Source: Elizabethkingia bruuniana
Lineage (GTDB): Bacteria > Bacteroidota > Bacteroidia > Flavobacteriales > Weeksellaceae
Length of the DNA stretch: 64,000 nt
NCBI RefSeq assembly: GCF_002024805.1
Contig: NZ_CP014337.1
Span: 1,674,001 to 1,738,000 of the forward strand
Direction of reading: 5' to 3'
Both the position numbers and the translations under genes were made by a program. Position 1 is the stretch's first letter, and each line of letters begins with the position of its first letter. The notes under the pieces are model-generated. The model had not been told where the DNA came from and searched no databases. It worked only from the letters and a program-made list of their open reading frames with translations. This document shows positions 1 to 64,000 of this stretch, one piece after another.

Positions 1-1918
1 CTTTCTCATAATATGCAATCCCTTTTTGGGGATTAAATAATTCTTCAATTTCGGGATCGGTGAGTAACAAACCTATTTCTACCCAACTATCCAGGTCATT
101 TCTTTGAGCGGATAATTCAAACAAGCGAAGCGCTTCCTTATAATTTTGATCTTTCTTCGCATCAAAAGCCATCTTTTTAATGGTTTCTATGTCCATGAAT
201 TGTTCGGGATTACTGCCTGACCGGTCTTTCCAACCGTTGTAAAAGGAAATAAAGTATTCTAAATCTTTGCCCCGAAATGAATACCGATCCAGATAAATAG
301 ATCCATACTCTGGAATCTCAACCTGCTGAATGCTTTTATCTTCATTCATCCTAAACATATTCTCGCCCAGATACAGAAACAGCAAACCTTCTTCTGTACT
401 ATAATTTAAAGGATTAGAAATATACTCGTACAGCTTTTCGGACAAACCATTTTCGAAATCAAACAGTTGATAACCTTCCTTTTTCTGAACTGATAAGAAC
501 CCATGTTCCAGATAATGAATCTGTTTAATTTCGGAATGAGGAGTGATTAACCAAATATCATTGTCAGCATCAAAAAGGCCTAATCCGTTTTGAGTTTCCA
601 ACGTAAAGACATTGTGTTTATATGCGATATCTGGTTTCCCTTTTATTTTAGTAATGTATTCGTTCTTTAAAAGAAACTGATGCTTCAGGGTGTTATAGAT
701 CTTCCAGTTTTTATCTTTACAAACCGCCAAACAATCAAAACGTTCTAATAGCATCAACTGATCTGCCTCCTCTATTACAGGATTACCTTTTTCATCTATC
801 AGCTTGCCTTTTTTATCAAACTTATTTGGTTTAACCCAGAAACAAGCACCCGCTTTTACAATGCTCTCTTCAACAAAATCACCCAGATAATTTCCTTCTT
901 TTGTATAATATCTGCGTTTGCTGGTTCCTTTTTGTTTGGTAAAAAAAAGTTCCGGAAAATAATCATATTCATATGGATTTTCACTTTCAACAGGAATAAT
1001 CATCTCTGCAAAATTAGAAACTCCATATTTACTGCCTGTTTCCACACATAAAAATCCATAAGTAATTACTTCAGTTGAGTCATAATCAGGAGGAAGTATC
1101 CAAGTATTTGAATGGACTTTTAGAATTCCTGTCTTCCCATTCATTTTTATTTCGCCCAAAGGTTCCGATTCAAAATCGAATATATCAAAGGCATCTTCAT
1201 AAATCGGAGGAACCAATTCCTTACCGTTACTCTGCAGATAACCGAACAGACCATCTTTCTGAATCACTGATATACCGTAGTAATAATCTGCTTCAAAAAT
1301 ATCATCATAAATAGCCGGAGCCAGAATACTACCTTTTGAATTCTTCAGACCAAATTTTCCATTTTCTTCGAATATAGAAGAAGCAACTTTCTTGTAAGCA
1401 AGTTCTTCAAAATATCCCAATCCGTAATTGATCCAATCTGTTTGTAAAATATCAAGAAATGACGAGTATCCGTATTGTGAAAACAAGGAATCTAATAAGC
1501 TAAGATTCTGAGTTTCTACTGCTTTTTTATACAGTTTACTTTTCTGCTGAATCTCCACCAACCATTCCTTTGCCTGTGTTTTATGTTTTTCTTCACTCAT
1601 ATTGAATACATCTGTTGCATTCAGTACAAAGGAGTCAAAAGGCAATGCTTCCAGAAACTCAAACATTTTGTTAACAGGTTCGTAGTAGGCTTTTTTATAA
1701 TGTAGCTGATAGGTATCGGCCAGTAGATTGAAAAAGTAACGCAACTGTACAATTCCCTGCTCTTTGTTGGAGAAAAACTCAACACCTTCTACTCTGATAT
1801 CTTCTGCAATGAGAGGGTATAACAATAAAGGAATTTCATAGTTCCATTCGCCCAAATAGGTATCGAATGATTGATTTGTTTTCTGATCGTAGTTGTATAA
1901 ATAAATACGGTGTGCCAT
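1..1918 (-). CDS. WG-repeat protein with Sel1/TPR-like C-terminal part (3' end outside window)
   Basis: An open frame of 639 codons runs from an ATG at 1918 to the window edge without a stop, so the C-terminus is missing. No signal peptide is visible (begins MAHRIYLYNYDQ), so it is probably cytosolic. From about residue 150 it contains WG-type beta repeats of the form GKFGLKNSKG, GLFGYLQSNGK and GKTGILKVHS, each followed by a PxIYxD-like segment. The last visible ~50 residues (KEALRLFELSAQRNDLDSW...) look like a Sel1/TPR unit. WG-repeat proteins are common in Bacteroidota accessory regions and their function is mostly unknown. It is the last visible member of a minus-strand accessory block. 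Family assignment is fairly sure; role is unknown. Confidence 0.8.
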   Translation of the reverse strand, partial: MAHRIYLYNYDQKTNQSFDTYLGEWNYEIPLLLYPLIAEDIRVEGVEFFSNKEQGIVQLRYFFNLLADTYQLHYKKAYYEPVNKMFEFLEALPFDSFVLNATDVFNMSEEKHKTQAKEWLVEIQQKSKLYKKAVETQNLSLLDSLFSQYGYSSFLDILQTDWINYGLGYFEELAYKKVASSIFEENGKFGLKNSKGSILAPAIYDDIFEADYYYGISVIQKDGLFGYLQSNGKELVPPIYEDAFDIFDFESEPLGEIKMNGKTGILKVHSNTWILPPDYDSTEVITYGFLCVETGSKYGVSNFAEMIIPVESENPYEYDYFPELFFTKQKGTSKRRYYTKEGNYLGDFVEESIVKAGACFWVKPNKFDKKGKLIDEKGNPVIEEADQLMLLERFDCLAVCKDKNWKIYNTLKHQFLLKNEYITKIKGKPDIAYKHNVFTLETQNGLGLFDADNDIWLITPHSEIKQIHYLEHGFLSVQKKEGYQLFDFENGLSEKLYEYISNPLNYSTEEGLLFLYLGENMFRMNEDKSIQQVEIPEYGSIYLDRYSFRGKDLEYFISFYNGWKDRSGSNPEQFMDIETIKKMAFDAKKDQNYKEALRLFELSAQRNDLDSWVEIGLLLTDPEIEELFNPQKGIAYYEK

Positions 1919-2125
1919 TCGCTAAAATTACCAAATCCGGTAATCTTAAAACATCCCTGTTTACAGTGATTTTGCAGATTTGTATTATTTGCTTAGAGTG
2001 ACATTCTTCATACTTAACACCTTTATTTTAGTGTTATCCTGCTAAGCTTGGCAAGGTTTAAAACTTTGCCAAGGCCGTTTTAAAAGTTTAAAAAATCAAA
2101 AATGCAAACTTTCAAAAGCTGTTAG

Positions 2126-2410
2126 TTATTTATCGCTTCCCGCACCAAAACTTCCGATTTCGATACTGTATTCCAGATTGGGAATTTTATCTAGAAAAGA
2201 AATGTTTTTATCCATTAATTTACTTTTATTTTCAATAGAGAGCTCTTCCAGACTGGTAAGATTGGCTAAACTTTGTAGGGATTCTATCACACCACTCTGA
2301 AAGAGATGGAGGTATTTAAGAGTTTTGACCGTTGAAATAGCTTCTGTAATGGCTTCAACATCTTTGCAAAGACTTAGATCCAGTTCTTTTAAATTATTGA
2401 AATCTCCCCT
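2126..2410 (-). pseudogene. Leucine-rich-repeat protein, 3' remnant
   Basis: A minus-strand frame ending at the TAA at 2126-2128 encodes about 90 residues with clear leucine-rich-repeat spacing (NLKELDLSLC, TLKYLHLF, NLTSLEELSIEN, IPNLEYSIE). It has no start codon. Upstream it runs into a GC-rich palindrome (2414-2436) and meets an in-frame stop near 2441. On the far side of the palindrome a different frame carries protein-like sequence (PWEWKYSSSRNYCDDF, ILKIDVNL) that could be the preceding part of the same gene. The simplest reading is an LRR gene broken by a palindromic insertion plus a frameshift. LRR identity is by pattern only. Confidence 0.65.
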
Positions 2411-2413
2411 GCT

Positions 2414-2436
2414 GGTGCGAGCATCCTGCTCGTACC
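2414..2436. repeat. REP-like palindrome inside the LRR remnant
   Basis: Ten-base arms GGTGCGAGCA and TGCTCGTACC (one mismatch) are separated by TCC. The sequence is much richer in GC than its surroundings. It lies exactly where the reading frame of the LRR remnant breaks down, which suggests an inserted short palindromic element. It resembles, but is not identical to, the CGAGCG/CGCTCG palindromes at 2639-2653 and 6517-6531. Confidence 0.6.
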
Positions 2437-2664
2437 CACATTACCTAAATTAACATCGATTTTCAAAATTTCTTCAAAATCATCGCAATAATTTCTTGAA
2501 CTGCTATACTTCCATTCCCAGGGTTTTGATGTACATACCTGGTTTTTGTTCAAATACTTTTAGAGACCATGTTTCAATTGGTTTATTATTTTGTTGCCAT
2601 AATTGACAATTTTTCACATTTGAGTTTCTTTCCCTGCACGAGCGAGACGCTCGCGCAAGCGGGG
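2426..2664. repeat. Copy 1 of a ~238-bp intergenic repeat ending in a REP-like palindrome
   Basis: This stretch is nearly identical to 6307-6543, with scattered substitutions and small indels. It begins with CTGCTCGTACCCACATTA, has a shared AT-rich body, and ends with CCTGCACGAGCGAGACGCTC followed by GCGCAAGCGGGG. The terminal palindrome is CGAGCG-aga-CGCTCG at 2639-2653. A second palindrome, GGTGCGAGCA-tcc-TGCTCGTACC with one mismatch (2414-2436), overlaps the other end. On the minus strand both copies preserve the frame encoding PWEWKYSSSRNYCDDF, so the body probably derives from a protein-coding gene. Together with the LRR remnant it accounts for the gene-free stretch 1919-2671. Confidence 0.85.
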
Positions 2665-2671
2665 GCATGAT

Positions 2672-3889
2672 TTAACAGTTATAATACGCTTCGGGGATCT
2701 CAACCTGCTTTTTCGTCATTTGCTCCAATTGCTGAGCAAACTGATCGAAGAAATAAGTGTCTTCTATAAAGACGTACAGATAATTTCCGGTACTAAGATG
2801 CACAATAAGATCTGCGTACCCTGCTCCTTTTGCCGGAAGAACATTCTGAAGTGTAAAATATTTAATTTTTTCAAGATCTAAAATCAATGCAGTATCTATT
2901 CCTGCAAATCCGATTTTATGATTGGTATTATCTATCCAGATACCACTTTTTCCTCCCAGTAGTTCTTTTACCTTTAGCGGAATGTGTTTAATGCCGTCGT
3001 GATCGATATAACTGACTTTCATATCTAATCTGTTATGGAAGGATATTAGTCTGGATATTTCCATCATTTCTTCGTATTCTTTATTCTCTAAAAAATACCT
3101 GTATTCTCTTTTGTTATAGAAATGAAGCGATGTGCTGCCATCATCATAGGCATATTCTTTATCGTAGGTATAGCATATAGAAGCATTTATACCATTTGCC
3201 AAAACAAATTGCAGATAACATTGGTCTTCTCTTTCATAGCCGTATTGATTAATATCAATATCGTCATCAATCCAAAGTCCTCTCAATTGCTGATAGCTTT
3301 TATCAGTATTGGTTTCGTCATACAGGTTCACGAAAAACTCTTGCACAGGGCGATTAGTACTGATGTTGTCAGCATATATTTCTAATTGATCGATAAGGAT
3401 GCCTTCTATTCTAACAGGATATCTGAATCTTAAATATCTGGCACCAAAATCGGTAAAATAAGCTTCTACACAACCCGATGCTTCCAGTTGTTCGTAAGTA
3501 GTATCCCAAGACATCATCTGCCGGGGCTGTGCATATACTTCGTAGCCAAAATCGACATCATCCGGATATTCGTCAAGAATCTGATAATTCCGAGGCATTT
3601 TTTTTGCCCAAATTTTTACTTTATCATCTTCATTTCCGGCTTTACATACTGCAAAAAAGGTTTCGTCATCAAAACCAAACCGATCTGACAATTCTTGATA
3701 TACTTCTGCAAAACCTTTCAGCTCGGTAGATATATAGTGTTGGTGATCTGCGAAAACAAACAGAAAGGGTACATCTCCTAAAATCTGTACATATGCATAT
3801 TGTAGTGACTGAATATTTGCATTTTCAATATTACTATGATCTTTATAAAAAAGTGTATCTCCCTCTATCCAGGTTCCTTTATTATCCAT
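2672..3889 (-). CDS. Uncharacterised 405-aa cytosolic protein
   Basis: Complete frame from ATG at 3889. No signal peptide or membrane segment; the protein is acidic and rich in aromatic residues. The N-terminal ~90 residues (GTWIEGDTLFYKD...LFVFADHQHYISTEL) and the C-terminal ~80 residues (GKSGIWIDNTNHKIGFAGIDTALILDLEKIKYFTL...LYVFIEDTYFFDQFAQQLEQM) resemble each other in style. Each reads like a small beta-rich domain describing a value and a threshold, so an internal duplication is possible. I do not recognise the family. It sits with an SMI1/KNR4 protein and other orphan proteins in a one-strand block, so an immunity-type or contact-dependent role is possible, but this is inference from neighbourhood only. 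Confidence 0.7.
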   Translation of the reverse strand: MDNKGTWIEGDTLFYKDHSNIENANIQSLQYAYVQILGDVPFLFVFADHQHYISTELKGFAEVYQELSDRFGFDDETFFAVCKAGNEDDKVKIWAKKMPRNYQILDEYPDDVDFGYEVYAQPRQMMSWDTTYEQLEASGCVEAYFTDFGARYLRFRYPVRIEGILIDQLEIYADNISTNRPVQEFFVNLYDETNTDKSYQQLRGLWIDDDIDINQYGYEREDQCYLQFVLANGINASICYTYDKEYAYDDGSTSLHFYNKREYRYFLENKEYEEMMEISRLISFHNRLDMKVSYIDHDGIKHIPLKVKELLGGKSGIWIDNTNHKIGFAGIDTALILDLEKIKYFTLQNVLPAKGAGYADLIVHLSTGNYLYVFIEDTYFFDQFAQQLEQMTKKQVEIPEAYYNC

Positions 3890-3935
3890 TTACGGTTTCT
3901 CTTATATATTTTGTAAAGTTGAGTTTTCTATCAGA

Positions 3936-4700
3936 TTAAGTGTATTCTAAACAAATGACAGCTTTTTTAAGCCCTTTGTCATAAAATAAAAATACTTGGT
4001 CTGCCGAATTTTGTTGAAAATCATAGCCCTCCAAACATGCAATATAATCCATCAGGGTTCCGTCAGGTTTAAAGGGTTTCTCAATGAGGTTTTCACCTCC
4101 GAAATTGCATTCTTCTAAGGGGAGCGCATTGGTATTAAGTTCTTCAAAAATACCAAAAATCTTATTTTGTAAACGTTCCTCTGCATATTCTGAGTAATTA
4201 TCTTTCTCCAGATCTTCAACTGTAAGCTTACGTAAACGCTCTAAGCGGCGAATGTCATCCACCTCTAAGCCTGGCCGATTGAAATCTTTTTCATAAAGCT
4301 TATTGTGTTTTTGATAATATTCCTTTTTTAATTGATACATGGCCTCATTCATGTTGTATTCAATTTCTAAATCTGAATAACTGCTTCCATAATTTTCTGG
4401 GGAAATCACGGTATGTGCTGAGAAATAATTCCAATCTGCATCAAATTTGTATTTACCATCAATTACATCGAAACCAAACATATCTGCTTTGGTATATTCT
4501 GTATGGTATTCTGGTGTATCCTCTCCGACACAGCCATCGTAAATTTCCTTTACAGAAACAATGTGCAGCCATTGATCTTCTGCTGGATCAATAAGTTTTA
4601 AATTAATTGAACAAATCGGAAGAAAATATTTTTTATAATTCTCCATATCATCATAAAACACATCTTCATACTCCGGAAAAATTTTTATTAAATCTGTCAT
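3936..4700 (-). CDS. Uncharacterised 254-aa cytosolic protein
   Basis: Complete frame from ATG at 4700, which lies one base past the stop of the lipoprotein gene upstream (stop 4702-4704), so the two are probably co-transcribed and translationally coupled. It has no signal peptide. It is acidic (many D/E/Y) with a charged helical middle (LERLRKLTVEDLEKDNYSEY) and a beta-rich C-terminus (QVFLFYDKGLKKAVICLEYT) of the kind seen in small immunity-like proteins. I do not recognise the family. The tight linkage to the lipoprotein and the SUKH protein suggests one functional unit. Confidence 0.7.
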   Translation of the reverse strand: MTDLIKIFPEYEDVFYDDMENYKKYFLPICSINLKLIDPAEDQWLHIVSVKEIYDGCVGEDTPEYHTEYTKADMFGFDVIDGKYKFDADWNYFSAHTVISPENYGSSYSDLEIEYNMNEAMYQLKKEYYQKHNKLYEKDFNRPGLEVDDIRRLERLRKLTVEDLEKDNYSEYAEERLQNKIFGIFEELNTNALPLEECNFGGENLIEKPFKPDGTLMDYIACLEGYDFQQNSADQVFLFYDKGLKKAVICLEYT

Positions 4701-4701
4701 T

Positions 4702-5157
4702 TTATTTTCTTGTGAGTTTTAACTGTTCTCCTTCTTTTACAAGATCGAAAACCATTTCTTTAGATGGTTTGAAAATTTGTATTGGTGCGTCACAGAAATC
4801 GGACTTGCTAATGCTGTCAACTTCCATTTTTATCTGGTTAGCTTCCGTAAAATAATACCTGCCGTGCACCTCAGTAAAGCAATCATTCCCACATTCCCAT
4901 GCATCATAGCTTCTGAATTTTTCTGCATCTAAAAAGTTGACAGCATGAAAGTTGAAAATAACTGCAGTGTCAATTCTTGGAGACATATAATAAGTTTTCC
5001 CACCATCCGGAGCTATAAGTCCTCCTTCATTAACAATCCAGTGGGTGTTTTTCAGATAATTCGGGAAGTTCGCTTTTTTTCTTTCCGGCTCTTTGCAACT
5101 GAAGATTATAATCAACAGGACGCTTAAAAACAGGAAAGCAAAATTCTTTTTCATCAT
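4702..5157 (-). CDS. Small lipoprotein, unknown function
   Basis: I chose the start at 5157 (MMKKN) over an in-frame ATG at 5205. It puts a lipoprotein signal peptide at the N-terminus (positively charged start, hydrophobic FAFLFLSVLLIII, lipobox FSC with Cys21), and the longer start would overlap the SUKH gene. The mature protein (~130 residues) begins with a charged linker and then reads like a small beta-barrel: NTHWIVNEGGLIAPDGG, YYFTEANQIKMEVDS, MVFDLVKEGEQLKLTRK. Two cysteines in WECGNDC may form a disulfide. Such fold-like lipoproteins are common in Bacteroidota. No function is assigned. Confidence 0.75.
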   Translation of the reverse strand: MMKKNFAFLFLSVLLIIIFSCKEPERKKANFPNYLKNTHWIVNEGGLIAPDGGKTYYMSPRIDTAVIFNFHAVNFLDAEKFRSYDAWECGNDCFTEVHGRYYFTEANQIKMEVDSISKSDFCDAPIQIFKPSKEMVFDLVKEGEQLKLTRK

Positions 5158-5188
5158 TGTGTTTTTTATAATTATTGAGTCAATTACT

Positions 5189-5899
5189 CTATTTCCAATA
5201 ATCAAATTTTGTATTCAATTTATCAAAAGCCATTTTCTGCTTAATAAGCTTTTCAAGCTCGTCAAAAGTCAACAGACCTTTTGCCTCAAATTCACCGCCA
5301 TTGGGTGTTTTGTAGGTATATTCAAAAATATCAAGCTTGTAAAGATCCTCCAGAATTTCGACTTGTTCAGGTTTTAAATATTTACGGTGTGTCTTCAGCT
5401 GATTATGCAGATTCTGTTTGATTTCTTCTTCAGAATCCTCATAAGCCATAGAATATTCATCTATTTCGGTTAAAGATTCCAAAAGCTGTCTAAAGATAAA
5501 ATCCTGCAGATTTTTGGCTAAAATTTCAGCATCTGAATCATGACCGAAAAAAGTAATGGGAATTTCACCATTATTCTCCATATCCAATTGGAAAACATAC
5601 AAATCTCCGGCTCCGTTTTTTGCCAGAGGAACCATTCGGTATTTAGGATTGATATCGTATACTTCATGGTTAATAATTTCCCTGATTCCATTGCGATAAA
5701 CGATCGGATCCCATATTTCGATATCACTTCCAAACAAAAGTAAAGGCGGATTTTCTTTTAACGTTGGAAAAACATTAGTGTACCAACCGTTTCCATCAGA
5801 ACACCAATCGAGCATTTTATCAGCATATAATTGCTTATAAAGCTCCGGATAAGTAAAATTAAATTCTCTTTCTAATTCTTCTAAAGTATTCATAAGCAT
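5189..5899 (-). CDS. SMI1/KNR4 (SUKH) family protein
   Basis: 236 residues with no signal peptide. The first ~150 residues match the SMI1/KNR4 (SUKH) pattern: an opening helix ELEREFNFTYPELYKQLYADKML, a central GSDIEIWDPIVYRNGI segment, then RMVPLAKNGAGDLYVFQLD and a closing ITFFGHDSDAEILAKNLQDFIFRQL. The GAGDLYVF strand followed by a late D/E-rich helix is typical. The C-terminal ~85 residues are an added helical, charged part. SUKH proteins are a known class of immunity proteins in bacterial polymorphic-toxin systems, although some have other roles. No toxin gene is visible in the window. Confidence 0.88.
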   Translation of the reverse strand: MLMNTLEELEREFNFTYPELYKQLYADKMLDWCSDGNGWYTNVFPTLKENPPLLLFGSDIEIWDPIVYRNGIREIINHEVYDINPKYRMVPLAKNGAGDLYVFQLDMENNGEIPITFFGHDSDAEILAKNLQDFIFRQLLESLTEIDEYSMAYEDSEEEIKQNLHNQLKTHRKYLKPEQVEILEDLYKLDIFEYTYKTPNGGEFEAKGLLTFDELEKLIKQKMAFDKLNTKFDYWK

Positions 5900-6000
5900 G
5901 TTTAAACAGTTTCTCTAAATATTTCTGGTATTTCCCAGACTATAACGGTGTATTTTTGATCAAAAATATTAGAACACAGCTTGTTAGCATGGTGACATCT

Positions 6001-6258
6001 TTACTCGTAAACCTTCGCACCTTTAAAAATATCTGCAAAGGTTGACCAGTCTGGCTTGTCAGCATTTATACCGAGTTTCATATTGTCATAATAACCCTGA
6101 ACGTCTTCTGTGTATGCACTTAATGCTTCCAGAAAGTCGGGCAATGTTTTGTTTTCCCAATTTTCAGGATCGTCTAAGAGGTCCTTTCGTAATAAGTCAA
6201 GAAACCTAATGAAGCTTTGCCTGTCTGTAACTTTAAAGTTGTTAAGTGTATCATTCAT
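6001..6258 (-). CDS. DUF7660-like small protein
   Basis: 85 residues, cytosolic, helical. The pattern RQSFIRFLDLLRKDL...WENKTLPDFLEAL..YTEDVQGYY....PDWSTFADIFKGAKVYE matches my recollection of the DUF7660 family: a serine-phenylalanine start, a WENKTL segment, and the closing W-F-A-D-GA-YE signature. Genes of this sort are often found next to SUKH-type and other immunity-like genes in accessory clusters, as here. Function is unknown. Its upstream region contains the second copy of the 238-bp repeat. Confidence 0.75.
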   Translation of the reverse strand: MNDTLNNFKVTDRQSFIRFLDLLRKDLLDDPENWENKTLPDFLEALSAYTEDVQGYYDNMKLGINADKPDWSTFADIFKGAKVYE

Positions 6259-6306
6259 ATAATTGGCTATAATATTTTCGAGTTTTACGTTTGATCAGCA
6301 TTCTCC

Positions 6307-6543
6307 CTGCTCGTATCCACATTATCTATTAACATCGATTTTCAAAATTTGTCCAAAATCATCGCAATAATTTCTTGAACTGCTATACTTCCACTCCCAG
6401 GGTTTTGATGTATATAGTCTGGTTTTTGTTCAAATACTTTTAAAGACTATGTTTCAATTGGTTTATTATTTTGTTGCCATAATTGATAATTTTTTACTTG
6501 AATTTCTTTCCCTGCACGAGCGAGACGCTCGCGCAAGCGGGGA
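6307..6543. repeat. Copy 2 of the ~238-bp intergenic repeat
   Basis: Near-identical to 2426-2664 in the same orientation. It starts at CTGCTCGTATCCACATTA and ends with the same CCTGCACGAGCGAGACGCTC motif and GCGGGG tail; the palindrome CGAGCG-aga-CGCTCG is at 6517-6531. The body differs from copy 1 at scattered positions, for example an extra base near 6415 and a different stretch around 6495. Only the tail end of the left palindrome is present. It fills most of the gene-free interval 6259-6574. Confidence 0.85.
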
Positions 6544-6574
6544 TCAATATTGCAATACCCTAATTTTCAAGTGA

Positions 6575-7105
6575 TTATATTTTTGCAAAGAAATTAAAGG
6601 TTTTTTCAGCAATAAGCTTTGGGGTTGTACCAAATGTATCCTTGATTCGGTCTTCGTACAACTCAATTTTAATTATTTTAATGTCACCCGGGATTTTATA
6701 GGTTTCATCTTTTGTATAATTATAACCCACTACATCAGAGCCTTCTTTACCTGGAATCTTTTTGACTTCTGCATAGTATCTCAGCGTTATGCTATTGCCT
6801 TTATGCTCTCCTTTTTCAAAACGAATTTTCCTAATCTTATTAATGTTAAGTCCACCTGAACTGATATTTCCCTGTATACGAAACTTTAGTATTTCAGCAT
6901 TTTTGGAAATCATAAAAATCATAGGATTAAGACGCTCCGTAGCTTCTTTACGAGTTGTATAAGTGTGTTTCCCGCCTGTCTCCGGAACTTCTCTTGTAAC
7001 CCGATTGGGTTCTGAGTAAATAGTCGTAATATTCAGTTTCTGAGCATTGGTTTCACAGCTAAACAAAGTCAAAAATGAAGCTAAAATCATGAGTTGTTTC
7101 ACCAT
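6575..7105 (-). CDS. Predicted lipoprotein, 176 aa, unknown function
   Basis: Begins MVKQLMILASFLTLFSC, a lipoprotein signal peptide with lipobox Cys17. The mature part is small, basic and beta-rich (IFMISKNAEILKFRIQGNI, ITLRYYAEVKKI, DIKIIKIELYEDRI) and ends KTFNFFAKI. It has no domain that I recognise. The stop codon directly abuts the downstream gene-free stretch containing repeat copy 2. It lies in the run of minus-strand envelope proteins from 6.6 to 9.7 kb. Confidence 0.72.
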   Translation of the reverse strand: MVKQLMILASFLTLFSCETNAQKLNITTIYSEPNRVTREVPETGGKHTYTTRKEATERLNPMIFMISKNAEILKFRIQGNISSGGLNINKIRKIRFEKGEHKGNSITLRYYAEVKKIPGKEGSDVVGYNYTKDETYKIPGDIKIIKIELYEDRIKDTFGTTPKLIAEKTFNFFAKI

Positions 7106-7209
7106 TTTATTTTTAATAAATCTTTGATTTAAAGATAGCCAAAGCTGTTGTATGAAAACATCCCTGATAATAGTGGTTTTTATAAAATTTCACCAATGAT
7201 CATACTCTA

Positions 7210-7839
7210 TTATATTCCTTTTTTGGCGTCTTTCAATATTTTTTCAGCTTTCAGTCTTATTGCTTTGGGTAATAAATTGAAATTGGCATCCCTTTCTTCG
7301 TGATACTGATCCTCTTCCTGATATGGAATCCATCCGGTAATTTTTGATTTTGAAAGTGTTTTTTGACCTCTTTTGGTATAGACAATAACTTTCAATGGCT
7401 TGGCATCTAATCCGTCTGATTCTCCAAAATAAGTCAGGTAAAACTCTGGAAAACCATCTTTGTCTGCATCACCGACTTCACAATAGTTAATGAGGTACAT
7501 CGGTTGTCCCAGGTCTTTTGCAAAGTCTTTAAAGGTTATTTGCGGAATTAATCCACCATGGTCTTCCAGAAAAATTCCTGAGTGTAAATCTTTGGGAATA
7601 CCATTGAAATAAGTGCCTTTTTCAACTTTTTTTTCATTAAGATACCAAACATAACTTCCATGGTTAGGAACAAAGGAAGTTGCAATCATCACTGGATTTC
7701 CTTCTAATGGATTTCCAAGTTCTTCAATAATCTCTTTGTATTTTTTATCTGAAGAAAAATATACTCCTGTTCTTATTTGTGCAAAAGATGATATACTTAT
7801 CATAAAGGCAGCAACAGGTAATAGTTTTCTGAAAATCAT
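7210..7839 (-). CDS. Secreted protein with a calcium-loop-like motif
   Basis: 209 residues with an N-terminal signal peptide (MIFRKLLPVAAFMISISSFAQ, cleavage likely after SFA). The central part contains EVGDADKDGFPEFYLTYFGES, where DADKDG-PE resembles the EF-hand-like loop of repeat-type secreted proteins that track a measured quantity. The preceding YLINYCEVGD and following KPLKVIVYTKRG complete a beta-rich domain. Family not identified; similar signal-peptide proteins with GDADKDGFPEFY loops occur in flavobacteria. It is probably periplasmic. Confidence 0.7.
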   Translation of the reverse strand: MIFRKLLPVAAFMISISSFAQIRTGVYFSSDKKYKEIIEELGNPLEGNPVMIATSFVPNHGSYVWYLNEKKVEKGTYFNGIPKDLHSGIFLEDHGGLIPQITFKDFAKDLGQPMYLINYCEVGDADKDGFPEFYLTYFGESDGLDAKPLKVIVYTKRGQKTLSKSKITGWIPYQEEDQYHEERDANFNLLPKAIRLKAEKILKDAKKGI

Positions 7840-7952
7840 AGTGTATATTATTTTGAGTGTATTGTTTAATTCTGTTTGTATTCTTATCCAAAACCAGTTT
7901 TATATATTCTGGTTTATCTCACTTTTAGCAACCGCTTCAGGATTCAGGATAT

Positions 7953-8168
7953 TCAATTGATATTATAGAAATATAATGCTGTTAAAACTACTACAATAAT
8001 TCCGGAAATCAGAAATGAAAGAACGTAATAAAGCACTTTTTGATGTTTTTTCCGTATAGAATTAATGATGAAAATAATGAGCGTATAAGAAAGTCCTGCC
8101 CCGAAGAACAGAGCCAAAGCGGTAATAATCAAAGCTCTTTCCAGGTGTAAATCTGCGGATGATAACAT
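7953..8168 (-). CDS. Small two-helix membrane protein
   Basis: 71 residues with two strong hydrophobic segments (ALIITALALFFGAGLSYTLIIFII, about residues 12-36, and VLYYVLSFLISGIIVVVLTALYFY, about 45-69) separated by a basic turn (NSIRKKHQK). The positive turn suggests that the loop is cytoplasmic. It is 33 bp downstream of the 493-aa lipoprotein gene on the same strand and may be co-transcribed. No family recognised. Confidence 0.6.
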   Translation of the reverse strand: MLSSADLHLERALIITALALFFGAGLSYTLIIFIINSIRKKHQKVLYYVLSFLISGIIVVVLTALYFYNIN

Positions 8169-8201
8169 ACTTAAATTAAATATTGAGATTAAACTACATG
8201 A

Positions 8202-9683
8202 TTATTCTTTGTATTCCTGTCCGGAATAAATATCGATGTAGTAATAAATATTTTGTCCCAAATCCGTTTTAACATTCACCAACCCATCGGAATTAACGGA
8301 CTTATAAGCTTTTAATCCGATACTTTTCTTATTCTTATTATCATATAGTATATACAAACCATCTTTCTCTTCTTGAAGAGTATAAATCTGTTGTTCGGTA
8401 TCCAAAACGGAAATACTATAGCATTCAGGTTTTATCTCCCAAGATTTTGTCCTACTGTTCCATAGTCCCATGGTTCTTTGTTTTTTTCCATCTTCAATAC
8501 TAATAAGGTATGCATCATTCATTCCCCGATAAGACTTTATTTTTCCAAACTTCCAGTTTTTGTCGATGAACTGATCTGGTAAAATCATTTTTCTGTCTGG
8601 CCAGACTATATTCCCGATCTGATCCATAACTTTAAAATTATAGGTACCAATAGAATCTGAAACATTTCCTTCGGTATCGATATAAAGCCAGTCATATGCC
8701 CAGACATCATGATCGTAATTAAAAACCCCTAATAGGAAGTAAGGAGAATTGGTTATGGAATAAACTAAAGAAGCTCTTTTGATGAAATCAATCTGTGAAG
8801 CTGTTGCCTTTGTTATTTCTTTCGGAAATACCTTTTCATATTGAGGGAATGGATACACATCATTGGTTTTACTATCTGTTAAGAGTTTAGGAATTTCCGG
8901 ATCGAAGCGTTCTTTGTTTACTTCTATTAATGTTAAAGTTTCATTTCCAAATCTGATTGAAAGGGTTTCGGTTCCTTTCAAACTATTATGAATTGCTTTT
9001 TTCTGATTCAATTCGTATATCGAAAAATTTGAATTTGAAGCTTTAATAAAGCGTTTATCTTCTAATAATTCAGTAATATTATCCTCAATCTTATTTAATC
9101 GCCTATTCCTGATTTCATAAAGACTTCCATTCCAAAAAACATGGTTTTCATCTACAGAAACAAAATTCAGAGAATACTCATCTTCCAGATATGGAACATC
9201 TTTACTAAGCAAAACTTGATTGGTTTCTAAAATGCCAATCTCAATTTTATGATAGGTTTGCTCTTTCTTAATACCACTTCTCATAATATTCCAATCCCAT
9301 TTCCAGGCTGGCATTTTCTTTTCGTACTCAATTTCTCTTTTATAAAATGTAAGACCGTTGATAACATCTACATTGATCTCATCGGCCGAAAAATCCAAAA
9401 CTATTTTTCCTTTTTCGTCTATAACTGCAGATTCCTTTTTTTCATTTCCTACAATTGCAAAACCTGTAGGTGTAAATAATGATGCAGCTTTGAATTTCTG
9501 TTCGATAACAGGTTTTAGGTTTGTTTTCTCTACATAGACAAAATCATTCTGCTTTGTTAAAAACGGAACGCTACTTATACTTTTCATTTTTGAGGAAATT
9601 AATGTTGGATTATCTTTTTTTTCCTGTGCACAGGCGATGAAGGAAGTCAACATAAAAAAACTTCTAAATACTATTGTTTTCAT
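8202..9683 (-). CDS. WG-repeat-like lipoprotein, 493 aa
   Basis: Begins MKTIVFRSFFMLTSFIACAQ, a signal peptide with a plausible lipobox (IAC, Cys18), so probably membrane-anchored and facing the periplasm or surface. The rest is built from short beta units with recurring themes such as KESAVIDEKGKIVLDF, DWLYIDTEGNVSDSIGTYNF, GLWNSRTKSWEIKP and GLYILYDNKNKKSIGLKAY. These look like diverged WG/propeller blades, as in the edge gene at 1-1918. Function unknown. It heads the minus-strand accessory block; its upstream region (9684-9889) is shared with a divergent 50-aa protein gene. Confidence 0.75.
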   Translation of the reverse strand: MKTIVFRSFFMLTSFIACAQEKKDNPTLISSKMKSISSVPFLTKQNDFVYVEKTNLKPVIEQKFKAASLFTPTGFAIVGNEKKESAVIDEKGKIVLDFSADEINVDVINGLTFYKREIEYEKKMPAWKWDWNIMRSGIKKEQTYHKIEIGILETNQVLLSKDVPYLEDEYSLNFVSVDENHVFWNGSLYEIRNRRLNKIEDNITELLEDKRFIKASNSNFSIYELNQKKAIHNSLKGTETLSIRFGNETLTLIEVNKERFDPEIPKLLTDSKTNDVYPFPQYEKVFPKEITKATASQIDFIKRASLVYSITNSPYFLLGVFNYDHDVWAYDWLYIDTEGNVSDSIGTYNFKVMDQIGNIVWPDRKMILPDQFIDKNWKFGKIKSYRGMNDAYLISIEDGKKQRTMGLWNSRTKSWEIKPECYSISVLDTEQQIYTLQEEKDGLYILYDNKNKKSIGLKAYKSVNSDGLVNVKTDLGQNIYYYIDIYSGQEYKE

Positions 9684-9837
9684 AATCCAAAATTTTATTC
9701 ATCGTACGAGTCAATATTAAAGAGAAATGGAAAATGATACAATCCCGATTATCAGCTATATTTTTAATGCATACAATCGCTCAGTTTGTCAACGATTATA
9801 CTCTATCAGAATCTTAATTAGAATTAATACAAATAAG

Positions 9838-9865
9838 ATAAGCAAATATTATAATATTTGCTTAT
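9838..9865. promoter_or_regulatory. 13-bp perfect inverted repeat upstream of a small membrane protein gene
   Basis: Arms ATAAGCAAATATT and AATATTTGCTTAT are separated by AT. It ends 24 bases before the ATG of the 50-aa gene at 9890 and lies 155 bases upstream of the divergent lipoprotein gene. No gene on the plus strand ends into it, so an operator or a 5'-UTR hairpin is likelier than a terminator. An imperfect -7 element (AATATTTG) lies inside the right arm. Confidence 0.55.
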
Positions 9866-9889
9866 TTTTGTTCTCAATGTATTATTAAC

Positions 9890-10042
9890 ATGGAGAATTT
9901 ACCACAAGAGAATCAATCGAAGTTTAAAAAATGGTTTAAGAGAGTTGGCTGGGCAGGTTTAATCTTCTTTACAGTGAAGGGGCTGGTATGGCTGGTAGTT
10001 TTCTACTTTGGTGCCGATGCACTGAAAGGGTGCTTTAAATAA
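9890..10042 (+). CDS. 50-aa single-pass membrane protein
   Basis: A short frame from ATG 9890 to TAA 10040-10042. It starts with a polar, basic region (about residues 1-18, ending in KKWFKRV), followed by one hydrophobic segment (about residues 19-42, GWAGLIFFTVKGLVWLVVF) and a short tail ending GADALKGCFK. A basic flank and one membrane span suit an inner-membrane microprotein with the N-terminus inside. I believe similar short proteins are annotated in flavobacteria, but cannot confirm it. It is convergent with the YeiH-type gene, with 13 bp between them. Confidence 0.6.
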   Translation: MENLPQENQSKFKKWFKRVGWAGLIFFTVKGLVWLVVFYFGADALKGCFK

Positions 10043-10055
10043 TCCCATCAGTAAC

Positions 10056-10988
10056 CTACGCCACTTCCATTATTACCAACAAGGAGCCTACTGAGATAAA
10101 TACCCAAAGTAGTACACCCTGTACTAAAGGTTTTACACCAACTTTTTTTATTGAGCTCATGCTTAGTCCAGATGCGATTAGGAATAATGTTATATTCAAT
10201 GCTTTTTTAGCTGTAAAAACCATTATTTCACCAAAAGGTTTAATCTGTGGGAAATAATATGCCAATAAAATAGCACCAATAAATCCCAGAATAAAGTATG
10301 GTATTTTGATTTTTTTCACAGAACCTTTATTCAGTACTGACAATAAAATCGAAACCGGAATAATCCATAAAGCACGTTCCAGTTTTACAGTAGTAGCTAT
10401 TTTCAGCGCTTCCTCTCCATATTTCTGAGCAGATCCAATAACTGAACTCGTATCATGTATCGCAATAGCAGACCATAATCCAAACTGATCCTGACTCATA
10501 TTCAGCTGATGGCCGATAACCGGAAAAATAAGTAACGCCAAGGCGTTCAGAATAAAAATACAAGCCATAGCGACAGAAATATCTTCATCTTTGGCATTGA
10601 TAACCGGAGCCAGCGCTGCAATAGCACTACCACCACAAATGGCAGTACCTCCGGAAATTAATGTACTCGTAGATTTATTAATTTTCAGATATCGCCCTAT
10701 AATAAGGCCAACGATTAAGGTGAAAAAGATTGATGCTACAGTAAATATCAATCCCTCCTTCCCTACTTTTATAGCTTCTGTAAGGTTCATTCCGAAACCA
10801 AGCCCTACAACTGAAAATTGCAAAAGATACTTAGCAGCAACAGAATTATGCTTTATATAAGGATGACCGATAAAAAAGCTTACCACGAATCCTAATATTA
10901 AAGCTAATGGTGGTTCCACAAATGGTGTAACACAAAAGATAAGCAATACAAAGAATAGTATTTTCTGAAGTAGTGTTGCTTGTTTCAT
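10056..10988 (-). CDS. YeiH-family (UPF0324) putative sulfate exporter
   Basis: An integral membrane protein with about ten hydrophobic segments. It contains the family signature STLISGGTAICGGSAIAALAPVI and the later IAIHDTSSVIGSAQKYG, both typical of the UPF0324/YeiH (Cons_hypoth698) proteins proposed to export sulfate or sulfite-related anions. The frame is open from 11027, but I prefer the ATG at 10988 (MKQATLLQKILFF). It starts just before the first membrane segment, as in homologues; 11003 is also possible. A LysR-family regulator lies directly upstream on the same strand, the usual yeiE-yeiH pairing. Substrate is not shown by the sequence. Confidence 0.88.
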   Translation of the reverse strand: MKQATLLQKILFFVLLIFCVTPFVEPPLALILGFVVSFFIGHPYIKHNSVAAKYLLQFSVVGLGFGMNLTEAIKVGKEGLIFTVASIFFTLIVGLIIGRYLKINKSTSTLISGGTAICGGSAIAALAPVINAKDEDISVAMACIFILNALALLIFPVIGHQLNMSQDQFGLWSAIAIHDTSSVIGSAQKYGEEALKIATTVKLERALWIIPVSILLSVLNKGSVKKIKIPYFILGFIGAILLAYYFPQIKPFGEIMVFTAKKALNITLFLIASGLSMSSIKKVGVKPLVQGVLLWVFISVGSLLVIMEVA

Positions 10989-11056
10989 AATTTTAAATTT
11001 CATGAAGCAAAGCTCGGAATTAAACATTCCAAAAACTAATCAAAAAATATTATAAT

Positions 11057-11950
11057 CTATAACTTTTTGTTATACATATAAAAGAAATCTAAAAACAGTT
11101 TGGGTATACCATCAAAGTTGCCATGCATGTAGACAGCATTGAATTGTCTTTTGATACTAAAATTCTCTATCTCCAGTACTTTAAACTTACCAGATAGCAA
11201 CTCGTTTTTAAGAGAATGAATCGAGAGGAAACCAATACAATTACTATATTCTAAAAATGTTTTGATACTCTCTGTACTTCCTAACTGAGCCTGAACTTTA
11301 AGATCTTTTAAACGTATTTGATTTTTATTAAAAATATCTGCTATAACATCGAGACTACCAGAGCCGTTTTCACGAAGAACAAAATCCTGTTCTTTAAGCT
11401 CGTTAATACTAATTTCTTCCTGAGCAAATAAAGGATGATTCCGGTGTACAACAGCAACGATCTCATCATCCATTACGGGCTCATATTTTAAACTGGATTT
11501 TCCGGAATGTCCCTCGATAAAGCCCAGATCAATTTTACTTTCCTGTAATTCTTTTTCAATTTCCTCTGTATTGGCATTCAGCATCTGGATGATAATCTGA
11601 GGATGTTTCTGCTTGAACTCAGCCAAGACCCTCGGAAGTATATACTGCCCGATTGTAGTACTTGCTCCTATATTCAGCCTTCCATTAAAGCTTCCTTTCA
11701 GCTCATTTACTTTAAATTGGGCCTCTTCATATACTTTCAGCAGTTGCTGTGCATATTCATAGTATACTTTTCCGGCCTGAGTTAATTCAACCCTTGCATT
11801 CTTACGTTCGAAAAGGCTAACTCCAAGCTCCCCTTCTAATTCTTTTATGTTTTTGGTAACAGCAGGCTGAGTGATAAAGTTGAGTTGTGCTGCTTTGGTA
11901 AAACTTTTATGTTCTGCTGCTGAACAGAATATCTTTAAACGAAAATCCAC
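11057..11950 (-). CDS. LysR-family transcriptional regulator
   Basis: 297 residues. The N-terminal winged helix-turn-helix is clear: LKIFCSAAEHKSFTKAAQLNFITQPAVTKNIKELEGELGVSLFER (about residues 4-50), then a linker helix and a periplasmic-binding-like effector domain starting at GRLNIGASTTIGQYILPRVLAEF (about residue 90). The SxTTIGQYILP segment is seen in the CysB/CysL/YeiE-like branch, which responds to small anionic or sulfur metabolites. It lies immediately upstream of the YeiH-type exporter and presumably controls it. The ligand is inference. Confidence 0.9.
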   Translation of the reverse strand: MDFRLKIFCSAAEHKSFTKAAQLNFITQPAVTKNIKELEGELGVSLFERKNARVELTQAGKVYYEYAQQLLKVYEEAQFKVNELKGSFNGRLNIGASTTIGQYILPRVLAEFKQKHPQIIIQMLNANTEEIEKELQESKIDLGFIEGHSGKSSLKYEPVMDDEIVAVVHRNHPLFAQEEISINELKEQDFVLRENGSGSLDVIADIFNKNQIRLKDLKVQAQLGSTESIKTFLEYSNCIGFLSIHSLKNELLSGKFKVLEIENFSIKRQFNAVYMHGNFDGIPKLFLDFFYMYNKKL

Positions 11951-11981
11951 TTTAAAAAATAGTAATTACAGAAATAAATAT

Positions 11982-12527
11982 TTAGTTACCAGTCTCAGGT
12001 TTGTCTATTACATACCATGCATTAATGCGGTCTGGTTCTCCAAAATAGGCAACTCTTATAATTTCTTTGAGCTTTGCACCCAATCTTTCTATAGCAATAC
12101 GTGAACGTTTATTATCTTCCCCTACGTGGAAGTTGATTTTGTCGACATACTGAAAAATGTAATCCATCATCAAATGTTTTACTTTTGGATTGATACCGGT
12201 TCCCCAGAATTTAGTTGCATAAAAAGTATAACCTATAAAAATACTGTTATCAACTTCATTATAATCATAAAAGCGAGTGCTTCCTGCCAATTCTCCGGAC
12301 TTTTTATCATAGATAAGATAAGCAGCATGACTTTCTAAAGCTCCCTGAAAAAAGGTTGTGAATATATCTTTCTGATATCGCGTAGGATTCGGATGCTGTT
12401 CCCATACCTTAGGATCAGAGCCAATTTCATAAATCTTTTCAAAATCTGATTCTTTAACCAGAACAAGTTTTACATCATCATTTTCCAAAACTTCAGGAAT
12501 AGGTACGGTTGTCATTTGGTTTGTCAT
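11982..12527 (-). CDS. GNAT-family N-acetyltransferase
   Basis: 181 residues of the RimJ/RimL-like GNAT type: the opening LENDDVKLVLVKESDFEKIYEIGSD, then YDKKSGELAGSTRFYDYNEVDNSIFIGYTFYATKFWGTGINPKVKHLMMDYIFQ. The last part is the acetyl-CoA-binding motif region, with GTGIN in place of the usual Q/R-x-x-G-x-G/A. It ends with the typical SRIAIERLGAKLKEIIRVA segment. The substrate cannot be read from the sequence. An intrinsic terminator (12545-12560) of the upstream DUF2911 gene separates the two. Confidence 0.9.
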   Translation of the reverse strand: MTNQMTTVPIPEVLENDDVKLVLVKESDFEKIYEIGSDPKVWEQHPNPTRYQKDIFTTFFQGALESHAAYLIYDKKSGELAGSTRFYDYNEVDNSIFIGYTFYATKFWGTGINPKVKHLMMDYIFQYVDKINFHVGEDNKRSRIAIERLGAKLKEIIRVAYFGEPDRINAWYVIDKPETGN

Positions 12528-12544
12528 TATTTTTAAAGTTAAAA

Positions 12545-12560
12545 GCGGGCTTTCGCCCGC
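12545..12560 (-). terminator. Intrinsic terminator of the DUF2911 gene
   Basis: On the minus strand the hairpin GCGGGC-GAAA-GCCCGC is followed by TTTTAACTTT. It lies 10 bases after the stop of the DUF2911 gene and 18 bases before the GNAT start. The GAAA tetraloop makes it stable. Confidence 0.85.
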
Positions 12561-12569
12561 CTGTATGTT

Positions 12570-13178
12570 TTATTTTTTCTCTGCTGTTTTTCTTGCATCA
12601 CTGTCGATTTTCTTAATGCTCTTCAGCTGTTCAGCAATAAGATTAACAGCCGATTCATTCGCCACTTTTACAGGTAGCTTTACCTGAACATTGTCCCATG
12701 AAATCTCTATATCTGTTTGCGAAGCATTAACCGGTGTAAGGTTAATTGTAAAAACTTCTGTTTTACTCGTAAGTGTTTTAACCGGAACCGTTACTCTTGC
12801 AACATCATCGCTTTCTTTATAATCGTATGCACCCCAGTTTCCGACACCTTTATTCAGAATAAGAACCCATTCTTTAGCTTTAGGAATAGCATAAAATGCA
12901 TAAGTCCCTGCCTTTATATATTTGTCACCAAATAAAATATCCTGCCCGAATGAAATTAAGGTTGCAGAATTAGCTCCTAAACGCCATACTTTGTCATAAG
13001 GTTCTAAACCACCAAAAATTTTTCTTCCGTTAAGAAAAGGTCTTCCGTAATCAATTTTGATTTTAGAAACTGAGAATTGTTGCTCTGTAGCGGCTCTTGG
13101 GCTGGCAACAGGTAAAGTATACTGTGAATAAGCCAGAACACTTGCAAATAAGGCTAAACTAAAGGCGAGTTTTTTCAT
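12570..13178 (-). CDS. DUF2911 domain-containing secreted protein
   Basis: The chosen start is ATG 13178 (MKKLAFSLALFASVLAYSQ), which gives a standard signal peptide; the frame extends upstream to 13250 but that would bury it. The mature protein matches DUF2911: SPRAATEQQFSVSKIKIDYGRPFLNGRKIFGGLEPYDKVWRLGANSATLISFGQDI, then AGTYAFYAIPKAKEWVLILNKGVGNWGAYDYKESDDVARV. Those GRP-x-x-x-GR-IFGG-L-PYDKVWR-GAN and W-G-Y-Y-D-V-R signatures define the family. Molecular role unknown; it is periplasmic or secreted. A GAAA-loop terminator follows. Confidence 0.92.
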   Translation of the reverse strand: MKKLAFSLALFASVLAYSQYTLPVASPRAATEQQFSVSKIKIDYGRPFLNGRKIFGGLEPYDKVWRLGANSATLISFGQDILFGDKYIKAGTYAFYAIPKAKEWVLILNKGVGNWGAYDYKESDDVARVTVPVKTLTSKTEVFTINLTPVNASQTDIEISWDNVQVKLPVKVANESAVNLIAEQLKSIKKIDSDARKTAEKK

Positions 13179-13295
13179 TAGGAAATTTTTATTTAAAAGT
13201 AAAAAACATTTTGCAAATGCCCGAATAAAAAAGGATTTTCTTTTACTCAAATATTACAATATTCTGTAGCATATATGTTTTATATAGTTTCGTTA

Positions 13296-13324
13296 TTGTC
13301 CTTAAAATGAAATCAGTAGTTTTG
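13296..13324 (+). promoter_or_regulatory. Promoter of the GNAT gene at 13354
   Basis: TTG at 13296-13298, an 18-base spacer, and TAGTTTTG at 13317-13324 fit the Bacteroidota consensus (TTTG near -33, TAnnTTTG at -7). Transcription would start about 20-25 bases before the ATG. Confidence 0.65.
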
Positions 13325-13353
13325 CGCGAGATTATTGAATCTTTTAATTATTT

Positions 13354-13875
13354 ATGAAAGCGGAAAAATTACAAATTGAACATCTTATAACTGAAAGGCT
13401 AATCCTTATTCCATTTACAAAAGAAATGTGTGAAAATATATTGAATCATAACTATTGTGATTTGGATACATTAAATATAAAGAGAGGAATAAACTGGCCC
13501 GATACAGATTTTCTGGAAACACTTCCACGAATTCAGAATAATTTATCTTTAGTGGATGGGCCTACAGGATTTGAATCCTGGATGATTGTAAGAAAAGATA
13601 CCAGAGAAGTAATTGGTGATGTGGGTTTTAAAGGCTACAATAGTGCAGAACAAAATGCAGATATAGGTTACGGGATAAAAAAAGAGGAAAGAAGACAGGG
13701 TTATGCAGAAGAAGCTGTTAGCATGCTCATCCAATGGGCATTCTCAACCGGAATTATTAAAGAAATAACTGCACGAAGCTATATTGATAATTATGCTTCT
13801 GCATTATTACTTACAAAATTAAACTTCGTAGAAATAGAAATGGACGAAGAATTGTTTTATTGGTCACTGAAATAA
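13354..13875 (+). CDS. GNAT-family N-acetyltransferase (RimJ/RimL-like)
   Basis: 173 residues. It starts with IEHLITERLILIPFTKEMCENIL and continues to WMIVRKDTREVIGDVGFKGYNSAEQNADIGYGIKKEERRQGYAEEAVSMLIQWAF. The acetyl-CoA motif is RRQGYAEEA (Q/R-x-x-G-x-A). It ends with SYIDNYASALLLTKLNF, the usual N-x-x-S--L-K-GF region of small-molecule or ribosomal-protein-alanine acetyltransferases. The substrate is unknown. It is monocistronic, with its own promoter and a strong terminator at 13909-13936. Confidence 0.9.
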   Translation: MKAEKLQIEHLITERLILIPFTKEMCENILNHNYCDLDTLNIKRGINWPDTDFLETLPRIQNNLSLVDGPTGFESWMIVRKDTREVIGDVGFKGYNSAEQNADIGYGIKKEERRQGYAEEAVSMLIQWAFSTGIIKEITARSYIDNYASALLLTKLNFVEIEMDEELFYWSLK

Positions 13876-13908
13876 TAAGTAATATCAAAAAATCTATAGA
13901 ATAAGAAA

Positions 13909-13936
13909 AAGGCCGCTCCCATTCAAGAGCGGCCTT
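13909..13936 (+). terminator. Intrinsic terminator after the GNAT gene
   Basis: Ten-base arms AAGGCCGCTC and GAGCGGCCTT around an 8-base loop, followed by CCATTT. The stem is long and GC-rich; the T-run is short. Confidence 0.75.
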
Positions 13937-14060
13937 CCATTTAACACCAAAGAATTATTTAAATATAAAATACCTAATATTATATTTAAATTAACACTTT
14001 CTAATTTATTAGTAAAAAATATTTATTATTTTAGAAAGCCAAACCATATTTTTTTTAGAA

Positions 14061-14291
14061 ATGAAAAAAATCAATTTTGGTGCTTCTAATGGAAAGAAAT
14101 TGTTCAGAGCACAATTAAAGAACGTATTTGGAGGAATTTATCAACAACCTGAGGGATTAGAACATGACCCAAATGATAAGTACTGTGGTGGTGGTGATAT
14201 GTGTAGTGGAAGCAGTGATTGTCCTCCCGGAACGGCATGTGGCGCTTTTGGAAGACCCGGAGAGACTTGCTCCAGATGTCTTTCAGTTTAA
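14061..14291 (+). CDS. Cys-rich small peptide with double-glycine-type leader
   Basis: 76 residues. The leader (about residues 1-25) ends KKLFRAQLKNVFGG, close to the LSxxQLKxIxGG leaders of Bacteroidota natural-product or bacteriocin-like precursors, with GG at 24-25. The core (26-76) is small and hydrophilic with six cysteines (C42, C48, C54, C60, C70, C73) spaced like a disulfide-knotted peptide. It ends SRCLSV. No ABC transporter-peptidase or modification gene is adjacent. A strong hairpin with a T-run (14296-14326) separates it from the GLPGLI gene 51 bp downstream. Function unknown: a secreted peptide, bacteriocin-like or signalling, is inference. A second such pair lies at 47.6-48.7 kb. 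Confidence 0.78.
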   Translation: MKKINFGASNGKKLFRAQLKNVFGGIYQQPEGLEHDPNDKYCGGGDMCSGSSDCPPGTACGAFGRPGETCSRCLSV

Positions 14292-14295
14292 GACA

Positions 14296-14326
14296 AAGCA
14301 ATGAGGATTATCCTTATTGCTTTTTT
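14296..14326 (+). terminator. Hairpin between the Cys-rich peptide and the GLPGLI gene
   Basis: Twelve-base arms AAGCAATGAGGA and TCCTTATTGCTT pair fully (one G-T) around a TTA loop, and the stem runs into TTTTTT. It starts 5 bases after the peptide stop and ends 17 bases before the GLPGLI start. It could be a partial terminator that keeps expression of the downstream gene below that of the peptide, or a stabiliser of the peptide mRNA. Confidence 0.8.
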
Positions 14327-14342
14327 AAATTTATACTGAATT

Positions 14343-15143
14343 ATGAAAATAATATATATACTTACAATAATACTAATGTCTGTACAGCTCTCAGCGCAGA
14401 AAAAAACATTTGTATACCATTTAAAATACAATGACGGTACAGGAAAAGATTCCGTAGAAAGAAATTATGTTTTAGATGTTTCCGATAACAAATCTATTTT
14501 CAGATCTATTTCAGAAAGGAAATCAGATTCCTTATTATCAAATGGAAAATATGGCTTTGGAAGTAGTTATTGTTTTGAAGAGCAATTTTATATCAATAAA
14601 GATTTAAAAGAAAACAAAATACTAAAACAAGTCAGAAATTTTTTTGGACGCTACTTGATTAAAATAGATGAAAAATTAAATTGGAAGATCCTTTCGGAAA
14701 ATAGCAAAATAGGGAGTTATACTGTCCAAAAAGCGGAAACAGATTATGGAGGTAGACATTGGGTCGCTTGGTTTACAACAGAGATTCCAATTCCGGAAGG
14801 CCCATATATATTTAATGGTCTCCCGGGTCTCATAGTTCAGGTAACTGACGATAAGAACGATTATGCTTTTTCTTTAAATGAAGTAAAAAACTTTGATGGC
14901 AATTTATTTCAGATGAAAAAAGGAATTATTATGGATTTCCCAACTTTTCAAAAGTTTTCTATGAATTATTATAATGATCCTTTTTCAGAAGCAGCAGCTA
15001 GAAATATGCCAATGGCAAAAGAAGATGAGAATGGAAATCCACAAAAGATTACAAAAAAAGAAATGAACGATATGGCTCAAAAATATATTAAGGAAAAAGG
15101 GAGTAATCCAATTGAATTAAAATATAAAAACATATACAATTAA
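14343..15143 (+). CDS. GLPGLI family secreted protein, locus 1
   Basis: 266 residues with a signal peptide (MKIIYILTIILMSVQLSAQ). The family signature is at residues 159-164 (GLPGLI) inside GPYIFNGLPGLIVQV, preceded by the conserved KAETDYGGRHWVAWFTTEIPIPEGP. This is the TIGR01200 family, secreted proteins widespread in Bacteroidota and of unknown function. The first ~130 residues form a beta-rich domain (FVYHLKYND...NYVLDVSDNKSIFRS) and the C-terminus is a charged helical tail. It is probably co-transcribed, at a lower level, with the Cys-rich peptide upstream. A second GLPGLI protein (47588-48406) shares the central segment almost exactly. Confidence 0.92.
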   Translation: MKIIYILTIILMSVQLSAQKKTFVYHLKYNDGTGKDSVERNYVLDVSDNKSIFRSISERKSDSLLSNGKYGFGSSYCFEEQFYINKDLKENKILKQVRNFFGRYLIKIDEKLNWKILSENSKIGSYTVQKAETDYGGRHWVAWFTTEIPIPEGPYIFNGLPGLIVQVTDDKNDYAFSLNEVKNFDGNLFQMKKGIIMDFPTFQKFSMNYYNDPFSEAAARNMPMAKEDENGNPQKITKKEMNDMAQKYIKEKGSNPIELKYKNIYN

Positions 15144-15144
15144 A

Positions 15145-15168
15145 ATAGCCCCTTTCGGGGCTATTATT
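15145..15168. terminator. Bidirectional terminator between GLPGLI gene and carB
   Basis: ATAGCCCC-tttc-GGGGCTAT at 15145-15164. On the plus strand it is followed by TATTTTTTATTT, and on the minus strand by TTTTAATTG. It closes both the GLPGLI gene (stop just upstream) and the pyrimidine operon, whose carB stop is 29 bases away. Confidence 0.85.
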
Positions 15169-15192
15169 TTTTATTTATTGTCTATCTGTTGA

Positions 15193-18100
15193 TTACATTT
15201 CCTGCATTTGGAAAGTCATAGACTCTATTACTTTTACCAGAGCTTCTACAGTATCCATGGATGTTAGACATGGCACACCGTTTTCAACGCTTGCTCTACG
15301 GATTCGGAAACCGTCTCTTTCGATCTCTTTTCCTTTAGTCATCGTATTTACCACAAACTGGATTCCTCCTTTCTGGATCAGGTCGATTAAATCTTCTTCA
15401 GCAGAGTCATCTACTTTGTTTACTACTTCAGCACGAACTCCGTTTTCTTCGAAATATTTAGCTGTTCCGTTTGTTGCATAAATCTTGTAGCCAATATTTG
15501 CAAATCTGGAGGCCAAGTCAAATGCTTCAGGCTTATGTTTGTCAGCTACAGTGAACAATACTGCTCCGTGTAATGGCACTTTTCTTCCTGCAGCGATCAA
15601 ACCTTTATATAGTGCTTTTTCCAGTGTAATATCTTTCCCCATTACCTCACCTGTAGACTTCATCTCAGGTCCTAAGGTAATATCTACTTTGTGAAGCTTG
15701 CTGAAAGAGAATACCGGTACTTTTACAAAGATTCCTTCTTTGTTTGGTACCAGACCATTTTCATAACCTTGTTCTTTAAGACTCTTACCAAGGATTGCTT
15801 TTGTAGCGATATTTGCCATCGGTACTTCGGTAATTTTACTTAAGAATGGTACTGTACGGCTGGATCTTGGATTAACCTCGATTACATATACATTTCCTTC
15901 GCTTAGTACATACTGAATATTCATTAATCCAACTACTTTAAGTCCTTTTGCAAGGCGGATGGTGTAGTCTACCAAATCATTAAGATTTTCCTGGCAGATA
16001 TTTTGTGGCGGATAAACTGCGATAGAGTCTCCGGAGTGAACTCCGGCTCTTTCAATATGTTCCATAATCCCTGGAATTACCACTGTTTCTCCATCACAGA
16101 TAGCATCTACTTCAACCTCTTTACCTGTTAGATAACGGTCGATTAGTACCGGCTGTTCCGGGCTTGCTTCTACAGCAAATTCCATGTAATGTTCCAGTTC
16201 ACTTTGCTTGTATACAATTTCCATTGCACGTCCTCCTAATACGTAGCTTGGACGTACTAAAACGGGATATCCAATTTCATTGGCAATTACAACTGCATCT
16301 TCTTTAGAGAAACATGTTTTTCCTAGTGGCTGAGGAATTCCAAGTTCCTGAAGTGCCTGCTCGAATTTATCTCTGTTTTCAGCTCTGTCAAGATCTTCTA
16401 ATGAAGTTCCCAGAATCTGAACACCATGTTTAGCTAATTTATCAGCAAGGTTAATTGCTGTCTGACCTCCAAACTGTACTACAACTCCTTTAGGCTTCTC
16501 AAGGTCGATAATACTCATTACATCTTCCTCTGTTAATGGTTCGAAGTATAATTTGTCCGAGATAGAGAAGTCTGTAGAAACTGTTTCCGGGTTGTTGTTG
16601 ATAATGATAGCTTCGTAACCCATCTCTTTAATCGCCCATACAGAGTGTACCGTTGCGTAGTCGAATTCAACTCCTTGTCCGATACGGATAGGTCCTGAAC
16701 CTAATACTATAATCTTTTCCTTATCTGTTACAACACTTTCGTTTTCCTCTTCATAAGTTCCGTAGAAGTATGGTGTTTCAGATTCGAACTCTGCTGCACA
16801 AGTGTCAACCATTTTATATACCGGGATGATTCCGTTTTCCTTACGGAATTTGTAAACTTCATCCTGAGTCACATTCCAAAGGTGAGCGATGTTTACATCA
16901 GAGAATCCAAGTTTCTTAGCCTCTCTCAGAACTTCAGCATTTTTAAGATTCTCAGCAATCGTCTTTTCAAAGTCTACAAGCTTTTTGAATTTCCATACAA
17001 AGAACTTGTCTATCTTACTCCATTCTACGATTTGCTCCCAAGAGTAACCTCTTCTTAAAGCATCTCCTATAATGAACATTCTCTCGTCGTCAGCTACACG
17101 AATTCTTCTTTCGATATCAGCCGGAGTTAAAGCTTCTGCTGCTTTAGTTTTCAGGCCTAAGTGTTGAATACCCGTTTCCAGAGAGCGGATAGCCTTCATA
17201 ATAGACTCTTCGAAGTTTCTTCCGATAGCCATTACCTCTCCTGTCGCTTTCATCTGTGTAGAAAGCTTTCTGTCTGCTGTTTCGAATTTATCGAACGGGA
17301 AACGAGGAATCTTTGTTACCACGTAGTCTAATGCAGGCTCGAAGCAAGCATAAGTTTTACCAGTAACCGGATTCATCATCTCATCCAGTGTAAGACCAAC
17401 TGCGATTTTTGCAGCCAACTTAGCGATAGGATATCCTGTTGCTTTTGAAGCTAAGGCAGATGAACGGCTAACTCTTGGATTAACCTCGATAATATAGTAA
17501 TCGAATGAATGCGGGTCTAAAGCTAATTGTACATTACATCCTCCCTCAATTCCCAGGGCACGGATAATTTTCAGAGAAGCATTTCTAAGAAGCTGATATT
17601 CTCTGTCGGATAATGTCTGAGATGGTGCAACTACGATAGAGTCTCCGGTGTGGATACCTACCGGATCTATATTCTCCATGTTACACACTACGATGGCATT
17701 GTCGTTTGCATCACGCATTACCTCGTATTCTATTTCCTTGAATCCGGCAATAGATTTCTCGATAAGACACTGTGTAACCGGGCTGTATTTAAGACCATTA
17801 GCTGTAATTTCTTTTAGCTCTGTCGCGTTAGATGCAATACCACCACCTGTTCCACCAAGTGTAAAGGCCGGTCTTACAATTACCGGATAGCCTATATTCT
17901 GAGCAAATTCTAATGCTCCTTGTATTGTTGTTACAATTTCAGATTCAGGAACTGGTTCTTTCAATTCTCTCATTAGTTCGCGGAACAAGTCGCGGTCTTC
18001 AGCCTGATTAATTGCTGAAAGTTTAGTTCCTAAAACTTCTACTTTGCATTCTTCTAAGATTCCAGAATTTTCAAGTTCCACTGCCATGTTAAGACCCGTC

Positions 18101-18375
18101 TGACCTCCTAAAGTGGGAAGTAAAGCATCTGGTCTTTCTTTACGGATAATTCTGCTTACAAATTCCAGAGAGATAGGCTCGATATATACTTTATCTGCAA
18201 TCTCTACATCTGTCATAATTGTTGCAGGGTTAGAGTTTACCAATATTACTCGGTATCCCTCTTCTTTTAGTGCCAAACAAGCCTGCGTTCCTGCATAGTC
18301 AAATTCTGCAGCCTGTCCGATGATAATAGGTCCGGAACCAATTACCAAAATAGTTTTTATATCGTTTCTTTTCAT
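15193..18375 (-). CDS. carB: Carbamoyl-phosphate synthase large subunit
   Basis: Makes carbamoyl phosphate from ammonia (delivered by CarA), bicarbonate and two ATP for pyrimidine and arginine synthesis. The start at 18375 ([17 protein letters not shown]) is chosen over 18393 because it matches the family N-terminus. Length ~1060 residues, as usual. The two homologous ATP-grasp halves begin with [26 protein letters not shown] and [25 protein letters not shown]. The C-terminal ~120 residues carry the allosteric MGS-like domain ([40 protein letters not shown]). It is the last gene of the pyrB-carA-(four-helix)-carB operon. Confidence 0.98.
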
Positions 18376-18420
18376 AGGTTTAAAATGTAACAATTTATCA
18401 ATCTAACAGTGTAACAATAT

Positions 18421-18783
18421 TTATTCACCGTTTTCTTTTGATAAACTTGTGCTTAAAATTTTATAAATAATTTTTCCAATTTCTATAATCTGTGTTTCCA
18501 AATTATCATTGAATGGATAATTTTCAGAATGTTTACACAGATATAGCCAATATTTTGTTTCTTCAAGCTCTTTGGCTGCTAATTTCACTTTATTGACAAA
18601 ATCTTTTTTACTATATGGATTTTGTGCTTCGAAAGAATTTGCACCGATGCTTGTTCCAGAACGTAATAATTGTTTAGCAATAACAAATTTCTTTTTACTT
18701 TCCAATAACTCACAGAACACTATAATATCTAAAGAGAATTTAACTGTCTTTTCAATTAAAGGATTGTTTTCGAAATTAATCAT
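18421..18783 (-). CDS. Four-helix-bundle protein (S23/IVP-type) inside the car operon
   Basis: 120 residues of the small four-helix-bundle family (TIGR02436, originally seen as an insert in 23S rRNA genes). Typical pieces are NPLIEKTVKFSLDIIVFCE, KQLLRSGTSIGANSFEAQNPYSKKDFVNKVKLAAKELEETKYWLYL and the late IIEIGKIIYKIL. Function is not established. It sits between carA (stop 18795-18797) and carB with short gaps (11 and 45 bp) on the same strand, so it is co-transcribed with the pyrimidine genes. The insertion into an otherwise standard operon suggests recent acquisition. Confidence 0.9.
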   Translation of the reverse strand: MINFENNPLIEKTVKFSLDIIVFCELLESKKKFVIAKQLLRSGTSIGANSFEAQNPYSKKDFVNKVKLAAKELEETKYWLYLCKHSENYPFNDNLETQIIEIGKIIYKILSTSLSKENGE

Positions 18784-18794
18784 TTTAATTATTG

Positions 18795-19877
18795 TTAAAC
18801 TGATACATTTTTAAATTGGTACATCATACTAATAAACTCATCAAATAGATAGTTTGCATCTTCAGGACCTGGACTAGCTTCCGGGTGATACTGAACTGAG
18901 AAGCAAGGGTGTATTTTGTGTTTTACACCTTCGTTGGTTCTGTCATTTAGTGCTATGTGAGTTTCTTCAAGATCAGTATTCTTTAAAGATTCCTGATCTA
19001 CAGCATAACCATGGTTTTGAGAGGTAATGCTTACTTTATTTGTTTTAAGGTCTAATACAGGGTGATTTCCTCCTCTGTGGCCAAATTTCAATTTGAATGT
19101 CTTCGCTCCGCAAGCTAAGCTTATCAGCTGGTGCCCCATACAGATTCCGAAGATTGGAACTTTTCCTAAAAGACCTCTGATCATTTCAAGAGCATGTGGT
19201 ACGTCCTCCGGATCACCAGGACCATTAGACAACATAATCCCGTCCGGGTTAATCATCATGATTTCTTCAGCTGTGATATCTTGAGATACGACTGTTACAT
19301 CACAATCTCTCTGAGTCAGTTCTCTAAGGATTCCCAGTTTTGCACCAAAGTCTACTAAAACTACTTTTAACCCACGTCCCGGGCTTGCATAATTGGTTTT
19401 CGTAGATACAGCTTCAATCTGGTTAGTTGGGAATGTTGTTGCTTTTAGTTTTTCAACAACAGCTTGTTCATCAGCATTTTCGTCAACGATTTTTCCTTTG
19501 ACAACCCCTTTGCTACGGATAAGTCTCGTTAGCTTTCTGGTATCGATTCCGGAAATTCCACTTAAGTTTTTGTGTTTAAAGAATTCATCCAGATCCATTT
19601 GGCTGCGGAAATTAGAAGGGAAATCACAAACTTCTTTCACAATTAATCCTTTCATAGCAGGTTCGATAGACTCATAATCGTCTCTGTTGATACCGTAATT
19701 CCCAATTAACGGATATGTCATACATACGATCTGACCACAATACGAAGGGTCTGAAATAAGTTCCTGATAGCCGGACATACCGGTATTGAAAACTACTTCT
19801 CCTTCTGTGTCTACGTTGGCACCGAATCCCACCCCGTGGAAAACTTCGCCGCTTTCTAATATTAGCTTTTTCTTCAT
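18795..19877 (-). CDS. carA: Carbamoyl-phosphate synthase small subunit (glutaminase)
   Basis: Hydrolyses glutamine and passes ammonia to CarB. The start at 19877 (MKKKLILESGEVFHGVGFGA) is preferred to 19901 since the family begins KxxLILESGEVF. About 360 residues. The N-terminal domain carries GYQELISDPSYCGQIVCMTYPLIGNYG. The class I glutaminase domain has the nucleophile loop FGICMGHQLISLACG, and the histidine/glutamate dyad is in SVQYHPEASPGPED. Second gene of the operon, 80 bp after pyrB. Confidence 0.98.
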   Translation of the reverse strand: MKKKLILESGEVFHGVGFGANVDTEGEVVFNTGMSGYQELISDPSYCGQIVCMTYPLIGNYGINRDDYESIEPAMKGLIVKEVCDFPSNFRSQMDLDEFFKHKNLSGISGIDTRKLTRLIRSKGVVKGKIVDENADEQAVVEKLKATTFPTNQIEAVSTKTNYASPGRGLKVVLVDFGAKLGILRELTQRDCDVTVVSQDITAEEIMMINPDGIMLSNGPGDPEDVPHALEMIRGLLGKVPIFGICMGHQLISLACGAKTFKLKFGHRGGNHPVLDLKTNKVSITSQNHGYAVDQESLKNTDLEETHIALNDRTNEGVKHKIHPCFSVQYHPEASPGPEDANYLFDEFISMMYQFKNVSV

Positions 19878-19956
19878 TTTATTTTCCTGTACAATGTACA
19901 ATCCATGTTGTACACTATATTTTTATATTAAATTATTTGCTTTATTCTTTTGTTAC

Positions 19957-20853
19957 TTATAGAGTTTTGAATGTGTAGCCTTTTGCTTCCAGCTCGTCTT
20001 TTAGGATAGCCATTCTCGCAAAAACACCGTTCTTCATCTGAGTGAAGATTCTTGAGCGCTTACATTCTACCAGAGTATCATCTATTTCGACACCTCTGTT
20101 TATTGGAGCCGGATGCATAATAATAGCATTGGGTTTCATTGTTTTTTCACGCTCTAATGTCAACCCGTACCTCTTATGGTATTCAGCATCTGTATAGCTC
20201 ATCTTATCATCATGCCTTTCATGCTGAATCCTCAGAAGCATTAGTACATCTACATCTTTTATAAGCTCATCCAGGGGTTGATAAGTACCATTGATAATAG
20301 CGCCTTCATCAAACCATTTGGATGGACCGGAGAAGCTAACTCTTGCACCCAGTTTTCTTAAAGCCTGAGCATTTGAGTTGGCAACACGGCTATGCTTCAC
20401 ATCGCCTACGATACCGACCTTTAGTCCCTCAAAGCTTCCAAACTCTTGTTTTATTGTCAACAAATCCAACATTGACTGACTTGGATGGTTTCCTTTACCA
20501 TCACCACCGTTGATAATCGGAATATTAATATTGTCCAGCTGATCAAAGTAATGATCTTCTTTATGACGAATGACAACAATATTTACACCTATAGATTCTA
20601 TTGTTTTTACAGTATCATATAAGCTTTCTCCTTTGTTAACCGAACTGGTCATTGCTTCAAAAGGCACGACTTGTAGTCCGAGTTTTCTTTCAGCCATATC
20701 AAAACTTGTTTTGGTACGGGTGCTGTCTTCGAAGAACATGTTTGCGCAAAAGCAATCACCTACAATTTTAGCTTGTTTACCATTAGCAAATTCAGCAGCT
20801 TCTTCGAGAATTTTTTCAATCTTTTCTGTACTTAGTTCGGTTATTGTTAGCAT
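19957..20853 (-). CDS. pyrB: Aspartate carbamoyltransferase catalytic chain
   Basis: Condenses carbamoyl phosphate with aspartate, the first committed step of pyrimidine synthesis. 298 residues, the normal length of the catalytic chain. The carbamoyl-phosphate site is [24 protein letters not shown] (STRTKTS), and the later motifs are [18 protein letters not shown] (HPxQ) and [12 protein letters not shown]. No pyrI regulatory chain is visible nearby. It is the first structural gene of the operon. A leader peptide plus terminator lies immediately upstream (20878-20984), see separate entries. Confidence 0.98.
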
Positions 20854-20877
20854 ATTATCTATAGTTTAAGCATAAAA

Positions 20878-20905
20878 AAAACGAAGACCAAAAAGCCTTC
20901 GTTTT
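20878..20905 (-). terminator. Attenuator hairpin upstream of pyrB
   Basis: On the minus strand AAAACGAAG (complement of 20897-20905) and CTTCGTTTT (complement of 20878-20886) pair around a 10-base loop, and the stem continues into a run of eight T (20873-20880). It ends about 20 bases before the pyrB ATG, so it must be read through to express the operon. The leader-peptide stop codon lies in its first arm. Confidence 0.88.
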
Positions 20906-20984
20906 AAAAAATAAATATCTTTATGGCTGGTAAGCCATCAAATTTCACGTCTTGTACTTGTATAGTAGGGTGCAATGTTTCCAT
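20904..20984 (-). CDS. Putative pyrB leader peptide (26 codons)
   Basis: Minus-strand ATG at 20984 followed by 25 sense codons and TAA at 20904-20906, read codon by codon: METLHPTIQVQDVKFDGLPA then IKIFIF. The stop lies in the first arm of the terminator upstream of pyrB. The final codons encode a U-rich RNA run (ATATTTATTTTTTAA). The layout is that of the enterobacterial pyrBI attenuator, in which slow transcription at a U-run under low UTP lets the translating ribosome catch up and prevent terminator formation. The start lies only 6 bases after the -7 promoter element, so the RNA may be almost leaderless. Not proven; conservation in related genomes is the main test. Confidence 0.55.
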   Translation of the reverse strand: METLHPTIQVQDVKFDGLPAIKIFIF

Positions 20985-20990
20985 TGGGTG

Positions 20991-21023
20991 CAAATATACA
21001 ACAAAATTATATTGCTAAACAAA
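20991..21023 (-). promoter_or_regulatory. Promoter of the pyrB-carA-carB operon
   Basis: On the minus strand, TTTG (21020-21023), a 21-base spacer and TATATTTG (20991-20998) match the Bacteroidota promoter consensus. Transcription should begin about where the leader peptide starts (near 20984-20987). Confidence 0.75.
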
Positions 21024-21179
21024 TAATCCTCCTTAAAAAAGGTTAAATTTTATGTTCAATCTTAATTATAAAAGATTTATCCGCTTAAAAGGCATATTAA
21101 CAGAAAAGTTATATCTGCAATTCCTGAAAAATCACTAACTTTCTTCTTTGAATTGATTAAAAACAAAAATCTATAATCC

Positions 21180-23096
21180 ATGAGTAACAACTATAAGGTG
21201 CACAACCTTCCTGATTATTTTAAACAGTATAAAAAATCCATTAAAAACCCTAAAAAATTCTGGGACAAAATTGCAGATGAAAACTTCGTATGGTACCAAA
21301 GATGGAGCAAGGTTCTGGAATACGATATGGAGGAAGCCAACATCAAATGGTTTAAAAACGCAAAACTAAATATTACCAAAAATTGTCTGGACAGGCATCT
21401 TAATGAAAGAGGAGATAAAACAGCTATAATCTGGGAACCTAATGATCCTAAAGAAGAGGCACAGCATATTACGTATAAAGATTTGCATGAAAGAGTATGC
21501 AAAATGGCCAATGTACTAACTGAAATGGGAGTAGAAAAAGGCGATCGTGTATGTATATATTTACCTATGATTCCGGAACTGGCAGTAACAATGTTGGCTT
21601 GTGCCAAAATGGGAGCTGTACATTCTGTTATTTTCGCTGGCTTCTCTTCTTCTGCAATAGCTTCCAGAGCACAGGATTGTGGTGCAAAAGTAATTGTATG
21701 TTCTGACGGCAGCTATAGAGGAAACAAGGCACTTGACCTTAAAGGTATTGTAGATGAGGCTTTGGACAACCATAATACAGGTATTGAAAAAGTATTGGTG
21801 GTAAAACGTACCAATACTGAAGTTAAAATGAAAGAAGGAAGAGATTTCTGGTTAGATGATTATTATGAAAAAGCTTCTTCTGATTTTGTTACCAAAGTAA
21901 TGGATGCGGAAGATCCTTTATTTATACTTTACACATCCGGTTCTACTGGTAAGCCAAAAGGTATGTTGCACACATGCGCCGGCTATATGGTATATACCGC
22001 TTATACTTTTAAAAATGTATTCGATTATCAGGAAAATGATATTTACTGGTGTACGGCAGATATAGGCTGGATTACTGGACACTCTTATATATTATATGGT
22101 CCATTATGTAATGGTGCCACTACTATTATTTTCGAAGGCGTCCCTAGTTATCCTGAAGCAGATCGCTTCTGGCAGGTAGTTGAGAAACATAAAGTAACCC
22201 AATTCTATACTGCGCCAACAGCTATCCGTTCTCTGGCTAAAGAAAATTCTGAATGGGTGGACAAGCATGATCTTAGCAGTTTAAGAGTTATTGGCTCTGT
22301 AGGTGAACCTATAAACGATGAAGCATGGCACTGGTATAATGACCACGTAGGAAATAAAAAATGCCCGATTGTAGATACCTGGTGGCAAACAGAGACAGGT
22401 GGTATCCTTATATCCCCTATCCCATTTGTTACACCTACTAAACCTACCTATGCAACCTTACCTTTACCGGGAGTCCAGCCAGTATTAATGGATGATAAAC
22501 GCAATGAGATAACAGGTAACCAGGTTACCGGAAACCTTTGTATCCGCTTCCCGTGGCCCGGAATCGCTCGTACGATATGGGGAGACCATCAACGTTATAA
22601 AGAAACTTATTTCTCAGCTTTCCCTGGCAAGTATTTCACAGGTGATGGTGCATTAAGAGATGAGGTTGGCTATTACCGTATTACAGGACGTGTAGATGAT
22701 GTTATTATTGTATCAGGTCACAATCTGGGCACTGCACCAATTGAAGACAGCATCAACCTTCACCCTGCTGTTGCAGAATCTGCAATTGTAGGTTACCCTC
22801 ACGATATTAAAGGAAATGCATTATATGGTTATGTAATCCTTAAAGAAACTGGTGAAAACCGTGATAAAGATAATCTTAAAAAAGAAATCAACCTCCTGAT
22901 TGCTGATAGTATTGGTCCAATTGCCAAATTGGACAAAATTCAGTTTGTATCTGCACTTCCTAAAACGCGTTCAGGAAAAATTATGAGACGGATTTTAAGA
23001 AAGATAGCCGAAGGAGACTTCAGCAATTTCGGGGATATCTCAACACTATTAAACCCTGAGATTGTAGAAGAAATAAAGAATGAACGTATCGAATAA
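21180..23096 (+). CDS. acs: Acetyl-CoA synthetase
   Basis: Activates acetate to acetyl-CoA through acetyl-AMP. 638 residues, close to the usual ~650. The adenylate-forming motifs are all visible: P-loop LYTSGSTGKPKGMLHT, the middle motif DTWWQTETGGI, the DGALRDEVGYYRITGRVDDVIIVSGHNLG hinge, and the C-terminal catalytic lysine in LPKTRSGKIMRR (the residue normally regulated by acetylation). Monocistronic or with the small gene 63 bp downstream. It is divergent from the pyrB operon. Confidence 0.98.
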   Translation: MSNNYKVHNLPDYFKQYKKSIKNPKKFWDKIADENFVWYQRWSKVLEYDMEEANIKWFKNAKLNITKNCLDRHLNERGDKTAIIWEPNDPKEEAQHITYKDLHERVCKMANVLTEMGVEKGDRVCIYLPMIPELAVTMLACAKMGAVHSVIFAGFSSSAIASRAQDCGAKVIVCSDGSYRGNKALDLKGIVDEALDNHNTGIEKVLVVKRTNTEVKMKEGRDFWLDDYYEKASSDFVTKVMDAEDPLFILYTSGSTGKPKGMLHTCAGYMVYTAYTFKNVFDYQENDIYWCTADIGWITGHSYILYGPLCNGATTIIFEGVPSYPEADRFWQVVEKHKVTQFYTAPTAIRSLAKENSEWVDKHDLSSLRVIGSVGEPINDEAWHWYNDHVGNKKCPIVDTWWQTETGGILISPIPFVTPTKPTYATLPLPGVQPVLMDDKRNEITGNQVTGNLCIRFPWPGIARTIWGDHQRYKETYFSAFPGKYFTGDGALRDEVGYYRITGRVDDVIIVSGHNLGTAPIEDSINLHPAVAESAIVGYPHDIKGNALYGYVILKETGENRDKDNLKKEINLLIADSIGPIAKLDKIQFVSALPKTRSGKIMRRILRKIAEGDFSNFGDISTLLNPEIVEEIKNERIE

Positions 23097-23159
23097 TATT
23101 TTGTTATCATTATATAATATTTTTTAATAACTTTATAGAGGATTAAAAAAATCTTTGCC

Positions 23160-23525
23160 ATGTCTAATATCATAACCGGATTATTTAATAATCAACGCGA
23201 CTACAAAAAACTGGAGACCGACCTGGAAAACTCCGGATTTAGTAATTCAGATTATATTGTATATCTGAACGAAGATGTGAATGCTAATTATATGGCCAGC
23301 GTTGTGATCAAAACTGATAGTGAAGCTGAAAAAGCTAAACTGGTTTTCGATCAGAATAATGTGCTAAAAGTTTATTGGTTTGAAAATATGACCATTGACG
23401 ATGCTAAAAGTTATGAAAATCTGAAAAAAGAAATCGATGTAAGGAATAAATATCAGATTCATAGCTTTCCAGATCTTAAGTTTAAGTCTTCAAGTGAAGG
23501 AATGGGATCTGAAGTTAAATCTTAA
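23160..23525 (+). CDS. Small soluble protein, stress-protein-like
   Basis: 121 residues, no signal peptide. The opening SNIITGLFNNQRDYKKLETDLENSGFSNSDYIVYLNEDV resembles the GsiB/YflT-type heat- and general-stress domain: a short beta-alpha unit in which a residue pair is compared between two segments. It continues VVIKTDSEAEKAKLVFDQNNVLKVYWFENMTIDDAKSYENLKKEI, and the C-terminus is low complexity and hydrophilic (KSSSEGMGSEVKS). The family assignment is a guess from the fold pattern. It is separated from acs by 63 bp and followed by a strong terminator. Confidence 0.7.
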   Translation: MSNIITGLFNNQRDYKKLETDLENSGFSNSDYIVYLNEDVNANYMASVVIKTDSEAEKAKLVFDQNNVLKVYWFENMTIDDAKSYENLKKEIDVRNKYQIHSFPDLKFKSSSEGMGSEVKS

Positions 23526-23553
23526 TTTTTTTTACTACTCTTAATGAACTACT

Positions 23554-23579
23554 CCGCAGGATTTTTCCTGCGGTTTTTT
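23554..23579 (+). terminator. Intrinsic terminator
   Basis: CCGCAGG-atttttC... pairs as CCGCAGG (23554-23560) with CCTGCGG (23567-23573), followed by TTTTTTA. It closes the acs/small-protein unit. Confidence 0.9.
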
Positions 23580-23654
23580 ATTTTCGCTCTTCTTATTTAG
23601 CAACTAAATTGCACGTATTAGCTTTTTAATACGCTCCATTCATTTGATTTCCTT

Positions 23655-23662
23655 TATCTTTG
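23655..23662 (+). promoter_or_regulatory. -7 element upstream of the GH43 gene
   Basis: TATCTTTG matches TAnnTTTG and lies 17 bases before the ATG at 23680. No convincing -33 TTG is seen at the right distance, so it may depend on an activator. Confidence 0.5.
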
Positions 23663-23679
23663 ATTGTATATACTAGTTT

Positions 23680-25437
23680 ATGAAGAAGATTCTTTTCGGA
23701 GCAGCAATACTTTCAGTATTTATAGCCAATGCCCAGCAAAAAACATATGCCAATCCTGTAAATGTAGATTACGGCTACACGCCTATTCCTAATTTTGCAA
23801 CACAGGGAAAGCACAGGGCTACTGCCGATCCGGTAATTGTAACTTTCAAAGGAAAATATTTCATGTTTTCTACAAACCAGTGGGGTTACTGGTGGAGCGA
23901 TGACATGCTAAACTGGAAATTTGTGTCCCGTAAATTCCTTCTTCCACAACATAAAGTATATGACGAATTGTGTGCACCGGCTGTCTTTGTAATGAAAGAT
24001 GCTATGTATGTTATTGGTTCTACCCACAATCCTGATTTCCCGATTTGGAAAAGTACAGATCCAACCAAAGACAACTGGGAAATTGCTGTAAAAGAGTTTA
24101 AAGTAGGTGCATGGGATCCCGCCTTCCATTATGATGAAGATACAGACAAGCTTTATTTATACTGGGGCTCCAGTAATGCCTATCCTATTTTGGGAACAGA
24201 GATTAATACCAAAACTTTACAATCTGAAGGTTATGTAAAACCTCTTTTAGGATTAGAGCCTTCAGAGCATGGCTGGGAAAGATTTGGAGAGTATAATGAT
24301 AATACCTTTTTGCCGCCTTTTATAGAAGGGGCATGGATGACCAAGCATAATGGCAAATATTACCTGCAATATGGCGCTCCGGGAACAGAATTCAGTGGCT
24401 ACGGAGATGGCGTCTATGTAAGTGACAAACCTTTGGAGGGCTTTACCTACCAGAGCCACAATCCTTTTTCTTACAAACCCGGCGGATTTGCCCGAGGAGC
24501 CGGACACGGTGCTACATTTGAAGATAATTACAAAAACTGGTGGCATATTTCTACCATAGTTATATCAACTAAAAATAACTTTGAAAGAAGAATGGGTATC
24601 TGGCCTGCCGGATTCGACAAAGATGATGTTATGTACACCAATACAGCTTATGGTGACTACCCTACTTACCTCCCACAATATGCACAGGGAAAAGACTTTA
24701 GCAAAGGACTTTTTGCCGGATGGATGCTGCTCAATTATCAGAAACCCGTTCAGGTTTCCTCTACTTTAGGCGGATTCCAGCCAAACCTGGCAGTAGATGA
24801 AGACATTAAAACCTACTGGAGTGCTAAAACCGGAAATGCCGGAGAATGGTATCAGACAGATTTAGGCGATATCTCTACTGTCAACGCCATACAGATTAAT
24901 TATGCCGATCAGGACGCAGAGTTTTTAGGCAAAACACTAAACAAAATGCACCAGTATAAAATTTATGCTTCTAATGACGGAAAATCCTGGAAAACAATTG
25001 TAGACAAAAGCAAAAACCAAAAAGATGTACCGCACGATTATGTTGAGTTGGAAACTCCGGTGAAAGCACGTTTTCTGAAAATGGAAAACCTGAAAATGCC
25101 TACCGGAAAGTTTGCTTTAAGCGGATTCCGTGTATTTGGTAAGGGGGCTGGAGAAAAACCATCGGCAGTAGAAAATTTTGTTGCACTCCGAGCGGAATCA
25201 AGAAAAAATGCTGATAGAAGAAGTGTATGGTTTAAATGGAAACAGAATGATCTGGCGGATGGTTATGTTATCTATTTTGGCAAATCTCCGGACAAATTAT
25301 ATGGAAGTATTATGGTGTATGGTAAGAATGAATATTACTTTACCGGAGCCGATAAGAGTGATGCTTATTACTTCCAGATTGAAGCTTTTAATTCTAATGG
25401 TATTTCGGAAAGAACTCCGGTAATGAAATCGGAATAG
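23680..25437 (+). CDS. Glycoside hydrolase family 43 protein with discoidin and FN3-like domains
   Basis: 585 residues with a signal peptide (MKKILFGAAILSVFIANAQ). The five-bladed propeller (about 25-340) shows the GH43 acidic triad: Asp50 in TADPVIVTFKGKYFMFST, Asp146 in VGAWDPAFHYDE, and Glu216 in PPFIEGAWMTKHNGKYYLQYG. A discoidin/F5-8C-type carbohydrate-binding domain follows (about 350-480: STLGGFQPNLAVDEDIKTYWSAK...WYQTDLG). Then comes a fibronectin-III-like domain (about 490-585). Likely a secreted or periplasmic enzyme acting on arabinose/xylose/galactose-type glycans; the substrate is not deducible. The endonuclease-like gene starts 3 bp downstream. Confidence 0.92.
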   Translation: MKKILFGAAILSVFIANAQQKTYANPVNVDYGYTPIPNFATQGKHRATADPVIVTFKGKYFMFSTNQWGYWWSDDMLNWKFVSRKFLLPQHKVYDELCAPAVFVMKDAMYVIGSTHNPDFPIWKSTDPTKDNWEIAVKEFKVGAWDPAFHYDEDTDKLYLYWGSSNAYPILGTEINTKTLQSEGYVKPLLGLEPSEHGWERFGEYNDNTFLPPFIEGAWMTKHNGKYYLQYGAPGTEFSGYGDGVYVSDKPLEGFTYQSHNPFSYKPGGFARGAGHGATFEDNYKNWWHISTIVISTKNNFERRMGIWPAGFDKDDVMYTNTAYGDYPTYLPQYAQGKDFSKGLFAGWMLLNYQKPVQVSSTLGGFQPNLAVDEDIKTYWSAKTGNAGEWYQTDLGDISTVNAIQINYADQDAEFLGKTLNKMHQYKIYASNDGKSWKTIVDKSKNQKDVPHDYVELETPVKARFLKMENLKMPTGKFALSGFRVFGKGAGEKPSAVENFVALRAESRKNADRRSVWFKWKQNDLADGYVIYFGKSPDKLYGSIMVYGKNEYYFTGADKSDAYYFQIEAFNSNGISERTPVMKSE

Positions 25438-25440
25438 ACA

Positions 25441-26511
25441 ATGGCTATACTACAGATAATTTTTGAAATTTTGTCGGTACTGGCAATTGCAAGCGTGCTG
25501 ATTCCTTTTATTAAAAACGACTACTGGACATTTCGGATTTTTGATTACCCAAGGTTTCAAAAATTCGTTATCCTTATTATCCTTTCAATAGCTTGGTTTT
25601 TCATATTTCAAGAACCTAACAACTTTCAGAAAGTTCTTTTAGGACTCCAGATTTTATGTATTCTTTATCTCACTTATCTCATTCTTCCCTATACCTTTTT
25701 AGGCAAGAAAATGATTGACAGAACAGTTCCGAAGACTGGAGAGAAAGCATTGAATTTATTGGTTTGTAATGTCTATCAGGACAACACTAATCACACAAAA
25801 CTTTGTCAGCTAATCGAATCCAAAGATCCGGATATTGTATTTCTTCTGGAAACAGATAACCACTGGAAAAACGGCCTAAAAAAAGCTACAGATAAATACA
25901 CCTATAAAATTGAAGTACCGTTAGATAACACTTATGGTTTATTGTTTTACTCGAAGTTAAAATTATTACATTCAGAAGTCAGATATATGGTCAGTAAAGA
26001 AATTCCTTCGATCATCGCAGATGTAGAATATAATGATAATGTGGTACGACTTTATGGTATACATCCTACTCCTCCGGTTCCGCAGGAAAATGAAGAAAGT
26101 ACTGAAAGAGACGCCGAAATTCTTCTGGTAGGTAAACAGGCAAAAGAGTATGCAAAACCAGCTATTGTTTTTGGCGATTTGAATGACGTTGCCTGGTCGC
26201 ACACTACAAAATTATTTCTAAAAACAAGCGGATTATTAGATGCCCGCAGAGGTCGTGGAATGTACAATACTTTTCATGCAAAATACTGGTTTCTGAGATG
26301 GCCTCTTGATCATTTTTTTATAAGTCCGCACTTCCGTTTAGTCAATATGAAAGTTGAAAAGTCTGTTGACTCCGATCACTTCCCTATTAGTCTCTCTTTA
26401 GTTATAAGATCACAGGATAAAAGTGAAAAATTTGATGCTAATACTGAAGATCATGTTGAGGCACAGGAAAAAATTGAAGAAGGTTTGGAAAAAGGAGATG
26501 CAAGTAATTAA
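25441..26511 (+). CDS. Membrane-anchored endonuclease/exonuclease/phosphatase-family protein
   Basis: 356 residues. The first ~90 residues carry three membrane segments (IIFEILSVLAIASVLIPFI, FVILIILSIAWFFIF, VLLGLQILCILYLTYLILPY). The catalytic EEP domain follows: LNLLVCNVYQDNT...DPDIVFLLETDNHW, RLYGIHPTPPVP, IVFGDLNDVAWS, WPLDHFFIS and VDSDHFPISLSL. These are the usual N, E, D-x-N and SDHxP positions of the Mg-dependent fold. The catalytic domain should face the periplasm. It ends with a charged C-terminal tail. It directly follows the GH43 gene (3-bp gap), so the two are likely co-transcribed; a functional link is not evident. Confidence 0.9.
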   Translation: MAILQIIFEILSVLAIASVLIPFIKNDYWTFRIFDYPRFQKFVILIILSIAWFFIFQEPNNFQKVLLGLQILCILYLTYLILPYTFLGKKMIDRTVPKTGEKALNLLVCNVYQDNTNHTKLCQLIESKDPDIVFLLETDNHWKNGLKKATDKYTYKIEVPLDNTYGLLFYSKLKLLHSEVRYMVSKEIPSIIADVEYNDNVVRLYGIHPTPPVPQENEESTERDAEILLVGKQAKEYAKPAIVFGDLNDVAWSHTTKLFLKTSGLLDARRGRGMYNTFHAKYWFLRWPLDHFFISPHFRLVNMKVEKSVDSDHFPISLSLVIRSQDKSEKFDANTEDHVEAQEKIEEGLEKGDASN

Positions 26512-26590
26512 AAACAAACATTTTGATTTACTTATAAGTCAACAGGTAAATAAATTACCCTAAAGCTTTCTGAAAAAACAGATAAATCCA

Positions 26591-26598
26591 TACATTTG
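26591..26598 (+). promoter_or_regulatory. -7 element of pheA
   Basis: TACATTTG matches TAnnTTTG and ends only 4 bases before the pheA ATG (26603). If this is the promoter, the mRNA begins at or very near the start codon. Confidence 0.6.
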
Positions 26599-26602
26599 TC
26601 TT

Positions 26603-27451
26603 ATGAAAATAGCATTCCTCGGGCCTCAAGCCTCATTCACTCAGTTAACCGCTACCCAAATTTTTCCAAATGAAGAACTAATTCCACAATCCAGTATTCT
26701 GGACTGTTTTCTGGCGGTTAAAAATGACTTGGTAGACAAAGCTGTAGTTCCTTTGGAAAACTCTATTGAAGGGACTGTCTCTATGACTCTAGATTACTTG
26801 TATGACACCAGTAATATTATTATAGAAGCCGAAGCTGTAATGCCTATTTCACATCAGTTGATGATTCATCCTTCTCATGATAACAGTGAAGAAATTGAGA
26901 AGATTTATTCGCATCCACAGGCACTTGCGCAGTCTTACCACTTTCTGAATAAGAATTATCCTGAAGTAGTAAAACAGGAATTTGCTTCAACAGCTGCGGC
27001 AGCTAAAAAAGTTTCAGAAACTCCTGAACGCAAAATTGCAGCGGTAGCCAATTCGTTTGCTGCTAAGCTATATGGGTTAAAAATCATCAATAGTAATATT
27101 CAGGATTTTGAACAAAACCATACCCGTTTTATCGTTATTTCTAAGAAAAAGGCTGATTGGATAACCGAACTGCCAAAAGTAACCGAAAAGACAAGTCTTT
27201 TGGTAACACTTCCTGAAGATCATGCCGGAGGTTTGCATCAGGTATTGTCTGTTTTTGCATGGAGAAAACTAAACCTTAGTAAGATAGAATCCAGAACCCT
27301 TAAGACTGGTTTAGGAAATTACTTCTTCTTCATCAATATCGATGGCCCCTGGAAAGAAGTATTGATTAAAAATTCATTTGAAGAACTGGAAAGTATTGGT
27401 GCTAATATAAAACCTTTAGGTCACTATTCAGAATATATGCTGGAAAGCTAG
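26603..27451 (+). CDS. pheA: Prephenate dehydratase with ACT domain
   Basis: Converts prephenate to phenylpyruvate in phenylalanine synthesis. 282 residues, the normal length of a stand-alone enzyme. The catalytic domain begins MKIAFLGPQASFTQLTATQIF and includes VVPLENSIEGTVSMTLDYL, HPQALAQSYHFL and the NHTRFIVIS signature (TRF motif). The ACT regulatory domain follows at about residue 200 (SLLVTLPEDHAGGLHQVLSVFAWRKLNLSKIESRTLK; ESR motif for phenylalanine binding). It is convergent with rarA. Confidence 0.96.
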   Translation: MKIAFLGPQASFTQLTATQIFPNEELIPQSSILDCFLAVKNDLVDKAVVPLENSIEGTVSMTLDYLYDTSNIIIEAEAVMPISHQLMIHPSHDNSEEIEKIYSHPQALAQSYHFLNKNYPEVVKQEFASTAAAAKKVSETPERKIAAVANSFAAKLYGLKIINSNIQDFEQNHTRFIVISKKKADWITELPKVTEKTSLLVTLPEDHAGGLHQVLSVFAWRKLNLSKIESRTLKTGLGNYFFFINIDGPWKEVLIKNSFEELESIGANIKPLGHYSEYMLES

Positions 27452-27469
27452 TTTAAGTACGAAATACAA

Positions 27470-27523
27470 AGTTAGAAGTACGAATTTAGAAATAAGAATA
27501 TTCTTGACTTCGTACTTCTAACT
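27470..27523. repeat. 15-bp inverted repeat between pheA and rarA
   Basis: Arms AGTTAGAAGTACGAA (27470-27484) and TTCGTACTTCTAACT (27509-27523) pair perfectly across 24 bases. The short motif is repeated around it (GTACGAAATAC, ACTTCTAACTTCTAA). It lies between two convergent stops, so it may act as a bidirectional terminator, although the T-run is poor. The sequence looks like an intergenic repeat family of this lineage. Confidence 0.65.
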
Positions 27524-27537
27524 TCTAACTTCTAATT

Positions 27538-28818
27538 TTATTTATATTTTCCTTTCCATTTCTTTTCCTGTTCTGCGTCTATTTTCTTCTCGGTAGAGTT
27601 ATTCCCCGGATTATAGAATTTTGTTCCGGAAATCTCATCAGGTAAAAATTCCTGATCTACAAAACTACCCTCATAGCTATGAGCGTATTTGTATTCTTTT
27701 CCGTAATCCATTTCTTTCATTAATTTGGTAGGTGCATTTCTCAAATGCAGCGGCACAGGAAGATTTCCAGTTTGCTTTACCAAACTCATAGCATCATTAA
27801 TCGCCATATAAGCCGAATTACTCTTCGGTGATACTGCCAGATATACCGCACATTCGCTTAGAAGAATTCTTGCTTCCGGATTACCGATGACATTAATTGC
27901 CTGAAAACAATTATTAGCCATAATAAGAGCATTAGGGTTTGCCAATCCAATATCTTCTGAAGCAGAAATAAGCATCCTGCGGGCAATAAATTTAATATCT
28001 TCCCCTCCTACCAGCATTCTGGCCAGCCAATAGACAGCCCCGTTAGGATCTGAACCTCTTATGGATTTTATAAAGGCAGAGATAATATCATAATGCTGCT
28101 CTCCATTTTTATCATAGAGTGCCATATTTTCCTGAAGAACACTTAGTACATCTTCATTCTCAATTTCTGTTTTTTTACTATGAAGAAACTGATTCAGTAC
28201 AATTTCAACAGAATTAATAAGCTTCCTGGCATCACCACCAGAATACTGGATAAATGCAGCTTTATCTTTTAAACTGAATTTTGTTCCGGAATCCTTATTG
28301 TATCTTTCAACAGCAACATCTGCAAGGTCTTCAAGCTTTTCGTAGTCTAAAGCTTTTAAAACATAAACCTGGCTTCTTGACAGCAGTGCTGATACTACTT
28401 CAAAGCTCGGGTTTTCGGTCGTTGCTCCGATTAGAACAATCCAGCCTTTTTCTACAGCATGCAACAAACTGTCCTGCTGACTCTTATTGAATCTGTGGAT
28501 CTCGTCGATAAACAGAATTGGACTTTTGCCTGAGAAAAGATTCTGCTGCTTGGCCTGATCTATAACCTCACGTACATCTTTAACACCCGAGGACACGGCA
28601 CTGAGTTTGAAAAATTTTCTTCCGGAATTCTCTGAAATAATCTCTGAAAGTGTTGTCTTCCCAGTTCCCGGAGGGCCCCAGAATATAATAGAGTTCAGTG
28701 TATCATGCTCTACCATTTTACGTATAGGGCCATTTGGACCGGTTAAATGTTCCTGCCCGATAACTTCATCTAAATTCTTTGGTCGCAGTTTTTCTGCTAA
28801 AGGGATAATTGTGCTCAT
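27538..28818 (-). CDS. rarA: Replication-associated recombination protein A (AAA+ ATPase)
   Basis: Acts at stalled replication forks. 426 residues. Walker A is WGPPGTGKTTLSEII and Walker B is ILFIDEIHRFNKSQQDSLLHAVE. The sensor-1 is LIGATTENPSFEVVSALLSRSQVYVL. The C-terminal helical tetramerisation part contains SDPNGAVYWLARMLVGGEDIKFIARRMLISASEDIGLANP and NAPTKLMKEMDYGKEYKYAHSYEGSFVDQEFLPDE. All are typical of RarA/MgsA. A -7-like TAAATTTG on the minus strand (28861-28868) lies 43 bp upstream. Confidence 0.96.
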   Translation of the reverse strand: MSTIIPLAEKLRPKNLDEVIGQEHLTGPNGPIRKMVEHDTLNSIIFWGPPGTGKTTLSEIISENSGRKFFKLSAVSSGVKDVREVIDQAKQQNLFSGKSPILFIDEIHRFNKSQQDSLLHAVEKGWIVLIGATTENPSFEVVSALLSRSQVYVLKALDYEKLEDLADVAVERYNKDSGTKFSLKDKAAFIQYSGGDARKLINSVEIVLNQFLHSKKTEIENEDVLSVLQENMALYDKNGEQHYDIISAFIKSIRGSDPNGAVYWLARMLVGGEDIKFIARRMLISASEDIGLANPNALIMANNCFQAINVIGNPEARILLSECAVYLAVSPKSNSAYMAINDAMSLVKQTGNLPVPLHLRNAPTKLMKEMDYGKEYKYAHSYEGSFVDQEFLPDEISGTKFYNPGNNSTEKKIDAEQEKKWKGKYK

Positions 28819-28907
28819 GAAATCAGAATAGAAAGCATAATATTTAATGCTTTAAGTTTCCAAATTTACAGAAATTTCGCCTATTTTTGTGAGTATTAAA
28901 GTCGAGA

Positions 28908-29147
28908 ATGTTAAATAAAATATTGATTTTCCCTTTCGTTATGCTGATAAGATTTTATCAGTATGCTATATCACCATGGCTGGGAAAAAATTGCAGATAT
29001 ACACCCACATGCTCGCAATATACACTTGAAGCATTAAAGATACACGGTCTGTTTAAAGGCGGTTATCTGGGTGCTAAAAGAATACTAAGTTGCCATCCAT
29101 GGGGCGGCAGTGGTTACGACCCTGTTCCCAGGAAACATAAATGTTAA
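28908..29147 (+). CDS. yidD: Membrane protein insertion efficiency factor YidD
   Basis: 79 residues. The family signature fills almost the whole protein: [61 protein letters not shown]. The conserved cysteines and the [13 protein letters not shown] end are diagnostic. It assists YidC-dependent insertion at the inner membrane. A TATTTTTG element (28882-28889) lies 18 bp upstream. lgt follows after 17 bp, so the two form an operon. Confidence 0.96.
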
Positions 29148-29164
29148 TAATAAACTATCTATAA

Positions 29165-30400
29165 ATGAACAATATTCTTCTAAGAATCTACTTATTCGTT
29201 TTTGCGTTGTTCGCTCAGGGGTTATTCTCTCAGAATCATACTGAGGGATTATCCGACGGAACTTTGATTGTAAATAAAGAGAAAAAAATCCCTGTGAAGA
29301 TTTTTGCCACTACATCCGGCAGAGATTTCGGAAGTTTCGCTCAGAAACCCCAAAACAATAACATTCTGATTATTCTGAACAGCTCTATAAACGAGTATGC
29401 TTCCACTCCGGTTTTCGAGGAATATAAGATTAAAGGCTATAAGCTTTTGAATAAAAAATTCCAACCGGCAGACACCAGTAATCCAAAAGATTACAAATAT
29501 TTTTATAAGCCTTTGAATCCACAAAATGATATAGAGGAAGGCGCGAAAGCTGAACTGGAAACTCCTTACAAAATATGGGATCCCTCTGTAGGATTTAAGT
29601 TAGGACCTATTACATTACATTTCTACAGCTTAATGTTCGTTTTTGCATTTGGATTTGGTTATATCCTGATGAAGAGAATATTCAAGATAGATGGTGTAGA
29701 CCAGAAATACCTGGATCCTCTTTTTACCTGGACTTTAATTGGTACTATACTAGGAGCTCGTTTAGGGCATGTTATTTTCTATCAACCTGAATTATTCAAA
29801 CAAGACTTCTGGTCTGTATTTTTACCTATCCAGACAAAACCTGAATTCAAATTTACCGGATTCTCAGGACTCGCAAGTCATGGTGCTACAATAGCTCTAA
29901 TCCTAACAACACTTTATTATTCCTATAAAATTATCAAAAAGAATCCTTTCTGGGTTTATGACAGACTTGGTATTGTAGTCGCTTTAGGTGGTGCTTTTGT
30001 AAGAATGGGTAATTTCTTCAATTCTGAAATTATCGGAAAACAGGTAGATCCAAATTCTCCTTTCGCTATACTATTCCCTCAGCAGAGCAGCGAGTATGGT
30101 ATTACAGTACCACGCTACCCTAGCCAGTTATTTGAGGCTATAGGCTACGTTCTTTTGTTTATCCTTCTTTGGTATCTTTACCGTAAGACTGATAAGAAAT
30201 ATCAGCAAGGATGGCTATTTGGCTTATTTTTCATAATTCTTTGGGCAATTAGATTCTTTGTAGAATTCTTGAAAGAACCTCAGGGAGACGAATTTATCCA
30301 GTTTGCAGGCCTTAATACCGGACAAGTTTTAAGTATTCCGTTTATGCTTGCAGGTTTTGCTATTATGCTTTATTCTAAAAAAAATAAACTGGAAAAATAA
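29165..30400 (+). CDS. lgt: Prolipoprotein diacylglyceryl transferase with N-terminal extension
   Basis: Transfers diacylglyceryl from phosphatidylglycerol to the lipobox cysteine of prolipoproteins. The Lgt core occupies about residues 145-405: ITLHFYSLMFVFAFGFGYILMKR, TLIGTILGARLGHVIFYQP, FTGFSGLASHGATIALI (catalytic-region His retained, GA instead of the usual GG), FVRMGNFFNSEIIGK (conserved Arg and N-x-E-x-x-G) and RFFVEFLKEPQG. Before it lie a signal-peptide-like segment (MNNILLRIYLFVFALFAQGLFSQ) and a ~100-residue soluble domain (IPVKIFATTSGRDFGSF...). This domain is absent from classical Lgt (~270-290 aa) and would sit in the periplasm. Start well supported by the signal segment. Confidence 0.95.
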   Translation: MNNILLRIYLFVFALFAQGLFSQNHTEGLSDGTLIVNKEKKIPVKIFATTSGRDFGSFAQKPQNNNILIILNSSINEYASTPVFEEYKIKGYKLLNKKFQPADTSNPKDYKYFYKPLNPQNDIEEGAKAELETPYKIWDPSVGFKLGPITLHFYSLMFVFAFGFGYILMKRIFKIDGVDQKYLDPLFTWTLIGTILGARLGHVIFYQPELFKQDFWSVFLPIQTKPEFKFTGFSGLASHGATIALILTTLYYSYKIIKKNPFWVYDRLGIVVALGGAFVRMGNFFNSEIIGKQVDPNSPFAILFPQQSSEYGITVPRYPSQLFEAIGYVLLFILLWYLYRKTDKKYQQGWLFGLFFIILWAIRFFVEFLKEPQGDEFIQFAGLNTGQVLSIPFMLAGFAIMLYSKKNKLEK

Positions 30401-30408
30401 TTTTTCAT

Positions 30409-30416
30409 TACTTTTG
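30409..30416 (+). promoter_or_regulatory. -7 element of mscL
   Basis: TACTTTTG matches TAnnTTTG, 26 bases before the mscL ATG and immediately after the lgt stop. No clear -33 TTG at the expected distance. Confidence 0.5.
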
Positions 30417-30441
30417 TTGTACAAATAATAAACAAAGCACT

Positions 30442-30879
30442 ATGGGATTTATAAAAGAATTTAAAGAATTTGCTATTAAAGGTAATGCCTTTGATCTGGC
30501 AGTAGGGGTAATTATTGGTGGAGCATTTGGTAAAATTGTTACCAGTGTAATCGATGACCTTGTAATGCCAATTGTTGCTGCTATTGCAGGAAAACCTGAT
30601 TTCAGCAGTATTTATTTTGCAATGGGAAAAGGCTCCGAGCTTATCCCAGCAGGCGCTACTTTGGCTAAGGCTAAAGAACTAGCTCCGGATGCAGCAATTT
30701 TTGCTTATGGTAACTTTATTACTGTTGCTATCAACTTCTTACTATTAGCTTTTGTAGTATTCTTAATGGTTAAGAGTATTAACAAAATGAAAAAGAAACA
30801 AGCAGACGAGCCTGCAGCAGAACCATCTTCTACTGATAAATTATTGATGGAAATTCGCGATCAATTGAAGAAGAACTAA
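30442..30879 (+). CDS. mscL: Large-conductance mechanosensitive channel
   Basis: Pressure-relief channel of the inner membrane. 145 residues, slightly longer than the E. coli protein. N-terminal helix MGFIKEFKEFAIKGNAFDLAVGVIIGGAFGKIVTSVIDDLVMPIVAAIAG carries the channel-lining motif AVGVIIGGAFGKIV. The periplasmic loop is DFSSIYFAMGKGSELIPAGATLAKAKELAP, followed by the second helix ITVAINFLLLAFVVFLMVKSINKM and a basic, charged C-terminal bundle. Single gene, followed by a strong terminator. Confidence 0.97.
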   Translation: MGFIKEFKEFAIKGNAFDLAVGVIIGGAFGKIVTSVIDDLVMPIVAAIAGKPDFSSIYFAMGKGSELIPAGATLAKAKELAPDAAIFAYGNFITVAINFLLLAFVVFLMVKSINKMKKKQADEPAAEPSSTDKLLMEIRDQLKKN

Positions 30880-30901
30880 TTAATTCTTCTTATCATATAA
30901 A

Positions 30902-30932
30902 AAAATGCCGGAATGTATTCCGGCATTTTTTT
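30902..30932 (+). terminator. mscL terminator
   Basis: AAAATGCCGGAA-tgta-TTCCGGCATTTT at 30902-30929 followed by further T. Strong intrinsic terminator. Confidence 0.92.
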
Positions 30933-30997
30933 ATATAGTTCTACTAACTGCAAATATTATAAATCCTTTCTAATATTTTTAATTTTTAAAACAAAAA

Positions 30998-31023
30998 ATG
31001 GCCGGAAGAAAACCTCCGGCCAT
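30998..31023 (-). terminator. serA terminator
   Basis: On the minus strand ATGGCCGGA and TCCGGCCAT pair around an 8-base loop and are followed by TTTTTTG. It lies 21 bases after the serA-type gene stop. Confidence 0.9.
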
Positions 31024-31043
31024 ATATTTTATACGTAATGTGT

Positions 31044-31997
31044 TTATGATAGAATTTCGTTGATCTGATCCGCTAATTCTTCTCCAATACGATCCTGAGC
31101 TTCTAATGTTGCTGCTCCGATATGTGGAGATAAAGAAATCTTAGAATGCGCTAATATCTTGTCTGAAGGAGCCGGCTCATTTTCAAATACATCCAGGCCA
31201 GCAAAACGTACTTTTCCTGAGTCCAGAGCTTCAAGTAGAGCTTCTTCATCTATAACACCTCCTCTGGCACAATTAATCAGCATTACACCATCTTTCATCA
31301 TGTTAAGTTGCTCTTTCCCGATTACAAAACCTTTTTGTGCAGGAACATGGAGCGTGATAATATCAGCTTCTTTCAATATTTGTTCAATCGGTTCTGTAAT
31401 AATATCTACATTGATAGACTGACCATTATAGAAGTCCACTTCAATATTTGCTTTTCCTACAAACGTATCAGCGGCAATCACCTTCATACGAAGTCCAAGT
31501 GCTATTCTTGCTACTTCGATGCCAATTCTGCCCATGCCTATAATCCCTATTGTCTTACCACGTAACTCTATACCGCCAGCATAAGCTTTTTTAAGCTTTT
31601 CAAACTCAGTATTTCCTGATGAAGGCATTTGTCTATTGGAATCATAAAGAAAGCGAATACCAGAATATAAATGCGCAAATACAAGCTCGGCAACAGATTC
31701 TGATGAAGCGGCTGGCGTATTAATTACTTTAAGTCCTTTTTCTCTGGCATATTCTACATCAATATTATCCATACCAACTCCTCCTCTTCCGATAATCTTT
31801 AGAGAAGGACAATTGTCTATAATATCCTTACGTACTTTTGTTGCACTACGCACTAACAAAACATCGATCTGATTGGTATTAATATAGGAAATTAGCTCCT
31901 CCTGCGGAACCTTATCTGTGATGACCTGAAAGCCATAATTAATTAGTTTTTTTATTCCACTCCCTGAAAGCCCATCGTTGGCTAAAATCTTTTTCAT
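31044..31997 (-). CDS. serA: D-3-phosphoglycerate dehydrogenase (2-hydroxyacid dehydrogenase family)
   Basis: Oxidises 3-phosphoglycerate in serine synthesis. 317 residues; the short form without ACT/ASB domains. NAD-binding fold: KTIGIIGMGRIGIEVARIALGLRM (GxGxxG) at about residue 145. Substrate-side motif SLKIIGRGGVGMDNIDVEYAREKGL; catalytic Arg/Glu/His in INCARGGVIDEEALLEAL, AGLDVFENEPAP and SPHIGAATLEAQDR. serC, the usual neighbour in Bacteroidota, is absent here; instead a small HAD protein precedes it by one base, so they are co-transcribed. Assignment to phosphoglycerate rather than another 2-hydroxyacid is by overall similarity. Confidence 0.88.
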   Translation of the reverse strand: MKKILANDGLSGSGIKKLINYGFQVITDKVPQEELISYINTNQIDVLLVRSATKVRKDIIDNCPSLKIIGRGGVGMDNIDVEYAREKGLKVINTPAASSESVAELVFAHLYSGIRFLYDSNRQMPSSGNTEFEKLKKAYAGGIELRGKTIGIIGMGRIGIEVARIALGLRMKVIAADTFVGKANIEVDFYNGQSINVDIITEPIEQILKEADIITLHVPAQKGFVIGKEQLNMMKDGVMLINCARGGVIDEEALLEALDSGKVRFAGLDVFENEPAPSDKILAHSKISLSPHIGAATLEAQDRIGEELADQINEILS

Positions 31998-31998
31998 A

Positions 31999-32400
31999 TT
32001 AATCTTTAAAAACTTTTATTTTCACTTTCTTTTCTATCATATCTGTAAACTTTCCTTTATAGCGTGTAGCCTTTACGAGGTGATTATCTATCCAATGGTA
32101 ATTACCACCTCTTGGCTTGCCCAAAAGAACACTATGAAACTTAAATCCATTATCTCTCAGCCATATCTCGGTAATTTCCCGTAAGTCCTCGGTTCTGGAT
32201 GTAAAAAAACAAATCTGGTGCCCTTCGTCGTACCATCTGTTGATGGTTGCAAGCGCATCCGGAAACGGCTTACATGTTTTCATCCTTTCCGGTTCTTCAT
32301 TCGGGACATCGTCCGTAATCGTTCCGTCGATATCAATAAGATAATTGATTACTCCATCTTTCAGCATTGGGCTGAGATGGTCTTTGAATTCTAGTTCCAT
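31999..32400 (-). CDS. Small HAD-superfamily protein
   Basis: 133 residues, no signal peptide. HAD motif I is INYLIDIDGTITDDVPNEEPERM (DxDGT), and motif II-like TSR is in ICFFTSRTEDLREITEIWL. The tail LGKPRGGNYHWIDNHLVKATRYKG supplies the lysine and acidic/amide positions of motifs III/IV. In flavobacterial genomes proteins of this type are sometimes labelled phosphoheptose isomerase, a name that the sequence does not support. It may be a phosphatase or nucleotidase. It is separated from serA by one base and is presumably in the same transcript. Confidence 0.78.
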   Translation of the reverse strand: MELEFKDHLSPMLKDGVINYLIDIDGTITDDVPNEEPERMKTCKPFPDALATINRWYDEGHQICFFTSRTEDLREITEIWLRDNGFKFHSVLLGKPRGGNYHWIDNHLVKATRYKGKFTDMIEKKVKIKVFKD

Positions 32401-32427
32401 AGTTTTAGTTTAACGTTCATATATCGC

Positions 32428-33837
32428 TTAAAATTGTCCTCCTCCTACAGCTCTGTAAAAATTAGCAGAAGCCACCAACTGTTGCAGTTTATCATTTACT
32501 CCGGCAAGTTGTGCTGCCAGTAAATTCTGCTCAGACGTTAATACATCAGTATAATTAGTTTTAGAAGTATATTTTAGCAACTCCATATTGAAATCAACAG
32601 CCTTAGCCAATGTTTCAATCTGTTGCTTTCTGGTGTTTTCTTTAGCTACAGCCATTTGGTATGAATACAAAGCATTCGATACTTCAGTTCCGGCTGTAAT
32701 CACACTTTTCTCATAAGTAAGGTATGCCTGTTCTTTCTGAGTTTCAGAAACCTTAACCTGAGTTCTCTTGGTTCCTTTGCCCAAAATAACCTGGCTAAGC
32801 GCTCCGCTGGCTGAATACATAAATGAATCTCTGAACAAATCTTTTATCTTTAGAGAAGATAATCCAAATGCGGCTGTAATATTAAGCGCAGGAAAAACAT
32901 CTGCTTTAGCCACATTTAAAGCTTCAAATGCCTGTTGATAGTTATACTCTGCCATCTGAACATCCGGTCTGTTTCTTACCATCTGTAAAGGAACTCCTGT
33001 TTTCAGATCTGAATAAACTGCCTGTCCGTCTAAATTACTACGCTCTATTGTTAAAGGAGGTTCCCCCATTAGCAATGAAAGTGCATTTTCGGTAGTTTTA
33101 ATATTCAGTTCAATATCCGGAACCGAAACCTGGGCAGCATATAAATTGGCCTCACTTTGGGCAACATCTGCTCCCGTTAAGATTGCACCTTCTTTTAATG
33201 CTTTAATGGTTTCAAGTTGCTTCTTTCTGATATCAATAGTCTGATTGGTTATTTCAAGCTGCTTGTCAAAAGCCAGCAACTGATAATAAAGTGTCGCTGC
33301 CTGCGCTACCAATTGTGTCTGAACAGCTCTTTTGGAAGCATCACTGGATAAAAGCGTTGCATAAGCGGCTCTTTTAGCAGAAGCTAGTTTACCCCAGACA
33401 TCTATTTCCCAACCGGTATTAATACCCAATTGGAAATTTTCGATATGGTGTGTTGGGAAAAGTGGGTTAACCTGCGCTGCCGGACTATTTTTAGAAATCG
33501 TAGCTGTAGGACCTCCATTTATAGTTGGCAAAAAGGCCATCTGACTTTGTTTGAAATAAGCATCTGACTGCTGAATTCTGGAAATTGCAATTCTTAGATC
33601 CAGATTATTCTGCACGGTTTTTCTAATGATATTCTGCAGATTGGTATCAGAGAAAATCTTATCCCAGGATACGTTTGCAGTAGACAAACTATCCTGAGCA
33701 TTGATTTCTTTACCATATAATCGGTTTAGCTTTTCATTTGAAATTTCAGGTTTATGGTACGGATCGGTTACTTTACATGAAACAACCAGCATCGACGCAG
33801 CGCCTGCAAAAAGCCATATATTATTTATTCTTTTCAT
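32428..33837 (-). CDS. Outer-membrane efflux lipoprotein, TolC/OprM family
   Basis: 469 residues. Lipoprotein signal peptide MKRINNIWLFAGAASMLVVSC (Cys21). Two OEP repeats follow: about 60-260 (NLQNIIRKTVQNNLDLRIAISRIQQSDAYFKQSQMAFLPTINGGP) and about 290-460 (LNVAKADVFPALNITAAFG...QLAGVNDKLQQLVASANFYRAVGGG). The QTxLVAQAATLYYQLLAFDKQLEI segment is typical of the NodT/OprM branch. It is the outer-membrane channel of the tripartite pump, 3 bp after the RND gene. Confidence 0.94.
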   Translation of the reverse strand: MKRINNIWLFAGAASMLVVSCKVTDPYHKPEISNEKLNRLYGKEINAQDSLSTANVSWDKIFSDTNLQNIIRKTVQNNLDLRIAISRIQQSDAYFKQSQMAFLPTINGGPTATISKNSPAAQVNPLFPTHHIENFQLGINTGWEIDVWGKLASAKRAAYATLLSSDASKRAVQTQLVAQAATLYYQLLAFDKQLEITNQTIDIRKKQLETIKALKEGAILTGADVAQSEANLYAAQVSVPDIELNIKTTENALSLLMGEPPLTIERSNLDGQAVYSDLKTGVPLQMVRNRPDVQMAEYNYQQAFEALNVAKADVFPALNITAAFGLSSLKIKDLFRDSFMYSASGALSQVILGKGTKRTQVKVSETQKEQAYLTYEKSVITAGTEVSNALYSYQMAVAKENTRKQQIETLAKAVDFNMELLKYTSKTNYTDVLTSEQNLLAAQLAGVNDKLQQLVASANFYRAVGGGQF

Positions 33838-33840
33838 GTT

Positions 33841-36800
33841 TTAATCTGTTAGTTTTGGTACATCCGCACTTTCTTCGTTCTTAATAGAAATCTTCTCGTG
33901 TAAGAACTGGAACACGACAAATAATACTGGTATAAAGAATACTCCGAAAATTGTTCCGAAAAGCATCCCTCCGATCGCTGCAATACCAATAGCGTTGTTA
34001 CCAACTGCTCCGGCCCCGGCAGCAATAGCCAACGGTATAAGACCAAATATAAAGGCGAAGGATGTCATAAGGATCGGACGCAATCTTTGCTGTGCTCCTC
34101 TTAGCGCAGCTTTACCAATAGATAAACCTTTTAATCTTGCTGCATGGGCAAACTCGACAATAAGAATCGCATTCTTCGCCAATAGCCCGATAAGCATAAT
34201 CAGGGAAATCTGGGTATAGATGTTATTCGATGTTCCGGTAATCCAGGTAAAGAATAATGCACCTGCAAGACCGAATGGTAATGAAAGCATTACAGCAAAC
34301 GGAAGCATATAACTTTCGTACTGTGCACAAAGAAGGAAGTATACGAAGATACAACATAGTGCAAAGATGATAACCGTCTGGCTACCTGCACTCATTTCTT
34401 CTCTTGTTAACCCGGAAAACTCATATCCATAACCAGATGGTATTACCTGTGCTGCAACTTCCTGAACAGCCTGGATAGCATCACCCGAACTGTATCCCGG
34501 ATTTGGTGTACCATTTACCGTAACAGCTGTAAACAAGTTGAAACGGCTGATACTCTGTGGTCCGTATACTCTCTTCAGTGTAACGAATCTGCTTACCGGC
34601 GCCATAGCACCTGTACTGCTTCTTACTTTCATTACATCAAAGCTTTCTACGTTTGCTCTCTGATTAGGCGGAGCCTGATAAATAACGCGGTACTGCTTAC
34701 CAAACAAGTTAATATTGGAAGCGTATACCCCACCAAAATATCCCTGAATAACACTTAGTACATCTGACACCGAATAACCTGCATTCTTAATAGATGCAAC
34801 ATCCACATCGATAAGATACTGTGGGAAGTTCGGGTTAAATGATGTATAAGCATTTTGTATTTCTGGTCTTTTCTTTAGAGCATCAATAAAGTCATTGGTT
34901 ACTTTATTCAGATCATCAATTGTACCTCCCTTCTGATCCTGAAGCTGCATTTCAAAACCTGCAGCATTACCAAACCCCTGAAGAGTTGGTCTTCCGAAGA
35001 AAATAATACGTGCATCTTTAATACCTGCAGTTTGCGCATATAGTTTTCCAAGTACAGCATCCTGAGATTCACCTTTACCTGTTCTCTGTGCCCATGGTTT
35101 CAATTTTACAATGACCATCCCGTAATTACTACCTGTACCACTGATCATCCCCCTTCCGGAGATTTTCATAATGTGGTCTACTTCTGGCATTTTAGATACT
35201 ACTTTCTCAATCTGTGACAATACCTCTTCAGTTCTCTCCTGTGAAGCGCCTAATGGCAAAGCAATATCCGAGAATATCCCTCCCATATCTTCACTTGGTA
35301 CGAAAGCTTTAGGTGTAGATACCATCAACCAGCCAAATAACCCTGCAAAACCTAATAAAGCAATTAATGTAAGCCACTTCCTTCTAAGAAGGAAACTAAC
35401 ACCATGAGTATACTTCATTGTAGTCGCCGTAAATGCAGTATTGAAGTTGGAGAAGAAACGCTGCATAATATTTTTCTTATGCTCCTCACCATGATCTGCA
35501 TGTGGCTTAAGGAATATCGCACAAAGCGCAGGACTCAGCGTCAATGCATTTACTGCCGATAGTACAATAGAAATTGCAAGTGTTAAACCAAACTGTTTAT
35601 AGAAAACCCCGGCAGAACCACTAATAAAACTTACCGGTACGAATACTGCAGACATTACAAGTGTAATACTGATGATAGCTCCGGAGATGTCATTCATCGC
35701 AGAAATAGCCGCACGCCTAGGCGATTTTTCACCTTGTTCTAACTTGGAGTGAACGGCTTCAACGACGACGATAGCATCATCCACAACAATACCTACCGCA
35801 AGAATTAATGCGAATAAGGTAAGTAGGTTGATCGTAAATCCGAAAAGATTCAGGAAGAAGAAAGTACCGATAATCGCTACTGGTACAGCTATCGCTGGAA
35901 TCAATGTAGATCTCCAGTCCTGAAGGAATATAAATACAACAATGAATACAAGGATAAAGGCTTCAAATAAAGTATGAAGTACTTTTTCAATTGAGGCATC
36001 CAGGAATTCATTGGCATTTACCATTGTTGTATAGGTAATCCCTTTAGGAAAAGATGTTGAAGCATTGTCTAATACCGCCACACAACCGTTGATTACTTCC
36101 TGAGCATTGGAGCCTGCTGTCTGTGCAACAGCAACCCCGATCGCTGCCTGTCCATCTGTAAAGGTATTTCCTGAATAATCCTGAGCACCTAATTCTATTT
36201 TGGCAACATCTTTAAGTCTTAATACTTGTCCGCCGATATTTCCTTTTAATACGATATCCTCAAACTCAGCTGTGCTGGTAAGACGACCTTTATATTTCAG
36301 GGTATATTCAAAACTTTGCTTTCCCTGCTCTCCCATTTTACCTGGGGCAGCTTCAATATTTTGCTCATTAAGGACTGCACCAATGTCACTTGGAACCAAA
36401 CCATAAGCAGCCATTTTATCAGGATCCAGCCAGATTCTGATAGAGTAATCTTTTGTTCCGAATACGGTTACATCACCAACTCCGTTTACCCTTTTCATTC
36501 TTGGAATGATGTTGATGTTGATGTAGTTCTGTAAGAATACCTGATCGTATTGCGGATTATCACTCTTCAGTGTATAAATTAATACGTTGGAACTCTGTCT
36601 TTTTACAACCGTTACCCCGGCTTGTGTTACTTCACGGGGTAGTAAACTGTTGGCACGGGAAACCCTGTTTTGTACGTTTACCGCGGCAATATCAGGATTT
36701 ACCCCTTGCTTGAAGAATACAGAAACAGATGCTGATCCTTCGTTGGTTGCAGAAGAAGACATGTAGGTCATACCTTCCACACCATTAATCTGCTCTTCCA

Positions 36801-36993
36801 GCGGTATGATAACACTCTTTAGTACTACATCCGCATTGGCTCCCATGTAGTTGGCATTTACGACTACTGTGGGCGGAGCAATGTCAGGATATTGAGATAC
36901 CGGCAGGCTCACAATACCTAAAATACCTAATATCACAATGATAATAGATATTACGGTAGAAAGTACCGGTCTTTCTATATATTTTCTAAACAT
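33841..36993 (-). CDS. RND multidrug efflux transporter (HAE1 family, AcrB-like)
   Basis: 1050 residues, normal length. Proton-driven inner-membrane pump. Start MFRKYIERPVLSTVISIIIVILGILGIVSLPVSQYPDIAPPTVVV is typical. Twelve membrane segments in two halves are separated by large periplasmic loops (about 40-330 and 560-860). The fourth membrane segment contains the proton-relay pair in LILAVGIVVDDAIVVVEAV. The porter-domain motif NANYMGANADVVLKSVIIPLEEQINGVEGM and the last part GLLAKNAILIVEFAHAARLKG are conserved. Middle gene of the adaptor-pump-channel operon. Substrate unknown. Confidence 0.97.
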   Translation of the reverse strand: MFRKYIERPVLSTVISIIIVILGILGIVSLPVSQYPDIAPPTVVVNANYMGANADVVLKSVIIPLEEQINGVEGMTYMSSSATNEGSASVSVFFKQGVNPDIAAVNVQNRVSRANSLLPREVTQAGVTVVKRQSSNVLIYTLKSDNPQYDQVFLQNYININIIPRMKRVNGVGDVTVFGTKDYSIRIWLDPDKMAAYGLVPSDIGAVLNEQNIEAAPGKMGEQGKQSFEYTLKYKGRLTSTAEFEDIVLKGNIGGQVLRLKDVAKIELGAQDYSGNTFTDGQAAIGVAVAQTAGSNAQEVINGCVAVLDNASTSFPKGITYTTMVNANEFLDASIEKVLHTLFEAFILVFIVVFIFLQDWRSTLIPAIAVPVAIIGTFFFLNLFGFTINLLTLFALILAVGIVVDDAIVVVEAVHSKLEQGEKSPRRAAISAMNDISGAIISITLVMSAVFVPVSFISGSAGVFYKQFGLTLAISIVLSAVNALTLSPALCAIFLKPHADHGEEHKKNIMQRFFSNFNTAFTATTMKYTHGVSFLLRRKWLTLIALLGFAGLFGWLMVSTPKAFVPSEDMGGIFSDIALPLGASQERTEEVLSQIEKVVSKMPEVDHIMKISGRGMISGTGSNYGMVIVKLKPWAQRTGKGESQDAVLGKLYAQTAGIKDARIIFFGRPTLQGFGNAAGFEMQLQDQKGGTIDDLNKVTNDFIDALKKRPEIQNAYTSFNPNFPQYLIDVDVASIKNAGYSVSDVLSVIQGYFGGVYASNINLFGKQYRVIYQAPPNQRANVESFDVMKVRSSTGAMAPVSRFVTLKRVYGPQSISRFNLFTAVTVNGTPNPGYSSGDAIQAVQEVAAQVIPSGYGYEFSGLTREEMSAGSQTVIIFALCCIFVYFLLCAQYESYMLPFAVMLSLPFGLAGALFFTWITGTSNNIYTQISLIMLIGLLAKNAILIVEFAHAARLKGLSIGKAALRGAQQRLRPILMTSFAFIFGLIPLAIAAGAGAVGNNAIGIAAIGGMLFGTIFGVFFIPVLFVVFQFLHEKISIKNEESADVPKLTD

Positions 36994-37035
36994 AATTTTA
37001 AATGAGATTATAAGGATTCCTCCTTATGATTAATA

Positions 37036-38208
37036 TTAGTTAGCTTTTGGAGTAATAGCGGTAAGACTGGTTTGTTTAGGAACAATTTCAGTTCCGTCTT
37101 TCAGTATACCAACTCCTTCCACAACAACTTTATCACCAGCCTTAAGTCCTGATTCTACGGCATAGCTTACACCATCCGGAAGACGGACTACTTTTACTTC
37201 TGTTGATTTTACTTTGTTGTCCGCTCCTACTATATAAGCAAAGGTTTTACCCTGCATTTCGTAAGTAGCTTTTTGTGGAATAATAATTACTTTTTCCAGA
37301 TAGGTAGGGAGCTTAAGCGTAGCACTGTATCCACTTCGGATAAGTCCGTTTTCGTTTGGAAAAGTCGCACGCATCATAAATGATCCTGTCTGAGGATCCA
37401 CCTGACCGCTCATAGATTCGATTTTTCCTTTTTCTTTGTATTCACTACCATCTGATAAAACTAAACTAACATTAGGTGCATTTTTCAGCTTCTCTGTAAT
37501 ACTTCCTCCTGTTGCATGTTTCAGAAATTCTAATACTTCTTTTTCGTTAGCCGAGAAATAAGCATAAATACTTCCAATATTAGATACCGTCGTTAACGGC
37601 TCCTGTGTAGCACTGTTTACATAACTACCATGACGATATGGCAATGTTCCGACATAACCTGTTACCGGGCTGGAAATCATTGTATAACCTTCATTCACTT
37701 TGGCATTTGTTAAATTAGCCTGTGCCTGTGCAAGGTTAGCCTGCTTTGCCTGTAATGCCAACTGAGCAGCCTGAAGTTCGTACTTGGAAATGATATCCTT
37801 ATCTACCAATGGTTTTGTCTTCGTTACCTGCATCTGAGCTGTAGCAACATCTGCCTGCGCACTTCTTATGGCAGCCTCTGCAACCCTTACCTGCTGCTCA
37901 TACTGTGGATTTCGGATTCTGAAGAGGGCCTGTCCCTGCTTCACATACGCACCTTCATCTATGTAAATATCTTCTATAAATCCGTCAATTTTCGGACGTA
38001 TTTCGATATTTTGTTTCCCTTGCAAACGCGCAGGAAACTCTTCATAGACTGTCGCTGGCCCTTGCTCCACTGTTATGAACTGGTATGGTTGAGGTTTTTG
38101 TTGCTGCTGTGCCGCAGCCGCTTTTGGGTCTCCTTTACCGCAAGAAACATTCAGGGTTAACAAAAACAAACCTGATGCTGCGATAAGTGTATTTTTCTTT
38201 ATCGTCAT
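37036..38208 (-). CDS. RND efflux periplasmic adaptor (MFP family), lipoprotein
   Basis: 390 residues. Lipoprotein signal MTIKKNTLIAASGLFLLTLNVSC (Cys23). Barrel-sandwich half motifs: GFIEDIYIDEGAYVKQGQALFRIRNPQYEQQV and TMISSPVTGYVGTLPYRHGSYV, separated by a coiled-coil hairpin (about 95-175) rich in A, Q and K. Beta-barrel and membrane-proximal domains follow (MMRATFPNENGLIRSGYSATLKLPTYLEKVIIIPQKATYEMQGKTFAYIVG). First gene of the operon; a -7-like TAAATTTG on the minus strand (38233-38240) is 25 bp upstream. No local regulator gene is seen. Confidence 0.96.
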   Translation of the reverse strand: MTIKKNTLIAASGLFLLTLNVSCGKGDPKAAAAQQQQKPQPYQFITVEQGPATVYEEFPARLQGKQNIEIRPKIDGFIEDIYIDEGAYVKQGQALFRIRNPQYEQQVRVAEAAIRSAQADVATAQMQVTKTKPLVDKDIISKYELQAAQLALQAKQANLAQAQANLTNAKVNEGYTMISSPVTGYVGTLPYRHGSYVNSATQEPLTTVSNIGSIYAYFSANEKEVLEFLKHATGGSITEKLKNAPNVSLVLSDGSEYKEKGKIESMSGQVDPQTGSFMMRATFPNENGLIRSGYSATLKLPTYLEKVIIIPQKATYEMQGKTFAYIVGADNKVKSTEVKVVRLPDGVSYAVESGLKAGDKVVVEGVGILKDGTEIVPKQTSLTAITPKAN

Positions 38209-38307
38209 AATAAATATTAGTTTTCAAGCAAACAAATTTATTAAAAAAACATCCAAAAATTATAAGTTTAACGAATATTTTGATTAGGAAAATCAATTGA
38301 TTATAGC

Positions 38308-38315
38308 TATTTTTG
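38308..38315 (+). promoter_or_regulatory. -7 element of idi
   Basis: TATTTTTG matches TAnnTTTG and lies 7 bases before the idi ATG. The nearest TTTG upstream (38279-38282) is 25 bases away, slightly long. Confidence 0.5.
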
Positions 38316-38322
38316 CTCCTAA

Positions 38323-38832
38323 ATGGAAGAGAAAGTTGTACTTGTAAACCCAAACGATGATGTACTGGGTGTAATGGAAAAGATGCAAGCCCATCAGAAC
38401 GGGCTATTACACAGGGCCTTTTCAGTGTTCTTGTTTAATCAGGAAGGCAAAATGCTGTTACAGCAAAGAAGTGCAACCAAATACCACTCTCCAAACAAAT
38501 GGACCAATGCCTGTTGCTCGCACCCTCGTGAAAATGAGACTTATTTAGACGGTGCTAAAAGAAGAATTCATGAAGAATTAGGTATCACCTGTGAACTGGA
38601 AGAAAAATTCCATTTTATTTATAAGGCAGATGTAGGACAAGGTTTATGGGAACATGAACTGGACCATGTTTTCATCGGAACTTATAATGGTGAATACCAG
38701 TTAAACCCTGATGAAGTTTCTGCTATACGTTTCGTTACCATGGAAGAATTGGATGAACAGATCGCCAATAAGCCGGAACTTTTTACAGAATGGTTTAAAA
38801 TTATCTGGGACGAATATAGACATCACCTATAA
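38323..38832 (+). CDS. idi: Isopentenyl-diphosphate delta-isomerase, type 1
   Basis: Interconverts isopentenyl and dimethylallyl diphosphate for isoprenoid and menaquinone side-chain synthesis. 169 residues, standard length. It is a Nudix-fold enzyme with LLQQRSATKYHSPNKWTNACCSHPRENETYLDGAKRRIHEELGI; the TNxCCSHP motif includes the catalytic cysteine, and the later WEHELDHVFIG carries the catalytic glutamate region. gcvT follows after 42 bp on the same strand. Confidence 0.96.
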   Translation: MEEKVVLVNPNDDVLGVMEKMQAHQNGLLHRAFSVFLFNQEGKMLLQQRSATKYHSPNKWTNACCSHPRENETYLDGAKRRIHEELGITCELEEKFHFIYKADVGQGLWEHELDHVFIGTYNGEYQLNPDEVSAIRFVTMEELDEQIANKPELFTEWFKIIWDEYRHHL

Positions 38833-38874
38833 CAGACAATCAACAAAATTATAAATCGAAATAATATTTAAAAA

Positions 38875-39951
38875 ATGAAAAGAACAGCACTTTTTGACAA
38901 GCATGTTTCTCTTGGTGCCAAGATAGTTCCTTTTGCTGGCTTCGAAATGCCCGTACAGTATTCCGGAGTTACTGAAGAACATTTTGCGGTACGTGAAAAA
39001 GCCGGAATGTTTGATGTAAGCCACATGGGACAATTTTTTATTGAAGGACCGGGAAGTAAGGAACTTCTTCAAAAAGTTACCACTAATAATGTAGATGCAT
39101 TAGAAGATGGTAAAGCACAATATTCTTGTCTTCCGAATGAAAATGGAGGAATTGTAGATGATCTTATTGTATACAAGATTGCTGATGAGAAATATTTTGT
39201 TGTAGTAAATGCTTCCAATATTGATAAAGATTGGGATCACATTTCTAAATACAACACTTTTGGTGCTAAGATGACAAATGCATCGGATGATATGTCTCTT
39301 ATTGCTATTCAGGGACCTAAAGCCACTGAAATTTTACAGAAAATAACAGATACTCAGTTAGCAGACATCCCTTACTACAACTTCACTATTGGTGCTGTAG
39401 CAGGTGTTCAGGATGTAATTATTTCCAATACAGGTTATACAGGATCAGGAGGTTTTGAAATTTATTTTAAAAACGAAAATGCTGTGAAATTATGGGATGC
39501 ATTAACTGAATCCGGAGAAGAATTTGGAATGATTCCTTGCGGATTAGCTTCCAGAGATACATTAAGACTGGAAAAAGGATTCTGTCTGTATGGTAATGAT
39601 ATCGATGACACAACCTCTCCTATCGAAGCTGGCCTTGGCTGGATTACTAAATTCGATAAAGATTTTGTATCTAAAGAAGTTTTTGCAAAACAAAAAGAAG
39701 AAGGTATCACCAGAAAGCTTGTTGGCTTCGAAATGCAAGAGAAAGCCATTCCAAGACATGATTATGAAGTAGTAGATGCTGAAGGTAATGTTATTGGTAA
39801 AGTAACTTCCGGAACAATGTCCCCAATGAAAAAAATTGGAGTTGGATTAGCTTATGTTGCAAAGCCTCACTTCAAATTAGGATCTGATATTTTCATCAGA
39901 ATTCGTAATAAAGATATCCCTGCAAAAGTTGTAAAACTTCCTTTTGTATAA
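38875..39951 (+). CDS. gcvT: Glycine cleavage system T protein (aminomethyltransferase)
   Basis: Transfers the one-carbon unit from aminomethyl-H protein to tetrahydrofolate. 358 residues, standard length. Typical signatures are LFDKHVSLGAKIVPFAGFEMPVQYSGVTEEHFAVREKAGMFDVSHMGQ near the start, then GGIVDDLIVYKI (catalytic Asp region), NTGYTGSGGFEIYF, and PCGLASRDTLRLEKGFCLYGNDID. The glycine-cleavage P and H genes are not in the window. It ends at a clear terminator. Confidence 0.97.
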   Translation: MKRTALFDKHVSLGAKIVPFAGFEMPVQYSGVTEEHFAVREKAGMFDVSHMGQFFIEGPGSKELLQKVTTNNVDALEDGKAQYSCLPNENGGIVDDLIVYKIADEKYFVVVNASNIDKDWDHISKYNTFGAKMTNASDDMSLIAIQGPKATEILQKITDTQLADIPYYNFTIGAVAGVQDVIISNTGYTGSGGFEIYFKNENAVKLWDALTESGEEFGMIPCGLASRDTLRLEKGFCLYGNDIDDTTSPIEAGLGWITKFDKDFVSKEVFAKQKEEGITRKLVGFEMQEKAIPRHDYEVVDAEGNVIGKVTSGTMSPMKKIGVGLAYVAKPHFKLGSDIFIRIRNKDIPAKVVKLPFV

Positions 39952-39986
39952 TGGAATACAAATAACCTGAAAAGGTCACAAATAAG

Positions 39987-40017
39987 AATACCCGGAAATA
40001 TCCGGGTATTTTTTTAT
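39987..40017 (+). terminator. gcvT terminator
   Basis: AATACCCGGA-aata-TCCGGGTATT at 39987-40010 followed by TTTTTT. Also usable in reverse for the response-regulator gene only weakly. Confidence 0.92.
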
Positions 40018-40024
40018 CAGAAAA

Positions 40025-40663
40025 TTAAAGATTAAACTTATGCATGAGTGCAACAAGTTCGGCTGTACTCTGGACTTTTAGTTTCCTGTTAATATTTTTT
40101 CTATGGGTTTCTACAGTGAAGACACTTAATTCAAGCAATGCTGCTACTTGCTTGGTTGAATTTCCTTCTTTTATCAAATGTATAATATCCATTTCTCTTG
40201 GAGACAGTTTATGATGTAACACAAAGGGATCCTGATCCTTCATCATATCATTTAGCAAAGTGTCCTTAGCCACAGGCGGTAAAAAAGTCTGAATCCCATT
40301 CTTGGCATTTATAATAGCTTCTTTCAACACTACAGCTGTAACATCTTTCATAATATATCCTGTAGCTCCGGTTTCTTTTGCCTGATTCATCAACTGAAGA
40401 TTATAATACATACTGATAAATACAATCTTGATTTTCGGATACAAAGACAGAACTTTTTGTGCGGCTTCTATTCCGTTGAGATAAGGCATATTAATATCCA
40501 TCAGAATAATATCTGCAGAAACTGTATTTAGCTTCTGCATAAGCATTTTACCATCGGTCACTTTCCCCGTAACCCTGAATCCCTCCAGAGAGTGCACAAG
40601 CTGTTCTAGTCCGTCGGCAAAAAGAACATGATCATCTGCTATTATAACATTTGTAATATTCAT
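40025..40663 (-). CDS. NarL/LuxR-type response regulator
   Basis: 212 residues. Receiver domain (about 4-125): NVIIADDHVLFADGLEQLVHSL, phospho-acceptor Asp in SADIILMDINMPYLNG, and the conserved Lys in GATGYIMKDVTAVVLKEAI. The C-terminal LuxR helix-turn-helix is KLSPREMDIIHLIKEGNSTKQVAALLELSVFTVETHRKNINRKL (about 145-195). It overlaps the kinase gene by one base (ATGA-type junction), so the pair is co-transcribed and translationally coupled. Its likely targets are the two 16-bp sites at 42605 and 42675, by inference. Confidence 0.95.
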   Translation of the reverse strand: MNITNVIIADDHVLFADGLEQLVHSLEGFRVTGKVTDGKMLMQKLNTVSADIILMDINMPYLNGIEAAQKVLSLYPKIKIVFISMYYNLQLMNQAKETGATGYIMKDVTAVVLKEAIINAKNGIQTFLPPVAKDTLLNDMMKDQDPFVLHHKLSPREMDIIHLIKEGNSTKQVAALLELSVFTVETHRKNINRKLKVQSTAELVALMHKFNL

Positions 40664-42567
40664 TATTGTGTGTTTTTCAACGGAACAACAATAATTACGG
40701 TTGTTCCTTGTTTGTTGTGATCGGTATTTATTTTTCCTCCCAGAAAAGCTACACGTGAGTGTATATTTTTCAATCCAATCCCTTTAAGATTATTGTGATC
40801 GTTAAAGCCTATTCCGTTATCTTCAAAAATAAGTGTTACATTTTCATCTGCAATTATCAGATCTATATTAGCCTGAGAGGCTTTTGCATGCTTAATTGTA
40901 TTGTTAATTAATTCATTTATTATCCTGTACAATATGACAGACTGTATTTCATTCAACTGTTCATCTTCTCCGTCTGTATTAAGCCAGAATCGTGTAAGAG
41001 CAAAACTATTAAGTTCATCCGTTCTGTTCTTTAAAGTCTGGAAAAGACCAATTGTCGAAAAATCTTTGGGTAATAAATCATGAGAAATATTCCTGAGGTC
41101 AGCCAATGCTTTCTGTGTAATTTCAATACTCCGTTCATTATAGGGATTATTTATTATATCATGCCGATTGGTAATATGGAGCAATAAAGTACTAAGGGTA
41201 GCTCCTAAATCATCATGTAAATCCTGCGCTAGTCTTTTACGTTCTTCTTCCTGAGCAGCAATTATATTTTGTGTCATCTCAAGTTTCTGACTTGTCAATT
41301 TTATTGCCAGCTCCTTTTTCTCTTTTTTAAGAACAGAATATCGGTAAATAATACCTGCAAAAATAATCAGTGATTCTATAATTAAACCTATCTGAATACT
41401 TGTCGGTGGAGAGACTAAAACGGATAAATCATTAGTGGTAAGAATAACATAACAGGTTTTGAAAATGCTGCCTGCCAGAAAACATACTGCAGCCAGATAA
41501 AACCATCCTGGCTTGAATCCTTGTCTTACCCGTAAAATAGCTGCCCATATTATAGAGATAGCAATTCCGGCAATTGCTATCAGATATAAGTTACCTGCAA
41601 TTTTGATCACTTGTCGCTGTTCAAAAAATAACAAGTCCAATCCAATTTTTGAAATCAGTGAAAAAATCAAGAGCCATTTAAAGAAATTCAGTACATAATA
41701 GGTCTTAATGCTGTTACTTTTCAGCTCCAAAAAAGCAATACCTAATTGTACCATCAAAATCATAGTTACTGCACCCGCAGAAAACTGAGATAAACTAAAT
41801 ATTACAGGATAATGAGGAAAAAGAAACTGATAATCCACTCCGACGCTACTAAGTACCCAAAACAATGCGGCCATTACATAAGCGGCATACAAATAATGTA
41901 TTCTGTCCCTCAGAGAAATACCAAGGCACAAATTGATTATCGTATTAAAAAACATAATACCTACAATTACACCTATAATAATATACAACCGCTGCTCTTC
42001 TTCTTTAAAAAGTTTATTACTGATTAGCTCCGGAGTTGTACTGAACCGCTCTCCTATCCTTTCCGCCATAATTAAAAAAACAGCAGATTCTCCGACTTCT
42101 AACCTAATAGGAAAAACAAAATCATGATATGGGTAATCCCGTGTATCAAATACTGATTCGGCGCCAGTTTTCATAAACCTTTTAAAACCTGATGAAGTAA
42201 ATCTGTATGCTTCTACATTATTAAGAAAAGGATAATTGAATTTATAAAAAAGATCTTTTTGTGATCCAGATGTATTTTTTATTATAAACGTCAGCCAGTA
42301 ATAGTTCCCAGCTACTCCGGAATTTATACTGACATCAGGAGCAAGCTTTCGTCCATTTCCGTTTTTTAGCAACTGGTAAGCCTTGTCCGCCGATAATTTT
42401 TCTTTTGTCTGTAGCCAATACAAATCATTATTTACTGGATACCTATCCATTTCTGTTATATCTAAGGTATCATGCGCAGATGAAGCATAAGCTAACTGAT
42501 TTATGCCACAGAAGCATAAAAGCAGAAGAACAGCACCTAAATATTTATGATATAGCAACAACTTCAT
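40663..42567 (-). CDS. Sensor histidine kinase, 7TMR-DISM type
   Basis: 634 residues. Signal peptide (about 1-29), then a periplasmic beta-sandwich sensing domain (7TMR-DISMED2, about 40-175; KAYQLLKNGNGRKLAPDVSINSGVAGNYYWLTFIIKN). Seven membrane helices follow (about 185-400). Then a HisKA_3 dimerisation domain with the phospho-accepting His in AAQEEERKRLAQDLHDDLGATLSTLLLH and an HATPase_c domain (LIFEDNGIGFNDHNNLKGIGLKNIHSR). Such sensors in Bacteroidota often respond to carbohydrate or envelope signals. The cognate regulator is the overlapping gene downstream. Confidence 0.95.
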   Translation of the reverse strand: MKLLLYHKYLGAVLLLLCFCGINQLAYASSAHDTLDITEMDRYPVNNDLYWLQTKEKLSADKAYQLLKNGNGRKLAPDVSINSGVAGNYYWLTFIIKNTSGSQKDLFYKFNYPFLNNVEAYRFTSSGFKRFMKTGAESVFDTRDYPYHDFVFPIRLEVGESAVFLIMAERIGERFSTTPELISNKLFKEEEQRLYIIIGVIVGIMFFNTIINLCLGISLRDRIHYLYAAYVMAALFWVLSSVGVDYQFLFPHYPVIFSLSQFSAGAVTMILMVQLGIAFLELKSNSIKTYYVLNFFKWLLIFSLISKIGLDLLFFEQRQVIKIAGNLYLIAIAGIAISIIWAAILRVRQGFKPGWFYLAAVCFLAGSIFKTCYVILTTNDLSVLVSPPTSIQIGLIIESLIIFAGIIYRYSVLKKEKKELAIKLTSQKLEMTQNIIAAQEEERKRLAQDLHDDLGATLSTLLLHITNRHDIINNPYNERSIEITQKALADLRNISHDLLPKDFSTIGLFQTLKNRTDELNSFALTRFWLNTDGEDEQLNEIQSVILYRIINELINNTIKHAKASQANIDLIIADENVTLIFEDNGIGFNDHNNLKGIGLKNIHSRVAFLGGKINTDHNKQGTTVIIVVPLKNTQ

Positions 42568-42604
42568 ATTTTGTAAAGCTGATAAAATTCCAGATTATAT
42601 CTAT

Positions 42605-42620
42605 TACCCAAAAACAGGTA
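42605..42620 (-). promoter_or_regulatory. 16-bp operator-like site in front of the kinase operon
   Basis: TACCCAAAAACAGGTA on the plus strand, which reads TACCTGTTTTTGGGTA towards the kinase gene. It is the exact reverse complement of 42675-42690 across 54 bases. The outer TACC/GGTA gives it partial dyad symmetry, as expected for a LuxR-type regulator dimer. It lies 37 bases upstream of the kinase start codon. Confidence 0.65.
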
Positions 42621-42674
42621 GTGAACATGCTTATAAAATTACTTCTAAATATACAAAATTGGAAAGCTAACTTA

Positions 42675-42690
42675 TACCTGTTTTTGGGTA
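42675..42690 (+). promoter_or_regulatory. 16-bp operator-like site in front of the barrel/RCC1 operon
   Basis: TACCTGTTTTTGGGTA, identical in the direction of its gene to the site at 42605-42620. Its last base directly abuts the -33 TTG of the next promoter, the position expected for an activator. Confidence 0.68.
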
Positions 42691-42721
42691 TTGGTCTTCC
42701 TTGCGTGCCAAATTAATTTTG
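42691..42721 (+). promoter_or_regulatory. Promoter of the barrel/RCC1 operon
   Basis: TTG (42691-42693), a 20-base spacer and TAATTTTG (42714-42721) match the Bacteroidota promoter. The start codon at 42742 is 20 bases downstream. The 16-bp site 42675-42690 ends where the -33 element begins. Confidence 0.72.
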
Positions 42722-42741
42722 TTAGCAGATATCCTCCTGCT

Positions 42742-43485
42742 ATGATCAAAATATATTCATTACTGTTTTTAATATTTACTGGCTCCGCAGTATTGTATGC
42801 TCAAAAGAAACCTTCTCCCGAATCTTCTCTCTATGTAGGAGTGCAAGCCGGTTCTCCATTATTTTGGGGAGATCTATCATCCACAGGAGAAAAATTTCGT
42901 CCCGGTTATGGCGGCGGTTTGTTTATCGGTTACAGACTTACAAACTGGCTGGCCGTTGAGGTCAATACAGATTATATTACCGGTAATATTGGAGCTTCCA
43001 AATGGCAGACTAATGATTTAATAGATAATCAAGGTGTAATCCGCTATACACAAGGAAGCTATAAATTGGGAGATATTTACAGTAAAATCCGGCTTTCAAG
43101 ATATGGATTACGTTTACCTGTTCAGGTTTTGAAAATATTCAGAAGTGAAGGAAAATTTAATCTAGAAATTGCACCTCATCTCTTTTTCAATGATTTTTCA
43201 ACAGGAATTTATAATATAAAAACTAATCAAAAGCTAATGGACGGTACCAAACCTAAATCATTAAGCTACTCTATGGGCGGAGATCTTGGATTTTCATACA
43301 GAATTAATAAACAGACAAAGCTTTTCTTACGTTCGTCATTTAGTTGGCTAAACGATGATAAATATGATGGTGTCATCACTTATCCGGCTTGGAAAGAAAA
43401 TTTAATGCTTTATACCACTATCGGTGTTAGCTTCGATATAAATACCAGCAAAAAGGACAATAATAAGACAATTTCTAACGAATAA
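42742..43485 (+). CDS. Outer-membrane beta-barrel protein
   Basis: I place the start at ATG 42742 (MIKIYSLLFLIFTGSAVLYAQ, signal peptide) rather than 42691, which lies inside the promoter. The mature ~230 residues have alternating hydrophobic/aromatic strands of a small OmpA/porin-like barrel: SLYVGVQAGSPLFWGDL, YGGGLFIGYRLTNWLAVEVNTDYITG, SIGG-type SYSMGGDLGFSYRINKQTKLFLRSSFSWL, and a final LMLYTTIGVSFDI. It is 11 bp before the RCC1-repeat lipoprotein gene and is probably co-transcribed with it. Function unknown. Confidence 0.85.
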   Translation: MIKIYSLLFLIFTGSAVLYAQKKPSPESSLYVGVQAGSPLFWGDLSSTGEKFRPGYGGGLFIGYRLTNWLAVEVNTDYITGNIGASKWQTNDLIDNQGVIRYTQGSYKLGDIYSKIRLSRYGLRLPVQVLKIFRSEGKFNLEIAPHLFFNDFSTGIYNIKTNQKLMDGTKPKSLSYSMGGDLGFSYRINKQTKLFLRSSFSWLNDDKYDGVITYPAWKENLMLYTTIGVSFDINTSKKDNNKTISNE

Positions 43486-43496
43486 TACTTCCGACT

Positions 43497-45248
43497 ATGA
43501 ACACTAAATTTATTTTCTCTATATGGATATTTCTATTGCTATCAGTTACTGCCTGCCAGCGGACTGATTTTGATGAGATCATGCGGAAACAACAGCAACA
43601 ACAAGATCAATTAGATAGCCAGGCGGCACGTATAGCAGCTTTGGAAGCTGCAGTAAAACTAATGAATACTGATATTACGGCATTAAAAGCAATCACCTCC
43701 GCGTTACAGCAAAACATAAGTATTGTATCCTATAAAGCTACCTCTACAGGGTACACACTTACCATGAGTAATGGTACCACAATTAACCTAAGTAATGGGA
43801 AAGACGGAAGCAATGGAACCAACGGTACGAATGGTACAAATGGAAAAGATGGCGTTAACGCTCCTGCTATTGGGGTAAAACAAGATACTGACGGCTTGTA
43901 CTACTGGACTTTGGGCGGAAATTTTATAATACAAAACGGCAATAAATTACCTGTAACCGGTAAAGACGGACAAAACGGTTCCAATGGCATAACACCTTTA
44001 TTACAAGTGAATACTACAGCCAATCAATGGATGATAAGTTACGACAATGGAAACAGCTGGCAAATTGTTCGAGATGCTTCAGGAAATCCGGTTCCTGCAA
44101 CCGGACCATCCGGTCCGACTGGTCCGACAGGCCCACAAGGTCCATCGGGCATACCAGGCTTCAGTATTGAAGAAGGTGATGGTATAATAACGGTTACCTA
44201 TCTGGGAAACAGCTATACATTGGTAAAAGCACAATGGCAAATTTCCTCTGGAAACTGGCATACCTTATTCGTAAGTCCGGAAGGTAATCTGTATGGTACG
44301 GGCCAAAATAGCTATGGACAATTAGGACTCGGCGACAACAATAATCGAAGTACTCCTGTATTTATAATGAATAATGTACAGGCAGTAGCTGCAAACGGTT
44401 TACATTCCTTAATACTAAAAAGAGATGGCACATTGTGGGCTACAGGTTATAATTATGATGGCCAATTGGGTACTGGGAATAATACTAATCTAAATACACC
44501 CGCTCTCATAACAAATAACGTCAAAGCCATAGCTGCAGGTATCAATTCTTCTTATGCTATTAAGAATGATGGGTCTTTATGGGCAACTGGCAATAATCAG
44601 TTTGGGCAACTGGGAATTGGAAATCAACAATACCGAAATGTTATGACCATGGTTACCAATAATGTGGCTGCTGTTTCCGCTACTTACGGTCATACGCTTA
44701 TTCTAAAAGCCGATGGTTCGGTTTATGGAACAGGAGCCAATAGCAGCTATCAGTTAGGATTAAGTGACACCAGTAATCAGCTTACTCCTGCTTTTATTAC
44801 AGGCAACGTAAAGGCTGTTGCTGCAGGTTACCAAACCTACTCTGTAATTCTAAAAAAAGACAACACTGTTTGGGCAACAGGAGCTAACCTGGTTGGTCAA
44901 TTGGGTACAGGAAACAATACTCCGCTAAATCAGTTTGTACAGGTTGCTGATCAGGTAAAAGCTATAAGTCTGGGTACAAGCCACACTATGATACTCAAAA
45001 CAAATAATACTTTATGGATCACAGGATCTAATATCTATGGCCAACTGGGCATAGGAAGTACAATTAATAGTAATCAATTCTCTCAGGTTACCGATAAAGT
45101 AGCCTTAATAAATGCAGGCGCACAACACTCTGTTATCATGAAAACAGATGGCAGTTTCTGGGCTGCCGGATATAATGATTCCGGACAATTGGGTCTAGGT
45201 ACCACAGGTTCTAATATTACAAGTTTTACTAAAGTAAATATGCCGTAA
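43497..45248 (+). CDS. RCC1-repeat surface lipoprotein with coiled-coil and collagen-like linkers
   Basis: 583 residues. Lipobox Cys20 in LLLSVTAC; a coiled coil (about 26-75); a beta segment (about 78-100); a collagen-like run of GxxG triplets (about 100-118); a DUF4988/PL29-N-terminal-type module (VKQDTDGLYYWTLGGNFI...QWMISYDNGNSWQIV). Then a GPSGPTGPTGPQGPSG stalk, and from about 245 to the end seven RCC1 repeats (GHTLILKADGSVYGTGANSSYQLG and similar) forming a propeller. The layout is of a stalk with a terminal binding or recognition head, exposed on the cell surface. Partner or ligand unknown. Second gene of the operon controlled by the divergent two-component system (inference). Confidence 0.9.
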   Translation: MNTKFIFSIWIFLLLSVTACQRTDFDEIMRKQQQQQDQLDSQAARIAALEAAVKLMNTDITALKAITSALQQNISIVSYKATSTGYTLTMSNGTTINLSNGKDGSNGTNGTNGTNGKDGVNAPAIGVKQDTDGLYYWTLGGNFIIQNGNKLPVTGKDGQNGSNGITPLLQVNTTANQWMISYDNGNSWQIVRDASGNPVPATGPSGPTGPTGPQGPSGIPGFSIEEGDGIITVTYLGNSYTLVKAQWQISSGNWHTLFVSPEGNLYGTGQNSYGQLGLGDNNNRSTPVFIMNNVQAVAANGLHSLILKRDGTLWATGYNYDGQLGTGNNTNLNTPALITNNVKAIAAGINSSYAIKNDGSLWATGNNQFGQLGIGNQQYRNVMTMVTNNVAAVSATYGHTLILKADGSVYGTGANSSYQLGLSDTSNQLTPAFITGNVKAVAAGYQTYSVILKKDNTVWATGANLVGQLGTGNNTPLNQFVQVADQVKAISLGTSHTMILKTNNTLWITGSNIYGQLGIGSTINSNQFSQVTDKVALINAGAQHSVIMKTDGSFWAAGYNDSGQLGLGTTGSNITSFTKVNMP

Positions 45249-45282
45249 CAACAATAAAATTAAGGTATTTAACAACTAAAAG

Positions 45283-45312
45283 CCTCACAGACAATAAAAA
45301 TCTGTGAGGTTT
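45283..45312. terminator. Bidirectional terminator between RCC1 gene and ArsC-like gene
   Basis: CCTCACAGA and TCTGTGAGG (45283-45291 and 45301-45309) around a 9-base loop; TTT follows on the plus strand and TTTTAG on the minus strand. Confidence 0.75.
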
Positions 45313-45345
45313 AATAATTTTTTGAACACTAAGTATAGTTATATT

Positions 45346-45696
45346 CTAAGCCAAAAAGAACTGGCGCAGCTTCTCCAGATTAGACTTATCACTGCCAGCA
45401 AAAATTTCTTTACCCGTAATAAATACTGGTCTTTTCAGAAAACTATAATGGTCCAGAATTAATCCTTTAAAGTCTTCTTCTTTAAGGTTTTTAACATCTA
45501 TTTCTCTGGCTTTAATCTGAGTCGATTTCTTACTGAATAGTGCTTCATATGAATTAGTCAGTTTATACATTTCTGCCAATTCCGATTCCGTAACAGGAGC
45601 TGATTTTATTTCTCTAAGTTCCCAACCATCCAGATTGAATTCAGCCATAATTTTCTTACACGTACCACATGTTTTCAGGTAGAAGACTTTTTTCAT
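45346..45696 (-). CDS. ArsC/Spx-like thioredoxin-fold protein
   Basis: 116 residues. Begins MKKVFYLKTCGTCKKIMAEFNLDGW; a CxxC pair (Cys10, Cys13) occupies the redox position of the ArsC/Spx/YffB family. The rest fits the family: IKSAPVTESELAEMYKLTNSYEALFSKKST, and a conserved RPVFITGKEIFAG towards the end. Family proteins range from arsenate reductases to Spx-type regulators; the function here is not determinable. Single gene, with a terminator shared with the RCC1 gene. Confidence 0.9.
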   Translation of the reverse strand: MKKVFYLKTCGTCKKIMAEFNLDGWELREIKSAPVTESELAEMYKLTNSYEALFSKKSTQIKAREIDVKNLKEEDFKGLILDHYSFLKRPVFITGKEIFAGSDKSNLEKLRQFFLA

Positions 45697-45774
45697 TTGT
45701 ATATTTCTTATATAATATTCAAAAATACCATCTTTAAGAGAGAAATAAAAGTCGGGATTACAAATAATTATTTA

Positions 45775-46776
45775 TTAAAATCCCAGAATCCATTTACTGG
45801 CAATTTCTATGTCTGCATCTTTATTTGTAGACTGTTCTACTAACACATCCGGATTGATTGCACCTAGATGATCTTTTTTATCACGATCCGCTGCGTTACT
45901 AGTAGACAGCATCAAAGATGAGCCATTTGATAATACATAAGTTCTGTTTCCTGTAGTATATCCGGCAGTAGGCTGTCCGAATAATCTGGTATTATCCTGA
46001 CCGATGAAAGATACGAGGGTAAACTCTCCGCTACTTGCAGTTCTTCCTCCTATGAGTAAAGCAATTCTCTCAGGTCTTTTCTTTAGTTTGTATGCATTGG
46101 GAACATAAGCATTGTTGCTCCACATCTTCTCTCCTTTTTCCATAAGCTTCCATGGGTTCTTTTTATTATTACTGACAAAATAGCCAAGTGTTCCCTTATC
46201 TAAAAGCGGCCCCAATCCTGTAATCATTGGATACATATTACCTCCCGTATTTTTTCTTAAGTCAATAATCCAGCCTTTTATGTTGTTTTTAGTATCCAGG
46301 TCTTTGATCAGATTCTGGATATTCTGTGCATAGACAGTCATTGCAGAATCATTTACAGAACCGAATTGCGGAACATTAATATAACCAATATCACCTGGCA
46401 ATAATTTACTGGTTGCTCCTTCAAGTTTTTTTGTCGGACTGGAATAATTTGTTGTAGCAGCTACAGACATAAAAAAAGAATGTTTGTCTCCTACTTTTCT
46501 AAGTTCAGATATTATATAATCTATTACTGGCTTTGTATCGTTTGTTGTTTTCATTCCAACCGAAAGTGTTTTGATATTTCCATCAATCTCATTCCAGTTG
46601 AGCTTGTCTCTAAAAAGAGAATTTGTCTTTACAATATCTCTGATCTCTTTTATAAAAGGCTCTGCTGGTTTATCAGCAACTGCTTCAGTTTTACTTACTG
46701 ATTCAGTACTTTTAACTTGAGAAAAAGTTATACCAGCATAAAAAATCCCAATCAATGTAAGAAATGTAGGTTTCAT
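45775..46776 (-). CDS. S41-family (tail-specific) peptidase
   Basis: 333 residues with a signal peptide (MKPTFLTLIGIFYAGITFSQ). The catalytic core is LDTKNNIKGWIIDLRKNTGGNMYPMITGLGPLLDKGTLG followed by RIALLIGGRTASSGEFTLVSFIGQ, with the serine in TASSGE. The next segment, FGQPTAGYTTGNRTYVLSNGSSLMLSTS, closes the active site. It lacks an obvious PDZ domain. Periplasmic or secreted. Divergent from the thioesterase gene. Confidence 0.92.
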   Translation of the reverse strand: MKPTFLTLIGIFYAGITFSQVKSTESVSKTEAVADKPAEPFIKEIRDIVKTNSLFRDKLNWNEIDGNIKTLSVGMKTTNDTKPVIDYIISELRKVGDKHSFFMSVAATTNYSSPTKKLEGATSKLLPGDIGYINVPQFGSVNDSAMTVYAQNIQNLIKDLDTKNNIKGWIIDLRKNTGGNMYPMITGLGPLLDKGTLGYFVSNNKKNPWKLMEKGEKMWSNNAYVPNAYKLKKRPERIALLIGGRTASSGEFTLVSFIGQDNTRLFGQPTAGYTTGNRTYVLSNGSSLMLSTSNAADRDKKDHLGAINPDVLVEQSTNKDADIEIASKWILGF

Positions 46777-46912
46777 ATGTTATTTAGTTTTTATTTAGTG
46801 TATTTGGATTTGTTTTAATATTAATTGAGTGCATTTGAACTTTCTATCATTCATTATGTCCAAATGAGCGTAAATATACCTATTTTTATTACTTTATAAA
46901 TCTTATTAAATC

Positions 46913-47380
46913 ATGCACAATACACCAACAACTTTTCAGTTTATTTCAGAACCTACAGATGTTAATTTCGGCGGCAAAGTACACGGCGGCAGTGTTATGA
47001 AATGGATAGACCAGGTTGGCTATGCCTGTGCCAGTAATTGGTGCGGAAGTTATGCTGTAACGGTATATGTTGGAGGAATTCGCTTTCTGAAACCTATAAA
47101 GATTGGTGAACTCATCAAGATTAATGCAAAGGTTATTTATACAGGTTCTTCTAGTATGCATATTATGATTGATGTTTTTTCTAAAGCGGTCACCTCTAAA
47201 AAGTATGAAAAGAAGACCCATTGTATCATTGTTTTTGTTGCTGTAGACGAAAACGGCAACAAAATAAAGGTTCCACAATGGAAGCCGGAGACAGAACATG
47301 AGCTTCAATTAGAAGATTATGCAAAAAAATTAATGGCGTTACGTACTGGTATTGAGGATGAAATGAAAGCTTTTCTATAA
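46913..47380 (+). CDS. Acyl-CoA thioesterase (hotdog fold)
   Basis: 155 residues of the YciA/BFIT type: FQFISEPTDVNFGGKVHGGSVMKWIDQVGYACASNWCGSYAVTVYVGGIRFLKPIKIGELIKINAKVIYTGSSSMHIMIDVFSK. The GGxxxGGxxxxWxDxxG pattern with the catalytic Asp in KWIDQVG is diagnostic. It hydrolyses acyl-CoA; the chain length is unknown. An initiator tRNA gene follows after 57 bp with its own promoter. Confidence 0.95.
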   Translation: MHNTPTTFQFISEPTDVNFGGKVHGGSVMKWIDQVGYACASNWCGSYAVTVYVGGIRFLKPIKIGELIKINAKVIYTGSSSMHIMIDVFSKAVTSKKYEKKTHCIIVFVAVDENGNKIKVPQWKPETEHELQLEDYAKKLMALRTGIEDEMKAFL

Positions 47381-47395
47381 AACATCGATTAATAC

Positions 47396-47426
47396 TTGCC
47401 AGTTCGAAAAAAACGTTATATATTTG
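47396..47426 (+). promoter_or_regulatory. Promoter of the tRNA-fMet gene
   Basis: TTG (47396-47398), a 20-base spacer and TATATTTG (47419-47426) match the Bacteroidota consensus; the tRNA begins 11 bases after the -7 element. Confidence 0.8.
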
Positions 47427-47437
47427 CAGTACAATAT

Positions 47438-47510
<73 letters not shown>

Positions 47511-47519
47511 CTAAATCAA

Positions 47520-47548
47520 AGAGAACTCAATTGAGTTCTCTTTTTTTA
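47520..47548 (+). terminator. tRNA-fMet terminator
   Basis: AGAGAACTCAA and TTGAGTTCTCT form a perfect 22-base palindrome, followed by TTTTTT. Very strong. Confidence 0.93.
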
Positions 47549-47587
47549 TATTTATATCTTTAGAGCAAAATTAACTTTCTAAAGTTC

Positions 47588-48406
47588 TTATTTAGAATAT
47601 TTTATTATTCTATTTTTCTCTACTTGATTATCATTTTTCTTTATGAATCCCTGAGTAGAAAGTGTAGCTTCTCTAAAATCCAGTTTTTTAACCCCGCCAC
47701 TACCATCATCTTGAACAGCTTTATAACCTCCTGCTTTTACAAATGCATAAGGATCAATATAAAAATCTTGCTGAATTTTTATAAATGTATCCCAGTTTAT
47801 TTCCTTTGCTCCCTGTACTGAAAAATTGGTATCAGAATTAAATTTTCGAGTTTTTGTTAATTTAAATACATACTCGTGATTTGAATCCTCAATTTGAATT
47901 ATTAACCCAGGTAAACCATGAAAAATATAAGGCCCCTCTGAAAGTTGAATTTCTTGCGTAAACCAAGCAACCCAATGTCTTCCTCCATAATCTGTTTCAG
48001 CTTTTTGACATTCTAGACTACCTATTTTTTGAATATCTGATAAAAGCCTCCAATTTAATTTTGCATCAATATCGATGTAAAATTTATCTAAACTAACTGG
48101 AGAAACAATATACTTCGTAATTTTATTTTTCTTTAGATCCTTTTTTATATAGATCTGATCGCTATAATTATTGCTATATGCTAATCCATAGCTTCCTCTA
48201 TAATTTATTATCGAATCAGAATGTCTTCGGAAATCATCTCTAAAAACAGATTCACTACCAATTATATCTAAAAAAAAAGTTTTTGTTTTAATATAATCAC
48301 TGCTTGTTGATGGTTTATACGTAAGTTCATATATTATTGATGTGTTTTGCGCCCCAAAAAAAGAAGACACAAAAAACATTATTAATATGTTTATTTTGAT
48401 GTACAT
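47588..48406 (-). CDS. GLPGLI family secreted protein, locus 2
   Basis: 272 residues with a signal peptide (MYIKINILIMFFVSSFFGAQ). The family signature is GPYIFHGLPGLIIQI (GLPGLI at 164-169), preceded by QKAETDYGGRHWVAWFTQEI, nearly identical to the locus-1 protein (14343-15143). Both share the early beta-rich part and a stretch LDIIGSESVFRDDF compared with LDVSDNKSIFRSIS. The C-terminal part is more diverged (lysine- and asparagine-rich). Function unknown. It follows a second Cys-rich peptide gene with a hairpin in between (48424-48453), the same arrangement as at 14 kb. Confidence 0.92.
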   Translation of the reverse strand: MYIKINILIMFFVSSFFGAQNTSIIYELTYKPSTSSDYIKTKTFFLDIIGSESVFRDDFRRHSDSIINYRGSYGLAYSNNYSDQIYIKKDLKKNKITKYIVSPVSLDKFYIDIDAKLNWRLLSDIQKIGSLECQKAETDYGGRHWVAWFTQEIQLSEGPYIFHGLPGLIIQIEDSNHEYVFKLTKTRKFNSDTNFSVQGAKEINWDTFIKIQQDFYIDPYAFVKAGGYKAVQDDGSGGVKKLDFREATLSTQGFIKKNDNQVEKNRIIKYSK

Positions 48407-48423
48407 AATATTCTAAATTTATA

Positions 48424-48453
48424 AACTGTCTCTAGGATATCTTAGAGGCAGTT
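48424..48453 (-). promoter_or_regulatory. Hairpin between the second Cys-rich peptide and GLPGLI gene
   Basis: On the minus strand AACTGCCTCTA and TAGAGACAGTT pair with one mismatch around an 8-base loop, followed by TTATAAATTT. The T-run is weaker than at locus 1 but the position (between peptide stop and GLPGLI start) is the same. Confidence 0.6.
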
Positions 48454-48476
48454 AAACTTTCTTTAATTTAAAAAAT

Positions 48477-48656
48477 TTAGAGACATCTCCATGCAGACCA
48501 ATCTCCATTAGCATAATCTTTTCCATGAAAAATCCCACATTCTAAGCCATACTGCCCACACGTGTCATTTTTCCCTGGTACACACATACTTTCAGGAGCC
48601 TGCCCTCTTTTTAGATTTTTTAAATCTGTTATGGATAATCTTTTTAGATTTTTCAT
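48477..48656 (-). CDS. Cys-containing small peptide with leader-like N-terminus, locus 2
   Basis: 59 codons from ATG 48656 to TAA 48477-48479, read by hand and too short for an ordinary gene finder. The N-terminus KRLSITDLKNLKRGQ resembles the LSxxQLKxIxGG leader of Bacteroidota peptide precursors, but has RG in place of GG (G18). The core contains four cysteines (C25, C33, C40, C58) in a short hydrophilic, tryptophan-containing sequence (MCVPGKNDTCGQYGLECGIF). The GLPGLI gene starts 71 bp downstream. I regard it as a paralogue in role, but not in sequence, of the peptide at 14061. Confidence 0.65.
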   Translation of the reverse strand: MKNLKRLSITDLKNLKRGQAPESMCVPGKNDTCGQYGLECGIFHGKDYANGDWSAWRCL

Positions 48657-48745
48657 ATTTTAATAATTAATATCTTAAATATAAATATTTAATCTAAATA
48701 AATTGATTAACATAATATATTTTCAATAACAAAGCCTGTTAAAAC

Positions 48746-48775
48746 AAAAAAAGCCCCGACACAGTCGGAGCTTTT
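48746..48775 (-). terminator. Terminator of the S9 peptidase gene
   Basis: On the minus strand AGCTCCGAC-tgt-GTCGGGGCT (one T-G pair) followed by seven T. Confidence 0.9.
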
Positions 48776-48796
48776 CTTATGTTATTTAATCCTTAA

Positions 48797-51670
48797 TTAG
48801 GGTTTTTCATCTGTCAGATCAAATCCCCAGTCTTTACCTTTCATTGTTGCCGGAATACCTTTGGTCATCCATGCTGGAGCTTTGGCTCCCTTCAGGTAAT
48901 AATCAAAGAACTGCTGTTCTCTAATCTGAATATCTTTTCTGTTCTGACGTTTGATCAGGTTATGATCATCACCATTATAGTTAAGCATCCATACCGGTTT
49001 CCCTAATCTTCTTAATGCTGTAAACATTTCGATTCCCTGATACCATGGCACTGCTCCATCTTTGTCATTGGCCATTACCACTACAGGTGTATTTACTTTA
49101 TCAAAATGGAATAATGGAGAGTTTTCGATATATAAATCTCTTGCTTCCCATAAGGTCTTCCCTATTCTACTTTGAGATTTCTCATATTGGAACTGTCTGT
49201 TCATACCAGATCCCCAACGAATTCCACCATAAGCCGAAGTCATATTGGCCACTGGAGCACCAGCCCATGCAGCAGCATACATATCGGTTTGCGTAATAAG
49301 ATGAGTTACCTGATAACCACCCCAGCTTTGGCCTTGTATTCCGATGTGGTTTCCATCTACCCAAGGATTTTTCTTTAGGTACTCTACTCCGGAATTGATA
49401 TATTCCACAGCGAATCTTCCCGGATGACCATCTTCATTATAGGAAATATCCGGTGTGAAAACTAAATATCCGTTACTTACAAAATAAGAAATATTCAGAC
49501 GAGACGGTGTTGGAGCCGGAGCTACATATCTGTTCAGATTCTCAGACAATTTCTCGTAGAAATAAACAATCATAGGATATTTCTTATTCGGATCAAAATT
49601 TTCCGGCTTAAACAAAACACCTGTAGATTGATAGCCTTTTGGTGTTGTCCAGTTAACAAGTTCATCTGTTCCCCAGTTATATTGGGCTTGTTGAGGGTTT
49701 GTATCAGAAAGCTGAGTTTGCTCTTTAAAATCTGAAGTAGCAAACAAGTTAGGAGACTTTACATAAGATTCTTTAGTAAAGATATACTCGTCTGCATTTT
49801 TAGCCTTCATTAATGTTTTAAAGCCCCAGATATCACCCATGTATACTTCTTTAGGATCTTTACCGGATACTATTGAAGTTTCGTAAATACCATCTGCTTT
49901 TGTAACATTGTTAAAAGCCGAAATATACATTGACTTCCTCCTGTTCATGCTTTTTATATCCTTATCAAGATTATAAGTATCAAAAGTAATCTTATGTGCT
50001 CTTCCATAAGAATTAGTAATATTCCTTGGTGCTTTCTTACCGTTTAAGAAGAATTCCCAAAGGTCATAACGATCTTTGATAATCACAGATTCATCATTGT
50101 CTGTCCATGAAGCTATTCCGTATGCATATGGTTTATCCGGCATATCAAATTCTTCATCTGTGAAAGAAACACTCAGGTTCTTATTTAGCTGAGTTGTGGT
50201 TTTTGTTGCCACACTATAACTGTACCAGTTCCCTTTCTCTCTATCAAAATAAACAATATACCTTCCCAGAGGAGAGGCTACTGCACTACCATTCAGTTCT
50301 TTTACAACCTCTGTAGTATTTCCGTTGATGTTATCTATAAGATAATAGGTCTTTCTATCTGATCCCTCCCATTGTGACTGAATTCTTGATCCTTTATTGG
50401 AAGAACCTAAAACATAAGAAGAATTACCTTCATTAATCAGCCTTATTGTGTCTGTATTGTCATCACCTAAACTGCGGAATACCTCTGGTTTGTCGGTTTG
50501 AAATACTGCTCCGAAAGATTTTTTCAGATCTTTACCCATATTTTTCAACTGGGTTGTCTGTATGTAATCATCTTTATAATTCCATACATCCACTATGGCA
50601 TGATCATTAGCTATTAATGTGGTATCCTTTGCAATTGGCTTCGGTGCTATCCCGAAATAAAGCTGTTTACCGTTTTTACTAAATATTGGTGCTCTGTTTT
50701 CAGAAACAACCCAACCTTTAGGCAAATTAGTATGCTTATTATTTACGACTGTATTCTTAGCATTCTGAGAGAAATAGTACAGCTGATAATCCTTTACCAG
50801 ATCATTCTTAGCAGATAAGGTTCCAATGAAAGCCAGCTTATTCCCTAGTTCATCAAACGTAAGTTGAGAGAAATTACCTTCGCCTTCTGTCAGCTTGTTT
50901 ACCGTTCCCTTCTCAATATCTACCCAATTTACTGTTTGCAAAGCATATTTAACCGGAGCAGACTTATCTTTCTTCTCAGGCTTCTTATTGTCTTTTTTAT
51001 CCTTGTCTTTATCTTCAGGTTTCTGAGTTACAAAGATCAATTGTTTCCCGTTTTCACTAAACTGATAACGGACTACATTTTCATACGTAGTTTTCTTTCC
51101 CGTCAAAAGATTTACAAGAATAAGATCAGATGGCTTTGTACTCGCATCATCGTCTTTCTTATCATCTGCATCATCATCTTTAGCATCAGGTGTAGCCGTT
51201 TTATCTTTCATATTCTCCATCAGGTAAGCCATCCAAGCACCTCCCTTTTCCGGAGATTTAAAAGATTGTACATTCGGTATCTTCTCAATTTTCTGAGTAA
51301 AAAGATTGACAATACCCAATGTATCTTTTGCCAGTTTATCTTTCTTCAGCTTTTTGTCTTTTACAGCTTTAATGTCTTTAAAGAAAGGTTTGATAGAAAA
51401 TAAAGCAAATTTAGAATCGCTGGTGAAAGATAGCTTACTGCCTCTTGGAAATTCAAGTGAGCTTTTAGATTTTGGGGAAGATAGATACAATTTTGAATTT
51501 CCTTCCTGCGGGTCAATATTGTACCCAACCCATTTTCCGTCATTAGAAATCTTCCGGCTTCCTACTGACTGCCAGCCATCATATACCGAATGGTCTAATG
51601 GTTTCTTCTGTGCAAATACACAGACCGATCCCGCCACCAATACAGATGAGAGAATGAATTTTAATTTCAT
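48797..51670 (-). CDS. S9-family prolyl-oligopeptidase-type peptidase
   Basis: 957 residues with a signal peptide (MKLKFILSSVLVAGSVCVFAQ). The N-terminal ~650 residues form a beta-propeller. The C-terminal alpha/beta-hydrolase domain has the nucleophile serine in IGIQGQSWGGYQVTHLI, the aspartate in VVVMANDKDGAVPWYQGIEM and the histidine in NYNGDDHNLIKRQNRKDIQ. Unusual are two charged, low-complexity inserts in the propeller (ATPDAKDDDADDKKDDDA and EDKDKDKKDNKKPEKKDKS). Secreted or periplasmic; likely peptide nutrition. Divergent from the yciO gene. Confidence 0.94.
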   Translation of the reverse strand: MKLKFILSSVLVAGSVCVFAQKKPLDHSVYDGWQSVGSRKISNDGKWVGYNIDPQEGNSKLYLSSPKSKSSLEFPRGSKLSFTSDSKFALFSIKPFFKDIKAVKDKKLKKDKLAKDTLGIVNLFTQKIEKIPNVQSFKSPEKGGAWMAYLMENMKDKTATPDAKDDDADDKKDDDASTKPSDLILVNLLTGKKTTYENVVRYQFSENGKQLIFVTQKPEDKDKDKKDNKKPEKKDKSAPVKYALQTVNWVDIEKGTVNKLTEGEGNFSQLTFDELGNKLAFIGTLSAKNDLVKDYQLYYFSQNAKNTVVNNKHTNLPKGWVVSENRAPIFSKNGKQLYFGIAPKPIAKDTTLIANDHAIVDVWNYKDDYIQTTQLKNMGKDLKKSFGAVFQTDKPEVFRSLGDDNTDTIRLINEGNSSYVLGSSNKGSRIQSQWEGSDRKTYYLIDNINGNTTEVVKELNGSAVASPLGRYIVYFDREKGNWYSYSVATKTTTQLNKNLSVSFTDEEFDMPDKPYAYGIASWTDNDESVIIKDRYDLWEFFLNGKKAPRNITNSYGRAHKITFDTYNLDKDIKSMNRRKSMYISAFNNVTKADGIYETSIVSGKDPKEVYMGDIWGFKTLMKAKNADEYIFTKESYVKSPNLFATSDFKEQTQLSDTNPQQAQYNWGTDELVNWTTPKGYQSTGVLFKPENFDPNKKYPMIVYFYEKLSENLNRYVAPAPTPSRLNISYFVSNGYLVFTPDISYNEDGHPGRFAVEYINSGVEYLKKNPWVDGNHIGIQGQSWGGYQVTHLITQTDMYAAAWAGAPVANMTSAYGGIRWGSGMNRQFQYEKSQSRIGKTLWEARDLYIENSPLFHFDKVNTPVVVMANDKDGAVPWYQGIEMFTALRRLGKPVWMLNYNGDDHNLIKRQNRKDIQIREQQFFDYYLKGAKAPAWMTKGIPATMKGKDWGFDLTDEKP

Positions 51671-51807
51671 ATTATAACACTATTAGTTTTAACAAAGTGC
51701 TAAAATTAGGAAATTCCCCATAAAAATAGGCACTCTGATTGATGAAAACACAGGAAATAATACATATTCTTAATAAAAGACCTATCTTATTCAGTAATAA
51801 AAATGCT

Positions 51808-51815
51808 TAACTTTG
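51808..51815 (+). promoter_or_regulatory. -7 element of yciO operon
   Basis: TAACTTTG matches TAnnTTTG and ends 4 bases before the ATG at 51820, so a nearly leaderless mRNA is possible. Confidence 0.55.
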
Positions 51816-51819
51816 TTAC

Positions 51820-52437
51820 ATGGCAAAAATTTTAAGAATTTATCCAGAAAATCCACAGGAAAATCTTATTCAGGAAGTTGTAAAAACTCTGGATAAAGGT
51901 GGTCTTATCATTTATCCTTCAGATACTGTTTATGCTTTGGGCTGTAATATCTTTGATATAAAAGCTATGGAAAAGCTAGCACAGATAAAAGGAGTTAAAT
52001 TAGAAAAGGCTCATTTTTCTATTATCTGTAATGACCTTAGCCATTTGTCTGAATTTACCAGACCTATAGATACTGCTACATTCAGATTATTAAAACATTA
52101 CCTTCCTGGTCCTTTCACATTTATTCTAGAAGCCAATAAAACCTTACCTTTAGCCTATAAAGGACAAAAGACCATAGGAATCCGGGTTCCGGATCATCCT
52201 ATTCCACAACTTATTGTTTCCAAATTGGGACATCCTATCGCTTCTACTTCTATTAAAGATGACGATGATGTTATAGAATATACCACTGATCCGGAGCTGA
52301 TAGCTGAAAAGTATGATCATCTTGTAGACATTGTTATAGATTCAGGATATGGTGACAACAAAGCATCTACAATAGTAGACCTTACACAGGGTATCCCTGA
52401 AGTTGTAAGAGAAGGAAAAGGAAATTTTGAAGATTAA
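51820..52437 (+). CDS. yciO: YciO-type Sua5/YrdC-family protein
   Basis: 205 residues. The YrdC fold is clear: GGLIIYPSDTVYALGCNIFDIKAMEKLAQIKGVKLEKAHFSIICNDLSHLSEFTRP, LPGPFTFILEANKTLP, KTIGIRVPDHPIPQ and TIVDLTQGIPEVVREGKG. The SIICNDLSHLS segment and the C-terminus put it with E. coli YciO rather than full-length Sua5. The YrdC/Sua5 family makes threonylcarbamoyl-AMP for t6A in tRNA; YciO itself is less well defined. It heads the yciO-yaaA-prmC operon. Confidence 0.9.
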   Translation: MAKILRIYPENPQENLIQEVVKTLDKGGLIIYPSDTVYALGCNIFDIKAMEKLAQIKGVKLEKAHFSIICNDLSHLSEFTRPIDTATFRLLKHYLPGPFTFILEANKTLPLAYKGQKTIGIRVPDHPIPQLIVSKLGHPIASTSIKDDDDVIEYTTDPELIAEKYDHLVDIVIDSGYGDNKASTIVDLTQGIPEVVREGKGNFED

Positions 52438-52445
52438 AGACAAAC

Positions 52446-53204
52446 ATGAAGATACTTATTTCTCCGGCTAAGCTGATGAATATCGGTAATAAAACTGATA
52501 TGCTGAAAGCCAGCACTCCCAAATTTATAGAAGAGGCAGCTCACATTCAAAAATATTTAAAAGAAAAGGATCCTAAATTCATTAAGGATCTTATGCATAT
52601 TTCCGATAAGCTAGCCAACGAAAACTGGGAAAGAAACCAAAACTGGACAACAAAACCAACTACCAAAAACTCAACCTCTGCTATGTTTGCATTTGCAGGT
52701 GAAGTATACCGCGGTTTAGATGTAAAAACCCTGGATAAAAATGCTGTTGATTTTCTGCAAAAGAATTTAAGAATGCTATCCGGGCTTTACGGCTTATTGA
52801 AACCTTCGAACAAAATAATGCTGTACAGACTGGAAATGGGTTGTGGTTTCAGCTTTGAGAACTATAAAAACCTTTATGACTTCTGGGCAGATAAAGTAAC
52901 CGATGAAATAAACCATCAGTTAAAGGCTAAAGATTTTGTTCTAAATCTTGCCAGCAATGAATACTCAAAGGTTGTAAACAAAAAGAAATTAAAAGCTCCG
53001 GTTATAGAATTCGATTTCTATGAAGAAAGAGACGGAAAGAATAAAAACATTGTTGTTTATACCAAACACGCACGAGGACTTGTTTCCAGATTCTGCGCTC
53101 TGAACAGCATTGAAAAACTGGATGATGTAAAGGCATTTAATTTGGAAGGTTATCTTTTCAATGATAAGCTGTCTACCGAACATCATTTTATTTTTACCCG
53201 ATAG
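52446..53204 (+). CDS. yaaA: Peroxide stress protein YaaA
   Basis: 252 residues, normal length (DUF328 family). Typical segments: MKILISPAKLMNIGNKTDM, PTTKNSTSAMFAFAGEVYRGLDVKTLDKNAVDFLQKNLRMLSGLYGLLKPSNKIMLYRLEMG, and the C-terminal RDGKNKNIVVYTKHARGLVSRFCALNSIEKLDDVKAFNLEGYLF. It limits free iron and oxidative DNA damage in E. coli. 8 bp after yciO and 3 bp before prmC. Confidence 0.95.
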   Translation: MKILISPAKLMNIGNKTDMLKASTPKFIEEAAHIQKYLKEKDPKFIKDLMHISDKLANENWERNQNWTTKPTTKNSTSAMFAFAGEVYRGLDVKTLDKNAVDFLQKNLRMLSGLYGLLKPSNKIMLYRLEMGCGFSFENYKNLYDFWADKVTDEINHQLKAKDFVLNLASNEYSKVVNKKKLKAPVIEFDFYEERDGKNKNIVVYTKHARGLVSRFCALNSIEKLDDVKAFNLEGYLFNDKLSTEHHFIFTR

Positions 53205-53207
53205 ACA

Positions 53208-54047
53208 TTGAAGATTCAGGAATTACAACAGCTTTATTCAAAAGAGCTGACATTACTATATTCGGAAAGTGAAATCCAGAAACTGTTTACTTATTTAGCT
53301 GAAGAATATCTACAGTACAATAGTATTCAGCTAAAGATGTACGCCGATCAGGAAGTTGAAGAAGCTCAGAATTTACAGTTTATTCAGGCATTGGAAGAGC
53401 TAAAATTAGGAAAACCCTATCAACATATACTTGGTAAAGCGTATTTTTTTGGTGAAGAATTTTTCGTTAATGAAAATGTTCTGATTCCGCGTCCGGAAAC
53501 AGAAGAGCTTATCGAACTTATTTTAGAGAAATTACCTTCCGATAAAGAGTTGAAAATTCTGGATATTGGAACAGGTTCCGGCTGTATTGCTATAACCATT
53601 GCCAAGCATCTTAAACAAGCAAATGTCTACACATTGGATTATTCCGAAAAAGCACTGGAAATGGCAAATAAAAATGCAGTATTGCATCACACTGAGATTC
53701 ATTTTATTCAACAAGATTATCTGAATAGTCATCTACCAGAGGTTTTCGATGTTATCATCAGTAATCCTCCTTATATCGGAACTGAAGAAGAAATTGACAT
53801 AGAGAACAGTGTAAAGGATTTTGAGCCTATGATGGCATTGTTTGCACCAGAAAATGATGTATTGGCTTTTTACCGAAAGATTGCCAATGATACAGAAACC
53901 AGCCTTTCAGATGAAGGTTTTGTTTTTTTGGAAATAAATCAAAAACTGGGACCAGAAACACTGGAATTATATAAAGATAAATTATCCGAAGCATACCTGC
54001 TAAAAGATATTTCAGGAAATAACAGGATGATTTGGGGAAGAAAATAA
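53208..54047 (+). CDS. prmC: Release-factor glutamine methyltransferase PrmC
   Basis: Methylates the GGQ glutamine of release factors. 279 residues. SAM-binding fold: KILDIGTGSGCIAITIAKHL (motif I) and the catalytic NPPY in VIISNPPYIGTEEEIDIENSVKDFEPMMALFAPE. The start codon is TTG at 53208, 4 bases after the yaaA stop. No ATG fits the N-terminal helical domain (the next Met, about residue 43, would delete it). Third gene of the operon; followed by a strong terminator. Confidence 0.95.
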   Translation: MKIQELQQLYSKELTLLYSESEIQKLFTYLAEEYLQYNSIQLKMYADQEVEEAQNLQFIQALEELKLGKPYQHILGKAYFFGEEFFVNENVLIPRPETEELIELILEKLPSDKELKILDIGTGSGCIAITIAKHLKQANVYTLDYSEKALEMANKNAVLHHTEIHFIQQDYLNSHLPEVFDVIISNPPYIGTEEEIDIENSVKDFEPMMALFAPENDVLAFYRKIANDTETSLSDEGFVFLEINQKLGPETLELYKDKLSEAYLLKDISGNNRMIWGRK

Positions 54048-54066
54048 AATTAAATACCGAATACTA

Positions 54067-54102
54067 AAACCTCATAGGCTTCTAAATCCTATGAGGTTTT
54101 TT
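54067..54102 (+). terminator. Terminator of the yciO-yaaA-prmC operon
   Basis: AAACCTCATAGG and CCTATGAGGTTT (54067-54078 and 54088-54099) around a 9-base loop, then TTT. Confidence 0.92.
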
Positions 54103-54129
54103 AATAAATAAGCTTTAGAAATACAAAAA

Positions 54130-54744
54130 TTATTTCTTTCGTTTTTGTATTCTCTTTTTGATACTCTCCACTATTAGCAATGCTTTACCAGCAATTAGCA
54201 TAAAGACATGGATTATCATGGATATAAATAAATACCCTGCGAATTCAGCCTGTCTTAGAAATTTATATTCAATATTTTGTTTTATTTCAAGATGCCCAGA
54301 TTTTATATCAGTAAAATCTATAGCGTCGATTTCAGCTTCAGATACTGACTCCGCCATGTAATAAAGGTTTCTACTTCTACATCCTCTATAAAAAGCATTA
54401 GTAACTTTAGTCGGACTCAAAATAAAGCCAGTAGACAGAGCGAAAAGATTCATTACAGAAACTATAGGCTTCCGACAACTTCTCGATCCTAGTTCCCATG
54501 CACTAACTTCACTTTCTCCAATTCTATCTATACCATATCCTGTTATAATATGATGTATATCGTGAAATTTCAAATACTTTCGCCTTGCTTTTATATTCGG
54601 GACAGGCGCCAGAATACAACCTATATAAACCCTCACACAATGTGAGGAAAAATCATTGGACAGATTTAGGCGGTTAAATTTGTAAAACCCGATAAGAGCC
54701 TCTTTAACAGATAAAGGAAAAATATCATCTGGTGGATTTTTCAT
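54130..54744 (-). CDS. Coq4-like protein
   Basis: 204 residues. The Coq4 metal motif HDxxHx11E is intact: His61-Asp62, His65 and Glu77 in FHDIHHIITGYGIDRIGESEVSAWELGSR. Upstream helices and the downstream hydrophobic segment (about 170-190, GYLFISMIIHVFMLIAGKALL) fit a membrane-associated alpha-helical protein; the tail is basic. In mitochondria and some bacteria Coq4 acts in ubiquinone synthesis. Flavobacteria normally use menaquinone, so a different substrate is likely. It stands alone between prmC and the fimbrillin-like gene. Confidence 0.72.
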   Translation of the reverse strand: MKNPPDDIFPLSVKEALIGFYKFNRLNLSNDFSSHCVRVYIGCILAPVPNIKARRKYLKFHDIHHIITGYGIDRIGESEVSAWELGSRSCRKPIVSVMNLFALSTGFILSPTKVTNAFYRGCRSRNLYYMAESVSEAEIDAIDFTDIKSGHLEIKQNIEYKFLRQAEFAGYLFISMIIHVFMLIAGKALLIVESIKKRIQKRKK

Positions 54745-54891
54745 TATTATTGTATTGTATCTTTTTTATTTAAACAACGCTGATTATAATACTACTTTTG
54801 AATCATCTTAAATTAATAAAAAAACACATAGTAAGTCTTTTTATATTGCAATTATATCCTTTCACATTCTTTGCATCTGTATAAATACATA

Positions 54892-54917
54892 AAAATGGCC
54901 GGAAGAATTATCGGCTA
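54892..54917 (-). terminator. Weak terminator of the fimbrillin-like gene
   Basis: On the minus strand AGCCG...CGGCC pair (5 bp incl. G-T) around an 11-base loop, followed by ATTTTTA. Weak but correctly placed 30 bp after the stop. Confidence 0.4.
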
Positions 54918-54946
54918 CTTATATTTTCTAAGGTGTTTTCTAACAA

Positions 54947-55978
54947 TTACAATCTAGGCTTTACCTGAATATTCAGATTATACCTTAAACCCGGAATAAT
55001 TTTAATATTTGGAATTTTCAGATTTGTTTGTGTTACTCCAGCTATGGTAATTGAAGCAATAGTAAGCTCGGCAGTTGTAGTATCAGCACTTAACTTTGAT
55101 ATCCCACCGCTAATTATATTGGTTCCCAATCCCGAAAACGAAACATTTTTATTAACCTGTGTCCCCGGAGGATACTGTAAACTGCCATTGGACAACAATA
55201 TACCTGTATTAGGATAGTGAGAAGAAAAATAAGCAGAAATATCGGATATACTATTTCCAGTTAATGAAGAGTCCAGTGTTAATGTAATCTGACTTGTTTT
55301 ATGTTTTAAAACAACATTAAGATAATTTGTCCCCTCACCAGAGACGGAAGCATCTTTTCTAAAATACATAAAGTCTTCAATATCCATAACAAGCAGAAAA
55401 GCTCCCGATAATCTTGCACTGGTTGATATATCCGGAACATTCTTGGTGCTATTCACTGAATATGCTATAAAAGTATAATTCTGTCCCCCATTAAGATTAA
55501 GAACAGGAGTAACAGTAATATCATCTTCTTTTCCTCTAATGTAATTACGATCCGTTACATATCTTCCACTCGCATCATATACCACAATTTTGTACATTAT
55601 ATTATCCGCCAGTTGTTGAGATTTGGGCTCAGTTACAGCCATTAAATTATCCTTCCCGGAAGAAGCCTGAAAATAGGCAGCCTGTGATGCAGGATCTTTT
55701 GTAAAAGTCGCCAGCAGACTGTATCTATCACTGAAGGGTATTTCCTGTACCTGGGTATCTGGCAGTACAGTTGTATTTTTATGATCAGCAGAAGCAAATG
55801 GCTTTACTTCAGAATCATTTTCGTATGTACTTCCCTGGAGATTAATTTTTACAGAAGCAGTTCCGCCAGTAATATTGCTTTCTGTTTCGGCACTTCTACA
55901 TGATGTAAGCCACAGAGCAAGGACAGACATTCCAATAATACGTCCCGCTCCAAATAATTGTTGTTTTATCATATTCAT
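54947..55978 (-). CDS. Fimbrillin-like lipoprotein
   Basis: 343 residues. A signal peptide with lipobox (LALWLTSC, Cys27) is followed by a fimbrillin-type pair of beta-sandwich domains: TASVKINLQGSTYEND..., IMYKIVVYDASGRYVTDRNYIRGKEDDITVTPVLNLNGGQNYTFIAYSVNS and LNVVLKHKTSQITLTLDSSLTGNSI. The YKIVVYDxxGxYV and GG-YTFIAYS patterns are those of the FimA/Mfa fimbrillin superfamily in Bacteroidota. It may be an anchor or tip subunit; no usher or assembly genes are in the window. Start at ATG 55978, or at the third residue. Confidence 0.82.
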   Translation of the reverse strand: MNMIKQQLFGAGRIIGMSVLALWLTSCRSAETESNITGGTASVKINLQGSTYENDSEVKPFASADHKNTTVLPDTQVQEIPFSDRYSLLATFTKDPASQAAYFQASSGKDNLMAVTEPKSQQLADNIMYKIVVYDASGRYVTDRNYIRGKEDDITVTPVLNLNGGQNYTFIAYSVNSTKNVPDISTSARLSGAFLLVMDIEDFMYFRKDASVSGEGTNYLNVVLKHKTSQITLTLDSSLTGNSISDISAYFSSHYPNTGILLSNGSLQYPPGTQVNKNVSFSGLGTNIISGGISKLSADTTTAELTIASITIAGVTQTNLKIPNIKIIPGLRYNLNIQVKPRL

Positions 55979-56175
55979 TTAATTTGTAATCTTCCAATTT
56001 GGAAAAAAGCATTCATATATATTTATACTATAAATTTTATAACATAAAATATACTATAAATAATAAAAAACGCAAAGTAAATGAAAAATAAGGCTAAAAC
56101 ATTTATTATCTTATTGCTTTAATATTAAATTGATACTAAATAAAATACATTTAGTTAAAATATTATTTATACCAT

Positions 56176-56197
56176 CTTCTTAAACTGGTTTAAGAAG
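56176..56197. promoter_or_regulatory. 22-bp palindrome upstream of the DoxX gene
   Basis: CTTCTTAAAC-tg-GTTTAAGAAG, arms perfectly complementary. It ends 56 bases before the ATG at 56254, in a gene-free AT-rich interval (55979-56253). Symmetry and position suggest an operator for a dimeric repressor such as a MarR/TetR/HxlR family protein not encoded nearby. Confidence 0.6.
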
Positions 56198-56253
56198 GTT
56201 ACGAAATGTAAAACAGAACTTTGTCTTATCATAAAACAAAGAAAATAAGAACT

Positions 56254-56676
56254 ATGAAAAATCAGTTTCAGCAATTATTTCTAAGGATAGCAATTTCAGT
56301 AACAATGTTGTCCGCTGTGGCAGACAGATTCGGTTTCTGGGGAGATAACTCTTCATGGGGGAACTGGAAAAATTTTGAAGTTTACACCCAAAAGCTCACT
56401 TTCTTCCTCCCCGAAATCATGAGCATATTTTCTGCATACATAGCTACTTTTCTGGAAATATTATTTCCTGTAATGTTGATACTTGGCTACAAAACAAGAA
56501 TTGCTTCTTATGGATCCGGAATGCTTTTGCTTGTTTTTGCTCTGTCTATGGCAATAGTATTAGGAATCAAAGCACCGCTGGATTATTCTGTATGGGTGGG
56601 ATGTGCGGGAGCTTTTTTATTGGCTGCACAACAAGAATATCAATATAGTATAGATTATATGATTAGAAAAAAATAA
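56254..56676 (+). CDS. DoxX family membrane protein
   Basis: I place the start at ATG 56254 (MKNQFQQLFLRIAISVTML), as the longer frame from 56221 adds a basic segment (HKTKKIR) absent from the family. 140 residues with about four membrane segments (IAISVTMLSAVADRFG, IMSIFSAYIATFLEILFPVMLILGY, GSGMLLLVFALSMAIVLGI, VWVGCAGAFLLAA). The pattern is the DoxX/DoxD-like pattern; bacterial relatives include redox-related membrane proteins and the antioxidant-response branch. A palindromic operator lies upstream. Monocistronic. Confidence 0.88.
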   Translation: MKNQFQQLFLRIAISVTMLSAVADRFGFWGDNSSWGNWKNFEVYTQKLTFFLPEIMSIFSAYIATFLEILFPVMLILGYKTRIASYGSGMLLLVFALSMAIVLGIKAPLDYSVWVGCAGAFLLAAQQEYQYSIDYMIRKK

Positions 56677-56702
56677 TCCTGATCAGATCAGGATTACAAA
56701 AA

Positions 56703-56726
56703 AAGTCTTCCGGTTTCGGAAGACTT
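56703..56726 (-). terminator. ilvE terminator
   Basis: AAGTCTTCCG and CGGAAGACTT around a 4-base loop; on the minus strand the T-run TTTTTTT follows, closing ilvE. A second, weaker hairpin (AATCCTGAT/ATCAGGATT, 56675-56695) immediately precedes it. Confidence 0.85.
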
Positions 56727-56749
56727 TATAATATTTATAAAAAGTATTA

Positions 56750-57823
56750 TTATGCTTTTTCAGCTACTCCTTCACCAACTAATACTCTCCATCCGAAAGG
56801 ATCTTCAAGTAAGTTAGACTGGATTCCTACTAATTCATTTTTAAGGCTTGCAGCATAACTTTCCTCTTCAGAAAGTACAGGCAACATTAGCTTTTCACCG
56901 TGGTAACCAATAGCTTCAAACTGGCTGGTTACTACAGCAGTACCTACACCCCATATTTCTTTTAATGTACCTTCTTTGTGAGCATTGATTACAAAGTCTA
57001 CAGGTACTTTATCTACAACAACTTCAATTCCTCTTTTCTTCGCTAATTGAATAAAACTGTCACGTGTTACGCCATCCAGAATTCTTTCTGATGTAGGTGG
57101 CGTATAGATTGTATCTCCTACACGTACAAAAACGTTCATCGTACCACTTTCTTCAAAATAGCTGTGTGTAGCATCATCTGTCCAGATAATCTGCTCATAT
57201 CCTTGCTCATTCGCCAGGTCTGTAGGATAAAAAGCACCTGCATAGTTACCTGCAGCCTTTGCAGATCCTACCCCTCCATTAGCAGCTCTTGAATAGAAAT
57301 CTGAAATTAATACAGATACCGGAGCTGTATAATAAGCTTTAGCAGGAGTTGCTATAATTGCGAACATATATTTTTCAGACTTACGTGCCTTTAATGCCTC
57401 TTCTGTAGCGAAAATAAGCGGTCTGATGTATAATGAAAATCCATCTCCCTGAGGAATCCATTCTCTGTCAATGTCCATAAGAGTTTCAAGCCCTTTAAGG
57501 AACATTTCCTCAGTAACTTCCGGCATTGCTAAACGCTTAGCAGATTTGTTAATTCTTTCAAAGTTTTTCTCCGGGCGGAAAAGGAAAACATCTCCGTCTT
57601 TGTCCTTGTAGGCTTTCATTCCTTCAAAGCAAGCCTGTCCATAGTTTACCCCCATCATAGCTGGAGTAAAAGGAAACGGACCATAAGGCATAACTCTTAC
57701 ATCTCCCCATTTTCCATCCTCGTATTCACATACAACCATATGGTCTGTGAAAGTTGTTCCGAATGAAAAATTGTCTTTATCGAAAGTATCGATTCTTGAT
57801 GCTGAAGTTTTCTGAATTATCAT
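56750..57823 (-). CDS. ilvE: Branched-chain amino acid aminotransferase
   Basis: PLP enzyme for the last step of valine, leucine and isoleucine synthesis and the first step of their degradation. 357 residues, class IV fold. PLP lysine region GVGSAKAAGNYAGAFYPTDLANEQGYEQIIWTDDATHSYFEESGTMNVF, and the conserved TPPTSERILDGVTRDSFIQLAKKRGIEV at the C-terminal side. Promoter: on the minus strand TTTG (57876-57879), 18-base spacer, TATATTTG (57850-57857). Terminator at 56703. Confidence 0.97.
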   Translation of the reverse strand: MIIQKTSASRIDTFDKDNFSFGTTFTDHMVVCEYEDGKWGDVRVMPYGPFPFTPAMMGVNYGQACFEGMKAYKDKDGDVFLFRPEKNFERINKSAKRLAMPEVTEEMFLKGLETLMDIDREWIPQGDGFSLYIRPLIFATEEALKARKSEKYMFAIIATPAKAYYTAPVSVLISDFYSRAANGGVGSAKAAGNYAGAFYPTDLANEQGYEQIIWTDDATHSYFEESGTMNVFVRVGDTIYTPPTSERILDGVTRDSFIQLAKKRGIEVVVDKVPVDFVINAHKEGTLKEIWGVGTAVVTSQFEAIGYHGEKLMLPVLSEEESYAASLKNELVGIQSNLLEDPFGWRVLVGEGVAEKA

Positions 57824-57849
57824 TTTTAATTTTTTAAAGATTATTATTA

Positions 57850-57879
57850 CAAATATAACAATTTTTTCAAATAGCCAAA
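57850..57879 (-). promoter_or_regulatory. ilvE promoter
   Basis: Minus-strand TTTG, 18-base spacer, TATATTTG; 27 bases before the ATG. Confidence 0.7.
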
Positions 57880-57886
57880 ATTTAAT

Positions 57887-57894
57887 TATCTTTG
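57887..57894 (+). promoter_or_regulatory. -7 element of mnmD
   Basis: TATCTTTG matches TAnnTTTG, 13 bases before the ATG. No TTG at the right distance upstream. Confidence 0.5.
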
Positions 57895-57907
57895 GTAAAA
57901 AATATTC

Positions 57908-58582
57908 ATGCTCAGAAGTCTAAAAACCACGCAAGACGGAAGTAAAACACTACATGTAAGCAGCTTAGACGAAACTTACCACTCTCATCACGGCGCATTA
58001 CAGGAAGCCAAACACGTGTTTATTAAAAACGGAATAAATAGATTAAAAAAATATGAAATTAATATTCTAGAGCTTGGTTTTGGAACAGGACTTAATGTTT
58101 TGGTAACATTAGATGAATATTTAAAAACTGACATTTGTCATAAAATTAATTACTACTCTTTAGAAAAATATCCCCTGAAATTAGAAGAGGCTAGCAGCCT
58201 GGAGTACGATAAATTCTTTGAAAATGAATTTGTAAAGAATGCTTTTACTAAAATTCACAGCACGGATTGGGGGAAATCAGAAAATATTGAAAAAGATTTC
58301 TTTCTTCAGAAAATTGAAGAAGACTTCTATAATATTAAAGATATTGAAATGCCGCCAATAGACTTGGTGTACTTCGATTGCTTTGGTGCACGTGTACAAC
58401 CTGATCTTTGGGAAGAGCCTTTGGTAAAAATGGTTGCTGAAAAAATGACACCGGGAGGTTTATTCACCACCTATTCTTCCAAAGGAAGTTTACAACGTAT
58501 CCTAAAAGGACTTAACTTTGAAGTTGAAAAATTAGAGGGACCAAAAGGTAAACGCGAAATGATTAACGCATGGAAAAAATAG
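57908..58582 (+). CDS. mnmD: tRNA 5-aminomethyl-2-thiouridine methyltransferase MnmD
   Basis: 224 residues. Stand-alone form without the FAD (MnmC) domain, as in many Firmicutes and Bacteroidota. Sequence features: GSKTLHVSSLDETYHSHHGALQEAKHVFIKNGI, the SAM motif NILELGFGTGLNVLVTL, and the catalytic aspartate in IDLVYFDCFGARVQPDLWEEPLVKMVAEKMTPGGLFTTYSSKG. It methylates the wobble uridine of tRNAs for Lys, Glu and Gln. The Nudix gene starts 13 bases before its stop. Confidence 0.94.
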   Translation: MLRSLKTTQDGSKTLHVSSLDETYHSHHGALQEAKHVFIKNGINRLKKYEINILELGFGTGLNVLVTLDEYLKTDICHKINYYSLEKYPLKLEEASSLEYDKFFENEFVKNAFTKIHSTDWGKSENIEKDFFLQKIEEDFYNIKDIEMPPIDLVYFDCFGARVQPDLWEEPLVKMVAEKMTPGGLFTTYSSKGSLQRILKGLNFEVEKLEGPKGKREMINAWKK

Positions 58583-58992
58583 AAAAATTCAACGTACGTG
58601 TTTATGCTTTATGCATAGAAGACCAGAAAATACTAACTCTTTTCGAAAGTTATGCAGGTGAGAAACTGATAAAACTTCCCGGAGGAGGTCTGGAATTTGG
58701 AGAGGGTGTAATAGATTGTCTTCACCGTGAATTTATGGAAGAATTAAATGTAAAGATAGAGGTTGTAGAACATTTCTATACTCAGGAGGGCTTTATGCAA
58801 TCCCGATTCAGAGAAAACGAACAGCTTCTTACTGTTTATTACATTGTAAAGATTAAAGATCCTGAAAATTTCCGCATTATAGATACAGAAATAGAAAAAG
58901 CCGAATGGTTACCCATTTCGGCCTCTAATCCTTTTCCGCTTCCCATAGACCATTTGGTTTTTGAAAAGCTTCAGACGAAATTTTTAAAATAA
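58570..58992 (+). CDS. Nudix hydrolase
   Basis: 140 residues. Nudix box: GGGLEFGEGVIDCLHREFMEEL, which matches GX5EX7REUXEE apart from the last residue. Flanks: KLPGGGLEF and VVEHFYTQEGFMQSRFRENEQLLTVYYIVKI. Substrate unknown. It overlaps mnmD by 13 bp (same strand) and its stop overlaps the S1/P1 gene stop by 9 bp (convergent), an unusually compact arrangement. Confidence 0.93.
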   Translation: MEKIEKFNVRVYALCIEDQKILTLFESYAGEKLIKLPGGGLEFGEGVIDCLHREFMEELNVKIEVVEHFYTQEGFMQSRFRENEQLLTVYYIVKIKDPENFRIIDTEIEKAEWLPISASNPFPLPIDHLVFEKLQTKFLK

Positions 58993-59775
58993 GTCGTTCA
59001 GTAACTTCGCAAGTCTAAGACCTCCGTTTACCAGCTGTTGTTCTAAAAGTCCATCATATTTATAACCATATCCGTAGCTAAGATTAGATCCGGATGGTGT
59101 ATTAGCATAGATATTATTGGCTAGTTTGTGCGTTTCATAAATCCAGTCAGCCAAAGTTCCGCTTTGTACCTTTTTTACTTCATCCTTTGATTTAATGTCT
59201 ATAAGTTTAGCAAATTCAGTATAACTGTATTTTTGTGAATCGATCAAATCACTATCCCACACACTGTGAAGATTGGTCTTTTTACCAAAGTATGTAACAT
59301 CAATTTTGTTACCTCCAAGATCTCCTGCTCTTCCTGTATGCATTGGTTGTGCCATATCACCAACAATATGAATAAGGAACATTAAAGCGATCTTTCTGTC
59401 TTTGTCAGATGTATTTTTATTTTTAATCTGCTCAGAAAGTGTTTTAATCTGAGTGTACATTGTAGGCCCTGCCTGTGCTTCAAGATTTTCTTTGAATGCT
59501 TTAAAGTCCGGCTGAGGATCGATATTTACATAATGCCATGTAGATGTAGATTTCCAAACGCCTGTAGTATCGGACTTAATGAAATCCGGCCAGTTTGCCC
59601 AGTATGCCAGTCTTTCTTTTCCAAAGATATGCTTAAGATGTCTTCTCGCTTTACCATTAAGATGATTCTCGGCAATCTCAGCAATAATACGGTGCCCTGT
59701 AAGTCCCCATGCAAATGCCTGCATTGAGCTTAGTGCAAATGCACAAAAAAGCAGCCTTGTTAAAATTCGTTTCAT
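58984..59775 (-). CDS. S1/P1-family nuclease
   Basis: 263 residues. Secreted zinc nuclease: the signal peptide (MKRILTRLLFCAFALSSMQAFA) is cut so that the mature protein begins with Trp23 (WGLTGHRIIAEIA), the N-terminal zinc ligand of the family. Other ligands: HLxxIFG...YWANWPDFIKSD, WHYVNID, ALMFLIHIVGDMAQPMHTGRAGDLGGNKI and LHSVWDSDLID. It cleaves single-stranded nucleic acids and may scavenge phosphate. Its terminus overlaps the Nudix gene. Confidence 0.95.
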   Translation of the reverse strand: MKRILTRLLFCAFALSSMQAFAWGLTGHRIIAEIAENHLNGKARRHLKHIFGKERLAYWANWPDFIKSDTTGVWKSTSTWHYVNIDPQPDFKAFKENLEAQAGPTMYTQIKTLSEQIKNKNTSDKDRKIALMFLIHIVGDMAQPMHTGRAGDLGGNKIDVTYFGKKTNLHSVWDSDLIDSQKYSYTEFAKLIDIKSKDEVKKVQSGTLADWIYETHKLANNIYANTPSGSNLSYGYGYKYDGLLEQQLVNGGLRLAKLLNDLF

Positions 59776-59818
59776 ACAATTATCTATTATTATTTATGCT
59801 GGCAAAGATATAAAAGAA

Positions 59819-59841
59819 AAGCCTTTCAAAAATGAAAGGCT
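59819..59841 (-). terminator. Terminator of the DUF4294 gene
   Basis: AAGCCTTTCA-aaa-TGAAAGGCTT; on the minus strand it is followed by TTCTTTT. It lies 10 bases after the stop. Confidence 0.8.
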
Positions 59842-59850
59842 TGTATAAGT

Positions 59851-60573
59851 TTAGTCAACTGACTTTTTTACTTTAAAATCTTTATACCCCGGATAAGGAG
59901 TTAAATATCCGTAGTTCCAGTTGGATTGCAACAGAGATTCAATAAATTCGTCATCCCTGTTCAAATAAGGGTTGTATTCTTTTTTCAGCTCAATATCTGC
60001 AGCTTTACCTTTCAGATTCCACCAGAAAGCACTCCATCCTCCTCTTAAGTCTCTGATAATTGTAAATACCGTTTTACCCGTTGCTCTGTTCATTAATTTA
60101 GCAAAAACCTGACCTTCGGTTGTGGTAAGGTCTCTTAACTTTGCTTCATAACGGTCTGCCAATTCATTTTGTCTTTTTCTGGCATAAGACCTTCTGTCAT
60201 CTTCATTTACTTTTTCAAGATCAGTTTGGAGACTTCTATATTGCTCCAGAGCATTTACAAATAATGGGTAAACTCTGAAAAGTTTTTTATTTAGAAAATC
60301 AAAATAATTCCTATCTAACTGATTATTGAAATGAGGCTTGTTAAGTAGCTTTATCTCATCCATTTCGATGAGCTTATCACCATTGTCTTCTGTATATATT
60401 TTTGCTTGTAATTTATCGTCCCAATAGTATTTGCGACCGTCTTTATCGACTTGCATCTTGACGTTTTTCTCATCTTTCAATTCACCTATAGTTGCTATAG
60501 TGTCAACCTTCTGACTATATGCCAAAATTGCCATAAAGAAACAAATCAGACTAAAAATTCTATATTTTTTCAT
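59851..60573 (-). CDS. DUF4294 domain-containing secreted protein
   Basis: I place the start at ATG 60573 (MKKYRIFSLICFFMAILAYSQ, signal peptide) rather than 60600. 240 residues. The DUF4294 pattern is YYWDDKLQAKIYTEDNGDKLIEMDEIKLLNK...LNKKLFRVYPLFVNALEQYRSLQTDLEKVNEDDRRSYARKRQNELADRYEAKLRDLTTTEGQVFAKLMNRATGKTVFTIIRDLRGGWSAFWWN. Conserved in Bacteroidota; function unknown, presumably periplasmic. Divergent from the M42 peptidase gene. Confidence 0.92.
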   Translation of the reverse strand: MKKYRIFSLICFFMAILAYSQKVDTIATIGELKDEKNVKMQVDKDGRKYYWDDKLQAKIYTEDNGDKLIEMDEIKLLNKPHFNNQLDRNYFDFLNKKLFRVYPLFVNALEQYRSLQTDLEKVNEDDRRSYARKRQNELADRYEAKLRDLTTTEGQVFAKLMNRATGKTVFTIIRDLRGGWSAFWWNLKGKAADIELKKEYNPYLNRDDEFIESLLQSNWNYGYLTPYPGYKDFKVKKSVD

Positions 60574-60617
60574 AATTTTACGAGTAATGACGTATAACAA
60601 AAATCATACCTTAATAC

Positions 60618-61691
60618 ATGAAATTCAACAAGACCTCTATTAAATTTTTAGAAAATTATCTAAATACTTCATCTCCAACAGGTTTCGAACACAATGGACA
60701 AAAAGCCTGGACTGAATATATTAAACCCTATGTAGACAAAATTGAAGTTGATAACTATGGTACTGCATACGGTATTATCAATCCTGAAGCTGAATTTAAA
60801 GTAGTTATAGAAGCCCACGCTGATGAAATCTCGTGGTATGTAAACTATATTACGGATGATGGCTTTATCTATGTAATCCGCAACGGAGGCTCTGATCAGG
60901 TAATTGCACCGTCCAAGGTAGTAGATATCCATGGTGAGAAAGGTGTGGTAAAAGGTGTATTCGGATGGCCGGCTATTCACACCCGTGCTAATCAGAATGA
61001 GCCAACACCAAAGCTGGACAATATCTTTATCGATTGTGGTGCCACTACTAAACAGGAAGTAGAAGACCTTGGAATATTTGTAGGCTGTATGATCACCTAT
61101 CCGGACACTTTCTTCGAGCTTAATGACAGATATTTTGTATGCAGAGCTCTGGACAATCGTATTGGGGGATTTATGATTGCAGAAGTAGCGAGACTTCTTC
61201 AGGAAAACAAAAAGAAACTGCCATTTGGATTGTACATTACCAACTCTGTACAGGAAGAAGTAGGTTTATATGGTGCAGAAATGATTGCAGATACTATAAA
61301 ACCTAATATAGCTATCGTTACCGATGTAACTCATGATACAACAACACCAATGATAGAAAAGAAAAAGGAAGGTGACCAAAAGTGTGGTAACGGACCTGTA
61401 GTTTTCTTTGCTCCGAGTGTGCATCACACCATCCGTGAATTGATTATTGATACGGCGAAAAAGAAAAAAATACCATTCCAGAGAGCTGCGGCCAGCCGTG
61501 CAACAGGTACAGATACAGATGCTTTTGCTCATTCTAACGGCGGTGTTCCTTCTGCATTAATTTCATTACCTTTACGATACATGCATACCACTGTAGAAAT
61601 GGTAAGTAAAGAAGATGTCGGGAATGTTATTCAGCTTATTTATGAAACATTGCTGAAGATAAAACCTGATATGAACCTTAAGTATTACTAA
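60618..61691 (+). CDS. M42-family metallopeptidase
   Basis: 357 residues, no signal peptide, cytosolic. Metal ligands are seen in [14 protein letters not shown] (His-Asp), [11 protein letters not shown] (Asp), [12 protein letters not shown] (Glu-Glu) and TDVTHD, with the final histidine in [11 protein letters not shown]42 enzymes are tetrahedral aminopeptidases (also glucanase-like homologues). Followed by scoA after 25 bp. Confidence 0.94.
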
Positions 61692-61716
61692 ATCAACCCT
61701 AAAAATAAATCTAATA

Positions 61717-62415
61717 ATGATTAATAAAACTGTTAAAAATGTACAGGAGGCCTGTGACGGAATTCAGGATGGCATGACGATTATGCTTGGAGGTTTCGGT
61801 CTTTGCGGAATTCCTGAAAATTGTATTGCAGAATTGGTAAAAAAGGAAGTGAAAGACCTTACTTGTATTTCTAACAATGCCGGAGTCGATGATTTTGGAC
61901 TAGGTTTACTTCTTCATAAAAGACAAATTAAGAAGATGATATCTTCTTATGTAGGTGAGAATGCGGAATTCGAACGACAGCTTCTTAGCGGCGAACTGGA
62001 AGTGGAACTGATCCCGCAAGGGACATTAGCAACCCGTTGTATGGCTGCTGGCTACGGAATGCCGGCTGTCTATACTCCTGCAGGTGTAGGTACTGAGGTT
62101 GCGGAAGGCAAAGAAGTGCGCAACTTCGATGGTAAAGACTATTTACTGGAATATGCTTTCGACGCAGATTTTGCAATTGTAAAGGCCTGGAAAGGCGATA
62201 CTGCCGGAAATCTTATTTTCCGTTCTACTTCCAGAAACTTTAATCCGGTAATGGCTATGGCAGGTAAAATAACCATTGCTGAAGTTGAAGAATTGGTTGA
62301 AGTCGGAGAGCTTAACCCCGATGAAATTCATACTCCCGGAATCTATGTTCATAGAATATTCCAGGGTGATCATTATGAAAAAAGAATTGAACAGAGAACG
62401 GTAAGAAAGAAATAG
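61717..62415 (+). CDS. scoA: 3-oxoacid CoA-transferase subunit A
   Basis: 232 residues. Transfers CoA between succinate and 3-oxoacids such as acetoacetate. Typical start [65 protein letters not shown], then [40 protein letters not shown]. Subunit B follows after 72 bp containing a palindromic repeat. No neighbouring gene identifies the acid. Confidence 0.95.
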
Positions 62416-62423
62416 TAATAATG

Positions 62424-62463
62424 ATTTGAAAATTTGAAAACATATATTTTCAAATTTTCAAAT
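62424..62463. repeat. 17-bp inverted repeat between scoA and scoB
   Basis: ATTTGAAAATTTGAAAA and TTTTCAAATTTTCAAAT pair perfectly around CATATA; a further direct copy of CAAATTTTCAAATT follows (to 62480). The motif TTTGAAAATTTG is repeated. It forms a long AU hairpin in the intercistronic RNA; it may be a repeat family of this lineage, a processing site, or a weak attenuator. Confidence 0.7.
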
Positions 62464-62487
62464 TGCCAAATTTTCAAATTATTAAAC

Positions 62488-63144
62488 ATGTTAACAAAAG
62501 AACAAATTGCACAACGTATTGCAAGAGAAATAAAAAATAATAGTTATGTTAATCTGGGTATTGGGATTCCTACACTGGTTGCCAACTATATTCCGGAGGG
62601 TGTAAATGTTGTATTACAATCTGAAAATGGATTACTAGGTATGGGGCCTTTTCCTTTTGAAGGTGAAGAAGATCCGGATCTTATTAATGCCGGTAAACAA
62701 ACCATCACTACTCTTCCCGGATCTGCTATTTTTGATTCTGCATTAAGTTTCGGAATGATCAGAGCACAAAAAGTAGATCTTACAATTCTTGGTGCTATGG
62801 AAGTTTCTGAGAACGGAGATATAGCCAACTGGAAAATTCCAGGAAAGATGGTAAAAGGTATGGGTGGCGCTATGGATCTTGTAGCTTCTGCGAAAAATAT
62901 TATCGTAGCAATGCAGCAGGTAAATAAAAGTGGCGAGAGCAAACTATTGCCGGAATGTACTTTACCATTAACCGGAGTAAAATGTATTAAAAAGATTGTT
63001 ACTGAATTAGGCGTTTACGAAGTACTTCCTGAAGGTGGATTTAAAGTTCTGGAAAGAGCTCCCGGAGTAAGCCTTGAAGAAATAAAAGCCGCTACGGCCG
63101 GAAAGCTTTACGCAGATGATAATGTACCAGAAATGGTATTTTAA
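62488..63144 (+). CDS. scoB: 3-oxoacid CoA-transferase subunit B
   Basis: The start at 62488 (MLTKEQIAQRIAREIKNNSYVNLGIGIPTLVANYIPEG) is preferred over 62434, which would translate the repeat. 218 residues. The catalytic glutamate that forms the CoA thioester lies in LQSENGLLGMGPFPFEGEEDPDLINAGKQTITTLPGSAIFDSALSFGMIRAQKVDL (ENGLLG motif). The protein ends ...EVLPEGGFKVLERAPGVSLEEI. Operon with scoA. Confidence 0.95.
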   Translation: MLTKEQIAQRIAREIKNNSYVNLGIGIPTLVANYIPEGVNVVLQSENGLLGMGPFPFEGEEDPDLINAGKQTITTLPGSAIFDSALSFGMIRAQKVDLTILGAMEVSENGDIANWKIPGKMVKGMGGAMDLVASAKNIIVAMQQVNKSGESKLLPECTLPLTGVKCIKKIVTELGVYEVLPEGGFKVLERAPGVSLEEIKAATAGKLYADDNVPEMVF

Positions 63145-63154
63145 ACAAAATAAC

Positions 63155-63180
63155 AGTCAGCTTTTAGCTGGCTTTTTTTT
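63155..63180 (+). terminator. scoAB terminator
   Basis: AGTCAGC-tttta-GCTGGCT (one T-G pair) followed by eight T. It overlaps the last codons of the convergent membrane-protein gene. Confidence 0.85.
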
Positions 63181-63972
63181 GCTATTTACTTTTCCGGATA
63201 AATCTGCAGGAGTTGATTTAAAGATAAACATGAAGTAGCCATAAATACTAAAAACCAGTACAATAACAAAAAACAAACAGATGAAGAATCCGCCCCAACT
63301 GAGATCCGAATTGCCTGCTAACTTACCCAGTAAGGCTTTTGTCATTAGTAATGCCATAAAGAGCATCATTCCCGGAATGACAAGATATCCGAAAATGATT
63401 GTTGTAAACAATACCGCCTTATCTTTCAGGTATTCATTCCGGAGGCCATACCCAAGGATAAAAAGTAAACCAGAATAAAAAACGGCAAGAAATACCAACT
63501 CACCAAAATAAATGATATACCGCTTCGGATTGAAAGCATAAGCATAATTCATTCCTTCTTTATAGCCCACTTTCACAAAACTTCCTTCAGAAAAGCGTTC
63601 TTCAGAAGCCATATTCAAAGGAATATTAATGATGTGATTATTCTGATCTGCAAAACCTACCAAAGGTCTGTATTCAGAGACTCCCAGGTTCTTTTCACGT
63701 ACACCTACCCTATAAGATGGATCAATTACTTTAGCAGAATATTTCGGAAGAGAGAATTCATGACTTATCTGCTTTACAACAGCTCCTGTCAGTATAACTG
63801 TAAATAAAATCACAATATAGCTGACTGCTGATGCATAAGACAATGAAAAAAAATAATTAAGTCTGGTTACTTCTTTCTGAGATTGTCTTAAAAAATTATG
63901 GGCCAGTCCAATAGAAACCAGCCCTGTAATAAGGTAGAACCACCAGGAAAGTTCTATGACTTCCAGCTGCAT
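63157..63972 (-). CDS. DUF3592-like membrane protein
   Basis: 271 residues. Starts MQLEVIELSWWFYLITGLVSIGLAHNF; membrane segments near 10-25, 45-70 (AVSYIVILFTVILTGAVVK), 150-175, 185-215 and 230-255. A soluble middle part (SAKVIDPSYRVGVREKNLGVSEYRPLVGFADQNNHIINIPLNMASEERFSEGSFVKVGYKEGMNYAYAF) has the style of the DUF3592/NfeD-like beta domain, a small hub of unknown role. A basic tail ends it. The stop lies inside the scoAB terminator stem. Confidence 0.7.
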   Translation of the reverse strand: MQLEVIELSWWFYLITGLVSIGLAHNFLRQSQKEVTRLNYFFSLSYASAVSYIVILFTVILTGAVVKQISHEFSLPKYSAKVIDPSYRVGVREKNLGVSEYRPLVGFADQNNHIINIPLNMASEERFSEGSFVKVGYKEGMNYAYAFNPKRYIIYFGELVFLAVFYSGLLFILGYGLRNEYLKDKAVLFTTIIFGYLVIPGMMLFMALLMTKALLGKLAGNSDLSWGGFFICLFFVIVLVFSIYGYFMFIFKSTPADLSGKVNSKKKPAKS

Positions 63973-64000
63973 GCTAAAGCCCTTAACCGCTTTCTCCTGA

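Follow-up and report, generated by a model that had tools for sequence, protein, structure and literature searches.

GLPGLI Proteins as Partners of Cysteine-Rich Leader Peptides in a Conserved Two-Gene Module of Elizabethkingia and Its Relatives

Introduction

The GLPGLI proteins (TIGR01200; Pfam Porph_ging, PF09697) form a heavily multiplied family that, to our knowledge, has no known function. The 4.43 Mb genome of Elizabethkingia bruuniana contains 40 GLPGLI genes. Two of these, in a stretch of 64,000 nucleotides (NZ_CP014337.1, positions 1,674,001 to 1,738,000; here called the window), each follow a short open reading frame for a cysteine-rich peptide. Do peptide and GLPGLI protein belong together, and if so, what does the GLPGLI protein do for the peptide? 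An earlier note on this DNA suggested a conserved two-gene module, with the GLPGLI protein serving in peptide processing, folding or immunity, and knew of no such system. Our literature searches likewise found no peptide/GLPGLI system or link and no proposed GLPGLI role; one paper lists family members, as regulated genes only.

Two Cassettes in the Window

The first cassette has the following features.

13879..15167, + strand: cassette 1, whole unit, present in this genome and missing from three congeners
13909..13936, no strand assigned: terminator-like hairpin 5' of the cassette, 10-bp stem, -19.0 kcal/mol
14061..14291, + strand: peptide 1, 76 aa, six Cys, 25-aa leader ending LKNVFGG
14295..14323, + strand: intergenic stem-loop with T-run, attenuator/terminator-like, -15.7 kcal/mol, z -5.3
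14343..15143, + strand: GLPGLI protein 1, 266 aa, Sec-type signal, matches to TIGR01200 and PF09697
15144..15165, + strand: terminator hairpin 3' of GLPGLI 1, -15.0 kcal/mol, T-run

The cysteines of peptide 1 are residues 42, 48, 54, 60, 70 and 73. The 51-nt gap behind its gene contains a 13-bp stem with a T-run. GLPGLI 1 is a clear family member, matching TIGR01200 with 144.3 bits (E 4.7e-42; curated cut-off 50 bits). The earlier description of a six-cysteine double-glycine peptide followed by a strong hairpin and a secreted GLPGLI protein is confirmed. The cassette lies between a GNAT gene and carB, which are about 42 bp apart in two congeners without it (G001 and G005) and about 170 bp apart in the third (G003); the flanks alone align, and the upstream hairpin falls within the stretch missing from the empty site.

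The second cassette is arranged as follows.

47552..48743, - strand: cassette 2, whole unit, adjoining tRNA-Met
47588..48406, - strand: GLPGLI protein 2, 272 aa, TIGR01200 E 4.1e-41
48425..48452, - strand: intergenic stem-loop, z -2.5 for the whole gap
48477..48656, - strand: peptide 2, 59 aa, four Cys, core C..G..DTCGQYGLECG..C

The tRNA-Met directly adjoining this cassette (window 47438-47511) is a possible exchange hotspot. GLPGLI 2 scores 141.3 bits against TIGR01200, again above the cut-off. As noted earlier, pair 2 has the gene order of pair 1 with a hairpin in the gap (70 nt), but it is on the minus strand, its peptide has four cysteines, and the leader ends in LKNLKRG, with GG replaced by RG. 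The E. miricola ortholog of peptide 2 retains LKGG, and DNA identity across the region is 91%. Comparison with the E. miricola copy gave dN/dS values of 0.17 for the peptide, 0.12 for its core and 0.21 for the GLPGLI gene, and these values mark the small ORF as a genuine gene under purifying selection. The AlphaFold model of peptide 2 was of low confidence (pLDDT 70), Foldseek returned no matches for it, and the model was set aside.

Pairing in the Genome and Across Weeksellaceae

This genome encodes at least 42 leader-type peptides. A GLPGLI gene lies 30-70 nt downstream on the same strand for 8 of the 42 examined (P about 1e-8, assuming a generous 1% rate), and this adjacency exceeds chance. 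The leader-type peptides without GLPGLI are mostly in tandem peptide arrays, one of which is beside HlyD, C39 ABC transporter and VKOR-thioredoxin genes. At G000 positions 2674382-2681326, at least five double-glycine peptides occur with a C39 ABC transporter, HlyD and VKOR-thioredoxin, and no GLPGLI gene. There are three C39 transporters in the genome, one within the peptide-HlyD-VKOR cluster (about 2.679-2.681 Mb).

A search of 39 other genomes for the exact 76-aa peptide 1 gave no relative, and spread was therefore assessed with family profiles. Profile A2 was built from 18 paired peptides and describes a leader followed by C-x(3-7)-D-x-C-xx-YGL-x-CG-x(10-17)-C. Both window peptides are training sequences (E 6e-11 for peptide 1 and 3.8e-27 for peptide 2; such short-profile E-values are rough). 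The family, here YGL-C, has the consensus leader MKNLKKLSRxDLKxxxGG and four conserved cysteines. Over 296 Weeksellaceae genomes, the matches fell into a full-length group (E 6e-16 or better, plus one at 3e-10) and a leader-only group. A same-strand GLPGLI ORF lies directly downstream in 33/33 full-length matches inspected. Because the profiles were trained on paired peptides, the held-out count of 17/17 weighs most. Of eight controls that share the leader but have different cores, none is followed by GLPGLI (0/8; Fisher 9e-7; some of the eight are closely related to one another).

A second core, CC-CST (CC-x-CS), is unrelated to YGL-C and was found by tracing a cassette swap. Its profile gave 20 matches, with GLPGLI downstream in 18 (14 of the 16 held out), mostly within 130 nt and in a few cases at 190-430 nt. 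The remaining two, L305 and L316, have no neighbouring GLPGLI gene.

Most peptides with a third core (T-x-SCG...C, here T.SCG) are also paired with GLPGLI, and they carry either a double-glycine leader or a Sec-type signal. GLPGLI is the next gene in two held-out Chryseobacterium matches and on a Prevotella corporis plasmid. A phylum-wide search found two clear new loci only, both with a GLPGLI-like or GLPGLI gene next, and the spread of this core beyond the loci found is uncertain. Since the same core appears to be exported via either leader type and is accompanied by GLPGLI in both cases, the core is likely to be what the partner targets. In another GLPGLI group of the E. bruuniana genome, the gene immediately upstream encodes a small protein with a Sec-type signal in place of a double-glycine peptide. 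Such proteins (68-108 aa, usually two Cys) precede GLPGLI genes at G000 positions 425772, 955954, 980015, 3628903 and 3987876, and three of the five carry the T.SCG core common to double-glycine peptides.

The intergenic hairpin reaches z <= -2.5 in 20 of 24 gaps and is present in a CC-type pair as well. The conserved module foreseen in the earlier note, with co-occurrence beyond chance, is borne out by these counts. Small cassettes of a cysteine-rich, secreted, bacteriocin-like peptide and its own GLPGLI protein appear to be numerous in flavobacteria such as Elizabethkingia and Chryseobacterium.

Co-Diversification of GLPGLI and Peptide Core

In the GLPGLI tree, all 28 YGL-C partners fall in one clade of 41 (SH-aLRT 99), and 17/17 CC-CST partners fall in one clade of 25 (SH-aLRT 72, weak). 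Labels change 19 times on the tree, against a shuffled mean of 49. Within the YGL-C set, Mantel tests correlate GLPGLI distance with the distance of the mature peptide (r 0.76) and of the leader (r 0.44). The GLPGLI clades track the peptide core; shared ancestry of the pair contributes to the correlation, which therefore demonstrates joint inheritance rather than binding.

The idea that every GLPGLI gene has a peptide was rejected: 32 of the 40 in this genome are without a double-glycine peptide. The earlier note had named a majority of peptide-less GLPGLI genes as grounds against the module. Such a majority exists, but the module stands, because the paired GLPGLIs form particular clades. Judged from the sequences compared here, peptide pairing is a property of GLPGLI subclades and not of the whole family, and the peptide-less majority suggests that the role of the family at large may be wider.

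Gain, Loss and Exchange of Cassettes

The site of cassette 2 is variable among relatives. G001 has an orthologous pair, with the same sequence as in E. miricola GTC_862, G005 has an empty site (28 bp), and G003 has another CC-type peptide with its own GLPGLI. At two loci the peptide is broken and the GLPGLI gene is intact (L110, by a stop; L114, by a frameshift). In E. miricola (L127), the leader is retained but is joined to a CC core in place of the expected YGL-C core. Directly behind this intact peptide, a GLPGLI gene of the YGL-C type is broken by a frameshift; it is followed by an undamaged GLPGLI gene, the ortholog of which clusters with a CC partner. The locus counts in favour of a core-specific partner. 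The broken adjacent GLPGLI weakens a strict order of decay, toxin before immunity. All told, the comparison establishes an authentic module that is conserved and swappable and whose partner is tied to the peptide core.

Predicted Structure and Export Machinery

The AF2 model of GLPGLI 1 is confident (pLDDT 92). Its nearest match is the N-terminal domain of PNGase F-II (PDB 4r4z, 4r4x; 7zgn), with Z 14.9 over 173 residues at 18% identity; the fold is the same, but there it is part of a glycosidase, while GLPGLI stands alone. Weaker matches were found to the half-barrels of LolA, RseB, MucB, LppX and ependymin (Z about 6-8; for LolA up to 8.2, near the level possible for a mere common arrangement). 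A half-barrel with a ligand cradle would be the common trait, and no sequence relation to GLPGLI was detected. GLPGLI is tentatively read as a LolA-like half-barrel with a predicted ligand cradle.

A locus of Chryseobacterium sp. Leaf404 (L109, 1591-7083) contains two GLPGLI genes, a VKOR oxidoreductase and a C39 peptidase ABC transporter. One of the GLPGLI genes sits behind an intact CC-type peptide; the core of a second peptide, with six cysteines, is attached to the end of a truncated VKOR ORF, a fusion that probably arose through recombination. Through these genes the pairs are linked with known machinery for bacteriocin export and disulfide formation.

Comparison With Known Systems

Bacteroidetocins are class IIa-like peptide toxins of Bacteroidales whose published loci have neither an immunity protein nor GLPGLI (PMC6671954), and they target BamA (PMC8546649). 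Like the peptides described here, they are small, come from Bacteroidota, and combine Cys pairs and a short GG leader with an exporter of the C39 type and a thiol oxidoreductase; the likeness is one of leader, cysteines and locus features. The short GG leader and the at least two, typically four, cysteines of bacteroidetocins are present in the family, with RG in peptide 2. The C39 exporter and thiol oxidoreductase of bacteroidetocin loci are absent at the window cassettes and present at L109 and elsewhere in the E. bruuniana genome. The cassettes differ from bacteroidetocins in that they usually lie apart from the exporter gene and consist of two genes, of which the peptide gene is one.

Class II bacteriocin/immunity pairs, for example pneumococcal blp, share a C39 exporter. 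The cassettes resemble them in having many swappable peptide and partner pairs per genome, double-glycine leaders, an exporter in trans and orphan partners. The adjacency pattern is also that of bacteriocin and immunity genes: partner orphans are common (13/41 in the YGL-C clade lack a peptide) and peptide orphans are rare (0/33 YGL-C, 2/20 CC-CST). The partner in class II systems is a small membrane protein, whereas GLPGLI is predicted to be secreted or periplasmic and LolA-like, and activity of the peptides here is putative.

Two existing families touch on the leaders. NCBIfam NF047798 (leader_Chryseo, 'bacteriocin-like protein') covers the 18-aa leader only. Homologous paired peptides pass its cut-off of 23.5 bits (30.9, 36.5, 37.0 and 38.4 bits); the window peptides, both with altered leaders, fall below it (14.5 and 12.2 bits), and the cores described here match no family. 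For TIGR04149 (rSAM-modified RiPP precursors; cut-off 25 bits), peptide 1 scores 12.0 and relatives at most 18.6.

The Role of the GLPGLI Partner

We propose that the pair is a self-contained, exchangeable secreted-peptide cassette with a periplasmic GLPGLI protein that recognizes the core and most likely confers immunity, a model to which we give an even chance. The first gene would encode a bacteriocin-like precursor, whose leader would be cut at Gly-Gly. A C39-peptidase ABC transporter, with its gene at another place in the genome, would export the core; in related modules, export would proceed by Sec instead. The core would be disulfide-bonded, probably aided by a VKOR-thioredoxin oxidoreductase. 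The terminator-like intergenic hairpin, by partial termination, would yield much peptide mRNA and less GLPGLI mRNA. GLPGLI, as a periplasmic LolA-like half-barrel, would recognize the cognate mature core and most likely capture a toxic peptide, thereby protecting the producer.

Among the processing, folding and immunity roles raised in the earlier note, immunity is favoured, though sequence alone cannot settle the choice. Producer immunity would be the most economical role because the exporter is in trans, orphan partners are common, unpaired peptides are rare and the two genes are exchanged jointly. Retention of GLPGLI after peptide decay (L110, L114 and the change of GG to RG in pair 2) also counts for it. 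Several points may be held against immunity. The nearest studied peptides, the bacteroidetocins, do without an immunity protein (PMC6671954). Peptide-less GLPGLI genes, including the L126-L186 ortholog group, hint at a wider family role, a LolA-like fold might suit a carrier or chaperone equally well, and neither the broken GLPGLI behind an intact peptide in L127 nor the unpaired L305 and L316 would be expected.

The main rival to immunity is that GLPGLI acts as a dedicated periplasmic carrier or folding chaperone, which would take over the core once it has crossed the inner membrane, hold it in the half-barrel, and aid its disulfides or hand it to an outer-membrane barrel. The LolA family consists of periplasmic carriers, and core-specific co-diversification would suit a carrier too. 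Gene order on the P. corporis plasmid (Sec-type peptide, GLPGLI, 860-aa outer-membrane barrel-like protein) and at L131, where GLPGLI is followed by a gene for a CarboxypepD-type outer-membrane-like protein, points the same way. However, C39/HlyD systems usually cross both membranes without a periplasmic stage, no barrel gene lies next to the YGL-C pairs inspected, and a dedicated carrier would have little reason to persist once its peptide has decayed or been lost, as GLPGLI does. We consider this role possible but rather unlikely.

A signalling module, with the peptide as pheromone and GLPGLI as its periplasmic receptor, would recall the RseB and MucB half-barrels that sense envelope ligands and are among the structural matches, and peptide/receptor pairs likewise co-diversify. 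The cassette neighbourhoods inspected have no regulator or transmembrane signalling gene, however, and many different pairs occur per genome, which makes signalling improbable. Enzymatic modification or processing of the peptide by GLPGLI is, if anything, a shade more doubtful: the family has invariant Trp, Arg and Asp residues and its nearest fold comes from a glycosidase, but neither Cys nor His is invariant in the conserved columns, PNGase F-II is matched in its N-terminal domain and not in the catalytic part, and leaders of this type are cut by C39 peptidases. That abundant GLPGLI genes, most of them without a double-glycine peptide, merely end up beside small ORFs is barely conceivable given the near-obligate pairing relative to leader-matched controls, the held-out test, the similar spacing and hairpin, the clade tracking and the joint gain and loss.

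It may be that GLPGLI proteins as a class are dedicated periplasmic recognition partners, for immunity or as carriers, of small exported disulfide peptides in Bacteroidota, a generalization that we hold tentatively and at slightly under an even chance. If true, Bacteroidota would have an extensive, diversified repertoire for peptide warfare or signalling, built from swappable cassettes with multiple unrelated cores and using two routes of export, overlooked because the peptides are tiny and GLPGLI function is not known. GLPGLI would gain a proposed role, as a partner with specificity for the core of a secreted peptide, and this role becomes testable with a two-gene construct and synthetic peptide. 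The pairing also predicts many, possibly antibacterial, disulfide peptides that can be found upstream of GLPGLI genes.

Other GLPGLI Loci

On Chryseobacterium and Riemerella plasmids, no small peptide gene is annotated immediately before the GLPGLI genes. Searches of PHROGs and PADLOC gave nothing useful, and a phage link was rejected, as no phage record encodes the GLPGLI protein. The 12-kb P. corporis plasmid (NZ_CP118018, L281) carries the Sec-type two-Cys peptide, a hairpin-like gap and GLPGLI at 3521-4563, and a second GLPGLI copy with the barrel-like gene at 8160-11604. One GLPGLI ortholog (MKKLGIIALALF...; L126-L186) is conserved in many Chryseobacterium species and has no peptide upstream. 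In the E. bruuniana genome, GLPGLI paralogs also stand in tandem at G000 positions 1573800-1577077, 1509153-1511932, 3848055-3849771 and 4144292-4145756; most of them lack a peptide, and by analogy these may be orphan immunity-like arrays.

Follow-up and report, generated by a model that had tools for sequence, protein, structure and literature searches.

A leader peptide gene and a GLPGLI protein gene form a two-gene cassette in Elizabethkingia bruuniana, with a possible bacteriocin-type function

Class IIa bacteriocins occur in versions exported by a double-glycine (GG) leader and in Sec-dependent versions, and the immunity gene is usually located in the bacteriocin operon (PMC3546714). The bacteroidetocin region of Bacteroidota consists of four genes, which encode a transmembrane protein, the peptide, a thiol oxidoreductase and a C39 transporter, and the producers appear to be without immunity proteins (PMC6671954). 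The TIGR01200 GLPGLI family (Pfam Porph_ging), to which the present locus leads, carries no assigned function; a literature search on Porph_ging found nothing, and pairing with a peptide was not met in the accessible parts of the literature found mentioning GLPGLI. In a study of Riemerella PhoP, five GLPGLI genes are reported among the 50 genes directly regulated by PhoP (PMC9603813).

The window, i.e., the whole stretch of 64,000 nucleotides analysed here, corresponds to G000:C1:1674001-1738000 in a single-contig genome of 4.43 Mb. The features of the pair consisting of the peptide gene P2 and the GLPGLI gene are as follows, in window positions.

48477-48656, minus strand: P2 peptide ORF, 59 aa, with Cys at 25/33/40/58
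48603..48656, minus strand: P2 leader MKNLKRLSITDLKNLKRG, residues 1-18, of the double-glycine type but ending in KRG
48477..48602, minus strand: P2 core QAPESMCVPGKNDTCGQYGLECGIFHGKDYANGDWSAWRCL and stop codon, four Cys
48424..48453, minus strand: inverted repeat between the P2 and GLPGLI genes, attenuator/terminator-like, with a weak z of −1.5 in this copy
47588..48406, minus strand: GLPGLI partner of P2 (TIGR01200), 272 aa, with an N-terminal signal peptide and a LolA/LolB-like predicted fold
48737..48743, no strand given: TTTAACA box upstream of P2
48707-48712: second box, TTAACA, upstream of P2

The first-pass annotation had described a 59-codon ORF with a leader-like N-terminus and four cysteines, which is confirmed on the minus strand, and its description of a secreted-peptide gene with a leader also holds, with cysteine positions that are fixed across the relatives. 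Stops and frameshifts in close relatives were looked for as a sign against this gene, and the closest P2 orthologue, in the genome G002, is intact. The leader end KRG (48603-48608, minus strand) is atypical, as GG or GS is found in 27 of 27 compared relatives and KGG in the G002 orthologue; at leader position 9, P2 has I and the G002 orthologue R. The leader score against NF047798 leader_Chryseo is 12.2 bits, below the cut-off of 23.5 bits, so that P2 is not a member, whereas two P2 paralogues of the same genome exceed the cut-off with 28.3 and 24.5 bits. The export signal of P2 may be decaying. The charge of the P2 core is about −2 and the cores of such peptides are not cationic, which indicates that a P2-type peptide is not a typical membrane-active bacteriocin. 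The YGNGV-type N-terminal motif of class IIa (PMC3546714) is absent from the P2 core, and the AF2 model of the peptide, with a mean pLDDT of 72, had no structural match in the PDB at E < 0.001 or at Z ≥ 2.

The P2 site holds the peptide and GLPGLI genes only, between an S9 peptidase gene (48797-51670) and a tRNA-Met gene, which is followed by a thioesterase gene; the four-gene bacteroidetocin region is not found there. The genome encodes three C39 ABC transporters, none of which adjoins the P2 pair. At L090 4380-11327, a C39 ABC transporter is clustered with an HlyD_3 protein, a VKOR/thioredoxin protein and several leader peptides, and at L063 268-5148, about 1.5 kb from a pair of a Sec-type peptide and GLPGLI, a lantibiotic-dehydratase-like gene adjoins a C39 ABC transporter. 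A defence system was considered and rejected, as PADLOC gave nothing credible.

The P2 core family follows the pattern C-x-D-x-C-x2-[YFW]GLxCG-x-C. The two paralogues, located at 1510-1512 kb and 60% and 50% identical to P2, have the same cysteine order, and each precedes a GLPGLI gene. A search of 320 family genomes with P2 and both paralogues gave about 30 matches covering core and leader, and a core-only search, with the leaders left out, gave matches in 32 of the 320. A GLPGLI gene lies directly downstream of the core in all 30 inspected loci, which is the constant kind of partner claimed at first. The automatic rule identified 27 of these; the other three (L299, L301 and L316) coincide with L121, L117 and L112, where the GLPGLI gene follows the peptide gene at 172, 68 and 108 bp, respectively. 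In named Chryseobacterium species and in MAGs, with C. soli, C. rhizoplanae, C. cucumeris, C. populi and C. gambrini among them, the pairing was found in 13 of 13 records, some of which coincide with loci from the family search. Matches to the leader alone (L130, L132, L133 and L237) have no GLPGLI gene. A scan of this genome for leaders gave 53 candidates at a lax threshold, and eight leader/GLPGLI pairs were found against about 0.5 expected by chance; the majority of its leader peptides, those clustered by the C39 transporter among them, are without GLPGLI. Since the two paralogues and all 30 inspected loci also precede a GLPGLI gene, the pairing is not due to chance, and P2 and its GLPGLI partner form a real two-gene cassette.

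The other pair noted in the window, P1 at 14 kb, comprises the following features.

14061..14291, plus strand: P1 peptide, 76 aa, with a GG leader and a six-Cys core; weak leader matches; unrelated to P2
14343..15143, plus strand: GLPGLI partner of P1, 266 aa, TIGR01200 144.3 bits, with a tree position near the P2-type partners
13879..15167, plus strand: P1 cassette as an insertion between a GNAT gene and carB; the site is empty in G002, G003 and G004

The peptides of the two pairs had been described as almost wholly different, and their cores are indeed unrelated. The difference arises because P1 and P2 are of different peptide classes; the 14-kb and 47-kb pairs are two different cassettes of one kind and not one positively selected system. 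The P2 partner is a clear TIGR01200 member (141.3 bits), as is the P1 partner by its score, with the cut-off at 50. Over 260 residues, the P1 and P2 partners share 40% identity, with a peak in KAETDYGGRHWVAWFTxEIxxxEGPYIFxGLPGLI. The near-identity of the central segments pointed out at first is real there, but this segment is the GLPGLI family signature, which is kept in 50 homologues, and it therefore does not single out the P1 and P2 partners.

The genome gave 40 GLPGLI matches. By inspection, about 15 of these genes directly follow a gene for a small peptide of secreted type, eight with a P2-kind leader and about seven with a Sec-type signal, so that the P2 pair, introduced in the first-pass annotation as the second of its kind, is one of about 15. 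About 25 of the 40 are without an adjoining peptide gene, and several GLPGLI genes from outside the family adjoin CarboxypepD_reg/TonB-receptor-like (outer-membrane) genes. This gene context suggests that the original role of the GLPGLI family was probably not immunity. At L068 14624-18081 (minus strand), four tandem GLPGLI genes are present with no adjoining peptide gene.

The AF2 model of the GLPGLI protein (pLDDT 91, 50 sequences) has its best structural match in the N-terminal domain of PNGase F-II (Z 15.1 over 175 residues, rmsd 3.1), followed by LolA, RseB/MucB and relatives (Z about 7-9), all at a sequence identity of 16% or less. The bowl-shaped half-barrel fold predicted for GLPGLI places it in the LolA/LolB-like superfamily. 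In LolA and RseB/MucB, the bowl fold serves to bind lipid or peptide ligands, and the predicted fold would thus be compatible with a peptide-binding role of GLPGLI. No Pfam LolA match was listed for the partner at E 1, no viral relatives of the fold were found at E 0.001, and a literature search on the bowl domain of PNGase F-II together with LolA found nothing.

The P2 core is 95% identical to its G002 orthologue with a dN/dS of 0.11, a value calculated from a small number of sites (23.5 synonymous ones), and the GLPGLI partner is 86% identical to its orthologue with a dN/dS of 0.18. In most other close pairs the core dN/dS is 0.09-0.14; in one pair it reached 0.73 on the basis of very few changes, and dS was unusable in two. 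Diversifying selection on the core, which had been proposed for the system, is rejected with a dN/dS of about 0.1 in most close pairs, because conservation between orthologous cores is strong and at least equal to that of the partner. The core is under purifying selection. The expected conservation of the partner against a variable peptide is not found either, as the distances of core and GLPGLI over 28 pairs are correlated (Spearman 0.45, 0 of 2000 permutations), whereas those of leader and GLPGLI give 0.10 (104 of 2000 permutations), in both cases with a statistic that ignores phylogeny. The GLPGLI tree requires 3 changes for the partners of P2-type cores, compared with 17.1 after shuffling; the partners of another class, A2, form one group, and partners cluster by peptide class.

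The P2 site itself varies between the related genomes. The orthologue is present in G002; in G003 the site is empty, and tRNA-Met lies 125 bp after the stop of the peptidase gene; in G004, the upstream DNA of which resembles G000 and G002, it holds a different leader peptide and a different GLPGLI gene. At the 1512-kb site of G002, the promoter and leader are kept (96% identity up to the leader), the core and the gap are different, and the GLPGLI partner is interrupted. The GLPGLI gene at L190 (G002), about 3202-3900, is interrupted right where the core of the upstream peptide was replaced. In the A2 class, a peptide with a GG leader (L271) and one with a Sec signal (L279) are both followed by GLPGLI, and their DNA similarity extends from the core start through GLPGLI (1022 columns, 70%). 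The core and GLPGLI hence form the conserved unit, and the leader is an exchangeable export tag. Variation arises through the replacement of whole cores or cassettes. In a conserved operon of four related genomes (L267-L270), an A2-class peptide has no GLPGLI within 1.5 kb on either side; in this genome, the L087 operon encodes four leader peptides, and its A2-class member is GLPGLI-less in those relatives.

A hairpin is present in most gaps between the peptide and GLPGLI genes. The median folding z over 28 such gaps is −3.27, compared with −1.11 in 86 ordinary same-strand gaps, i.e., ORF-based gaps from the loci studied (p 0.0008). Upstream of eight leader-peptide cassettes, TTTAACA occurs six times against 1.07 in shuffles (0 of 500). 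TTTAACA is the core reported for the Riemerella PhoP motif (PMC9603813), and the box at 48737..48743 resembles it; PhoP control of P2 is a guess. No promoter motif common to all was found across the P2 family, as enriched k-mers occur in at most eight upstream regions.

The pairing, the co-divergence of core and partner, the purifying selection, the gain, loss and replacement of cassettes, the leader exchange and the predicted fold are directly supported. On these, a peptide of bacteriocin type whose periplasmic partner protects the producer is the likeliest reading, in keeping with the GG-leader and Sec versions of class IIa bacteriocins (PMC3546714). Put specifically, and at slightly less than an even chance, P2 would be an exported disulfide peptide of bacteriocin type, and its cognate periplasmic GLPGLI binding protein would most likely serve self-protection. 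The N-terminal segment of P2 would act as an export signal only, of the double-glycine type, and presumably a C39 ABC transporter from another locus of the genome cuts the leader and exports the core, which is probably disulfide-bonded and otherwise unmodified. The Sec-exported GLPGLI protein, with its LolA/LolB-like bowl, may bind or otherwise act with the cognate core in the periplasm. In the likeliest role, the peptide would act on neighbouring cells and GLPGLI would protect the producer, and the intergenic hairpin would keep the amount of GLPGLI below that of the peptide. The non-cationic cores, the peptide-less GLPGLI genes, the GLPGLI-less peptide of the A2 operon and the bacteroidetocin producers without immunity proteins (PMC6671954) were counted against this bacteriocin-type reading. 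More tentatively, the GLPGLI proteins of Weeksellaceae may make up a large self-protection class, exported and with a LolA fold, in which every member is matched to a secreted disulfide core; core and GLPGLI would then be the unit of inheritance, freely coupled to double-glycine or Sec signals and to different chromosomal sites.

The main rival to self-protection, close behind it although rather unlikely in its own right, is a carrier or folding-helper role, in which GLPGLI takes the exported core in the periplasm and, like LolA, brings it to the outer membrane or aids its disulfide folding, whatever the function of the peptide. The LolA/LolB-like model, the presence of GLPGLI with the A2 core whatever the export route and the outer-membrane gene neighbours outside the family agree with such a role. 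However, most of the leader peptides, including those beside the C39 transporter, are presumably exported without GLPGLI, and the hairpin would put the partner below the peptide in amount, which would still be compatible with a carrier that recycles. A pheromone-like signal, with GLPGLI as its periplasmic receptor or co-receptor, is improbable: the strong purifying selection on the core and the co-divergence with the partner suit it, and the TTTAACA boxes, which are like the Riemerella PhoP motif, suggest two-component control, but no regulator or sensor gene adjoins the P2 pair, and cassette gain, loss and swapping among close relatives are more typical of conflict genes. Least probable is a RiPP precursor, the leader of which recruits a modifying enzyme in trans, as the RiPP-type leader, the RiPP chryseobasin from Chryseobacterium (PMC10214503) and the lantibiotic-dehydratase-like gene by one C39 transporter are outweighed by the lack of an adjoining modifying enzyme, both at P2 and at its two paralogues at 1510-1512 kb, and by the A2 core made with a Sec signal in the leader's place, which argues against leader-guided cytoplasmic modification in that class.

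The cassette gives GLPGLI, with its 40 copies of so far unassigned function in this genome, a cognate small-peptide partner and hence a directly testable role, and if GLPGLI protects against the peptide as the self-protection reading has it, this protection would be a new kind of bacteriocin immunity in Gram-negative bacteria; a literature search on periplasmic immunity with microcins found nothing relevant. The P2/GLPGLI unit travels together and is swappable across Chryseobacterium relatives, and the leader exchange identifies the functional unit within the precursor.

Compared with known systems, P2 shares its leader type with the "bacteriocin-like protein" model NF047798, which spans only 18 leader positions and says nothing on the core or GLPGLI. 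The predicted GLPGLI fold is that of the N-terminal bowl domain of PNGase F-II, LolA and RseB/MucB, whereas GLPGLI is a stand-alone protein. The bacteroidetocins (PMC6671954) resemble P2 in their Bacteroidota hosts and leader peptide, and their region is resembled by the cluster of C39 transporter, HlyD_3, VKOR/thioredoxin protein and leader peptides, with its C39 exporter and thiol oxidoreductase, elsewhere in this genome, although the P2 core is different and the exporter does not adjoin the P2 pair. In relation to the class IIa bacteriocin/immunity operons (PMC3546714), the present pair differs in its exported and LolA-like partner and its Gram-negative host, and the likeness lies in the unit of peptide and partner and in the GG-leader and Sec-dependent versions.
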